From NCBI GenBank assembly GCA_004293365.1, contig RDYN01000121.1:1-41311 (forward strand): a stretch of 41,311 bases of DNA, read 5' to 3'. Under the pieces are notes generated by a model, which was not told the origin of the DNA, did not search any database, and saw only the letters and a program-made list of their open reading frames with translations. Position numbers and translations under genes: made by a program. The DNA comes from Oscillatoriales cyanobacterium. GTDB lineage: Bacteria; Cyanobacteriota; Cyanobacteriia; Cyanobacteriales; Microcoleaceae. Of this stretch, positions 1 to 41,311 are shown one piece after another (the stretch's first letter is position 1; every line of letters begins with the position of its first letter).

Positions 1-105
1 GCCATCACAAGATTGACAAAACTTATATTGCCGATGCCAGCTCAAATTCACTCATCTTTCTAAATGCTGTTTTCTGACTTTTTCAGCAAGCCCTACTTAA
101 ATCCG

Positions 106-195
106 ATCCCCCCTAACCCCCCTTCCCAAGGGGGGAACAAGAATTTCTTCAAAGTCAACCCCTACTCCCCTTGAGAAGGGGGATGCGAGGGGATC
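106..195. repeat. C-run/G-run imperfect inverted repeat
   Basis: The stretch has a C-rich left arm with short CCCCCC runs and a G-rich right arm ending in GAGGGGATC. The outer arms pair imperfectly, and each half also holds its own small hairpin (CCCCCTTCCCAAGGGGG near 118-135). This resembles the dispersed repeats common in Oscillatoriales intergenic DNA. Nothing coding was seen in 1-250. Confidence 0.55.
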
Positions 196-251
196 TCCGG
201 GCAATAAATAGTGTTAAGTGAACCGTATTATATTATCGCGGGATATTCAGT

Positions 252-320
252 ATGGAACTCGCAGATGTAATGGCACTCGTCCATCCGGCGATCGCAGTAG
301 CGCTAGTTTTCAAATGGTTT
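252..320 (+). pseudogene. Possible 5' fragment of a DUF4079-like membrane protein gene
   Basis: An ATG at 252 opens a frame encoding a hydrophobic N-terminus with LVHPAIAVALVF. From memory this resembles the start of cyanobacterial DUF4079 membrane proteins. The similarity stops near 320, exactly where a GGACTTTAGTCC inverted repeat begins. After the repeat the frame carries repeat-derived and unrelated residues and ends at 440, so no intact gene exists here. The likely reading is a gene start truncated by a repeat insertion or deletion. The match is short and recalled rather than searched, so a chance ORF remains possible. Confidence 0.3.
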
Positions 321-372
321 GTAGTAAGGACTTTAGTCCTCTTCCAAATCAGAGGACTAAAGTCCTCACTAC
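321..372. repeat. GGACTTTAGTCC inverted repeat
   Basis: The left arm GTAGTAAGGACTTTAGTCCT pairs with AGGACTAAAGTCCTCACTAC around a short loop, with one mismatch. Each arm also contains the palindrome GGACTTTAGTCC. The same motif recurs at 6942-6962, 9498-9640 and 30970-31256, so it is a dispersed family of this genome. It lies 22 bases beyond the stop of the convergent DALR gene and could act as its terminator. Confidence 0.8.
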
Positions 373-393
373 TAACATTTTTTATAAGTGAAA

Positions 394-1245
394 TCAAAGT
401 TCTATGGGAGCAACGGCGTTTAATAATTCTGCCAGGATAAACCGCAGCAAGGATTGAGTTGCTAATACTAAACCCAATCTGGCTTGGGCGAGTTTTGGCT
501 GTTCTATTCTAACTTCTCCCCAAATCCGACATTGACTGTAAAAAGTCTGAAATGCTTGGCTCAAATTATTGGCTAATTTAAAATAATTGACTGGTTTTTC
601 GCGGTTTTCTACTTCAAAGATAGGATATAAATTGTCAAGAACTGTTAACAGTTCCGAAATTAAACTGCGTTCTGCTGGATGTACTAATAGCAGTCGATCG
701 CCCTCGTCAATCCAGGGGATAGGATTTGGGGCCGCCAGCGACCAAATTTGCGGCGCTGTGGTGACATCCGGCTGTGCGATCGCAATTAACCGATCGCGAT
801 CGGCCATTCGCAGCAGGGAACAGCAGCGCGCGTGGCTGTACTGAATGGGAAACAGCCGATCGGCACAGACAACTGGAGATAAGATTGGATATTCTGGAAC
901 AGGGAGGGAAATTTGAGCTAAACGCTGCAACCAGAAAGCTAAACCCGCATCAGTCAGCTCTAGCTCAATTATGCCAGCCGGCGCGACTTTAACGGCGAAA
1001 TTTGGCCAGCACAGCGGTTGGAGAGTTTCGGCCAACTGTGCGGCGAGATCCTGCGGTGTCTGCTGCCAAGTTTTAGCTAATTTCAGGGCGATCGCAGACA
1101 CGTACACCACCCGCTGCCTATTTTTAGCTTGATTTAACGGAATTTCGCTCGTTGTGCCTTGCTGGCCGATCGCGAAGAGCAACTTTAAGAGCAAAAAACA
1201 CTTCACTGTAACTTCCGGGCACTGGGATATATTTAATGTATCCAT
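394..1245 (-). CDS. DALR anticodon-binding domain protein
   Basis: This 283-residue protein carries a C-terminal all-helical stretch (about 205-283: FKLANNLSQAFQTFYSQC ... LGLVLATQSLLRFILAELL) resembling the DALR anticodon-binding domain of arginyl-tRNA synthetase. The N-terminal part (about 45-125) resembles the additional domain at the front of ArgS. The catalytic HIGH/KMSKS core is absent, so it should not be an active synthetase. Stand-alone DALR proteins of this size occur in cyanobacteria with no known role; tRNA binding is an inference. The start is ATG at 1245. It is divergent from the Crp/Fnr gene, with a shared 356-base intergenic region. Confidence 0.7.
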   Translation of the reverse strand: MDTLNISQCPEVTVKCFLLLKLLFAIGQQGTTSEIPLNQAKNRQRVVYVSAIALKLAKTWQQTPQDLAAQLAETLQPLCWPNFAVKVAPAGIIELELTDAGLAFWLQRLAQISLPVPEYPILSPVVCADRLFPIQYSHARCCSLLRMADRDRLIAIAQPDVTTAPQIWSLAAPNPIPWIDEGDRLLLVHPAERSLISELLTVLDNLYPIFEVENREKPVNYFKLANNLSQAFQTFYSQCRIWGEVRIEQPKLAQARLGLVLATQSLLRFILAELLNAVAPIEL

Positions 1246-1443
1246 ATCGGCTATTTTTGCAGTAAAAGTGCCTAGAGACTGTTACCACTTGTGCTGTCTT
1301 TGTACGTTAAACTGCTGATGTCAGAGATGGTCGATCGGCTCGCCCCGGCGATGTCACATCACAGCAATGGGCTTTCTAGCGATTTTTGGGGTAAATATAC
1401 AATAATTTACGATCGACTCATTGCCGAATTCTACCATTTTCAT

Positions 1444-1457
1444 GTACTTTTTGCTAC
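1444..1457 (+). promoter_or_regulatory. Candidate NtcA-type box (GTA-N8-TAC)
   Basis: The sequence GTACTTTTTGCTAC matches the NtcA consensus GTAN8TAC and lies 145 bases before the ATG of the Crp/Fnr-family gene. That protein has a recognition helix (GSTRVTVTRL) very like NtcA's, so autoregulation or NtcA control is conceivable. The motif is short and about ten chance occurrences are expected in a window this size. No clean TAN3T -10 box was found at the right spacing. Confidence 0.25.
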
Positions 1458-1601
1458 ATTGAGTTTTTAGGTGAAACTGAGAAGAGTCAGCACAGTTAAG
1501 AAGCGTGTCAGCTCGATCGGGGGTTGGTTGTCTCACTTAGTATCGCAATGCAGGCAAAAGCTGTTTTTCTCACTAACTCAATATATCCCAGAGCCTCACT
1601 T

Positions 1602-2447
1602 ATGCAATCAACTTCCACACCTCTAGAAACGATCGATCGACCGTTTATCACCTGGCAGCGAATTATCGACTGGGCCCAGGAACACTACCGCTGCCGGACT
1701 TTTAGCAAAGACGAGAAGATTCCCGCCAGACCCGGACTGCTGTATTTAGTCCAGAAAGGTTCTGTGCGGCTCGTAGGTAGCGCTCAAGTTAGCGTCGCTT
1801 CAACGAAGTCCAAATCCGCTCCCAAAACTACAGAAGAAGCTTTTTTGGGCTTCGTCGGCGCCGGTCAGCCCTTTGAACTGGTTGCTCAGTCTCCGTTTAC
1901 GCTTCAAGCTTACGCCCACGCCGATCACACTCACGTAGTGTGGATGTACTGGCACGACTTGGATAATTGGCCTCACTTCCGCCGGGAAATTTTGGATGCG
2001 TTTCGCTACCAGCACCAGCGAAAACTCCTCTGGCTGAGCACTTTGGGACAGCGCCGGACGATCGACAGATTGCTGGGTTTTCTCACTTTGTTGATCGAAG
2101 AGTTCGGCGAACCCTACGTAGGTGAGGGAGAACCGGATGTGGTTCGGGGCTATCGGCTGCCTTGGGCCTTGACTCACGCTCAAATTGGTAGCGCGATCGG
2201 CTCAACGCGGGTGACGGTGACGCGGCTGATGGGCAAGTTGCGATCGAAAGGTTTGATTAATACTGAGGATGACAATTTAATCTGTTTGCCTGCTAAGGCT
2301 ACTCCTCAAAAGACCAAAAATCAAAAGCAGGATGTAGAAGCATTCCTCGAAGACGATCTCGATGACGATCTCGATGACGATTTCGACGATTCTCTGGATG
2401 AAGATTTCGACGACGATCTCGATGACGATCTCGAAGAATCTGCATAA
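1602..2447 (+). CDS. Crp/Fnr-family transcriptional regulator with acidic C-terminal tail
   Basis: The 281-residue protein has an N-terminal cyclic-nucleotide-binding-like beta domain (LLYLVQKGSVRLVG ... FLGFVGAGQPFEL ... FTLQAYAHADHTHVVWM). A helix-turn-helix follows (LTHAQIGSAIGS, TRVTVTRLMGKLRSKGLI), whose recognition helix is nearly the NtcA/Crp form. The usual RXS phosphate-binding signature for cAMP was not seen, so the ligand is unknown. The last ~38 residues are a repetitive Asp/Glu tail encoded by 12-bp units related to GACGATCTCGAT, unusual for this family. The ATG at 1602 is preferred; an in-frame upstream start at 1524 would add 26 residues with no family resemblance. Confidence 0.85.
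   Translation: MQSTSTPLETIDRPFITWQRIIDWAQEHYRCRTFSKDEKIPARPGLLYLVQKGSVRLVGSAQVSVASTKSKSAPKTTEEAFLGFVGAGQPFELVAQSPFTLQAYAHADHTHVVWMYWHDLDNWPHFRREILDAFRYQHQRKLLWLSTLGQRRTIDRLLGFLTLLIEEFGEPYVGEGEPDVVRGYRLPWALTHAQIGSAIGSTRVTVTRLMGKLRSKGLINTEDDNLICLPAKATPQKTKNQKQDVEAFLEDDLDDDLDDDFDDSLDEDFDDDLDDDLEESA
2346..2442 (+). repeat. Degenerate 12-bp coding repeat (acidic tail)
   Basis: Tandem variants of GACGATCTCGAT encode runs such as DDLDDDLDDDFDD. The unit contains CGAT/HIP1-like pieces. It sits at the very 3' end of the Crp/Fnr gene and keeps the frame. Confidence 0.7.
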
Positions 2448-2492
2448 AATCCTGCGGGCGATTGCTAACAAACAGCGCGTCGCTATTATAGC

Positions 2493-2624
2493 GGGAGCAT
2501 CTGGGTTTTGCATTTGTAGTGCTGTCGGGAGCTCGCGAGCTATAAGGCTCGCGCTCGGGGACGGCACTAAAAGAAAAAATGCTTTCTGTCAAAAAAATGC
2601 TTTTTGCAAAACCCAGATGCTCCC
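2493..2624. mobile_element. MITE-like element, GGGAGCATCT family, copy 1
   Basis: The ends form a perfect 20-bp inverted repeat, GGGAGCATCTGGGTTTTGCA and its complement. An internal GC-rich region contains an imperfect hairpin around GAGCTCGCGAGC. A second copy lies at 13301-13425 with the same end motif but two different bases, changed on both arms. No ORF is present. No clear target duplication flanks this copy. It lies just downstream of the Crp/Fnr gene. Confidence 0.7.
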
Positions 2625-2649
2625 GATGGCTGTTTCCTTATGGATGAGA

Positions 2650-2752
2650 ATTAAATAACTTACAATTTATTGTTCTTGTGGGATGGGCGGGAGAGCCCGT
2701 CCAGAAAGGACGGGCTCTCCGGCCCATCCCACAAATATGTGTAAATTATTTA
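2650..2752 (+). repeat. TGTGGGATGGGC hairpin repeat, copy 1
   Basis: A long hairpin (TGTGGGATGGGC ... GCCCATCCCACA, with an inner GAGAGCCCGTCC stem) is flanked by A/T-rich arms (ATTAAATAACTTACA and TGTAAATTATTTA). The same arrangement occurs in reverse orientation at 4494-4599. The two copies bracket mtnX and mtnB. The hairpin could also terminate transcription. Confidence 0.75.
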
Positions 2753-2762
2753 CAGGAGCGAT

Positions 2763-2820
2763 CCTTCTTCCTTCTTCCTTCTTCCTTCTTCCTTCTTCCT
2801 TCTTCCTTCTTCCTTCTTCA
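2763..2820. repeat. Heptameric short tandem repeat (CTTCTTC)n
   Basis: About eight copies of a 7-bp pyrimidine unit occupy the region before mtnX. In the + strand frame they would encode an artificial FFLLPSS extension upstream of the mtnX start. Heptameric STRRs are known from filamentous cyanobacteria. Confidence 0.85.
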
Positions 2821-2872
2821 GTGTACGATGAGTTGTGTAAACTTTTCCCGTTCTAGAAAGGTGCGACTGACA

Positions 2873-3541
2873 ATGACCGATGACAAGCAAAAATCTCCAA
2901 TCCCGAACAATCAGCAACGGGTGGTATTCTGCGACTTTGACGGCACGATAACTGTTGAAGAAACTTTTGTGGCAATGCTCAAGCATTTTGCACCGGAATT
3001 GTCTTCTCAACTGATGCCGGAAATGTACGCGAGAAGGCTGAGTTTGCGATCGGGTGTGCGGCAGTTGCTAGAGTCTATTCCCTCGGAACGTTACGGGGAA
3101 ATTGTGGAATTTTCTAGGGGAAAGCTGATGCGGCCGGGATTGGTGGAATTGCTGGATTTTTTGGACGAGCAAAGGGTGGATTTTGCGATCGTTTCCGGCG
3201 GTCTTCGGATTATGGTAGAGGCGGTTATGGGCGATTTGGTACACCGGGCGATCGCAATTTACGCTGTAGATGTGGACGCTAGCGGCCCTCGCTTGCAAGT
3301 CAATTCTGACTTTGAAGGAGATGCAGAATTGGTGTCTAAGGTGCGAGTGATGGCGCAGCACCCAGCCCAGGAACAGGTCGCGATCGGAGATTCGCTGACG
3401 GATTTTAACATGGCTTTGCAGGCGAACTCTGTGTTTGCGCGCGATCGGCTGGCAGAGTATCTAGACGAACAGCAAAAGCCGTATACTAAATGGGATAATT
3501 TTTTTGACGTGTTGGAAACTTTATCCCAGCAATGGAATTGA
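2873..3541 (+). CDS. mtnX: HAD-IB phosphatase, MtnX-like (methionine salvage)
   Basis: The 222-residue protein has the HAD motif I FCDFDGTIT (Asp21 nucleophile, Asp23 acid/base), motif II around IVSGG and motif III/IV at IGDSLTDFNMA. The length and sequence fit 2-hydroxy-3-keto-5-methylthiopentenyl-1-phosphate phosphatase, which acts after the MtnB/MtnW steps of the methylthioadenosine salvage pathway. The next gene is mtnB, which supports the call. The ATG at 2873 has AAAGG 11 bases upstream and starts just before the conserved core. An in-frame ATG at 2828 and further upstream starts run into the CTTCTTC satellite and are unlikely. General HAD-IB phosphatase is the fallback. Confidence 0.8.
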   Translation: MTDDKQKSPIPNNQQRVVFCDFDGTITVEETFVAMLKHFAPELSSQLMPEMYARRLSLRSGVRQLLESIPSERYGEIVEFSRGKLMRPGLVELLDFLDEQRVDFAIVSGGLRIMVEAVMGDLVHRAIAIYAVDVDASGPRLQVNSDFEGDAELVSKVRVMAQHPAQEQVAIGDSLTDFNMALQANSVFARDRLAEYLDEQQKPYTKWDNFFDVLETLSQQWN

Positions 3542-3549
3542 AACTAAAC

Positions 3550-3697
3550 TATAGCCTTTCTCAGATTTCTGGAGGTACTCATGGTCCTAGGGCCTAGGGC
3601 CTAGGGCCTAGGGCCTAGGGCCAAACAGGTTATTGGGCATTGGGCGGAGCGAAGCGGAGGGATTGGGCATACCTCACCACGATTGAGAACCGCTATA
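3550..3697. mobile_element. MITE-like element, TATAGC family, copy 1
   Basis: The ends TATAGCCTTTCTCA ... GGAGGTA and TACCTCA ... TTGAGAACCGCTATA form an imperfect terminal inverted repeat. A second copy, in reverse orientation, lies at 13480-13585. Its centre holds a 7-bp satellite (CCTAGGG)n at about 3585-3622. No ORF is present. TA-flanked ends would fit an IS630/mariner-type origin, which is an inference. Confidence 0.6.
3585..3622. repeat. Heptameric short tandem repeat (CCTAGGG)n
   Basis: About five copies of the 7-bp unit CCTAGGG lie inside the TATAGC-family element. The unit contains the palindrome CCTAGG, so the tract can fold on itself. Confidence 0.85.
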
Positions 3698-3717
3698 GGA
3701 ATTGCGCGCGGGAGTTG

Positions 3718-3785
3718 AGAAACCCGGTTTCTTCCTAAATTCCTCGTTCCCAACCCCAAATTTTTTCGTAGAAACCGGGTTTCTT
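3718..3785. repeat. AAACCCGGTTTCTT inverted pair
   Basis: Two copies of the near-palindrome AGAAACCCGGTTTCTT, the second as GAAACCGGGTTTCTT, are separated by about 37 bases just upstream of mtnB. Related copies occur at 11144-11255 and near 29380, so it is a dispersed repeat. Confidence 0.7.
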
Positions 3786-3839
3786 TCCGCAATAACTACT
3801 AACGTAAAAAATAGATAAAAAACTGAGGATTTGGAAAGA

Positions 3840-4469
3840 ATGAGTGGCGATTTGAGAACCGATTTAATTGCAGCAGCTAAACATTTTTACGATCGCGGTT
3901 GGATGGCTGGGACTGCTGGCAATCTTTCAGCCCGCTTACCAGACGGCAGTTTTTGGATTACGGCTAGCGGCCGCCAGAAAGGGCAGTTAACTGCTTCAGA
4001 TTTTATCAGAATGAGCTCCGAAGGTGCGATCGTCGAACAACCCGTTCCCGAGGGCCGCCCTTCCGCCGAAACCAGCATTCATTTAGCCGTTTACAATTGT
4101 TTTCCAGACGCTAAAGCTTGCTACCACGTGCATTCAATCGAAGCAAATTTAGTTTCTCGGCTAACATCAGGCGATGCAGTGCCCTTACCCGCGATCGAAA
4201 TGCTCAAAGGTTTGGGGGTGTGGGAGGAAAACCCGCAGGTGGCGATACCCCTATTTGCAAATTATTTAGAAGTGCCTAAAATAGCCAAGGAAATTTGCGA
4301 ATATTTTGCCGTTTGTACACCCTCTGTACCCGCGTTGTTAATTCGCGATCACGGCATCACAGTCTGGGCCGACTCAACCGCCGCCGCCTACAATTATGTA
4401 GAAATTGTAGAATATATTTTTCGCTACACCCTCGCAGCCAGCCAATTAAACTTAAATTTGAGATGTTAG
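3840..4469 (+). CDS. mtnB: Methylthioribulose-1-phosphate dehydratase
   Basis: This 209-residue class II aldolase/adducin-family protein shows GTAGNLSARL near residue 24, GRPSAETSIHLAVY (Glu77) and the zinc-binding HVHS (His97, His99), plus a later DHGITVW histidine. The length and motifs match MtnB, which dehydrates methylthioribulose-1-phosphate in methionine salvage. The upstream neighbour is the mtnX phosphatase of the same pathway, although a 300-base repeat-rich gap separates them. The ATG at 3840 has GAGGA about 10 bases upstream; a TTG at 3831 would add three residues but sits too close to that site. Confidence 0.88.
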   Translation: MSGDLRTDLIAAAKHFYDRGWMAGTAGNLSARLPDGSFWITASGRQKGQLTASDFIRMSSEGAIVEQPVPEGRPSAETSIHLAVYNCFPDAKACYHVHSIEANLVSRLTSGDAVPLPAIEMLKGLGVWEENPQVAIPLFANYLEVPKIAKEICEYFAVCTPSVPALLIRDHGITVWADSTAAAYNYVEIVEYIFRYTLAASQLNLNLRC

Positions 4470-4493
4470 ATTAGGCTACTCTTAGGATCGCAA

Positions 4494-4599
4494 ATTAAAT
4501 AATTTACACATATTTGTGGGATGGGCGTCCCGGCCGTCCCTAAAGAACGGGCGGGACGCCCATCCCACAAAAACAATAAAAATTGTAAGTTATTTAATT
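4494..4599 (-). repeat. TGTGGGATGGGC hairpin repeat, copy 2 (inverted)
   Basis: This is the reverse-complement counterpart of 2650-2752, with the same A/T-rich flanks and outer stem but a different inner stem (GTCCCGGCCGTCC versus GAGAGCCCGTCC). Pairing is largely kept in both copies. It follows mtnB by about 25 bases and may serve as its terminator. The remainder up to 4734 contains no gene that I can support. Confidence 0.75.
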
Positions 4600-4734
4600 C
4601 TCATTCCTTGGACGCAAAACCGGCATTATGTAGGGTGCGCCGTGCATGGATCCTTGCCGCTAAATATCGTGTCCAACGACTTTTTGAGTCCGCGACTGCA
4701 ACCAACGAGCAAACATCGAGAAGAGGCAACAATT

Positions 4735-5769
4735 ATGGCTAAATATACCAGAGTTTTATCCATAGATGGAGGCGGAATTAGAGGGATAATTCCCGCACAA
4801 ATTGGAGTTACCCTTGAGTCCAAGCTGCAACAAAAAAGTGGCAACCCAGATGCCAGAATAGCTGACTATTTTGATTTAATCGCCGGCACGAGTGCGGGAG
4901 GAATTTTAACCTGCCTCTATTTGTGTCCCGATGCCGAAAATCCTAGCAGGCCTCGGTGGACAGCGGAAGACGCTGTTAATTTTTCCATCAAGAGCGGCCG
5001 CGACGTTTTTAAGAGTTCTTTTTGGCAAAAACTCAAATCTTTCGATGGTTTGGTAGATGAGAAATATCCGAGCGATCGCCTAGAAGAATTCTTTTTGGAA
5101 AATTTTATCGATTGCAAACTCAGCGAACTGCTGAAACCTTGTTTAATTTCCAGTTACGATGTCGAAAGGAGAAAATCTCACTTTTTCAATCAAATAGATG
5201 CTAAAAAATATCCAGCAGCAGACTATTTTATCAGAGATATCGCCAGAGCCACATCTGCTGCTCCCTCTTACTTTGAACTTCCCAAAATCTACTCTTTGAC
5301 AAACGAATCCTACGCTTTAATTGACGGGGGAGTATTTGCAAACAATCCCGCACTTTGTGCCTATGCGGAAGTGAGAAATAAATTAAGAATTCCCGACGAA
5401 CGCCCCGACAGAGGCCCGACAGCAAAAGATATGGTAATTTTATCGCTGGGGACGGGACAAGCTCAGAAAAAATATCCCTACGAAGAAGTGAAAAATTGGG
5501 GTCAAGTTGAGTGGGTTGAGCCTTTGATTAATATCATGATGACGGGAGTTGCTGAAACTGTAAATTATCAAATTCTCCAAATTTTTGATGCAATTGAAAA
5601 ACCCAATCAATATTTGAGAATTACTCCAGATTTGAGCCACGAAAAACCGCTGCCGATTGATAATGCCTCGGAAGAGAAGATATCGGAACTGGTGAGAATT
5701 GGCAAGGAGCAAGCCTCCAAGTATAATGAAGAGTTGGATAAGTTTATTGACTTGTTGCTGGCCCAGTAG
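4735..5769 (+). CDS. Patatin-like phospholipase
   Basis: The 344-residue protein has the full patatin signature: oxyanion loop DGGGIRG (residues 11-17), nucleophile elbow GTSAGG (Ser53) and catalytic DGG (Asp197, in ALIDGGVFANNP). Patatins are Ser-Asp dyad lipid acyl hydrolases that release fatty acids from membrane lipids. No signal peptide is visible, so it is probably cytosolic. The ATG at 4735 has AAGAGG upstream and directly precedes the conserved core; the frame remains open to 4516 but that part derives from the repeat and intergenic DNA. Some patatins are CBASS effectors, but no nucleotidyltransferase or E1/E2 gene is adjacent, so a lipid-metabolism role is favoured. The next gene is a lipid-transport permease. 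Confidence 0.9.
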   Translation: MAKYTRVLSIDGGGIRGIIPAQIGVTLESKLQQKSGNPDARIADYFDLIAGTSAGGILTCLYLCPDAENPSRPRWTAEDAVNFSIKSGRDVFKSSFWQKLKSFDGLVDEKYPSDRLEEFFLENFIDCKLSELLKPCLISSYDVERRKSHFFNQIDAKKYPAADYFIRDIARATSAAPSYFELPKIYSLTNESYALIDGGVFANNPALCAYAEVRNKLRIPDERPDRGPTAKDMVILSLGTGQAQKKYPYEEVKNWGQVEWVEPLINIMMTGVAETVNYQILQIFDAIEKPNQYLRITPDLSHEKPLPIDNASEEKISELVRIGKEQASKYNEELDKFIDLLLAQ

Positions 5770-5789
5770 CCAGAGCATTTTTGATTTGC

Positions 5790-5833
5790 GATTTGAGACT
5801 TCGGCGCGAGCGCTCGCGCCGAAGTCTCAAATC
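5790..5833. terminator. Perfect 44-bp palindrome after the patatin gene
   Basis: The arms GATTTGAGACTTCGGCGCGAGC and its exact complement meet with no loop, giving 22 perfect base pairs per arm. It lies 20 bases beyond the phospholipase stop. A rho-independent terminator is plausible, but no clear T-run follows. It may instead be a dispersed repeat, since GATTTGAGA-type sequence is common here. Confidence 0.6.
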
Positions 5834-5978
5834 TAAAATCGTATAACCCACCAACCGCAACGCCCGCAGACTGAAAATATATGTTGACAAATGGTGCAAT
5901 AATTGCTGTACAATTGGCGAAAATCTCAGTAGTGGCAGTGCTTCTCCTTGTTTGCAATTAATCGCGGACTATTAGTAA

Positions 5979-6791
5979 TTGCTTAAAAAATACCAAAAAA
6001 AGGGCGATCGACATTTAGATGAAACATTCCATAACAGGTGGTTTCAGCGGTTTTTAGTGACGCTGTTCCTGGGCGGCCAAGTCTTGCTGCGCCTACTAAT
6101 CGGCAAAGTTGACCGCCGCAAAATCATGGAACATTTAGTCACAGTAGGCTTGGATTCTTTGCGCTCCGTGCTAATAATAGCATTTTTTGCGGGCATGATT
6201 TTTACTGTTCAATCCGCGAGAGAGTTGATTCGGTTTGGGGCGGTTGGGGCGGTGGGAGGTGCTTTTGCTGTGGCATTTTGCCGCGAATTAGCACCAGTTT
6301 TAACGGCGGGTGTGGTGGCGGGACAAGTAGGTTCTGCTTTTGCCGCAGAGATAGGAGAAATGCAGGTGACGGAACAAATAGACGCCCTGTATATGTTGAG
6401 AACAAATCCGGTTGATTATTTAGTAGTGCCGAGGGTGATAGCTTGCTGCGTCATGCTGCCGATTTTAACAATTTTTTCGGTAGCGGTGGGGATTTTGGGG
6501 GGGCTGTTGGTAGCGGTTAATTTTTATGAGTTGGAACCGTCGGTATTTTTGGAATCGGTGCGGACTTTTTTGGGGCCTTGGGATTTAGTAACTGTGGCAA
6601 TTAAGAGTGTAATTTTTGGGTTGATAATTGCGCTTGTCGGTTGCGGTTGGGGGTTGACGACGGCGGGCGGAGGGAAGGGAGTAGGCCAAGCTGCAACGGC
6701 GGCGGTGGTGACTTCTTGGGTGTTTGTTTTTGTGGCGGATTTCTTTTTATCGCTGTTGCTGTTTCACGAGTTGGGGATTACGAGAAACTGA
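5979..6791 (+). CDS. mlaE: MlaE-family lipid ABC transporter permease
   Basis: The ~270-residue integral membrane protein has five to six hydrophobic segments. Family hallmarks include RSVLIIAFFAGMIFTVQSARELIRFGA, the central ELAPVLTAGVVAGQVGSAFAAEIG motif with MQVTEQIDAL, and a terminal TSWVFVFVADFFLSLLLF helix. MlaE/TGD1 permeases move phospholipids between envelope membranes with an ATPase (MlaF) and an MCE protein (MlaD); neither is in this window. No ATG exists before residue 50, so TTG at 5979 is used; GTG at 6057 is an alternative. The cytosolic N-terminus is normal for the cyanobacterial form. Confidence 0.88.
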   Translation: MLKKYQKKGDRHLDETFHNRWFQRFLVTLFLGGQVLLRLLIGKVDRRKIMEHLVTVGLDSLRSVLIIAFFAGMIFTVQSARELIRFGAVGAVGGAFAVAFCRELAPVLTAGVVAGQVGSAFAAEIGEMQVTEQIDALYMLRTNPVDYLVVPRVIACCVMLPILTIFSVAVGILGGLLVAVNFYELEPSVFLESVRTFLGPWDLVTVAIKSVIFGLIIALVGCGWGLTTAGGGKGVGQAATAAVVTSWVFVFVADFFLSLLLFHELGITRN

Positions 6792-6798
6792 AGTTAAT

Positions 6799-6916
6799 TG
6801 TTAGAAAACTCGGCGGTTTCAACCGCGTCTATACATACAGCGGGGGATAATTGTTGTTAGAAGACTCGGCGGTTGAAACCGCGTCTATACAAACGAAACC
6901 TGCCTCCGCAGGTTAA
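6799..6916. repeat. ACTCGGCGGTT(G/T)CAACCGCGTCTATAC repeats and CCTGCCTCCGCAGG hairpin
   Basis: Two tandem copies of an element containing GGCGGTTTCAACCGC (the second as GGCGGTTGAAACCGC) are followed by a small CCTGCCTCCGCAGG hairpin. The same order, including the final hairpin, recurs at 13168-13224 directly after the DUF1997 gene. Both locations lie just beyond gene stops, consistent with a transcript-end role. Confidence 0.65.
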
Positions 6917-6941
6917 AGAAATAATTAGATAAATTAAGTTC

Positions 6942-6962
6942 GTAGTGAGGACTTTAGTCCTT
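6942..6962. repeat. GGACTTTAGTCC repeat, single arm
   Basis: TTCGTAGTGAGGACTTTAGT is one arm of the family described at 321-372, next to the stop of the SGNH hydrolase gene. Confidence 0.6.
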
Positions 6963-6964
6963 CT

Positions 6965-8431
6965 TCATGGTGCAGGAATATAAGGAGGGCGATAAACTCT
7001 AATTTCCTTGATAGGAACTGTCCCGTCTGTTTCGGGTACGATTTCGAGGATGTGTTTGGAGTTGCTCAAATTCTGAGCCAATGTTGTAGGATATTCGCGA
7101 CTTGAATCTGCAATTTGTGGCGGAATGTATGAATCAACAAACATCGGCTTAACTTGCCACGAAATCTCAAACCCTTTCGGAGTAGGCTTTTTCGAGTATT
7201 CATAGGCATTTTTCAGCCACCAGTTTCTCGGTTCGATCGCGACGCGGCCAGATTTTGAAACAAACATTTTGTCGTTTGTACCGCTGCCGTCGTAACCTGT
7301 TTTAGAACCTACCACGTCAAATTTAAATTTGGTAGCGTCGCTGTTAATCTCAGTGATTGTAGCTTTCCAATCTTCGACGATGAGCGGTTTTTGATTGGAT
7401 ACTTGGATGATTGCTGGCCAAGGGACGCCGAGAGTAACGCTGGGTCTGGTGATGGTGTAAAGTTTGGGAAATTCTGAGGGTTTTTTGCCGTCGATCGCAA
7501 TTTTAGCAGAAATTGCCTTGCCGTTGAAGCTTTTATCGGCGATCGCATCTATCCGATTTCCTTCAAACTCTAACACCAACTTACCATCCTGCCACTTAAC
7601 ATCCTTACCAACCGTATAGGTTTTGACTAAATCCTGCTGCGGTAATCGAGCCGAATTTGGGTTGTATCGCAGGTGCGGTTTAATGAGAGCAGCTAGCAGA
7701 AAATTTCCCCAAGCGTTGAGGTGAATGCTGTCGCTCAATAGCTGTTTTGGTTGCAAGCGATTGTCTTGCAAATACCTGCGCCAAGGTTGCCGAATTTCCG
7801 CGATTTCACAGCCGTATTTATCTGCCAACTCAGGCAACCATTTGGTAGAATGAGTGTTGTGCCATTCGTAGCCTTTGACTTCATTTTCATTGTCGCTGCT
7901 GTTACCTGTTGGCAGCCAGGTTATGTGGTCTGAATGCAAGAGTATTTCGCTAGCAGTGCGGCGGCGAACATTGGCAATTATCGCTTCGTAATCTTCCTCA
8001 CCTCCGTAGACGTGGAAAATTAGCAAGTCTGGATAAAAAGGATACAAATCATGTTCGCTGGGACGGATTAAAATCGGCGATGCAAATCCTCCGATTGCGC
8101 GATTTTCCACAATCAAATCTGCATAGGGAAATCGCTTTTTTAAGTCCTGCACGACATCTTGCCACCAATCTTGCTGAGTGATGGATTGACCGTAAAATAG
8201 GATGCGTACTTGGCGGCGTTCTGTGGGAGTGCTGGCCGCAAGTAACCCCATCGTCCGTTGAATTCTCGCTCCCAAATTAGCATTATTTGCGATGGGAGCG
8301 GGCGGGGAAAATGGGGTGGCGACGGCTATTTTTTTGAGAACCGGAACTAACAGGAAGCTCAAACACAATAAAAGTAGCCACCAGTATCTATAAATCTGGG
8401 AGTTTATGCTATTTTTCTGCCGTTTTGCCAT
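6965..8431 (-). CDS. Membrane-anchored SGNH/GDSL-type hydrolase
   Basis: The 488-residue protein starts with an N-terminal transmembrane segment (about 14-32, WWLLLLCLSFLLVPVL), suggesting an extracytoplasmic enzyme. An SGNH-like domain follows: block I is ILFYGQSITQQDWW (Ser in GQS rather than GDS), block II lies around NRAIGGFAS, block III near HVYGGEED and block V is DSIHLNAWG (catalytic Asp/His pair). The C-terminal ~220 residues are beta-rich and not recognised. Such enzymes typically deacetylate glycans or act as esterases; the substrate here is unknown. The start is ATG at 8431 with a weak Shine-Dalgarno. Confidence 0.7.
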   Translation of the reverse strand: MAKRQKNSINSQIYRYWWLLLLCLSFLLVPVLKKIAVATPFSPPAPIANNANLGARIQRTMGLLAASTPTERRQVRILFYGQSITQQDWWQDVVQDLKKRFPYADLIVENRAIGGFASPILIRPSEHDLYPFYPDLLIFHVYGGEEDYEAIIANVRRRTASEILLHSDHITWLPTGNSSDNENEVKGYEWHNTHSTKWLPELADKYGCEIAEIRQPWRRYLQDNRLQPKQLLSDSIHLNAWGNFLLAALIKPHLRYNPNSARLPQQDLVKTYTVGKDVKWQDGKLVLEFEGNRIDAIADKSFNGKAISAKIAIDGKKPSEFPKLYTITRPSVTLGVPWPAIIQVSNQKPLIVEDWKATITEINSDATKFKFDVVGSKTGYDGSGTNDKMFVSKSGRVAIEPRNWWLKNAYEYSKKPTPKGFEISWQVKPMFVDSYIPPQIADSSREYPTTLAQNLSNSKHILEIVPETDGTVPIKEIRVYRPPYIPAP

Positions 8432-8676
8432 TGTTTTATTTTTCCGTTATCTAAAACTTACTCCAACTAGCAAGAGTAGCTGTAGGCTGTGCAACGCGCA
8501 CCTTCCGAGAGCTTGTACGGTACGTGATAATTCGCACTTCACGAGTAGCTTTCGGCTCCCCGGCGCGGCTTGCGAGTTGCTTCTTGATTCTTAATTCTGC
8601 TATATTAACAAATATACTGCGACCAAAAATGATATAATATCTGCTGATTAATTGCAAGAACTCGATCGCACGTCTA

Positions 8677-9021
8677 ATGGATTATAAAACAGCCCGCAGT
8701 TTTCTGATCGACCAAGGAACCGCCCTGGAAACCAAGAAAAATCCCGACGCCTTCCTGATGCGCCTCAAACAAGGCCAGCCGCCCGTACCGGGACAGGTGA
8801 CATCGATTTTATTGGCTTTAAAAATATTGTTTGATGGGCTGCAAGAATCTCCAATGCTCGATCGCCAATTAATCTCGGCACTGCATTTACTCTCAGCAGA
8901 CAGTTTACTGCAATTTGAAGCAGGACGGGCCAGAGGAGTTTCTTGGCCGCCGCTGCTGAAAGAAGACTTAAATCGAATTGCGATCGGAGTCAAGAATATC
9001 TTTTCCGGAGTCTGGCAATAA
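8677..9021 (+). CDS. Conserved-looking small protein, unknown function
   Basis: This is a 114-residue soluble protein with no signal peptide or membrane segment. It is predicted largely helical, with motifs DAFLMRLKQGQPPVPGQVTS and LLSADSLLQFEAGRARGVSW. The balanced composition, ATG start and HIP1-rich codon pattern like its neighbours suggest a real gene. I think similar proteins occur in other cyanobacteria but cannot name a family. It stands alone, divergent from the SGNH gene and convergent with the next small ORF. Confidence 0.6.
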   Translation: MDYKTARSFLIDQGTALETKKNPDAFLMRLKQGQPPVPGQVTSILLALKILFDGLQESPMLDRQLISALHLLSADSLLQFEAGRARGVSWPPLLKEDLNRIAIGVKNIFSGVWQ

Positions 9022-9067
9022 TTAGCTGAGTCAACTCCCGATTTTCAACAAGAGAAATTGTCAAACT

Positions 9068-9343
9068 CTACTCGCGAAAGCTTTCTAGGGATGCTAAAAG
9101 ATCCGGAAGTCCCGCCAGGGAGGCCGATACTAAAGCCTCATCTTTGTAAACTCGCGATCGGGTACTGCGGATATTTTTAGCAGCCGAGGTTGTAGAGCCT
9201 CGCATCTCCCTATTGCTGCTTTCGACTAGGCCTACATTTCTGGTTTCTCGGTTCAGGCAAAACATAGCAGTATCCTCATTTGATCCGTAGAGTTGCGCCT
9301 CCAAATTTCTCGGGGCTTGCTCAATATTTCTATTGTTACTCAC
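9068..9343 (-). CDS. Small hypothetical protein
   Basis: The 91-residue frame uses GTG at 9343; an overlapping ATG is out of frame and stops at once. The product is polar, rich in Asn/Arg/Ser, and ends in KDEALVSASLAGLPDLLASL, a plausible amphipathic helix. No domain is recognised and no strong ribosome-binding site is visible. The gene is tail-to-tail with the 114-residue gene. It could be non-coding. Confidence 0.4.
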   Translation of the reverse strand: MSNNRNIEQAPRNLEAQLYGSNEDTAMFCLNRETRNVGLVESSNREMRGSTTSAAKNIRSTRSRVYKDEALVSASLAGLPDLLASLESFRE

Positions 9344-9682
9344 ATTGGTAATAGGGATGAAACTATGAAATAATTATTCACGATAGGCAGGGATCAAGTT
9401 AAACTGCATCATAACTCTTATTAAAGTTGATAACAACTCTTATTAATTTGTTACAGATGGTGTTTGTTTGAGCCGATCGCAGCGGCACAGACACCAGCTA
9501 CATAAGTTTGATCGTTCGGACTTTAGTCCTCATCTGCGGACTCAAGTCCGCACTACGAACCAGCTACATAAGTTTGATCGTTCGGACTTTATTCGGACTT
9601 TAGTCCTCATCTGCGGACTAAAGTCCTCACTACGAACCTACCTATTTTATTTGTTGGGTTTTAGCGGATTCTATCTAATTCC
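9344..9682. other. Gene-free stretch with repeats
   Basis: No convincing gene is present. At 9421-9450 there is a short direct duplication (TAACTCTTATTAA). Most of the right half is the repeat cluster described at 9498-9640. Confidence 0.5.
9498..9640. repeat. Cluster of GGACTTTAGTCC / TGCGGACTAAAGTCCGC repeats
   Basis: Two tandem ~70-bp units share CAGCTACATAAGTTTGATCG, TCGGACTTTAGTCCTCATC, TGCGGACT(C/A)AAGTCC and CACTACGAAC. In the second unit TCGGACTTTA is partly duplicated. This is the same family as 321-372. Confidence 0.75.
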
Positions 9683-10969
9683 CTAAGAACCCGTATTTTC
9701 CAATTCTTCCCGCAGCATTTTCTGGTAGACTTTCGGCAAACTAGAACTCATAGAATTGTTCTCAATTCCATATCCTAAACTTGTCCAAGTTCCCGACAGC
9801 ATCCGCAAAACATCAGTTAATCTTTCCTGTTTCAACATTTCAGGAATATCAGCTTTCCAAACTTTGCGATCGCTCAACCAAGCATAAACCACAGCATCCT
9901 GATATTCCGGTTCAAAACTGTAATCCTGCCACAATACAAAATTACCAGGCTTTGGGTGATAGCGCTTCGCTTTATCTTTCCAAGTTGAAGTCAAAAATTG
10001 ATACCTACCAGCAGCCGTAGTACATTTACCCACATTTGGACCGTTAACAATTTTCACGCACCAGTCAGGATGGCGGCTCAAATCTAATACATATTTGCCG
10101 CCGTAAACAACGTGATAAGGCCGAGAAACATTCGACTCGCTAGCAGAAATAGTCCGCATCAAAGCTCGAAGGTAAGGATCGCCGGTTTTCATAGCCAGCG
10201 GCGGCATTTTTCTCACCTCCCTTGTTGACTGCGAAAACTGCTGATTTCCCCGCAAATTTGCTACCAAAAAAACAGCGCTACTAATTACAGCGCCGATGAC
10301 AATTATAAATCCGAGGATTTGAAGTTCCGATCGCCTCAGCAAACTTTTTTGGCGGCGGCGGATTGTCTCGGTTTCCAATGCAGTCATTTCCATTTCGGCA
10401 ATTTCGGCTAATTTTCGAGCCGCCCGCATCCGGCGCACTCGGAAATCGTGTTGGTATAGCGGTGCGGCTAACAGTGTTAAACTCGATAAAGCTCCGGCTA
10501 ATTTTACCAGCCAGAAATCTAATTCACCGGCGATCGCCACATTGGTGAGAGTGGAGATTCCTGTAAGTAGCTTAGCCGGATCGATCGATCGCGCGGGCCA
10601 ATAATAAATCGCCATTTGCACCAACAGCGCCAGATTGAATGCAAAAAAAATCACGACTACAGCATTCAAGCCTTCTCGCAAGTGCGATCGCACTCCAGTA
10701 TGCCGCCGCTTGAATTTGCGCGCTTTCGCGGGGCCAGGCAGCATTGTCAGTAAGGGATTGACGATTTTGACGGCTACAAAGTGAGCGACAAAGAACAAAG
10801 GTAACTGAATCAGCCAAGCCGCCAGCAGTACAGTCAGAAAGCCGGTATCGTCGCTGGCGAAAGGAATGCCCCTGCGAAGGACAAAACTAAAACTCTGAGC
10901 GAGAGCAAATGCCCTTAACCACGAAATCGGATAGGGGAACCAAGCTGGCCACTTGAGAGTTTTCATCAT
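9683..10969 (-). CDS. Membrane protein with C-terminal lambda-lysozyme-like (GH104-type) domain
   Basis: The 428-residue protein has about four hydrophobic segments in its first ~240 residues, then a linker and a C-terminal ~155-residue domain matching the lambda endolysin/GH104 lytic transglycosylase pattern: SASESN with the catalytic-position Glu278, YHVVYGGK, DLSRHPD, TTAAGRYQFLTSTW, EYQDAVVYAWLSDR and a closing LGYG. Phage endolysins of this type are soluble; here the domain hangs on a multi-pass anchor, presumably facing the periplasm for peptidoglycan cleavage. The ATG at 10969 is chosen; a TTG at 10990 would add seven residues, and neither has a clear ribosome-binding site. No other phage genes lie nearby. 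Confidence 0.75.
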   Translation of the reverse strand: MMKTLKWPAWFPYPISWLRAFALAQSFSFVLRRGIPFASDDTGFLTVLLAAWLIQLPLFFVAHFVAVKIVNPLLTMLPGPAKARKFKRRHTGVRSHLREGLNAVVVIFFAFNLALLVQMAIYYWPARSIDPAKLLTGISTLTNVAIAGELDFWLVKLAGALSSLTLLAAPLYQHDFRVRRMRAARKLAEIAEMEMTALETETIRRRQKSLLRRSELQILGFIIVIGAVISSAVFLVANLRGNQQFSQSTREVRKMPPLAMKTGDPYLRALMRTISASESNVSRPYHVVYGGKYVLDLSRHPDWCVKIVNGPNVGKCTTAAGRYQFLTSTWKDKAKRYHPKPGNFVLWQDYSFEPEYQDAVVYAWLSDRKVWKADIPEMLKQERLTDVLRMLSGTWTSLGYGIENNSMSSSLPKVYQKMLREELENTGS

Positions 10970-11143
10970 GCGGGGAAGGGGAAATTTCAATGGCGGATTG
11001 TCAAACTCTTAAGATTTTGCCAGATTTGGCGATCGAAAAATTGCTGTAGTTCCCCTGCGGTTTGTACCCATCGGACTTGCGCGCGGCTGCCCATCACCTT
11101 GGTTTTTTAACCAAAAACTTGCCTAAAACCCTCAATATCGGTA

Positions 11144-11255
11144 AAAAAACCCGGTTTCTTGGTTCGCTACCAGGGACAAAAGAAACCGGGTTTTTTAGCT
11201 AAACTGCTGGCTCGAACGAAGTATATTGCTGAAAAAACCCGGTTTCTCGGCCTGA
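11144..11255. repeat. Triplet of AAACCCGGTTTCT repeats
   Basis: Three copies of the AAAACCCGGTTTCT motif, two direct and one inverted, lie between the lysozyme-like gene and the SDR gene. Copies 1 and 2 can form a stem. No gene was seen in 10991-11284. Confidence 0.75.
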
Positions 11256-11284
11256 GCCACCGAACCCAAGCAAACCTAATTCAA

Positions 11285-11944
11285 TCAAACCACACCTGCA
11301 AACAGCTCCTCAAAACTCTTTTGCGGGGCCTCCGGCTTCGCCACAATCTCCACAACCTTGTTGCGAGAAGCCGGCTGAAACAGCGCCTCCACGCAGACTT
11401 GAGCTACCTTAGTCCGGGGAATGCTGCTTTCAAACAGTGTATCCGCACTCCTCATGACGATCGCATCTGAATTATCCTCATTTTTGAGACCGCCCGGACG
11501 GACGATCGTATAAGTCAAACCGCTTTTTTGCAAATACTCCTCCGCCTGCTTCTTCCAAACCAAAATCAGCCAAAACAAATTCAGCGGGTGAAAAAACTGA
11601 GAAACGCACAGAGAAGTCACCAACACAAAATGCTCAATTCCCTTAGCCTTAGCTGCCTCCACCAAATTTTTAGTACCCTCAAAATCCACCTTGTAAGGCG
11701 CAGTCGGGTCAAAACCCGGGGCCGCCCCCGTCGCGCACAGCAACACCGTACTGTCGCCGATCGCATCGCCCAGAGAAGTCGCATTTAATACATCGCCCGT
11801 AACTAACTCTGCCTCCGGTGGTAAAATCTGCCTAGCTGTCTCTAGATTTCGGACTAGGGCGCGCACGGGAATGCCCCGCTTGACCAATTCTGCGACGATT
11901 CGGCGGCCAGTCTGACCTGTCGCTCCTGCTACAAATGCTTTCAT
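11285..11944 (-). CDS. NAD(P)-binding atypical SDR protein (NmrA/Tic62-like)
   Basis: The 219-residue protein starts with the Rossmann motif AGATGQTGRRIVAEL (residues 6-20) followed by VRALVRN. Later come GDVLNATSL, the segment VDFEGTKNLVEAAK, FVLVTSLCVSQF and YTIVRPGGLKN. This matches the atypical SDR_a5 group (NmrA-like, Ycf39/Tic62 relatives), which bind NAD(P)(H) and often lack the classical Tyr-x-x-x-Lys. In cyanobacteria and plastids relatives serve in photosystem assembly or redox sensing, but the specific role here is unknown. The start is ATG at 11944. Confidence 0.82.
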   Translation of the reverse strand: MKAFVAGATGQTGRRIVAELVKRGIPVRALVRNLETARQILPPEAELVTGDVLNATSLGDAIGDSTVLLCATGAAPGFDPTAPYKVDFEGTKNLVEAAKAKGIEHFVLVTSLCVSQFFHPLNLFWLILVWKKQAEEYLQKSGLTYTIVRPGGLKNEDNSDAIVMRSADTLFESSIPRTKVAQVCVEALFQPASRNKVVEIVAKPEAPQKSFEELFAGVV

Positions 11945-11951
11945 AAGAAAA

Positions 11952-12345
11952 ATGGGTTTGAAACCCCGTCCTTTCAGGACGGCTTTACATTTGTTGTTAC
12001 TACCGCCTTGGAGTCGCTTAATTCGGTGTGATGAAAGTGTTGCACTTTCAACGGGACAATTACCGTTTCAAATTTCGCGACCCTGTACGCATAGTGTTTG
12101 CTACCGAAAAGTTGCGGTAAGCCCTATTTCTAGGTGTATATTTCCCTTCGCCACTGACTGCCAAAGTGGTTAAAAACTAGGGAAGCATTCTTAACGTTTT
12201 GCGGGATACCACTCCCAGACAGTTCAGTTTGTCTTAAAGACGTAGGCTAGACACTGGTTTAGTCCTGAATTAAGAAGGTGGTGAGCCTTCCTCTTTCAAG
12301 CCCCATGCCTTTAGACTGGGGTTGGTGACAAGTCGAGTTATGCTT
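11952..12345. mobile_element. Possible decayed IS200/IS605-type element or derived MITE
   Basis: At the left lies the hairpin CCGTCCTTTCAGGACGG (11966-11982) after TTTGAAACC. At the right lies AGCCCCATGCCTTTAGACTG (from 12299) plus GGGGTT, a hairpin followed by TGGTGACAAG. Both resemble the subterminal hairpins of IS200/IS605 elements in cyanobacteria. The ~315 bases between carry no transposase or TnpB frame but include further small stems (GAAGGTGGTGAGCCTTC at 12283-12299). It may be a non-autonomous or decayed copy; a retained omega-RNA-like segment is possible but unproven. Confidence 0.35.
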
Positions 12346-12447
12346 TTCTAAGGTAACTTTTGTTGCTATCAATTTCTCAATTGTAGGGAGAAAACTCCCC
12401 GACCACATCCCCAACCCGACTGATTGGCGTGTACTACAGGAGAGCAT

Positions 12448-13164
12448 ATGATGAAGCAGGATTCCGCTGAATATCAAACTGTTGAAGCTTCTGACGAAAA
12501 TTGCTACGCAGAGGCGAGTTTCAGACAGCCCGAAAGTGCAGGTGCGGATGCAGGCGAGGAAGTTGAGCCGATTTGGTTTCACACGCATTTTGAAGACAGC
12601 ATGGAGATGTACGCCGATGCTGCTGCGGTGGCTGAGCATTTGAACAATCACAAGAGTTGGTTTTGCGAGTGCGCTTTACCGATGAAGGCCGAGCCGATCG
12701 GCGAAAACGGCTACGATCTATTAATCGGGCGTTTTGGGGCCTTCGGCTACCGAGTTGAAGCGAGAATTGGTTTAGAGTTGCTGCCGCCTGACGCTGAAGG
12801 CTGCTATTTGATTAAGACAATCCCGGTTCCGAATTATACCTCGCCCGGATATGAAGTGGATTTTCGATCGGCAATGAAGCTAGTGGAGATACCGTCAGAC
12901 GAGTTTGCCGCCGATTGGCCGGAGTCGGAACGCCATCGGCTACCGCCTGCGATTACCAGCGCTACGTGGAAGCTGGATTTAGCTGTAGGGGTTTGCTTTC
13001 CCAAGTTTATTCGATCGATGTCTCAACCTCTCATTGAAAAAACCGGCGATGCGCTTTTGGCAAAAATCATCAAACAAGTCAACCGCCGCTTGACATATAA
13101 AACTCAGCTTGTTTTTCACGAAAGTTTAGGAATTCCCTTTCCCAAAAAGCCTAAAAAACACTAA
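12448..13164 (+). CDS. DUF1997 domain protein
   Basis: This 238-residue soluble protein begins with an acidic N-terminal ~35 residues, followed by the DUF1997 region (WFHTHFEDSMEMYADAAAVA ... FGYRVEARIGLELLPP ... SPGYEVDFRSAM ... LDLAVGVCFPKFIRSM ... LTYKTQLVFHESLGI). The family is widespread in cyanobacteria and plant plastids with no established function. The start is ATG at 12448 (or 12451) because AGGAG lies 5-8 bases upstream; a TTG at 12424 gives no better context. It has repeats on both sides and is not in an obvious operon. Confidence 0.8.
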   Translation: MMKQDSAEYQTVEASDENCYAEASFRQPESAGADAGEEVEPIWFHTHFEDSMEMYADAAAVAEHLNNHKSWFCECALPMKAEPIGENGYDLLIGRFGAFGYRVEARIGLELLPPDAEGCYLIKTIPVPNYTSPGYEVDFRSAMKLVEIPSDEFAADWPESERHRLPPAITSATWKLDLAVGVCFPKFIRSMSQPLIEKTGDALLAKIIKQVNRRLTYKTQLVFHESLGIPFPKKPKKH

Positions 13165-13167
13165 CAA

Positions 13168-13224
13168 GAAGACTCGGCGGTTGAAACCGCAGCGACAGAA
13201 ACAAAACCCGCCTCCGCGGGTTGA
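13168..13224. repeat. ACTCGGCGGTTGAAACCGC repeat with CCCGCCTCCGCGGG hairpin
   Basis: This is a second genomic copy of the 6799-6916 arrangement. It begins four bases after the DUF1997 stop and ends in a strong GC hairpin, so it may act as a terminator. Confidence 0.65.
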
Positions 13225-13300
13225 ATTATTTGTAGGGTGTGGAACCCTCAAAAAATCCAAAATTAATATCAACAATCTTATAGCGACACACCTGATAAAC

Positions 13301-13425
13301 GGGAGCATCTCAGTTTTGCATTTATTATATATAGTGCGAGCTGTCGCGAGCTCGCGTATTCTACTCGCGAGCTCGCGACAGCTCGCACTATAAAAAAATG
13401 CTTTTTGCAAAACTGAGATGCTCCC
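13301..13425. mobile_element. MITE, GGGAGCATCT family, copy 2, with 8-bp target duplication
   Basis: The perfect 20-bp terminal inverted repeat is GGGAGCATCTCAGTTTTGCA and its complement. Both ends are flanked by the direct repeat TGATAAAC (13293-13300 and 13426-13433), which is a convincing target-site duplication. Inside is a 26-bp-arm hairpin of ATAGTGCGAGCTGTCGCGAG type with a 9-base loop. There is no ORF, so it must be mobilised in trans. Confidence 0.8.
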
Positions 13426-13479
13426 TGATAAACTCTCGTTTGTGTAAATAAACCCAACACTTATATTATAGAAAAAAAA

Positions 13480-13585
13480 TATAGCGGTTTTCAGAAAGAT
13501 GAGGTACGTAGTTGGGCTTCAGCCCTCTTGGTTTAAGGGTTATAGAAGCTGTCAGTCATACCTCATTTTTTTGAGAAAGGCTATA
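13480..13585. mobile_element. MITE-like element, TATAGC family, copy 2
   Basis: The ends TATAGCGGTTTTCAG ... GATGAGGTA and TACCTCATTTTTTTGAG ... GGCTATA match the copy at 3550-3697 in reverse orientation. The interior, with GTTGGGCTTCAGCCC, differs completely from copy 1. It lies just beyond the stop of the beta-helix gene. Confidence 0.6.
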
Positions 13586-13599
13586 AATTGGTATTATTC

Positions 13600-16581
13600 T
13601 CAGCTTTTTTCAGAATTTTTCTGACTGCGCCGCCAGCAAGGGAAGCTGACAAATCCCTTATTCTTACTCACAGTAACGTGACAAGAAGATTTAATCGAAC
13701 CAACATTAAAACCGCTGTTATTTCTGATCGCATTTCCCCTTCCTCCCTGACTCGCGACTGCCAGCAAACTGCCCTTAACCGTATTATTTTCTACAACGAC
13801 ATTCTGCATTTGATTAATTTTTGTCTCAGTATCCGCATTTACATAAATCAAAGGCCAATCGCCCTTAACATTGGACAATAACTTATTCCCAAAAATCCTC
13901 ACATCTCGAATCCGAGGCACTTGAGAAATACCGATGTAAGAATTGCCAGCATTACCGACAATCTCCGCTTGCCGAACCGAAGTTCCGCCGCAGCAAGCAT
14001 GAATCACAATTCCCCCTCCGTCATTGCTGAGAAACTTTGAATCTTTCAGTCGATGTCGGTACACTTGAAAGTCATTATCTTGTATTAAAACATTCCAGCC
14101 TGCCCATTCGATCGCCCGACTGTTAAAACTCGTCTTTTCCCCAGCGACTCCCGCGCCTGTATCGTCCGTCCACCACCGCTTGCCGGCATCATCTCGAATC
14201 GTATTATTTTTAACAACCAAGCCATTTCCCGACGCTCGGATTCCCGCCCTCATTGTATGATAAACCCAATTATCGCGAATCGCAATACCTTTGCGAAACA
14301 GACCCGGCTCAGCCTTTGGTTCGGCCGCCGGCACAAAGTTTTCTTCAGATTTGCCAGCCTTGGAACGGTTGACTGAGATACCGAAATGGTTGCTGTAGTC
14401 AAATCTAACATCATATTGGGCGATCGCGCCTGTCTCCCCAGATTTTACTTGATATTCAGGTTGCTGGTAATTATCCGTTATACTGTCGTTAAGCCGATTG
14501 TTGGCAATTAAAACATTAGCCAAAGCGTTAACTTTGATATTAGCGACATAGGGATTGGCATATCGCTGCCACGCTGCTTGAAAATTCAGGTCTGGGACTG
14601 AGGAACTGGGTTCGGCAATGTTATTGCTGCGGAGGCCGTAAACCACAATATTTCGATTTTGACTGTGGTCGAGGTTGCTAAGCAAGTAAATTGGCGATCG
14701 GTTAATATCTAGATTAACCACACCGATATTGCTATCAGTATTGGGATTTTCAGTAAAGATTCTTTTAAAAGCCGTGCTGTTCGGAGTTCCCATCCCTGAA
14801 AGTTGCGGTTCGTATTTAGGAAACACAAATTTTGTCGGAGGATTGTAGAAACTTTGCTTAGCATCTGTTGTTTCGGGAATTTCGCCTCGAATGACTACTC
14901 CCGACTTCAAATAGATACTGTCTGCAAACTCATAAGTCCCCGCAGGAAAATAGACAACCCCGCCACCATTAGCAGCAGCAATATCCCTGGCAAAGTTAAA
15001 CCTGTCAATCAGAGTGCCTCCGTTAAAATCTTGGATATTGTATGCACAACTCCATTTAATTTCCGATGTCCAAGGATAAGATTGTTTTCCGTATCGAGAA
15101 TCTATCGGATTATCCGTTGGCCCGCCGCTGGGACTTCCGCAGCCTAACAGTTGTCCGGGAAATAGCGATGATTTTGCTTTCACAATAAAGTTGTTAATAT
15201 TATTGAAATTAGTTACATAAAAAGTTCCGATTAACGAGACAATAAATATACCCAAAAACATATAAAGCTGAACTTGAGGTGAAATTAATCTTCTTTTCTC
15301 GTTATCTTGAGAACAAGGATATCTAACAGCAGCGAAACTGAGAGTCCACCAGGCAATATGCGCGTATTGAGCGCAATCGAACCAACTCACAGCAAAAACC
15401 AGATAAGCAATAGCAACTGCTGCAATCCCGCGAAGAGAAGATTGCAGGGCTAAAGATAAATAATATCCCCAAAGTGCAATGCCAGCAATCAGCCCCAAAA
15501 TACCAACTGATACCGTTGTATCGAGAATCCAATTGTGAGCCTTATAAGTAGGAATTTCTCTGGTGCTAATTCCACCTTTTATGTTAATATAGTCGTAGGT
15601 AAACTCATTCAAGTTAACAACTCTCGGAGTTACTTGAGGATTTCTGATATAGGGATAGGCAATCCCCAAGCCGTCGAATCCCCATCCAAATAACGGGCGT
15701 TTTTTGATTCCTCTGGCTGCGAGCGTCCAAATGGGCGATCGGCTGGACATGACTTGTTCGATGCTCGGTTTTTGCCAGTTGAGGGGTCTGTTAAGCGTCA
15801 TGATACCAATTGCAATTAAACTGATGATAACCAGTCCGGTGAGAATTTTGTAATATTGCCGTCCCAACAAATAAGCACAGGCAACAATCAAAGCTACAAT
15901 TGCACTGCGGGTAGAAGTTAGCAGCAGTGCGGGAACAGTTAAAATCAAAGTAATTGCAGTTAATTTAGTATTCGTAAATCTCCAAAACCAACCGACAATC
16001 GCAGTAATAGCCGTCAACGCTAAAACTATAGCTGCGTGGCCGCGGTGGGAGTACAATCCTATAGGTTGCTGTCCTTGAAAAATGCTGCTGGCTAGAACAT
16101 CCTCTCGGATAAGTTTGCCCATGGTAGCGGTGTAGTCAATCCGCCAGTCGATGATTTGGGGAAAGATGCTGAGAGAAAGAATGATTGCACCAATTAGCAA
16201 TCCTTGGAATTGGGAATTAATCAGTTGCGGGCGTGCGATTAACAGCAAGCTATTGCTGAGAGTAAAGGCAGCGATTAACAGCCAGTACAGCCAACCGTCG
16301 CCCATTTGGTCTTGACCGAGAAAAGAGGTTAATGGGAAGGGACTGTGCAGGGTGGAGATGGCTCCTATTGAGAGAAATATCGTCCAAAGTATGAAGCTAT
16401 TTTTCCAGTTTTGGGGAATCGCGAGGGATTTTTTTTGCGATAATAAAAGGGCGATGTTGAGGGAAATTATTAGCCAAACAATCAATACTTTGGGCGATGT
16501 CCAGATGAAGCCCCGCGTACTTCCCCAGGGGTTGATGAGGATGATGCTGAGGGCATACAGGATGGTGTAAAGGGTTTTCAT
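13600..16581 (-). CDS. Fusion: O-antigen ligase/polymerase membrane domain + right-handed beta-helix domain
   Basis: The 993-residue protein has two halves. Residues 1-460 contain about 11-12 transmembrane segments with Wzy/WaaL-type features: LTSTRSAIVALIV (Arg225), RSPIWTLAARGIKKRPLFGWGFDGLG and KAHNWILDTTVSVGILG (His349, the position of the essential ligase His). Residues ~515-980 form a pectate-lyase-like beta-helix: NFARDIAAANGGGVVYFPAG, then rungs such as NVLIANNRLN, LVVKNNTIRD, VLIQDNDFQV, VRIFGNKLLS and VVVENNTVKG. The expected topology puts the helix in the periplasm. It may polymerise or ligate a polysaccharide and bind, cleave or epimerise it (inference). Its ATG overlaps the stop of the PEP-CTERM gene by one base (TAATG), indicating translational coupling. 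Confidence 0.85.
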   Translation of the reverse strand: MKTLYTILYALSIILINPWGSTRGFIWTSPKVLIVWLIISLNIALLLSQKKSLAIPQNWKNSFILWTIFLSIGAISTLHSPFPLTSFLGQDQMGDGWLYWLLIAAFTLSNSLLLIARPQLINSQFQGLLIGAIILSLSIFPQIIDWRIDYTATMGKLIREDVLASSIFQGQQPIGLYSHRGHAAIVLALTAITAIVGWFWRFTNTKLTAITLILTVPALLLTSTRSAIVALIVACAYLLGRQYYKILTGLVIISLIAIGIMTLNRPLNWQKPSIEQVMSSRSPIWTLAARGIKKRPLFGWGFDGLGIAYPYIRNPQVTPRVVNLNEFTYDYINIKGGISTREIPTYKAHNWILDTTVSVGILGLIAGIALWGYYLSLALQSSLRGIAAVAIAYLVFAVSWFDCAQYAHIAWWTLSFAAVRYPCSQDNEKRRLISPQVQLYMFLGIFIVSLIGTFYVTNFNNINNFIVKAKSSLFPGQLLGCGSPSGGPTDNPIDSRYGKQSYPWTSEIKWSCAYNIQDFNGGTLIDRFNFARDIAAANGGGVVYFPAGTYEFADSIYLKSGVVIRGEIPETTDAKQSFYNPPTKFVFPKYEPQLSGMGTPNSTAFKRIFTENPNTDSNIGVVNLDINRSPIYLLSNLDHSQNRNIVVYGLRSNNIAEPSSSVPDLNFQAAWQRYANPYVANIKVNALANVLIANNRLNDSITDNYQQPEYQVKSGETGAIAQYDVRFDYSNHFGISVNRSKAGKSEENFVPAAEPKAEPGLFRKGIAIRDNWVYHTMRAGIRASGNGLVVKNNTIRDDAGKRWWTDDTGAGVAGEKTSFNSRAIEWAGWNVLIQDNDFQVYRHRLKDSKFLSNDGGGIVIHACCGGTSVRQAEIVGNAGNSYIGISQVPRIRDVRIFGNKLLSNVKGDWPLIYVNADTETKINQMQNVVVENNTVKGSLLAVASQGGRGNAIRNNSGFNVGSIKSSCHVTVSKNKGFVSFPCWRRSQKNSEKS

Positions 16582-18617
16582 TACTCTTTGGTTTTCCGGT
16601 TTTTGAGCTTGAGGAATATACCTAATCCGGTGAGTGCTAATAGTGTTCCTAATTCAGTGGTGGGTTCGGGAACGGCTTCAGCGGGGAGGGCATCATCGTC
16701 AGGGTTTATAGTTTTAGAGGCTACGGAGTTGTTATCCTCTGAGGCTAATTCTGGGTCTTCCAATAAGTCGCTGCTGATGCCTGCTAAATCAAGTTCATTT
16801 TCGTTACTGTCGGTTGATGATAGTTCTGGGTCTTCAAGTAAGTCGCCGCTGATGCTGGCTAAGTCAACTTGGTTTTCGTTGTTGTCTGTTGATAATGATT
16901 CGGGGTCTTTAAGCAAGCTGCTGCTGATGCTAGTTAAATTGAGCTCATTTGGGTTACTGTCTGTTGATGATGATTCTGAGTCTTCAAGTAAATCACTGCT
17001 GATGCTAGCTAAATTGACTTGGTTTTCGTTGCTGTCCGTTGATGATAGTTCTGAGTCTTCAAGTAAATCACGACTAACGCCAGCTAGGTTTGCATTGTTC
17101 AAACTATTGTCCGTTGATGATAATTCTGGGTCTTCAAGTAACTCACTGCTGATATTTGCTAGGTCTGTGGCATCGCTATCAACACCAAAAGTTGCGTAGG
17201 TGCGGGCAGCGCGAATTGGCGAACTGGGCCGCTGAAAGGATGAGGGTGATGTAGTAGTTGTTGTTGATGTTGAGACAACGACAGTTGATGATGTTGACCC
17301 TAGTGGAGATGTTACCCAAGGTGTAGGAGTTGGCCAGGGTGAGGGAGTCCAAGGTGAGGGAGTTGGCAAAGGTGACGAGGTTAGTCGAGGTGATGGTGTT
17401 GGTGTTGTTGCCCATGGTGCAGGCGTAGGCCAAGGTGATGGAGTCCAAGCTGAGGGTGTTGGCCAAGGTGATGGAGTCCAAGCTGAGGGTGTAGGAGTTC
17501 GTGATGGAGTCCAAGCTGAGGGTATTGGTGCTGGCCCGGGTGTTGGTGCAGGTCTGGGTGATGGTGCAGGTGACACTAATATTATTGGCGACGGTGTTGG
17601 TGACGGGCTTGGTCTAGGTGCTGGACGCGGGGTTGGCAAAGGTGAAGGGGTTGGTCGTGGTGTTGGTTTTGGTGAAGCTGTTATGTAGCCTATGCCACCG
17701 CCGCCGCTAGCACTACTAGCGACCGGTTCACCTTTGGGTATACGTATGGGTATATTCCATTCAGGAATGACAAACGGGATTGGGTTTGGAGTTGGAGCTG
17801 GAACGGGAACTGGTTCTTTGCGACGAGTTACTGTGTTTTTCCAACCCCATCTGATTCCGTTGTAAATGGTGATTGTTCTTTTCTTACTTGTTGGTGGCGT
17901 AGTCTCTTGAACTAGGTAGAGTTGCGCTGTGAAATAATTGTTTCTGCTAGCCGACGCCCGCTTCAAACTGCCAGCATATGGTTGATCCATAAAGAAGTCT
18001 TCACCTGCAAAACGAGAATTTGGACGATCGTAGTAGGGATTTTCTTTTCTATTAAAATTATCGATAAAAGAAATACCAGGTATCCGAGATGCACCTGCTA
18101 CATTGCTACCGTAGTTAGCTTGCACCATCTGAATCCAATGAAGTTTACCTTCACCTGGTTGAGGATCGCCCTTTCCTGGATGATACTTTAAGTGAAAAAG
18201 AGAGCCGACTCCTCGATAAGTGTCATTTATGTCAGTGTAAGGCGTACTAGCCCCACCACACCCATCCTTAGGACTGCAAGCTTGATAAGTTATTACCTCA
18301 AAACTACCCTTTAAGTCCTCTGCGGCTGGATTAAAAGACCAACCCAACCGATCTTTTGCAGACAGAAAAGACCATGCGGCAAGAGTTCTGTTAAAAATAG
18401 TCGTTCCACCACGGGGCAGAGGCTCCGACCATAATCCCATATCTATCTCCGTTCTGCTTTCTCGATTCTTATCTATTTTGTAAATAGATTCAGGCTGATA
18501 AAACCTTGTAGCACCGGGATTTGGGGGAATAATATTAAAAGCAATACTTGCTTTGCCCGTCAATCCAACTATCAAGAATGATGTCAACAAAACTTGGGGA
18601 TATTGTCGAAATAACAT
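16581..18617 (-). CDS. PEP-CTERM surface protein with Pro/Thr-rich and 25-residue repeats (paralog A)
   Basis: The 678-residue protein has an N-terminal signal peptide ([18 protein letters not shown]), a ~260-residue N-terminal domain ending in [20 protein letters not shown], and a Pro/Thr/Ser/Trp-rich region (about 300-455, [20 protein letters not shown] style). About six ~25-residue repeats ([20 protein letters not shown] type) follow, then the sorting signal [18 protein letters not shown] plus a basic tail. PEP-CTERM proteins are processed by exosortases and exported with exopolysaccharide; no exosortase is in this window. The ATG at 18617 has AGGAG 8 bases upstream; a GTG at 18695 precedes the signal peptide and is unlikely. 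It is the penultimate gene of operon A. Confidence 0.85.
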
Positions 18618-18707
18618 GGTTTTGACTCCTAGACGTATGAGGTTTAAAAGAAATATCAGCTTTTGAGGAGAATCAAATGAAATAGGCTCTTTCACTTCAA
18701 TCTCAAT

Positions 18708-19973
18708 TCAAGAACGCACTAAGCGAAAGTCTACAAAGGGAGTAGATATTTGACCGCTCCAGACATCTAAAGTCGTGTATGTTTCTACAGACTCGTATAT
18801 TTTAACCATTGATTGCTGGCTGCTATATCTAAGCCGAACTTGGTATGTTTGTAGAGTTAGAGGTTCAAAAGTCAATATGTCACCATTTCCGGTAGTAATC
18901 CTAAGTCCAAATTTATCTTCCCAAAGCCCAAAAATTTCTGTTTCTGGAAAGAAGGTAATATCCTCTCCGGGCATAACGGAAAAAATATCAGAATTAGAGG
19001 GGCAGCTACCGCGAATCCACGCATCTCCGAATGGAATTAGTCCATCTACTCCCATAATTTCTAGAAATAAGGTGAAATAAAAGCTAAATCTAAGGGGAGT
19101 AGATGTATTATTGGTAATCCGAATACCAATCTGCACGGGGATTATAAAGGAGGAGTAGTAAATTGATATAGGTGATAAAAATTTCATTAGGTACAGAAGT
19201 TTATGTATTAAATTGTTTTTGGGTATGCTTAAAACTCGCTCTGGTACTAAAATTTCAAAGCGAACACCATCCATTTCCACAGCATTGCTGTCTGCTTCTA
19301 CTGGTTGAACCAAGCGAAGATTTACAAAAGGACTAATCAATAGTTCTGACTCGCTCTCTTCTACATTTGTTATTTCGAGAGGAGCTATCTCAGGTATTAC
19401 TCTGTTTGCACAGTTGTGTTGATAGATAAACCTAATTTGATAATTTCCGGGCAATAGTGGCTCAAACAACCAGAAATTGTGAAGTTTTATCGACCCGAAA
19501 AATTCGTTGAACTCAGTAGAAATTTTCAGTGCAAGTAAGTTATTTTCCCAGGCAAGACTTGCGTCGATCGTGATAGTTTTGGATTCTCTAGGCTCAACTA
19601 ACATATAATTAATTTCTCTGGTTTCGTAGCACTCCTGCGATAAGTTTAAGTTCGATATAAATTCAGTCAATCTGCCCGCCCATCCTGTTCTATATCTGTT
19701 CGGTTGAACTTCAGATTCTGGCTTTTCGTTAACTAATTGCCGCTGTAAGGCTTGACCCTCGGATGTTACAATTTCTGGAATCAAGGTTCCAGAGAGGTTG
19801 AAGTGGAAAGACATTGAAGTGTTATTGGTAATATGAATATATAATTCTATAGGAGGCGTGATGCCCGCTCTGTTTTCAGGGATGGTGAGTGCCGTAGGGT
19901 CAGGCAGCATAATTTCCATATTAATGCCAGTTACTTCAATTGCGTTGTTGTCACTGAATTGTTCTGATGTCAT
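18708..19973 (-). CDS. Two-copy beta-rich domain protein (paralog A)
   Basis: The 421-residue protein holds two copies of an unrecognised ~190-residue domain (about 5-215 and 225-421). Each copy begins with a pattern like NNAIEVTGINMEI, continues with I(T/R)ITNNTS and GxYQ(I/V)R(F/L)(I/R)Y, and ends near STPFVDFRLV. The same domain occurs in the genes at 23584 and 24223. Alternating hydrophobic/polar residues suggest a beta-sandwich. No signal peptide or membrane segment is visible. The start is ATG at 19973 with AAAGGT upstream. It lies 90 bases before the PEP-CTERM gene on the same strand. The function is unknown. Confidence 0.75.
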   Translation of the reverse strand: MTSEQFSDNNAIEVTGINMEIMLPDPTALTIPENRAGITPPIELYIHITNNTSMSFHFNLSGTLIPEIVTSEGQALQRQLVNEKPESEVQPNRYRTGWAGRLTEFISNLNLSQECYETREINYMLVEPRESKTITIDASLAWENNLLALKISTEFNEFFGSIKLHNFWLFEPLLPGNYQIRFIYQHNCANRVIPEIAPLEITNVEESESELLISPFVNLRLVQPVEADSNAVEMDGVRFEILVPERVLSIPKNNLIHKLLYLMKFLSPISIYYSSFIIPVQIGIRITNNTSTPLRFSFYFTLFLEIMGVDGLIPFGDAWIRGSCPSNSDIFSVMPGEDITFFPETEIFGLWEDKFGLRITTGNGDILTFEPLTLQTYQVRLRYSSQQSMVKIYESVETYTTLDVWSGQISTPFVDFRLVRS

Positions 19974-20023
19974 GTTGGTTAACCTTTTGATTTTTACAGA
20001 TGAAGGATATCAATATTGATGAA

Positions 20024-20332
20024 TTACAACCGATTGAGAGAAGTAGCACCGGGCTTGTTTTCTGGGATTGCTAGTGCAATAATTCGTGGCTCTCTGATTT
20101 CCAGTAAAAAGCCATCTTGTTTAACTTTATTGTTGTTATTCGATCCTTGAGATGTCATATTTTCAACCCTTCCAAGTCTTGAGTGTTCATTGCCAACTGC
20201 TTGTATACTGGCATAGGTTATTACCACGATCGCAGAAATTACTAAAGCAAATAAAAACCGCAAAAGATACTTAATCGCCCTCTCAACTACCCGACAATCA
20301 GCCCAAAAACCAGAACCACACCGCGGCCCCAA
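20024..20332 (-). pseudogene. Truncated paralog of the membrane-anchored beta-rich domain protein
   Basis: The frame encodes a transmembrane segment (YLLRFLFALVISAIVVITYA, then SIQAVGNEHS) matching the start of the 24223-25500 gene, continues into the domain start (ALAIPENKPGATS) and then stops. In the intact paralog the equivalent position has ATG after GAGAGGGCGAGCG; here the same spot reads ATT, leaving only a TTG far upstream that overlaps the previous gene. Loss of the start codon and loss of about 330 residues mark it as a decaying copy. A short membrane peptide could still be made. Confidence 0.65.
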
Positions 20333-20741
20333 TTATCATCAGCCAAAATAGTTTACCGCCACGGACACTCGAATGTCGGGGCTGCTTAACTAAAGTGTAT
20401 CGGTAATATCCTAAAACAGGCTGACAATCATTTCGAGCCGACGCAGAACTCGGCCAATGTGACGAAGAATTTGACCAATAATTTTCTGGTGTATCCCGCA
20501 GTCTGCCCGATGGATAACCGTAGGATAATTGCGGTTGGAAACGGTCTGGTATGTGATGTTGAGAGGCAATTTCCTGTTTCGTCGCTGCCACAAACTCCGA
20601 CTTCAGCACCCAGGTGGGAATTGGGCCAATTGTTTGATGGCAACTGCTACAAAACTGATTGCTGGCTAACTTTGATGGTTGTTGGCAATTAGGTCTTTCG
20701 CAGTAATGTTTTTCACCGTAAACTTGTCCGCAGTAGTTCAT
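20298..20741 (-). CDS. Tail-anchored protein with zinc-ribbon-like Cys cluster (paralog A)
   Basis: The 147-residue protein starts with a Cys-rich motif (YCERPNCQQPSKLASNQFCS then SCHQ), which resembles the four-Cys prefix seen before some cyanobacterial Ser/Thr kinases. A ~90-residue linker follows (with QPQLSYGYPSGRLRDTP and GYYRYTLVKQP), then a C-terminal membrane helix (GKLFWLMIIGAAVWFWFLG). It is therefore a cytosolic head on a tail anchor. The start is ATG at 20741 with AGGAG six bases upstream. It is the first gene of operon A. The paralog at 25527 keeps the tail but has lost most of the cysteines. Confidence 0.7.
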   Translation of the reverse strand: MNYCGQVYGEKHYCERPNCQQPSKLASNQFCSSCHQTIGPIPTWVLKSEFVAATKQEIASQHHIPDRFQPQLSYGYPSGRLRDTPENYWSNSSSHWPSSASARNDCQPVLGYYRYTLVKQPRHSSVRGGKLFWLMIIGAAVWFWFLG

Positions 20742-20995
20742 AAATTCTCCTGATGTCCCTAATAATCAACGAAGAAATTGATAGCGATGCCACAAATGTA
20801 TCTAGTTAAAAGCTCGATGAAAAAAATAGACCAAATCATTAAGCTTTGTAACTTTTGTCTTTACACGACTTAACGGTTCGAAGGAATTTCGATTACAAAC
20901 ACGCTATCACCATTATGAGAGTAAAGCTAGAGAGTTTTTACTAAAGTTTTTGAGGTTTACCGTTCACCTTGAATCCCAAATTAATGCTCAACTGG
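20742..20995. other. Leader between operon A start and the conserved block
   Basis: No gene is seen. Only the part nearest the start codon (GATGTCCCTAATAATCAACG) resembles the equivalent leader of operon B (GATGTCCCTGATAATGAACG); the rest has diverged. Confidence 0.5.
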
Positions 20996-21227
20996 GTATT
21001 TATATGTAGGTAGGGTAAAGTTGAGTTTACAGAATTTTTACAAGAGTGTCAGTTAACTTGACGGCCCCCTTAAAACAGATTGTTGCCGAGCGTTATACAT
21101 GGTATGCGGTTGACTAAAAAATTGGTGATTCGACAGCCGCAAAAAATACAATTTCCTCTCGAACTTGGCTCAAGTGAGTCTAAGTGTTGTATGTAAGTAG
21201 TTTTACTTAAGTGTGTACGCACGTTTG
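20996..21227 (-). promoter_or_regulatory. Conserved upstream block of operon A
   Basis: This ~230-bp noncoding block matches 26204-26431 with roughly 14 differences by eye, starting at GTATTTATATGTAGGTAGGG and running to TTTTACTTAAGTGTGT. It ends about 255 bases before the first start codon of operon A, the same distance as in operon B. It probably contains the promoter and possibly a structured leader. No individual -10/-35 pair is assigned with confidence. Confidence 0.65.
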
Positions 21228-21425
21228 GACAATTGACTCAAAAAGTCGATCGCACTTTTTAGATAATTGACTAAAAAGGGAGCTCGCACTTATTACAAAA
21301 TTACTCAAAAAGTCGATCGCAGGTTTGGACAATGCAACTCAAAAGGTCGATCGCAGGTTTGGACAATGCAACTCAAAAGGTCGATCGCAGGTTTGGACAA
21401 TGCAACTCAAAAGGGATCTCGAAAA
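21228..21425. repeat. 34-bp tandem repeat array (about 6 copies)
   Basis: The last three units are near identical: CTCAAAAGGTCGATCGCAGG continuing TTTGGACAATGCAA. The earlier units are degraded. The unit carries a HIP1-like core (TCGATCGCA). A larger array of the related 32-bp unit lies at 26455-26895. The array sits between the 3' end of operon B and the conserved block of operon A. Confidence 0.8.
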
Positions 21426-21456
21426 CAGACAGACAACAACCTCAATAAATACTCTA

Positions 21457-23511
21457 CTACTTCTGAGTTTTCCTGTTTTTGAGCTTGAGGAATATGCCTA
21501 ATCCGGTGAGTGCTAATAGTGTTCCTAATTCAGTGGTAGGTTCGGGAACGGCTTCGGCTGGAAGGGCGTCATCGTCAGGGTTTATAGTTTTAGAGGCTAC
21601 GGAGTTGTTATCCTCTGAGGCTAATTCTGGGTCTTCCAGTAAGTCGCCGCTGATGCCTGCTAAATCAAGTTCATTTTCGTTACTGTCTGTTGATGATAAT
21701 TCTGGGTCTTCAAGTAAGTCGCCGCTGATATCTGCTAAATCAAGTTCATTTTCGTTACTGTCTGTTGATGATAATTCTGGGTCTTCCAGTAAGTCGCTGC
21801 TGATGTTTGCTAAATCAACTTGGTTTTCGTTACTGTCTGTTGATGATTGTTCTGAATCTGTAAGTAAATCGCTACTAGCGCTTGCTAAATCAATTTGATT
21901 TTCGCTGCTGTCTGTTGATGATTGTTCGGGGTCTTCGAGTAAGTTACCACTGATATTTGCTAAATCTGTCGCATCGTTATTAATTGATGAGTATCCAATA
22001 TTTTCGGATGAGTCTGAGTCAGTATTTGCTGCGGTATTATCGAGTGTTGTATCGGGAAGTGGCAACTCTGACTCTACATAGTCGGTAGCAAAAACTCTGT
22101 TGGCGTTGGCAGTGCGGTTTAGGGAACTGGGTTTGGGATTCGGTGATGGCGCTGCGCTAGGTTTTGACGTTGAGACAACAACGACAGTTGATGATGATGA
22201 TGATGATGATGATGTTGATGTTGATGTTGATGTTGATGTTGATGTTGATGTTGATGTTGATGATGTTGACCACGGTGCAGGTGTAGGCCAAGGTGATGAA
22301 GCCCAAGGCGCAGGCGTTGGCAAAGGTGTTGGAGTCCAAGGTGATGTGGTTGGCAAAGGTGTTGGAGTCCAAGGTGATGTGGTTGGCAAAGGTGTTGGAG
22401 TCCAAGGTGAGGGTGACGGTGCAGGCAACACTAATACTATTGGTGATGGCGTTGGTGATTGGGTTGATCGAGGTGTTGGTGATGGTGTTGGTCGAGGTGT
22501 GGGCGATGGTGTTGGTCGAGGTGTTGGTGATGGTGATGGTGATACTGCCACGCAACCGATGCCACCGCCACCGCTGCTGCTGTTGGCGACAAAGGTGCTA
22601 CCACTGTTTGTCAACATACTTGGCGGACAAAGAAGTGGATTTTCCGGTGTTTTAGTTGGTTTTGGAGCTGGAACTGGAGCTGGAACGGGAACGGGAACGG
22701 GTACTGGCTGTTTGCGACGACGAGTTACTTTGTTTTTCCAGCCCCACCGTATTCCGTTGTAAATCGTAACGTTCGTTTCCGTAATAGTTAGTTGGTTTTT
22801 ATCTGTTCTGCTGAATGTCTCTATACCAGCTAAGTAAGCTTCCGCAAACCAATAATGCTCGTTTAGGGGATCTTCTCTATAGCTTCTGTCTACCAATCTT
22901 TCGGTACTTCCTGGATAGAAAGGGGTGTGTTGACGACCTACATTGTCAAGGTATTTTGACACTTTATTATCATGTTGCTTCACATGAGCCGGGTGGTTAG
23001 TGTTTACCCACTGAATCCAACGAAGGTCTCGTGTTGTATCACCTCTACCTCGCAGGTAATTCAACTCAATCCCAGCTCCCACTCCGGTTGAAACAGGTGG
23101 ATTAGGTGTTGTTACATTTGGTAGGTTTGGATATTTACAATGAATCTTGAAAGTACAAGCATAATAGTTTAATACTTCTACATTTCCTCTTAAGTCTTTA
23201 TCCGCTTTAGTAAAATTCCAAATCTGTGTACGACTGGAATTATTATAAGTTGATATCCTATAAGCCTCTAACAGATTTTGCAAAGTTATCGTCCCGCCAC
23301 GTGGCATTTCTGTTATTTTATATGGCTCCAGTCTCGTGTTGATAGTTATTTCTTCATTCCCTTGCATATAAGTGACAGACTGAGTTGGAAGGTATAAATC
23401 TCGTGCTCCTTTTGCTGCAAAATTCAGGCTGAAACCCATAGCCTCTTGACTCGTGAATGCAACTAACAAGGGTGTTGCTAAAAACATTACGATCGTTTGT
23501 GTGGTCGCCAT
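21457..23511 (-). CDS. PEP-CTERM surface protein with Pro/Thr-rich and 25-residue repeats (paralog B)
   Basis: The 684-residue protein has the same plan as the paralog at 16581: signal peptide (TIVMFLATPLLVAFTSQEAMG), N-terminal domain with MPRGGTITL, LRWIQWVN, HYWFAEAYLAG and [20 protein letters not shown], a Pro/Thr region with SPWTPTPLPTT repeats, a pure Ser/Thr stretch, then ~25-residue acidic repeats and [18 protein letters not shown]. The N-terminal domains share only scattered identity, while the last ~80 residues are almost identical. The start is ATG at 23511 with GAGGA six bases upstream. It is the last gene of operon B; no O-antigen-ligase gene follows, unlike in operon A. Confidence 0.85.
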   Translation of the reverse strand: MATTQTIVMFLATPLLVAFTSQEAMGFSLNFAAKGARDLYLPTQSVTYMQGNEEITINTRLEPYKITEMPRGGTITLQNLLEAYRISTYNNSSRTQIWNFTKADKDLRGNVEVLNYYACTFKIHCKYPNLPNVTTPNPPVSTGVGAGIELNYLRGRGDTTRDLRWIQWVNTNHPAHVKQHDNKVSKYLDNVGRQHTPFYPGSTERLVDRSYREDPLNEHYWFAEAYLAGIETFSRTDKNQLTITETNVTIYNGIRWGWKNKVTRRRKQPVPVPVPVPAPVPAPKPTKTPENPLLCPPSMLTNSGSTFVANSSSGGGGIGCVAVSPSPSPTPRPTPSPTPRPTPSPTPRSTQSPTPSPIVLVLPAPSPSPWTPTPLPTTSPWTPTPLPTTSPWTPTPLPTPAPWASSPWPTPAPWSTSSTSTSTSTSTSTSTSTSSSSSSSSTVVVVSTSKPSAAPSPNPKPSSLNRTANANRVFATDYVESELPLPDTTLDNTAANTDSDSSENIGYSSINNDATDLANISGNLLEDPEQSSTDSSENQIDLASASSDLLTDSEQSSTDSNENQVDLANISSDLLEDPELSSTDSNENELDLADISGDLLEDPELSSTDSNENELDLAGISGDLLEDPELASEDNNSVASKTINPDDDALPAEAVPEPTTELGTLLALTGLGIFLKLKNRKTQK
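22188..22266. repeat. In-frame (GAT)n and (GTTGAT)n microsatellite
   Basis: About eight GAT trimers are followed by about seven GATGTT hexamers, encoding the pure Ser/Thr run of the PEP-CTERM protein B. Slippage would change length without breaking the frame. Paralog A has only a short equivalent near 17256-17300. Confidence 0.85.
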
Positions 23512-23583
23512 TATGTATCCTCAATCAGTTAGGTTTATACGAAGTGCTAATTATTAGGCGTAAATCCTTAATTAGATTCATTT

Positions 23584-24180
23584 TTACTTTGTGGTTACTG
23601 GTTTAACTATGCAAAACTCTATGAAAGGGGTAAATACTTGCCCTACCCATACCATTTTTAAGCACTGTTTATCTATTAACTCGTCATAGCTTTTTACTGC
23701 CCCATTCGTTACTTCATATTTGAATCTGATCGAATAATTCCCCGTAGATGGTAGATGGAATTTCCAATATTCGCGGTTGGTAAAAGGCATAAAAAGCATT
23801 AAATCTATATCCTGCTTTCTTTTTATTTTTGGATATCTTCGCTCCCAATAACACTGAGCGGTATGAGAAAAAGTTACAGACTTTCCCGGCATAGTTAAGT
23901 GAAGATCCGATTCGTGAGGTACTCCTACTCCATCTGCCTGATAACCAGGATTAATATTTTGACCATCTGATGTTATAATTTCTGGAACAAATTGGAAAAA
24001 ACAAAAATAATAGGGAGTTGAAGTATTGTTAGTGATCGAAAAACCTAACACTACAGATGTATGATCGTCTTGCGTAGTTCTTTTTATCGGGACAGTCCAC
24101 AGACGGTCTGACAGGATTGTTTCAAACCGGATTCCATCAACTTCAACGGCATTGTTGTCACTTGATTCTCCTATGTTCAT
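23584..24180 (-). CDS. Single-copy beta-rich domain protein (paralog B)
   Basis: This 198-residue protein consists of one copy of the domain seen twice in the 18708 and 24223 genes: NNAVEVDGIRFETIL at the start, FSITNNTSTPYYFCF in the middle, GNYSIRFKYEVTNG later, and VWVGQVFTPFIEFCIV at the end. There is no signal peptide. A near-perfect Shine-Dalgarno (AAGGAGG) lies nine bases before the ATG at 24180, the best in this operon. It is the third gene of operon B, before the PEP-CTERM gene. The function is unknown. Confidence 0.75.
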   Translation of the reverse strand: MNIGESSDNNAVEVDGIRFETILSDRLWTVPIKRTTQDDHTSVVLGFSITNNTSTPYYFCFFQFVPEIITSDGQNINPGYQADGVGVPHESDLHLTMPGKSVTFSHTAQCYWERRYPKIKRKQDIDLMLFMPFTNREYWKFHLPSTGNYSIRFKYEVTNGAVKSYDELIDKQCLKMVWVGQVFTPFIEFCIVKPVTTK

Positions 24181-24222
24181 GATGCTTGTCCTCCTTATTT
24201 ACCGATTCTAATAATTCGTCAT

Positions 24223-25500
24223 TCAAGACTGAGTTAAGCGGAATTCAACAAAGGGAGTATCCACCCACCCAGTCCAAACTTTTTCTATTGGTAGACTTTC
24301 AATCAACTCGCCAGCAAGATTTTTATTCGGTATGGTATCAATCGTATTTCCATACAGGAAGCGGAGATGATATATACCTGGCTTGAGTTGCTCAAAAGCG
24401 CAATAGCCACCATATCCGATAGAGACACCAAGCGAAAATTGGCTATGATTAGTCCAGAAAAGTCTGATATCTGGAAAAAATGTCAGACTTTTTCCAGGTG
24501 TGACTAACAGAAAGTCAAATTCTTCAGGCCCTCTGATCCAGTCATTACCATAGGCTCCCCTCTTCACCTCACCATCTGGCATTACCAAGTCAGGGTAAAA
24601 AGTGTCATAAAAGCTGAAGTAAAATGGGGTTGGTGTGTTGTTGGTAATCCGCATACCAATCTGTACAGATTGGTAGGAATTGTCATTCTTATTTGGCAGG
24701 GTTAACAATGGCTCCGGTATGAAAGTTTCAAAACGAATACCATCTACTTCCACTGCACTGTTATTCAATCCAACAGGTTGAAGTAGGCGAAAATTAGCTA
24801 AGGGAGTTGCCAACTGACTGCCAGTTACTTCTATTCCAATTTCTTGTCTAGTCTCAATAAAAGTGACTGGATCTGGGTATAATATCGTCCCAGTAGGGGT
24901 TTCATAAATGAATCGAATCTGATAGGCTCCGGGTCCCAAAGTATCAAAAGACCAAGATTTATCGAGGTCAATAGGGATTCCATCGTAAATTGGGTTATGT
25001 AATATCAGTTGCAGTGAATTTTGTTGCCAAAACAGTCTTCCCTCCAGAGAGGTGGATGTCTGCTCTCCGACCCCAACTAAGGAGCCATGATATTCCCCAC
25101 TCGCAACTTGTCTATTTATCGGTTCTCTTCGGTGCAGTGCTTGACCAGATGGCCCGAATATCTCTGGGATTAAAGCACCATAATGTAGGAAAGGAACAGG
25201 GGCTTGTGTATTATTGGTAAAGCGGAGAATAAAGCTCAATGGAGCAGTAGCACCGGGCTTGTTTTCGGGGATGGATAGTGCCGCATTTTCTGGCCATCTG
25301 ATTTCAAGTTGAAGGCTATTTTCTTTCAGTTGAAGGCTATTTTGTTGAAATTTATTGCTCCGCTTAGATTTTCTAGATGCCATGTTTGTTACCTTTTCAA
25401 CTTGTGAATTTTCATTGCCAACAGCTTGTATACTTCCATAGGTTACTACCAGGAGCGCCGCCATCACTAAAGCCAATAAAAACCGGAGAAAATACCTCAT
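24223..25500 (-). CDS. Membrane-anchored two-copy beta-rich domain protein (paralog B)
   Basis: The 425-residue protein begins with a transmembrane segment (FLRFLLALVMAALLVVTYGS) and a short basic/Gln-rich linker, then carries two domain copies (about 60-230 and 235-425). The first includes IPENKPGATAPLSFILRFTN and GAYQIRFIYET; the second starts NNSAVEVDGIRFETFI and ends VDTPFVEFRL. The N-terminal anchor implies that the domains are outside the cytoplasm. The ATG at 25500 with GAGAGGG just upstream is preferred to TTG at 25515. It follows the tail-anchored gene by 26 bases, indicating an operon. A decayed copy lies at 20024-20332. Confidence 0.78.
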   Translation of the reverse strand: MRYFLRFLLALVMAALLVVTYGSIQAVGNENSQVEKVTNMASRKSKRSNKFQQNSLQLKENSLQLEIRWPENAALSIPENKPGATAPLSFILRFTNNTQAPVPFLHYGALIPEIFGPSGQALHRREPINRQVASGEYHGSLVGVGEQTSTSLEGRLFWQQNSLQLILHNPIYDGIPIDLDKSWSFDTLGPGAYQIRFIYETPTGTILYPDPVTFIETRQEIGIEVTGSQLATPLANFRLLQPVGLNNSAVEVDGIRFETFIPEPLLTLPNKNDNSYQSVQIGMRITNNTPTPFYFSFYDTFYPDLVMPDGEVKRGAYGNDWIRGPEEFDFLLVTPGKSLTFFPDIRLFWTNHSQFSLGVSIGYGGYCAFEQLKPGIYHLRFLYGNTIDTIPNKNLAGELIESLPIEKVWTGWVDTPFVEFRLTQS

Positions 25501-25526
25501 CGCTCGCCCTCTCAACTACCCGACAA

Positions 25527-25964
25527 TCAGCGAACAAACCAAAACCACACCGCCGCACCAATTACCATCAGCCAAAACAATTTACCGCCAGTTCCACTCG
25601 ACTCTCCAGGCGACTTAATCAAAGTATATTTGTAATATCCCTTCATCGGCTGAGTATACTTCTGAATTGGTCTAGACATCGGCCAATCAAACACAGATTT
25701 CGATCGCTCGGACGGCCTCCGAACTCCACTGGGTGGAAAACCGTAGGATAGTTGTAGGCGCCAATGTTGCGGTAGGCTTTCTTGTTCGGCAATTTGCTTC
25801 TCCGTCAGCGGTACAAACTCCAACTTATACTCACCAGTCAGATGAGGTCTCATTATTTGATAGAAAAAACTGCTACGAAATTGCTCGTATTCGAGCTTTG
25901 AGGGGTGTCTGTAATTATATTTGTTGGAGCAATTTTTGTCAGTGTAGTGTTCTTGCCAGTTCAT
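25527..25964 (-). CDS. Tail-anchored protein, paralog B with lost Cys cluster
   Basis: The 145-residue protein aligns with the 20298 gene along its length (LQLSYGFPPSGVRRP, GYYKYTLIKSP, GGKLFWLMVIGAAVWFWF). At the N-terminus the zinc-ribbon pattern is eroded to CSNKYNYRHPSKLEYEQFRS, with one Cys left. The membrane tail is the best conserved part. The ATG at 25964 is preceded by AGGAAT. A 40-bp duplication places a second copy of this ribosome-binding site and ATG directly upstream. It is the first gene of operon B. Confidence 0.7.
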   Translation of the reverse strand: MNWQEHYTDKNCSNKYNYRHPSKLEYEQFRSSFFYQIMRPHLTGEYKLEFVPLTEKQIAEQESLPQHWRLQLSYGFPPSGVRRPSERSKSVFDWPMSRPIQKYTQPMKGYYKYTLIKSPGESSGTGGKLFWLMVIGAAVWFWFVR

Positions 25965-26004
25965 AATTATTCCTCGTATCAGTGTAGTGTTCTTGCCTGT
26001 TCAT
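25939..26004 (-). CDS. 21-codon overlapping upstream ORF created by a duplication
   Basis: The upstream copy of the duplicated start region opens with ATG at 26004 and reads MNRQEHYTDTRNNYELARTL plus one residue, then TGA. Because the repeat period is 40, it is out of frame with the real gene and overlaps its first ~25 bases. It has the same AGGAAT site as the true start, so it may compete for ribosomes. Expression is not shown. Confidence 0.4.
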   Translation of the reverse strand: MNRQEHYTDTRNNYELARTLH

Positions 26005-26016
26005 AATTATTCCTCG
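25939..26016. repeat. 40-bp direct duplication over the start codon of operon B
   Basis: The unit beginning TCAGTGTAGTGTTCTTGCC and containing GTTCATAATTATTCCTCG is present twice in tandem with one internal base difference. It includes the ribosome-binding site, start codon and first eight codons of the 25527-25964 gene. Confidence 0.9.
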
Positions 26017-26203
26017 TTGATGTCCCTGATAATGAACGAAGAGATTCATAGCGATGGGATAAGTCTAAGCGTAATTAAATAGATTGGCAATAGTTATAAA
26101 AAAAAAACTATCTTAAAAAATTTAACTAATAAATAAAACTTATAATAGTAAGTAACTCAGGCTTAATTTAAGTTGATAAAACATTGCAATCTACACAATA
26201 TGA

Positions 26204-26431
26204 GTATTTATATGTAGGTAGGGTAAAGTAGAGTTTACAGAATTTTTACAAGAGTGTCAGTTAACTTGACGGGCTTTTTAAAAGAGATTGTTGCCGCTCA
26301 TTATACATGGTATGCGGTTGACTATAAAATTGGTGATTCGACAGCCGCAAAAAATACAATTTCCTCTCGAACTTGGCTCAAGTGAGTCTAAGTGTTGTAT
26401 GTAAGTAGTTTTACTTAAGTGTGTCTTCACG
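26204..26431 (-). promoter_or_regulatory. Conserved upstream block of operon B
   Basis: This block is the near-identical counterpart of 20996-21227 and lies about 240 bases before the operon B start. The two long stretches free of differences are GAGTTTACAGAATTTTTACA and the part from ATTGGTGATTCGACAGCCGC to CTTAAGTGTGT. Between the block and the gene the two leaders are unrelated, apart from ~25 bases near the start. Confidence 0.65.
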
Positions 26432-26454
26432 CACGGCTTTGCACAATGCAAGCC

Positions 26455-26895
26455 GAAAGGTCGATCGCCCGTTTGGACAATTACTCGAAAGGTCGATCGC
26501 CCGTTTGGACAATTACTCGAAAGGTCGATCGCCCGTTTGGACAATTTCGTCAAAAGGTCGATCGCACGTTTGGACAATTACTCGAAAGGTCGATCGCCCG
26601 TTTGGACAATTTCGTCAAAAGGTCGATCGCACGTTTGGACAATTACTCGAAATGGCGATCGCACGTTTGGACAATTGACTCGAAAAGGTCGATCGCACGT
26701 TTGGACAATTACTCGAAAGGTCGATCGCACGTTTGGACAATTACTCGAAATGGCGATCGCACGTTTGGACAATTGACTCGAAAAGGTCGATCGCACTTGT
26801 TACAAAATTACTCAAAAGGTCGATCGCACGTTTAGACAATTGACTCGAAAAGGTCGATCGCACTTGTTGCAAAACTTACTCAAAAGGTCTATCTA
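26455..26895. repeat. 32-34-bp tandem repeat array (13 copies plus a decayed one)
   Basis: The unit AAAGGTCGATCGCACGTTTG continuing GACAATTACTCG is repeated about 13 times with variants (CCC/CAC after the HIP1 core; ATTACTCG, ATTTCGTC or ATTGACTCG junctions). There are no unique spacers. The array lies between operon B and the divergent histidine kinase gene. Several overlapping frames read through it but are repeat artefacts. Confidence 0.88.
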
Positions 26896-27060
26896 ATATT
26901 GTAGCCGATGCAGTAGAAAAACCGCTCCCCTCGCCCTCCGCAACCAGCAAGTGTCTCAGATCACAAGGTCGATCGATCGCCCTCACTGCCCAAAAACCTA
27001 AAAATATGTCAAATTAAGTAAAGGGTTATAAAATAACTCTTGCCATATCCGCAGACAGTT

Positions 27061-29274
27061 ATGACAACGAAACTAAGAACTACAGACACAGAAAAAATGG
27101 AGATAGACTTGCAGCAGTTGAGGGCAGACCAAGAACTGATACTCAACCAAGTAGACAATGCGATCGCTCTGTTCGACTCGTCTGACAGCTTAGTTTTGTT
27201 TAACAAAAAATTGGCCGAGACTTGGGCACTATCTCCAGAATGGCTCGCCACAAAGCCCAAGTGCGACTTGTTGTTTGCCGAAATTGTCGATCGCGGTTAC
27301 TTGTCGCTTCAGCAGTGGGAACAGTTTCAGCAAGCACTGCAAAAATCTCAGGATGAAAGTTTATCATTCTATTTCGAGCAATCCAATGCCGTTTGTTTGG
27401 AAGTATTCGCCACAATTACCAACAGCGGCGGGCGGCTGTTTACCTTTCGAGACGTTACCGTATACCAAAACTCCCAAGCTAGCTTGAACGCAGAAGTCAG
27501 GCGCCTGACATTTCTTTTAGGCTTAACTGAACGCCTGCAAAACTCTCACAGTTTGCAAGAAATAGGTCAGTTTGCCCTCAGCTATCTGGTAGAAGCAACG
27601 AATGCTGCTTTCGGAGATGTGAAAGTGATTAGCGGTAAGGGAAAAGATCGGCAAGCAGCGGCGATTTCAAACCAAGTTTCAACTCAATTTCTGGCTAGTT
27701 ACGGGGAACCAGTGGCCGCCGAAATGCAAGAATTGCTCGACAAAGGTATTCCCTACGGCACCGGTTTGCTGTGGGAAGTGGTGGAAACTGGTAAACCTTT
27801 GTTTGTCGATGATTATGCCGAACATCCCAATGCTGTGCCGCAATTTCGACATCCGGGAATCGGACAATTGGGCATTTTTCCGATCGCATCTACCGACGGC
27901 CAAATCATCGGAGTGCTGACGCTGGAGTCGCGCAACGTCAAAAAACTGCAAGCTTCCCTCCACCAAGAAGTGCTCACGGCTGCTTGTCGGACTCTGGGGG
28001 CCGCAATCGAGCGGGCTCAGACACAAGAAAACCTCCGCCAAGTTAACGAACAATTAGAGTATTCTTCTCAGTTAAAATCCGAGTTTTTAGCCTCGATGTC
28101 CCACGAATTGCGGACGCCTCTCAACAGCATTCTCGGCTTTTCTGACTTGCTGCTGCGCCAAACATCCGGACACTTGAGCGATCGACAAGTGAACTATGTA
28201 GAACTGATCGAAAAAAGCGGTCAGCACTTGTTGCAGCTAATCAACGATATTCTCGACCTTTCTAAAATTGAAGCGGGGAAAGTAGAACTAAATTTACTGC
28301 CGGTGCGCGTTCACGAACTCGCCACAGACTGTCTGAAAATGATTCAGCCGCGGGCAGATAAAAAGCGGATCGCTTTGTCTTTAGAACTCGACTACCGCCT
28401 TACTAAAGTTTTGCTCGACGAACGGCGAGTGCGACAAATTGTGATTAATTTACTTTCCAACGCTATCAAATTTACCCCCGAACGGGGACAAGTTAAACTC
28501 AGCGGGCGTCTGGCCTACGGCGGTGAAATGGAGGGCGACTACCGCCCCGATCGTTCTCCTGTAAATGCCAGCACTCCTTACTTTTGTTTGGAGGTGAAAG
28601 ACTCCGGTATTGGCATTCCTGAAGACCGCTGGCACTTGCTATTTCGACCTTTTCAACAGGTGGATTCTTCCCTGACTAGGCGCCACGAAGGTACTGGTTT
28701 GGGTTTGGCTTTGACTAAGCGTCTGGCGGAATTGCACGGGGGAACTGTTTCTTTTCAATCTGTTTGCGATCGCGGCAGTCTGTTCCGCGTTTGGCTGCCT
28801 TTGACTGAGATGCGTCAAGAATTGGGCAGCTTTGCTGCTTGTGCTTTGGATGCTAAGTTAGTTCCTGCTTCTGCGATCGCATTACCACTTGGCAGCAAGC
28901 GGATTCTGGTGGTGGAAGACCAACCTTTTAACCAAATGTTAATTTCAGAGGTGATGGAATTGGAGGGCTACGGGGTAGAGATTCTGGCGGATGGTTCGTC
29001 AATGCTCGATCGCATCCATGCCGCCTCTGCTGCGCCGGAATTGCTGCCAGATTTGATTTTGATGGACATTCAGTTACCCGATGTTGATGGGTTTGAGTTG
29101 ATGCGCCGAGTCAAAGCAAATCCTGTCTGGGAGTCGGTACCGATGATTGCGGTGACGGCGATGGCGATGGCTGGCGATTGCGATCGATGTTTGGAAGCTG
29201 GCGCTTCTGCTTATTTGAGCAAGCCGCTGGATCTAAATTTGGCGATCGCTACTGTCCGTTCTTTTCTCAACTAA
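27061..29274 (+). CDS. Hybrid sensor histidine kinase (PAS-like, GAF, HisKA, HATPase, REC)
   Basis: The 737-residue soluble kinase has a PAS-like N-terminal sensor (about 25-135, DNAIALFDSSDSLVLFNKKL), a GAF domain (about 150-310, without the bilin Cys-His motif), and a HisKA domain with phospho-accepting His348 (SMSHELRTPLNSILGFS). HATPase boxes follow (INLLSNAIKFTPERG; DSGIGIP; GTGLGLALTKRL), then a C-terminal receiver with Asp669 (LILMDIQLPDVDG). There are no membrane segments, so it senses a cytosolic signal. ATG at 27061 is chosen; a TTG at 27040 would add seven residues. The next gene, 225 bases on, is a REC-adenylate cyclase that could receive its phosphate. Confidence 0.92.
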   Translation: MTTKLRTTDTEKMEIDLQQLRADQELILNQVDNAIALFDSSDSLVLFNKKLAETWALSPEWLATKPKCDLLFAEIVDRGYLSLQQWEQFQQALQKSQDESLSFYFEQSNAVCLEVFATITNSGGRLFTFRDVTVYQNSQASLNAEVRRLTFLLGLTERLQNSHSLQEIGQFALSYLVEATNAAFGDVKVISGKGKDRQAAAISNQVSTQFLASYGEPVAAEMQELLDKGIPYGTGLLWEVVETGKPLFVDDYAEHPNAVPQFRHPGIGQLGIFPIASTDGQIIGVLTLESRNVKKLQASLHQEVLTAACRTLGAAIERAQTQENLRQVNEQLEYSSQLKSEFLASMSHELRTPLNSILGFSDLLLRQTSGHLSDRQVNYVELIEKSGQHLLQLINDILDLSKIEAGKVELNLLPVRVHELATDCLKMIQPRADKKRIALSLELDYRLTKVLLDERRVRQIVINLLSNAIKFTPERGQVKLSGRLAYGGEMEGDYRPDRSPVNASTPYFCLEVKDSGIGIPEDRWHLLFRPFQQVDSSLTRRHEGTGLGLALTKRLAELHGGTVSFQSVCDRGSLFRVWLPLTEMRQELGSFAACALDAKLVPASAIALPLGSKRILVVEDQPFNQMLISEVMELEGYGVEILADGSSMLDRIHAASAAPELLPDLILMDIQLPDVDGFELMRRVKANPVWESVPMIAVTAMAMAGDCDRCLEAGASAYLSKPLDLNLAIATVRSFLN

Positions 29275-29499
29275 CAATAATTATTTGCAGTTCCAGCAGT
29301 GCCATTTATTACAAGTTATAACTGAAAAGGTTAGACTCAATAGTAGATAAATGTCTGTAGGACTTGCGCGCACTTGCTTCAGAAACCCGGTTCTTGCCAA
29401 AATTATCGAGTTTAATAACGAGAAATATACGAATCTACTAGGTTTCGAGCTGCTCGCGCCAAAGTCCAGAGCTAAATTCAATGTATTATATCATATTCC

Positions 29500-30966
29500 A
29501 TGTCAAACAAGTCGCCCTGCATCATGTTGGTTGATGACGAGCCAGCTAATCTGATTTTATTGGAAGAATTATTGCAGATGAAAGGATACGCCACAGTATC
29601 AGCGCTATGTGGGGATGAAGCCCTCTCCCTCGCCCGTGTATCTCGACCGGATTTAATTTTACTAGATATTATGATGCCGGATATGGACGGTTTTGATGTG
29701 TGCGAGATCCTGCGGAATGATACCGCATTGCAAACTGTACCGGTAATTTTTTTGACTGCCCTCGATGACGAGACTTCTCGCCTCACAGGGTTAGAAATGA
29801 TGGCCGATGATTATTTAACAAAGCCTTTTAACAGTCGCTTGCTGTTAGCGAAAGTGGAAAATATTTTGCAGTTGAGCCAAATGCGATCGCAAGCTGTATC
29901 TTCCCAATTCAACCAGCAAGTCAGAGAGCAAAGCAAGCGCCAAATCGCCGCCGCCTGGGAGGCTAACGAATATCTTTCCGAAAAATTTCACCTATTTGTC
30001 CCGGAACAGCTTCTCGAACGCATTGCGCCGCAAGGGATAGAATCAATTCAGTTGGGCAATGTCACAGAAGAAGAGCTGACTATTTTATTTTGCGACATTC
30101 GGGGGTTTACTGCGATCGCCGAATCTCAAGAAGCACGCGAAACCTTTGAATGGTTGAACGCTTTTTTTACGAAAATGAACCATTGCATCACATCCCACGG
30201 CGGGTTTATTGACAAATACCTAGGCGATGCTATCATGGCAGTATTTGACCAACCGCATTCTCACGCTATAAATGCGATCGAAGCCGCAGTAGCAATGCAA
30301 GAAAGTTTGCAGGAATTTAATGCCGAGCGCCACAAATACAATTTAGAATATCCCGTCAATATCGGTACTGGAATTAACACAGGTATCGGCATGATCGGCA
30401 CCTTGGGTTCCGATCGCCGGATGGACTCTACAGTCATCGGCGATGTGGTAAATACAGCTTCTCGGTTAGAAAATTTAACCAAAATATACGGCTGTCAAAT
30501 AATTGTTAGCGAAAATGCGATCGTTCATGCGAGAGAATTTCTAAATAGCATAAGTCCGAACTCAAACTCAAAAGAAAGTCTATTATTAAAGTGCGACTTG
30601 GAAGCCGAAACACCGGAGAGTATGATTTCTGCTTCTCGCGCAACAGCAGCCGACAGCCATTCGCCCAGCAACAACTATTATTATCGCTGGATCGATCGAG
30701 TAACGCCGCGCGGCAAACAGCAAGCCATTGAAATCTACGAAATCTGGCCCGCCTCAAGTCCAGACTGTGAGGCAAAACAGCTTACCCAGACTTTATTTGA
30801 CAAAGGAATTCAAGGATGGCAATCCGAAAGATTTGTCGCCGCCTTGGGATATTTTCAGCAACTAATCGAACAAAACCCCGCTGATACAGTCGTCAGTTTT
30901 TATATAGAAAAATGCCAGGAAAAACTAGGTCTTATACCTGCAAATATCAGCTCAGAAATGAGCTAA
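29500..30966 (+). CDS. Response regulator-class III adenylate cyclase fusion
   Basis: The 488-residue protein has an N-terminal receiver (Asp12/13, Asp56 in LILLDIMMPDMDG, Lys108) and a class III nucleotide cyclase domain (about 185-360). The metal-binding aspartates are Asp199 (FCDIRGFT) and Asp243 (DKYLGDAIMAVF). Lys239 and Asp309 fit adenine selectivity, and Asn318/Arg322 (NTASRLEN) fit the transition-state pair, so the domain should make cAMP. The C-terminal ~110 residues include a TPR-like helical piece (GIQGWQSERFVAALGYFQQL). It lies downstream of a hybrid kinase on the same strand, suggesting a phosphorelay to cAMP. Confidence 0.92.
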   Translation: MSNKSPCIMLVDDEPANLILLEELLQMKGYATVSALCGDEALSLARVSRPDLILLDIMMPDMDGFDVCEILRNDTALQTVPVIFLTALDDETSRLTGLEMMADDYLTKPFNSRLLLAKVENILQLSQMRSQAVSSQFNQQVREQSKRQIAAAWEANEYLSEKFHLFVPEQLLERIAPQGIESIQLGNVTEEELTILFCDIRGFTAIAESQEARETFEWLNAFFTKMNHCITSHGGFIDKYLGDAIMAVFDQPHSHAINAIEAAVAMQESLQEFNAERHKYNLEYPVNIGTGINTGIGMIGTLGSDRRMDSTVIGDVVNTASRLENLTKIYGCQIIVSENAIVHAREFLNSISPNSNSKESLLLKCDLEAETPESMISASRATAADSHSPSNNYYYRWIDRVTPRGKQQAIEIYEIWPASSPDCEAKQLTQTLFDKGIQGWQSERFVAALGYFQQLIEQNPADTVVSFYIEKCQEKLGLIPANISSEMS

Positions 30967-30969
30967 ATA

Positions 30970-31256
30970 AAACCCGTTCGCAGTGAGGACTTCAGTCCTA
31001 AAAAGGTTCGTAGTAAGGACTTCAGTCCTAAAAAGGTTCGTAGTAAGGACTTCAGTCCTCTCTTGAAGTTCGTAGTAAGGACTTCAGTCCTCTCTTGAAG
31101 TTCGTAGTGAGGACTTCAGTCCTCTCTTGAAGTTCGTAGTGAGGACTTCAGTCCTCAGTCTCAGTATCAATAAGGACTAAAGTCCTGACTACGAACCTAT
31201 GAGAACATTCTAACTTGAGTTCGCACCAATAAGGACTAAAGTCCTTACTACGAACC
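30970..31256. repeat. Cluster of eight GTTCGTAGT(A/G)AGGACTTCAGTCCT repeats
   Basis: Six direct copies (GGACTTCAGTCC) are followed by two inverted copies (GGACTAAAGTCC) that can pair with the first six. The cluster fills the space between the convergent cyclase and hisG genes, so it can act as a bidirectional terminator. It is the same family as 321-372 and 9498-9640. Confidence 0.85.
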
Positions 31257-31283
31257 TATGAAATAACTCGAATTTAGTTGGGC

Positions 31284-31928
31284 TCAAACAGCAGTCAAAA
31301 CCTGCTCTCTCAACTTCCCGATCAACTCATTAACCCCGCCCGAATTCAAACGATAACTCAAAGGATGACCGATCAAATAAGCCGAACTTTGAAACAAAAC
31401 ATCAATTTCCACCAAACCATTTTCCCGCAAAGTTTTGCCAGTCGAAACCAAATCCACAATCGCCTCCGACATACCCGTAATCGGCCCCAACTCCACAGAA
31501 CCGTAAAGCGGCACAATTTCCACCGGCAAATTCAAATTATGAAAATATTCTCTCGCACAGTGTACGAACTTAGAAGCAACTCTACCGTGAGGAGGCAAAT
31601 CCACACTGCGCCGATAAGAACTAGATTCCTTTACCGCCACCGACAGCCGGCACTTGCCAAAATTTAAATCAATTAAATTCGCAACTTTTGGAGTTTTTTC
31701 CCGCAAAACATCATAACCCGCAATCCCCAAATCAGCTTGGCCGTATTCCACATAAACCGGCACGTCGTGCGTCCTTACTAGCAAAGCTTTTGCCGTTCCG
31801 GTAGTGTCATAAATTTGAAGTTGGCGGTTAGAGGAATCGAGAAAAGCACTGAAGTCTAATCCAACGGATTTAAACAGTCGAATGCTATCTCCTAACAGTC
31901 CGCCTTTGGGAAGTGCTACGGTAATCAT
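31284..31928 (-). CDS. hisG: ATP phosphoribosyltransferase, short form
   Basis: The 214-residue HisG starts [20 protein letters not shown] and carries the conserved [20 protein letters not shown] segment and the PRPP-binding region [20 protein letters not shown] with [13 protein letters not shown]. It catalyses the first step of histidine synthesis, the joining of ATP and PRPP. The length matches the short form, which lacks the C-terminal regulatory domain and works with HisZ; hisZ is not in this window. ATG at 31928 is favoured by family length, while the frame stays open to an ATG at 32012 (28 extra residues without similarity). Confidence 0.93.
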
Positions 31929-32153
31929 ATTGATTTGAAATTCTAAATTGCTGAATTTGGGATGCGGAATCGGCGCTGCCCGAGCGGAAACAGCTTTTTC
32001 CTCAACCACCATAGCACAAATTGTACAAATATTAAAACAAGTTCAGGTATTGCTAATAATTGTGTTTGTGTATAATATATTGTATTGAGGCTGAGTTACA
32101 TCGGATTTTATTAACGATTGTCTGCTCAATAGATGATAGCTGAAAGCAAAACT

Positions 32154-32804
32154 ATGACCAAATTGACTCTGGTAATCGGCAACAAAAATTATTCGTCTTG
32201 GTCGCTGCGTCCTTGGCTGGCGATGAAACAAGCTGGACTAGATTTTGCCGAAGTGAGAATCCCCCTAGACGGGCCGACAACCCATGGGGAAATTCGGCGC
32301 TATTCTCCTTCGGGAAAGGTGCCAGTTTTAATTGATGGCGACTTGAAAGTGTGGGAATCTTTAGCAATTTGCGAGTACGTTGCAGAACGCTTTGCTAATG
32401 ATTTGTGGCCGGCGGATATAGCAGCTAGGGCGATCGCCCGTTCCATCTGCGCCGAAATGCACGCAGGCTTCCAAAATCTGCGCGAAAATATGCCTATGGA
32501 CTGCCGCAACCGCTATCCGGGAGAAGGAATGACTCCCGGTGTCGAAGCAGAGATCGATCGCATCTTTGCCATTTGGCGCGAATCCCGCCAAAAATTCGGA
32601 ACAGGCGGCGATATGCTGTTCGGACAATTCACAATTGCTGACGCTATGTTTGCCCCGGTTGTCATGCGTTTTGTCACCTACGAAGTCAAATTAGATGCAC
32701 AAGCACAAGCTTATGCTGATGCGCTGTTGGCACTACCTGCAATGCAGGAATGGCTAGCAGCAGCTTGCAGCGAATCCGAAAGTATTCCACATCTTAAAAT
32801 CTAG
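32154..32804 (+). CDS. Glutathione S-transferase family protein
   Basis: The 216-residue protein has an N-terminal thioredoxin-like GST domain with the active-site region NKNYSSWSLRPWLAMK (Ser in the catalytic position), the cis-Pro/GSH motif GKVPVLIDGDLKVWESLAIC, and an all-helical C-terminal domain with FTIADAMFAPVV. It should conjugate or bind glutathione; the substrate is unknown. ATG at 32154 (MTKLTLV) is preferred; an in-frame ATG at 32133 adds seven residues. It is divergent from hisG. Confidence 0.88.
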   Translation: MTKLTLVIGNKNYSSWSLRPWLAMKQAGLDFAEVRIPLDGPTTHGEIRRYSPSGKVPVLIDGDLKVWESLAICEYVAERFANDLWPADIAARAIARSICAEMHAGFQNLRENMPMDCRNRYPGEGMTPGVEAEIDRIFAIWRESRQKFGTGGDMLFGQFTIADAMFAPVVMRFVTYEVKLDAQAQAYADALLALPAMQEWLAAACSESESIPHLKI

Positions 32805-32917
32805 CAAAAATCAGTTTACTTAACCTAGGAAAGCGATCGCAACCTCACCACAGATGGGCAACCGCGGAGAGTTTGCCCTACACAACCTGCTTGTCTGCAA
32901 GCTTTACGTAATTCATG

Positions 32918-32953
32918 CTCAAATCTCAAATCTCAAATCTCAAATCTCAAATC
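32918..32953. repeat. Heptameric short tandem repeat (TCAAATC)n
   Basis: Five copies of TCAAATC end four bases before the response regulator ATG, so they occupy the place of the ribosome-binding site. An apparent upstream start at 32915 would translate the repeat as KSQISNLKSQI. Confidence 0.85.
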
Positions 32954-32956
32954 AGA

Positions 32957-33643
32957 ATGCGGATTCTTTTAGTTGATGATGAAGTTGAGTTGACTGACCC
33001 TTTGAGTCGAGTTTTAAGCCGCGAAGGTTATACCGTTGATGTGGCATTTGACGGCGCAACTGGCAGCAATTTAGCAATGCAGGGAAATTACGATTTGCTA
33101 ATTTTGGATTGGATGCTACCGAGACAAACCGGATTAGCAATTTGTCAGCAATTGCGATCGCAAGGAAAGAACACACCAGTCCTATTTCTCACCGCCAAAG
33201 ACACCCTAGACGATCGCGTACAAGGACTCGACGCAGGCGCAGACGACTATCTAGTCAAGCCATTTGAACTGCGAGAACTCCTAGCCAGAGTCCGCGCCTT
33301 GCTGCGGCGCCCTCCTACTTTTGACCCCGAAGTAGCCGTCGGGCGGCTGCAAGTCGCAGACTTACAGCTAGACTACGACAACCAAATAGCCTATCGGGGC
33401 GATCGAACAATCGACCTATCAGAAAAAGAATGTCAACTATTAGAATACCTAATGCGCCATCCCGGTCAAATACTAACACACGAACAAATCCACCAATACT
33501 TGTGGAGTGAAACAGAAAAACCCAGCAGCAACGTATTAGCAGCTCAAATTCGCCTGCTGCGGCGCAAAATAGAAGCCCCTAGCGAATCAGTCCTAATTCA
33601 CACAGTTTACGGCAGAGGCTATCGCTTTGCAGAAGCCAATTAA
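32957..33643 (+). CDS. OmpR-family response regulator
   Basis: The 228-residue protein has a receiver domain with Asp8/9, phospho-Asp51 (LLILDWMLPRQTG), Thr around FLTAKD and Lys in DYLVKPF. A winged-helix DNA-binding domain follows (about 125-225, LSEKECQLLEYLMRHPGQIL and HTVYGRGYRF). It resembles the RppA/NrsR group of cyanobacteria, but the name is not assigned. No kinase follows on the same strand, so it is an orphan here. The start is ATG at 32957, immediately after a heptamer satellite that leaves no clear Shine-Dalgarno. Confidence 0.9.
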   Translation: MRILLVDDEVELTDPLSRVLSREGYTVDVAFDGATGSNLAMQGNYDLLILDWMLPRQTGLAICQQLRSQGKNTPVLFLTAKDTLDDRVQGLDAGADDYLVKPFELRELLARVRALLRRPPTFDPEVAVGRLQVADLQLDYDNQIAYRGDRTIDLSEKECQLLEYLMRHPGQILTHEQIHQYLWSETEKPSSNVLAAQIRLLRRKIEAPSESVLIHTVYGRGYRFAEAN

Positions 33644-33792
33644 ACATAATAGGAATTGCCCATAAAATTCATCTTGTAGGGTGCGCACCGCGCACATTCC
33701 GCGTATATAAAGTTATCTACTTTCGCAAAAACCAGGGCTAGTTTTGTACAAGTATTATCTGTTATCGTGAAAATTTACTCCTAAATCATCCC

Positions 33793-34629
33793 CTAGGAAT
33801 CTTGACAAACCAAAGTAATTACCGTCACCTCCGGCGGACAAAATAACCTCCCCGGCGCATAAGTACCCAAACCGCGATTAACGTACAACAAATTACTCCC
33901 AACCCGATGCAAACCGCTAGCCCATTCCCAGTGACTAACTACCCGATCGCAAGCCGACACAAAAGGAAGAAACTTTCGGATTTTTGGAGGAATCAAATAG
34001 CCAATTTTTCTCACCCAAGCATACAAAGGCCCGATACCGGGAATCACAATTTGACCGCCGTGAGTGTGCCCAGAAAACTGCAAATCAATCCGCCACTTTT
34101 GCAGATGTTCAGCAGTATCAGGATTGTGAGACAAGACAATCCGAGGAATCGCCGGATTTATTGATGCCATTACAGGCGACGGTGCAAAATCGCCCGACCA
34201 AAAATCCGCCAACCCAACTAAAGCCAACTCAGACCCCAAAGGATAAATAGCTTCATTGTACAAAACCCCAATCCCGACGCTATTTAAAGCATTAGCCACC
34301 TCTATTTTTGCCCCAGGGAAATAGTGGTCGTGATTCCCCAAAACAGCGTAAATTCCCACCCGACTTTGCAAGTTTTTCAATCGCTGCACCAAACCGTAAA
34401 TAGGCGCCGGATCGTAGGTAATAAAGTCTCCGGTTAAAAAAATTAAGTCTGGTTCCGCTTCATTAGCCGCGGCAATCGCCTCGAATAGCAACCATTCCGA
34501 CAGCCGCACCCCGTCATAATGAAAATCAGTAAGCTGTACAATTTTAGTACCCGATAGATTTGCTGGAAGATTCGCGATCGGTATTGTTAAACAGTCTACC
34601 CGCAGTTTCCCAGTTAATAACCTGTGCAT
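33793..34629 (-). CDS. Metallophosphoesterase (YkuE-like)
   Basis: The 278-residue protein has the five metallophosphatase motifs: TDFHYD (Asp35, His37), LTGDF (Asp68), LGNHDHY (Asn99, His100), an LSHNPD histidine, and SGHTHGGQI. The order and spacing fit YkuE/LpxG-type enzymes that cleave phosphoester or pyrophosphate bonds. The frame remains open upstream to 34851, overlapping the cyclase gene, but that extension translates satellite DNA (CNGCNGCNG), so ATG at 34629 is used. Position after an adenylate cyclase invites a cyclic-nucleotide role, but lipid pyrophosphatase activity is equally likely. Confidence 0.85.
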   Translation of the reverse strand: MHRLLTGKLRVDCLTIPIANLPANLSGTKIVQLTDFHYDGVRLSEWLLFEAIAAANEAEPDLIFLTGDFITYDPAPIYGLVQRLKNLQSRVGIYAVLGNHDHYFPGAKIEVANALNSVGIGVLYNEAIYPLGSELALVGLADFWSGDFAPSPVMASINPAIPRIVLSHNPDTAEHLQKWRIDLQFSGHTHGGQIVIPGIGPLYAWVRKIGYLIPPKIRKFLPFVSACDRVVSHWEWASGLHRVGSNLLYVNRGLGTYAPGRLFCPPEVTVITLVCQDS

Positions 34630-34722
34630 AAATCTAAGGTTTATTGACAGAGCGCAACCTCTAGTGTAGCAAATAAACAGACAAGACTGCAAAACCCCAT
34701 GATTTCCTTGGTGTCGATGCTT

Positions 34723-34829
34723 GTATAAATTCCTTCTTCCTTCTCTCGCGACGATAACTAAAGCCTTCCTTCTTCCTTCTTCTTCCTTCTTCCATCCGTT
34801 ACATCCGTTACATCCGTTACATCCGTTAC
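34723..34829. repeat. CTTCTTC heptamers and (ATCCGTTAC)4 nonamers
   Basis: Two blocks of CCTTCTT-type repeats (34730-34745 and 34763-34792) are followed by four exact copies of the 9-bp unit ATCCGTTAC (34794-34829) and a fifth partial. They lie between the cyclase stop and the phosphoesterase start. Confidence 0.85.
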
Positions 34830-34847
34830 ACAATCCGTTGCCGAACT

Positions 34848-36266
34848 TCATTTATGATAAATCACCTCAAAAGTTTCGACAGCTTTCTTCTTACCTTTAA
34901 CAATCACAGAGCCAATTTTCCTAAACTCAAACATATCTTTAGTAGCGCTGTACACACTGTCGCTAACCAAAATTTGTCCTCCCTCAGCCATTGACTGCAA
35001 CCTAGATGCAATATTCACCTCATCCCCGATCGCAGTATAGTCCATGTGCTGCGGCGAACCAATATTGCCCACAACCACCTCCCCCGAACTAATGCCAATA
35101 CCAGTCAGAAAATTATCCGTAATCCAAGGCACCGACATCCTCCCGATCCGGCGCTGCATATCGATCGCAGTTTCGATCGCCTTCCTTTCGCGATCTGCCA
35201 CCTCCGAAGGCGCCCCAAACATTGCCACAATCATATCTCCCACAAACTTATTCACAGTACCCTCATGACTAAAAATTACCTCTACCATCTCCGTAAAATA
35301 CTCATTTAAATACATCACTATTTTTTCAGCAGGCAGCTCTTCACACTTAGTAGTAAAATCTCTAATATCCGAAAAAAGAACCGTTAGATTTCGCTTAGTC
35401 GGATTCATAGAAATATCTCCTTTAGCTTCGATAACTGCTCGCACCACCTGGGGAGAAAGGTATCTTTCCAAATTATTTTTAATCCGTTCTTCCTTCAATT
35501 TACTTTCATGTAAAAGCGCATTCTCGATCGCCGCCGCCGCTTGCGATGCCAAAGCCGTAAATAATTTTAAATCCTGTGCCGTATAGTTGACAAGTTCGTT
35601 ATGACTAATATTGATCACGCCGATCGTACCGTTCTGCGTTGTCAGAGGCGCACAAATCATAGAACGCATCTCATTGTCTCCCAGAACATATCTCGGATCG
35701 GACAAGACATCATTGACTATTTCAGCTTTGCCAGAAACAAGAATATGACCTGCTATCCCTATATTGGGGCCAATTTTTGTTTTGCAGTTATACTCTTTAC
35801 CCCTGGCAGAAATTATCTCCAGCTTCCCTATTTTTTTATTCATTAGCATGACTGAAATATTCGTAGATTCAATCAATTTTTTAGCTTCATTTACTACCAA
35901 CTTACTAACTTCAGCAACTCCCAAACAAGTAGCTATTTTGCTAGAAAAATCGTACAAAAAATTAACTTCTTCGTACTTATCTAAAGTATCAACAGCCAAA
36001 GTTCTTACACCCAAGTCGGCGCTGGCCGCATAACTCAGCATATCGGCAATAAATGCGGCTTTTTGAGTTCCCGTTACGTAACCGATAACTTCATCGGCTA
36101 GGATGATAGGATAGCTATTGAAGGAGGTCTGACAGTCTTCCCCAAATAAGATAGTTCCTTCAACATTCCGAATAGCGATCGGAGCGTCTAAAACACCAAG
36201 CGCGCCCTCAATAACCACCCGCAAATCTTTCTTAGAAATCAATTTTTTGAGATTGATACGAACCAT
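34848..36266 (-). CDS. GAF domain-class III adenylate cyclase
   Basis: The 472-residue protein has an N-terminal region (about 1-95) of unknown type, a GAF domain (about 100-252, CAPLTTQNGTIGVINIS) and a class III cyclase domain (about 285-470). Asp300 (LFSDIRDFT) and Asp344 (NKFVGDMIVAMF) bind metal, Lys340 and Asp409 (HMDYTAIGDEVN) fit adenine recognition, and Asn418/Arg422 (NIASRLQ) complete the site. It should therefore produce cAMP under GAF control, like CyaB-type enzymes. It follows the kinase and response regulator genes on the same strand after a 240-base gap. Confidence 0.92.
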   Translation of the reverse strand: MVRINLKKLISKKDLRVVIEGALGVLDAPIAIRNVEGTILFGEDCQTSFNSYPIILADEVIGYVTGTQKAAFIADMLSYAASADLGVRTLAVDTLDKYEEVNFLYDFSSKIATCLGVAEVSKLVVNEAKKLIESTNISVMLMNKKIGKLEIISARGKEYNCKTKIGPNIGIAGHILVSGKAEIVNDVLSDPRYVLGDNEMRSMICAPLTTQNGTIGVINISHNELVNYTAQDLKLFTALASQAAAAIENALLHESKLKEERIKNNLERYLSPQVVRAVIEAKGDISMNPTKRNLTVLFSDIRDFTTKCEELPAEKIVMYLNEYFTEMVEVIFSHEGTVNKFVGDMIVAMFGAPSEVADRERKAIETAIDMQRRIGRMSVPWITDNFLTGIGISSGEVVVGNIGSPQHMDYTAIGDEVNIASRLQSMAEGGQILVSDSVYSATKDMFEFRKIGSVIVKGKKKAVETFEVIYHK

Positions 36267-36327
36267 TTACTTTGCTATTGGTCTTGAATAAGCGATCGTT
36301 AGTCATTAATTTTTAACCAGCCAGTCG

Positions 36328-36352
36328 ATTTTAGATTTTAGATTTTAGATTT
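36328..36352. repeat. Heptameric short tandem repeat (TTTTAGA)n
   Basis: About three and a half copies of a TTTTAGA unit lie in the 240-base gap between the response regulator and cyclase genes. No terminator was recognised in this gap. Confidence 0.75.
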
Positions 36353-36505
36353 ACTTGCAGCGCAGAGAATCTGGGAGCAGGAACTAGCGTCTAAAATTTG
36401 TGGCTCTCCACGACAGTCCTGCGGGGGATTGTACCCGTTTTTGGGCGGGGGAACCAACGACCAAAAACCCAAGACTATTCTTGTTAATTGATTGCGTACC
36501 TCTCC

Positions 36506-36895
36506 CTACACCTGTGCAGTCAAACCCAGAATTTCCCTAGCTTTGACCAGCACTTCTTTCGGGCGAAAAGGTTTAGTCATATAAAGATTTGCCCCCACAG
36601 CCATACCGCTTTGCTTATCATATTCTTGTCCCTTAGCTGTCAACATAATAATGTAAATGTCCTCCATACCTAGTTCATTTTTAACCGTATTGCATACCTC
36701 TAACCCGCTCATTTTCGGCATCATCACATCGAGAAAAACCAAATCCGGCTTTTCTTCCTTAATTCTGTTCAATGCCTCAACTCCATCTCTCGCAGTCAGC
36801 AACTCTACATCATCCTCATCTTCCAACTTTTCTAGAGCCTGCTCCATCAAAATCAGAATATTCGGTTCGTCATCCACAATTAAAACTTTTTTCAC
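36506..36895 (-). CDS. Single-domain response regulator (CheY/PatA-like receiver)
   Basis: The 129-residue receiver has Asp8/9 (LIVDDEPN), phospho-Asp56 (LVFLDVMMPKMSG), Thr in IIMLTAKG and Lys in MTKPFRP. It has no output domain. Its GTG start overlaps the TGA stop of the large kinase by four bases (GTGA), indicating translational coupling and a likely partnership. Confidence 0.93.
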   Translation of the reverse strand: MKKVLIVDDEPNILILMEQALEKLEDEDDVELLTARDGVEALNRIKEEKPDLVFLDVMMPKMSGLEVCNTVKNELGMEDIYIIMLTAKGQEYDKQSGMAVGANLYMTKPFRPKEVLVKAREILGLTAQV

Positions 36896-39800
36896 AACAA
36901 TTCCCCATGAATGTGTTTGCTCAGCCCGTTATCCTCGGCAATATCTCCAAAAACAATTATGGATACATTTTCCAAGCCCTTAGTAAGCCGCAATTTTTTG
37001 ACCAATTCTTGCTCTTGAGATAACGCTTCGTCAATAATAATTAAATCCAGCTCCATCGCTCTAACTCGATCCAGGCATTCTCGACCATCAGATGCCTCGA
37101 TCACATTATATCCCTGAAAAACCAAAGCATCCGACAAAGTTTTGAGAGTAGAACCCTGGCTAACAACCACCAACACCTTTTTATTTGACATCCCTTGCCG
37201 CAGGAGCAAGCCGATCTCCTTTAAAAGTACCGTTACATTTATAGGCTTGGTAAAATAGCTATCGACCCCCAAACGGTAGCCCCTTTCTCTGTCTTGAGTC
37301 AGGGATACGATGATAATCGGAATCCCCCGAGTTTCAGGGTCATTTTTGAGAACTGCCGCCACATCAAAACCGTCGATGTGAGGCATCATTACATCTAAAA
37401 TAATCAGATCCGGTTTGACTGCTTTAGCATTACAAATAGCATCTCTACCGTTAATTGCCTCCGCGACTTTATATCCTTCTTGTTCCAGTGACTGCCTCAA
37501 CATCTCTCGGATATTAGGCTCATCGTCAACAACTAAAATTTGCTGGCCTTTTTTAACGCCGAGCGGAGTTCTGCTGAGCACTTGCTGTTTCAGTTGACCG
37601 ATTAAATCATTGATAATTTTGCATTTTTCCACCGGCTCAATATTTTTAACTAGCGGTATACTAAAGGAAAAAGTGCTGCCCTTGCCTAACTCGCTTTCTA
37701 GCCAAATTCTACCGCCGTGGTGTTCAACGATTTGTTTAGAAATTGGCAGCCCCAAGCCAGTGCCTTTAGGCTTTTCGGTCAGGATATCTCCCACTTGTTT
37801 AAATCTTTCAAAAACTTTGCTTTGGTCTTCTGGTGCAATGCCGATGCCAGTATCGATAATGCTAATAACCAGCTCGTCACCCTCTACTCTTGCCCGACAG
37901 GTGACAGAACCTGATTCTGTGAACTTGACTGCATTCGAGATTAAATTGATCGCTACTTGAACCATGCGATCCCGGTCTACTAATACCTGCGGCAGTCCAG
38001 GACTAAAATCTTTAATCAACTTTAAATTATTCTTTTCTAATAAAGATGACGTAGCGGCGATCGCCTGTTTTAAGATTTGCACTGGATTTGTCGGCTGTAA
38101 CTGCCATTCAACACGACCCGCTTCCATCTTAGCAATATCCAAAACATCATTAATCAAAGATGTCAGCCGTTCAGCTTCTGACACAATAATGTTAATATTA
38201 TCTGCAACTTTATTTAAAGCTTTTTTGATTTTTCTGTCTTCCGATGCGACTCCGGGGACAATCACTTCTTCTAGTTTTTCTTTAATCAGCGAAGCAAAAC
38301 CCAAAACCGAAGTTAAAGGCGTCCGCAGTTCGTGAGAAACTGTCGCCAGGAAATCAGTTTTCATTCGGTCAACTTCTCGTTCCACCGTCACATCTCTAAT
38401 CAAAATCACCGAACCGAGAGAGCGATCGGCTTCATCTTTCACCGCTTCTTTCAGAATAGTTGTCGCTAAAGCTTGACCGATCCTGCTATTTCCGAGTTCC
38501 ACTTCCAGCGTCACAATTTCTCCCTCTCGGTGCTCTGTCGCCTCGACCAATTTTGCTAATTTTTTAGGAAAGATTTCGGATACTTTTTTTCCCTTCAGGT
38601 CAACATCTTTTAATTCAAACATCGCCAGCAGGGCAGGGTTAAACCTGGTAATTTTAGCTTCTATGTCCGTGACTAATAACCCGTCAGCCAAATTGTCAAC
38701 GATCGCATTTAAGTCTGCCAAAGTCGTCCGCAATTCCCAGGACTGCTTTTTAGTGCGATCGAGCAATTCTGCTTGGTTCATAGCTACTCCCAATTGACTG
38801 CCAACCTGAGCCAGCAACCTCACTTCTCCCGCTTCCCACTCACGGGGGCCCGAGTTCTGGTAAGCTGCTAGCAAACCCCAGAGATTTTCCCCCACAAAAA
38901 CAGGCGCTACACAATATGCTTTGGCTTGAATTTGTTCTAGAATTTCGATATGACATGGAGAGTGACCAATTTTATAGATGTCATCAACTACAAAAATTTC
39001 TTGATGGCGATACCTGCCACCCTCAGTTTTTTGCAAATAATCATCTTGCCAGACTGTTTTAATTTTATCAGTTACTAAAGGTATCCAACCTTCGGCTACC
39101 GACTCCGAGACAAATTCCCCGCTCCAGTTGGGAAAAAAACGGTAAACTCCAACCCTATCGCAATTGAGAATTTGCCGTACTTCTTGAGTTGTAGCGCTAA
39201 ATATTTTGTCAATATTTAGCGTCTGGCGAATCCGTTCAATTACTCTAGTTAATGTGCGTTCCTGTTCGGCTGCTTTCGCCTGTTGTTTTGCTTGAAACTG
39301 TATTTGTTCTAGGTACTCGGATTGCTGCAAAGCCACGCCCAAATGAGTGGCAATTTGATTCAGCAACTTTACTTCTGTGTCTTCCCAGTGACGCGCGCCT
39401 GTGTGTTGAAAGGCACTGAGCAATCCCCAGAGTTTCTCTCCTTTAAAAATCGCAACTACCGCACAGGATTTGACACCAAAATATTCTAAAGCTTCTATGT
39501 GACAATCGCTCTGGCCGGCATTATAGATATCGTCAGCGATAAAGGTTTCCGCACACCGGAATCGACCTCCTTGGTGTTCGTTTAAGTAGGGGTCTTCCCA
39601 GCCGCTGCCTACCAATTTCGGCCAGTTACCGGATTCAGATTCAAAGATAAAGTCGCCAAAATAGTCTTCACGGAATTGATAAATGGCAATGCGATCGACA
39701 TTCAAAAGTTTCCGCACTTCTGTCGCTGCTGTCTGGAAAATTGTTTCCATATCTAAGGTTTGGCGGATCTTGTCAATCATCCGAGTTATGGCTCGTTCTC

Positions 39801-40518
39801 GGTCTGCTTCCTTAACCAGCTCTTCTGTGCGTTTTCGCAATTGCTCCTCTAGAGTAGTTTGGAGTGCTGTTGACCGTCTATGAGCTTCATCTAAAAGTTT
39901 TGCTTGCTGTATTGCTATTCCTAAATGCACCGCAATTTGACTGGCAAAGTCAATTTCATCTTGCTGCCACTGGCGCGGGGCGCGACATTGGTGAATGCAG
40001 AGCAATCCCCAAAGTTTCTTGCCTTTGACTAAAGGTACGATTAAGTTGGCTTTTACCTGAAACTGGGCAAGAATAGCAATATGGCAATCGCTCAATCCGG
40101 CTTTATAGATATCATTTACTGCCTGAATTCTTCCTTGCTGATACCGCAGTGAATATTGTTTTCCAAAGCAGTGGTCGTGTACCTTTACAGCTTTTGCGGA
40201 ATCAAACTCTGGCAGCACGTCTTCTGACACAAATTCGCCGTCGTCAAATCCTGAATCCTGGTAAAATTGAAATATTGCTACTCGATCGGCATTCAGGAGT
40301 TGTCGCACTTCCCGAGCGGTTGATTGAAAAATAATATCTAAGTCTAACGACTCGCGAATTTTGGTCACTACAGCAAATAGCGCCTTTTGTTTGGCAACTA
40401 TAGCGGGTTCGGGTTTTGAGGCAGACTCTAGTTCGGCAACGCGCGCTTTGAGGGTTTCTACCTCAATTTTGAGGGACTCGTAATCTTCTGTATCTAATCC
40501 TACGTAATTTTCTGACAT
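36892..40518 (-). CDS. Large hybrid histidine kinase with three cyanobacteriochrome-like GAF domains
   Basis: The 1208-residue protein contains a short coiled coil, then three GAF domains (about 45-210, 240-405, 425-590). Each has a DIY-(K/N)-x-G-x-S-x-C-H-I motif, with Cys145, Cys339 and Cys522 each followed by His. This is the typical bilin-attachment pattern of phytochrome/cyanobacteriochrome GAFs. A PAS domain (about 605-715), HisKA with His729 (TVSHELRTPLTSVLGF), and HATPase boxes (INLISNAVKFTESG; DTGIGIAP; GTGLGLPISKQI) follow. The first receiver has Asp1042 (LIILDVMMPHIDG); the second (about 1115-1195) keeps Asp1163 but lacks the acidic pair and terminal Lys. A light-sensing role is inferred. 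It leads an operon with a response regulator. Confidence 0.9.
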   Translation of the reverse strand: MSENYVGLDTEDYESLKIEVETLKARVAELESASKPEPAIVAKQKALFAVVTKIRESLDLDIIFQSTAREVRQLLNADRVAIFQFYQDSGFDDGEFVSEDVLPEFDSAKAVKVHDHCFGKQYSLRYQQGRIQAVNDIYKAGLSDCHIAILAQFQVKANLIVPLVKGKKLWGLLCIHQCRAPRQWQQDEIDFASQIAVHLGIAIQQAKLLDEAHRRSTALQTTLEEQLRKRTEELVKEADRERAITRMIDKIRQTLDMETIFQTAATEVRKLLNVDRIAIYQFREDYFGDFIFESESGNWPKLVGSGWEDPYLNEHQGGRFRCAETFIADDIYNAGQSDCHIEALEYFGVKSCAVVAIFKGEKLWGLLSAFQHTGARHWEDTEVKLLNQIATHLGVALQQSEYLEQIQFQAKQQAKAAEQERTLTRVIERIRQTLNIDKIFSATTQEVRQILNCDRVGVYRFFPNWSGEFVSESVAEGWIPLVTDKIKTVWQDDYLQKTEGGRYRHQEIFVVDDIYKIGHSPCHIEILEQIQAKAYCVAPVFVGENLWGLLAAYQNSGPREWEAGEVRLLAQVGSQLGVAMNQAELLDRTKKQSWELRTTLADLNAIVDNLADGLLVTDIEAKITRFNPALLAMFELKDVDLKGKKVSEIFPKKLAKLVEATEHREGEIVTLEVELGNSRIGQALATTILKEAVKDEADRSLGSVILIRDVTVEREVDRMKTDFLATVSHELRTPLTSVLGFASLIKEKLEEVIVPGVASEDRKIKKALNKVADNINIIVSEAERLTSLINDVLDIAKMEAGRVEWQLQPTNPVQILKQAIAATSSLLEKNNLKLIKDFSPGLPQVLVDRDRMVQVAINLISNAVKFTESGSVTCRARVEGDELVISIIDTGIGIAPEDQSKVFERFKQVGDILTEKPKGTGLGLPISKQIVEHHGGRIWLESELGKGSTFSFSIPLVKNIEPVEKCKIINDLIGQLKQQVLSRTPLGVKKGQQILVVDDEPNIREMLRQSLEQEGYKVAEAINGRDAICNAKAVKPDLIILDVMMPHIDGFDVAAVLKNDPETRGIPIIIVSLTQDRERGYRLGVDSYFTKPINVTVLLKEIGLLLRQGMSNKKVLVVVSQGSTLKTLSDALVFQGYNVIEASDGRECLDRVRAMELDLIIIDEALSQEQELVKKLRLTKGLENVSIIVFGDIAEDNGLSKHIHGELL

Positions 40519-41095
40519 GGGTTTAACTCTCTTGTGGTTAGTTTATTAAGTATTGATAGTTGTTTATTTTGATAAGTATTAACTCAATTTAATTTTTTTT
40601 CAACCAACTTTAGACAGGATTTGCTCTGAGGGTTTGATAACTATTAATTAACGCTCAGTGCCCTAGATTGGCGATCGCGCGAGTTGAATAGTCGATCGAA
40701 CGCTGCCCCGATCGAGCGGCCTTACACGCCCAACTGCTACAGCATTTTTATGATATATGACTTGAGTAACAAGCTGTTTAAAACGCGCTGAGTCCCCTTC
40801 AGACTGGCATTCCCCGCCCCGCATCTATATTCTTTTGGCAATTTTCCAAGCTCAGACACAGCGCCGCATCCCGATCGCGCGCGGCTACCACGGAGAAGAT
40901 GTCCCCTACAAAACACTATATATACATTGCGACAACTGCGAGGGATTGCCCCTACAGCATCAATCTGGCATCTTGCACCAAAGTCCGCAACGGGCTCGCG
41001 TGCGGGTTCCAGCATCAATAATGGGCTTTTTCGCCTCTCTATCGTTTCATCAGCTTTCCTAATGACGCCCATCAGTTAAGCTGTCGTTACAGGCC
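40519..41095. other. Gene-free stretch between kinase and psbA
   Basis: No convincing gene is seen. A minus-strand frame at 40737-41072 has irregular composition (clusters of Cys/Arg) and no domain. The A/T-rich 40519-40640 part is likely the kinase promoter region, with GAGAG about 10 bases before its ATG. Confidence 0.5.
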
Positions 41096-41124
41096 TTTAC
41101 AAACCTTAACAGTACCGTTAATAA
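41096..41124 (+). promoter_or_regulatory. psbA promoter
   Basis: TTTACA and TAATAA are separated by 17 bases, a good sigma-70-type promoter, 50 bases before the psbA ATG. This layout is typical of cyanobacterial psbA genes, whose transcription responds to light. Confidence 0.65.
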
Positions 41125-41173
41125 TAGAGACATCATCCGAACATTGAAAACCAAATACAGCAATCATAAAACC

Positions 41174-41311
41174 ATGACAGCCACCTTACAGCAGCGCGAA
41201 AGCGCTAATATCTGGTCGCAGTTTTGCAACTGGGTCACCAGCACCGACAACCGCATTTATGTAGGTTGGTTCGGAGTCTTGATGATTCCCACCTTGCTAA
41301 CTGCCACAATC
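41174..41311 (+). CDS. psbA: Photosystem II D1 protein, 5' part
   Basis: The first 46 codons ([20 protein letters not shown] ... [19 protein letters not shown]) match the highly conserved D1 N-terminus up to the first membrane helix. D1 binds the reaction-centre cofactors and the manganese cluster of photosystem II in thylakoid membranes. The gene runs off the right edge, so the D1 isoform (residue 130 and the C-terminal extension) cannot be judged. No strong Shine-Dalgarno precedes the ATG. Confidence 0.97.

Follow-up and report, generated by a model that had tools for sequence, protein, structure and literature searches.

A Wzy_C ligase gene behind PEP-CTERM protein genes in a cyanobacterial cassette array, and its possible role in surface protein glycosylation

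Introduction

Proteins of the PEP-CTERM family are exported by means of a signal peptide and retained in the inner membrane by the helix of their C-terminal tail, and they have been linked to exopolysaccharide since their first description. A described setting for such proteins is the PEP-CTERM/exosortase system (EpsH, CrtA, CrtB). A second group of described systems, TfpO/PilO, TfpM and PglS, consists of WaaL-like membrane enzymes with conserved Arg and His residues, whose genes adjoin that of the one exported protein that they modify, a pilin or ComP. According to the available excerpt of one study, protein-specific O-oligosaccharyltransferases (O-OTases) are often encoded close to their substrate genes, and TfpO and TfpM lack the PglL_A and Wzy_C_2 domains that mark the general O-OTase PglL (PMC12645811). 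The accessible part of another states that the Wzy_C domain is common to polymerases, lipid ligases and O-OTases, and that the Arg and His residues of the superfamily are required by WaaL and retained in PglL (PMC3643930).

Here we describe a locus in which features of both kinds of system meet. The window, which is the whole stretch of DNA analysed, comprises 41,311 nucleotides of contig RDYN01000121.1 from an Oscillatoriales cyanobacterium (GCA_004293365.1). Our reading, held tentatively at a rough probability of 0.45, is that the locus is an array of cassettes encoding surface proteins of the exosortase type and is served by a dedicated ligase, LIG, which would glycosylate the PEP-CTERM protein, most likely at or near a Ser-Gly4 motif, before exosortase cleavage.

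Results

Two tandem gene sets lie on the minus strand, as a preceding sequence-only reading had described. Set B begins with a tail-anchored protein, TAP-B (25527..25964, 145 aa), followed by an N-anchored protein with two DOM domains (24223..25515, 430 aa), a soluble protein with one DOM (23584..24180, 198 aa) and PEP-CTERM protein B (21457..23511). From N to C terminus the latter consists of a signal-like segment, the PEPN domain, a Pro/Ser/Thr linker with the Ser-Gly4 motif (22562..22575), acidic 25-aa repeats and the PEP-CTERM tail (21457..21549). Set A, also on the minus strand, comprises TAP-A (20298..20741, 147 aa), a remnant of the N-anchored DOM gene (20024..20275), a soluble protein with two DOM (18708..19973, 421 aa) and PEP-CTERM protein A (16581..18617), which has the same layout as protein B, with its Ser-Gly4 motif at 17695..17708 and its tail at 16581..16673. 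The remnant, about 83 codons long, starts at the position of B's start codon (ATG in B, ATT in A) and is cut off by a stop at 20024, soon after the first domain begins; the mechanical open reading frame over it, begun at an upstream TTG, measures 102 aa. TAP-A has a four-Cys prefix-like N terminus scoring 20.2 bits against NF045510, under the cut-off of 24, while TAP-B, which has lost most of the four-Cys N terminus present in its homologues, gave no match to this domain. Directly behind protein A, on the same strand, lies the LIG gene (16581-13600), whose ATG overlaps the stop codon of the PEP-CTERM gene by one base. Residues 1-470 (15172..16581) form a membrane ligase part with a Wzy_C domain of the WaaL superfamily, and the C-terminal part (13600..15141) is a pectate-lyase-like beta-helix with a match to PF12708 below cut-off. 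No ligase gene stands directly behind set B, which we count against the proposal that LIG acts on the PEP-CTERM protein.

Because the membrane-anchored gene of A is a remnant and the soluble proteins differ in DOM number, the two sets do not consist of the same four genes, as had been supposed. The strong divergence noted between the paralogues holds for the N-domains of A and B (84/244 residues identical) but not for their last 99 residues (93/99 identical) or for a duplicated far-upstream block on the minus strand (26201..26447 in set B, 20993..21233 in set A; 229/241 nt identical). This patchwork, in which some stretches are almost the same and others have diverged widely, argues against a plain old duplication, which we reject, as do the different orders in which the cassette types are arranged in relatives; A and B are, as judged from these alignments, mosaics. 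Recombination between cassettes may exchange the N-domains and leave the C-terminal part uniform. The mosaic identity, the differing cassette orders and the many paralogues and broken copies of cassette genes would also suit an array that is chiefly a variation system, serving adhesion or the recognition of kin or phage, in which shuffling diversifies the N-domains and the ligase has only an unspecific helper role. Against this stand the lack of any match to the current PADLOC libraries among eight proteins (0/8), a result on which we reject an anti-phage system, and the position of LIG as the most constant neighbour. As the main explanation we regard variation as scarcely probable, although it can be compatible with glycosylation by LIG.

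The four genes had also been taken as one set that should co-occur. Across 98 genomes this was borne out for DOM with PEPN (p=3e-13), and PEPN also co-occurs with LIG (p=2e-13), but 12 of 33 genomes have DOM with no PEPN detected, and the tail-anchored gene was found in 17 of the 98, 16 of these 17 in the window strain's genus. With set A devoid of a whole membrane-anchored gene and the ligase, the most constant partner, left out, the four-gene set does not stand as a conserved unit; that unit is made up of the DOM genes, the PEPN-bearing PEP-CTERM protein and LIG. DOM is a putative Ig-like domain. Weak matches to Inhibitor_I42 (chagasin) occur in 11 of 51 DOM homologues (best 1e-6) and to BsuPI in 1/51, whereas the window's own DOM protein matches neither family. 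PEPN is an orphan N-domain, since a single Pfam match in one of 43 members (E 0.039) and two PDB matches with E about 1 are not convincing.

The PEP-CTERM assignment was upheld. The tails carry a PEP motif, a hydrophobic helix and a basic end, by which PEP-CTERM proteins are recognized, and the 60-aa tail of protein B scores 19.5 bits against TIGR02595 (cut-off 16), whereas full-length proteins A and B remain under the TIGR02595 and TIGR04155 cut-offs; more widely, with E up to 1 allowed, TIGR02595 is matched by 22/26 tails. Together with the signal-like N-terminal segments and four exosortases in the same genome, this agrees with the envelope function suggested earlier. The exosortases are one CrtB (441 bits, cut-off 300), two CrtA (288 and 273, cut-off 150) and one XrtO (600, cut-off 250). 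All four are encoded elsewhere in the genome, and in having no exosortase at the A/B locus itself, in the ligase gene behind the substrate gene and in the replacement of PEP by PES or PEY in Nostocales members, the present system differs from the PEP-CTERM/exosortase systems described, with which it shares the tail and the presence of exosortases in the genome. Among the 59 genomes searched, a set to which 5 further PEPN genomes do not belong, all 16 that are PEPN-positive have an exosortase; however, so do 54 of the 59 overall, and the co-occurrence is therefore uninformative.

The pairing of LIG with a PEP-CTERM gene, seen in filamentous cyanobacteria, extends over many cyanobacterial genera; cultured carriers include Chlorogloeopsis fritschii PCC 6912 and Calothrix sp. 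NIES-4105. In 37/40 assessable loci, many of them close relatives or identical contigs under two names, a PE-type tail ends between -153 and +4 nt from the LIG start, and in 22 of these 37 it ends exactly at -2, as against 1/142 for control open reading frames from the same loci. One of the three misses (L178) has an SE-type tail, and one locus (L170) was scored as a contig edge in this count although a tail is present 5' of LIG. Conversely, of the 31 PEPN clusters that could be assessed, 30 are followed by LIG or a LIG fragment. Upstream of five remoter LIG homologues (212-385 bits) there is neither a PE tail (0/5) nor Ser-Gly4 (0/5), and this too we count against an action of LIG on its partner. 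The six genes tested that follow LIG in other genera have no Pfam family in common, nor have the eight neighbours tested of stand-alone beta-helix proteins.

The Ser-Gly4 motif, which was found post hoc, is encoded in 40/43 LIG-linked loci and in none of 95 control windows drawn from open reading frames of the same loci. The three LIG loci that lack it (L150, L184 and L185) speak against LIG using it as an acceptor site. It occurs in 5/6 LIG-linked PEP-CTERM reading frames without a PEPN match and in the unrelated LIG partners of two further loci (L123 and L124), compared with 0/31 other PEP-CTERM reading frames, whose tails are for the most part those that match TIGR04155 best. The only LIG-less PEPN cluster with room for LIG (L085) has no such motif. 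The window strain's own genome contains 48 Ser-Gly4 sites, of which only the two in proteins A and B lie in PEP-CTERM reading frames, within a survey of 1.5 kb on each side that a more distant tail would escape. A Gly run follows the PEPN domain within 140 aa in 42/51 PEPN proteins; some of these runs are of another type (AAGGGARG in L085), and some of the nine misses carry Ser-Gly4 farther downstream. A mucin-like linker as a general rule was discarded, with only 12/40 linkers reaching 50% Pro/Ser/Thr in a 50-aa window (control reading frames, 10/164), and we count this, too, against glycosylation by LIG. Ser-Gly4 could instead be a hinge or contact site.

It is also conceivable that LIG acts at the C terminus, where an exosortase would cleave near PEP and the new end would be joined to a sugar built or moved by LIG, so that the tail and not Ser-Gly4 would be the site. 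The tail is the feature nearest to LIG in the genes, and tail classes track LIG clades (clade supports from FastTree), an agreement that also favours our main reading. Cargo of type IX secretion is known to bear linking sugars at the C terminus, as described in a paper, available in part, that also compares PEP-CTERM genes (PMC7468200). We nevertheless consider attachment at the C terminus very unlikely, in that many PEP-CTERM tails occur where LIG is absent, while Ser-Gly4 singles out the partners of LIG.

All 29 LIG members contain Wzy_C, and R225, R281 and H349 are invariant among them. The LIG profile matched nothing in the PDB except WaaL (E 0.013), and in comparison with WaaL 7tpg the TRxA and AHN segments, two of the three Arg/His segments, are in register; the sequences are distant, and LIG differs from this O-antigen ligase in that the protein encoded by its partner gene ends in a sorting tail. 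None of the 29 has PglL_A or Wzy_C_2 at E up to 0.01, which sets LIG apart from PglL and weighs against the glycosylation proposal. At the same threshold 13/29 match TIGR03097 (PEP_O_lig_1, a putative O-glycosylation ligase of exosortase A systems), against which the window LIG scores 28.7 bits (cut-off 188.1); LIG is therefore a distant relative belonging to another family. An enzyme of this superfamily might also be a Wzy-type polymerase or a WaaL-type lipid ligase for sheath polysaccharide. The PEP-CTERM protein, instead of being its acceptor, would then serve as co-polymerase, length regulator or scaffold, with Ser-Gly4 as a contact or turn. The spread of Wzy_C over all three enzyme classes, as given in the accessible part of PMC3643930, the want of a PglL-specific domain in the 29 LIG and the distant homologues without a PEP-CTERM neighbour fit such an enzyme. 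It is less easily reconciled with the close association of LIG with an exported protein that is held in the membrane, or with a motif containing Ser that recurs even in unrelated partners, and on balance we think this alternative unlikely.

Discussion

Among described enzymes, LIG most resembles TfpO/PilO, TfpM and PglS in being a WaaL-like membrane protein with conserved Arg and His residues encoded next to one exported protein. It differs from them in that the partner is a PEP-CTERM protein and not a pilin, that the candidate site is Ser-Gly4 and that LIG is sometimes fused to a beta-helix. New in this study is the marking of LIG-linked loci by Ser-Gly4; a literature search, covering few subscription papers, gave nothing on the gene pair or the motif among the matches listed.

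In the glycosylation that we propose, a signal peptide would direct export of the PEP-CTERM protein, and the tail helix would keep it in the inner membrane. On the periplasmic side, LIG would transfer a lipid-linked glycan or polysaccharide chain onto it, most likely to the Ser of Ser-Gly4 or nearby. An exosortase would then cleave at the tail, and the glycoprotein would pass to the sheath or surface. The beta-helix domain of the window LIG may, more speculatively, trim or edit the glycan, and DOM and TAP are proposed as accessories with no particular step assigned to them.

In animal proteoglycans, chains are attached at Ser-Gly. By analogy, and as a more doubtful extension of our proposal, cyanobacteria might possess proteoglycan-like surface proteins, in which a dedicated WaaL-superfamily ligase would read Ser-Gly-Gly-Gly-Gly as a sequon in a protein destined for exosortase cleavage, joining polysaccharide to the Ser, the fused beta-helix trimming or editing the chain.

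Now that a ligase gene is seen to follow immediately on the gene of its PEP-CTERM partner, and a short motif to mark just such partners, the joining of protein and sugar becomes testable. The combination of a PE-CTERM tail, Ser-Gly4 and an adjacent Wzy_C gene provides a search rule for further enzyme-acceptor pairs, and the array itself would present variable N-domains ahead of a constant sorting end.

Two gene sets and a putative ligase gene

As the sequence-only reading had proposed, two tandem gene sets are present on the minus strand of the window; however, that reading had left out the gene for a 993-aa membrane protein, and the N-anchored domain gene of set A is a remnant. Set B (25964 to 21457) encodes, in this order, a tail-anchored protein (TAP), an N-anchored protein with two copies of a domain termed DOM, a one-DOM protein and a PEP-CTERM protein. 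Set A (20741 to 13600) encodes a TAP, the remnant, a two-DOM protein, the PEP-CTERM protein PEP-A and the 993-aa protein (LIG, 16581 to 13600), a putative WaaL-superfamily ligase with a C-terminal beta-helix, whose ATG overlaps the PEP-A stop codon by one base. The genome containing the 41.3-kb window is 7.3 Mb, and the nearest named homologues come from Microcoleus and Tychonema.

Arrays of 32-34 nt repeats lie upstream of set B (26454-26893, 13.4 copies) and between the sets (21218-21414, 5.8 copies). A 40-nt tandem duplication (25939-26017) doubles the start region of the set B TAP. The additional ATG that results, at 26004, lies upstream and out of frame, and its position is the upper bound of the range given in the sequence-only reading. 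Proteins of 435-436 aa with N-terminal helices occur near several loci (window 9683-10990, L073:671-1978, L107:4775-6079 and L109:6716-8020), and the C-terminal end of the window protein resembles a muramidase by eye.

The Wzy_C domain of the window LIG scores 48.1 bits (cut-off 31.7) and is matched in 29/29 aligned LIG proteins, across which R225, R281 and H349 are invariant. R215, R288 and H338 have been reported to be required in Escherichia coli WaaL, and PglL retains R224, R298 and H349 (PMC3643930). The sole PDB match of the LIG profile is WaaL (7tpg, E 0.013); in that alignment TRxA and AHN are in register and R281 is not. Likeness to TIGR03097 is weak (28.7 bits against a cut-off of 188.1). 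A domain search found PglL_A and Wzy_C_2 in none of the 29 proteins; TfpO and TfpM are likewise described as being without them, and genes of protein-specific O-OTases as often lying near those of their substrates (PMC12645811).

The beta-helix end of the window LIG matches PF12708 below cut-off. The window shares this fusion with L074, L079, L080, L087, L092, L122 and L170; L108 encodes the beta-helix in a gene of its own immediately 3' of LIG. Among the best 120 of 302 beta-helix homologues, 14 are LIG fusions, one of them from Aerosakkonema funiforme, and the others are mostly of 546-620 aa, some named GH28-related. Stand-alone beta-helix proteins with 52-58% identity to the LIG-fused domain lie in varied neighbourhoods in the genomes searched (L128, L129, L130 and L132).

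Conservation of the unit

Mapping of the window and of 40 loci from related genomes shows the order DOM gene(s), PEP-CTERM protein bearing an orphan N-domain (PEPN), LIG. The four-gene set of the sequence-only reading, drawn without LIG, is not the conserved unit. PEPN and LIG occur together in 20 of 98 genomes (PEPN only in 1, LIG only in 8, neither in 69; p=2e-13), and DOM lies on the same strand in all 35 PEPN clusters; TAP, however, is almost confined to one genus (17/98 genomes, 16 of them from that of the window). Taken singly, 33 of the 98 genomes have DOM, 28 have LIG (E up to 1e-20) and 21 have PEPN. LIG or a fragment of it lies downstream in 30 of the 35 clusters, with a contig edge in four and no LIG in one (L085). 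A third DOM/PEPN locus (L094, contig C2) and a second LIG (L113, contig C59) of the window's genome are each truncated by a contig end, and TAP or LIG is split or frameshifted in L073, L084, L089, L090, L097 and L111, which suggests either decay or errors in the draft assemblies.

A LIG-seeded search gave 63 named loci (Microcoleus, Tychonema, Oscillatoria, Planktothrix, Okeania, Calothrix, Nostoc, Komarekiella, Chlorogloeopsis and others), which are not independent events, because several are contigs also counted among the genomes and many are close relatives. Forty had an intact LIG start and sufficient upstream DNA; 17 had a broken LIG start and six lay at contig edges. A PE-type sorting tail ends between -153 and +4 nt from the LIG start in 37 of the 40, at -2 in 22 of these; the same rule was satisfied by 1/142 other ORFs of these loci. 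A tail was found in 4 of the 17 loci with a broken start. Among 338 class-level genomes, none of five more distant LIG homologues (212-385 bits) had an upstream PE tail or an upstream Ser-Gly-Gly-Gly-Gly (Ser-Gly4), and the pairing therefore belongs to one clade of the LIG family.

The DOM fold is likely to be Ig-like, because chagasin-type I42 is matched in 11/51 homologues (best 1e-6) and BsuPI in 1/51. A hydrophobic leader precedes the domain in 43 of 100 distinct DOM proteins of at least 170 aa and is absent from 57. The same C-terminal hydrophobic segment is found in 14/15 aligned TAP homologues, which often retain four Cys near the N-terminus.

Differences between the sets

The sequence-only reading had suggested an old duplication. 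The mosaic identity between sets A and B speaks against this: the far-upstream block, which has only these two sites in the genome, matches at 229/241 nt and the last 99 residues at 93/99, as against 67/144 aa for TAP and 84/244 aa for PEPN. In relatives the cassettes are reordered; L079 and L080 begin with an A-type set, and the one in front of LIG has a B-type TAP. Between L073 and the window, the one-DOM/PEPN-B pair is 95-97% identical and the adjoining 430-aa N-anchored two-DOM protein 76%. The linkers and acidic ends of the PEP-CTERM proteins contain tandem repeats (periods such as 75, 33, 24 and 6 nt). Together, identity jumps, reordered cassette types and repeats point to recombination between cassettes rather than a single old duplication.

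A Ser-Gly4 motif in the partner proteins

A Pro/Ser/Thr-rich linker, as in the window proteins, was rejected as a general feature (12/40 linkers). Common to the LIG-linked proteins is Ser-Gly4, often flanked by Cys residues and identified after inspection of the data. In 40/43 loci examined, the motif is encoded no more than 1.9 kb upstream of LIG (it is missing from L150, L184 and L185; the L184 partner has SGGSGG only), against 0/95 control windows. Ser precedes the run of at least four Gly in 52/54 distinct contexts, the exceptions being the LIG-less L085 and a second Gly run in a protein also bearing Ser-Gly4. Of the six PEP-CTERM ORFs that are linked to LIG and have no PEPN match, five carry the motif (L141, L146, L147, L159 and L174; not L143), as do the unrelated 132-138 aa PEP-CTERM partners of the more distant LIGs in L123 and L124, just behind a signal-like segment. 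It was found in 0/31 PEP-CTERM ORFs selected independently of LIG, and of 48 sites in the window's genome (all codon forms), the two in ORFs with a PEP-CTERM tail are both window proteins. The motif therefore tracks the ligase, not the N-domain or the tail alone. Ser-Gly4 might act as a hinge, a turn or a contact site; a role of LIG and Ser-Gly4 in sugar transfer is putative, read from their association and from analogy. Among the papers listed by the literature searches, we found no account of the PEP-CTERM/LIG pair or the motif.

In L085 (4367-5995), PEPN is fused to a domain that by eye is von Willebrand A-like, with a PEP-CTERM tail and neither a downstream LIG nor a Ser-Gly4 linker. A 290-aa frame of the window's genome (L287) has Ser-Gly4 directly behind a signal-like segment and no PEP-CTERM tail in the stretch examined.

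Sorting tails and exosortases

The exosortase that the sequence-only reading had proposed to look for in the same genome is present: CrtB, two CrtA and XrtO score above their cut-offs, on contigs other than the window. Tail classes match LIG clades in a 60-leaf tree (clade supports 0.997-1.0): PEPTTxLG-like tails at 19 loci within a clade of 22, PEPGSIL...KKRQ in 5/5, including the genome's own copy on contig C59, and PES/PEY/SES in ten within a clade of 16 (Nostocales); no tail was seen at the remaining leaves of these clades. LIG types of the first two clades, 58% identical, are both present in the window's genome. PEP-CTERM/EpsH was tied to exopolysaccharide genes in 2006 (PMC1569441). In Nostoc punctiforme, CrtB has been reported as essential for motility, biofilm and scytonemin, with PEP-CTERM proteins altered in the exoproteome of the crtB mutant and glycosylation raised as possible (PMC12188702). 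The module described here is real, conserved and acceptor-ligase-like, and its function as a ligase with a dedicated acceptor is suggested by gene association and by likeness to known systems.
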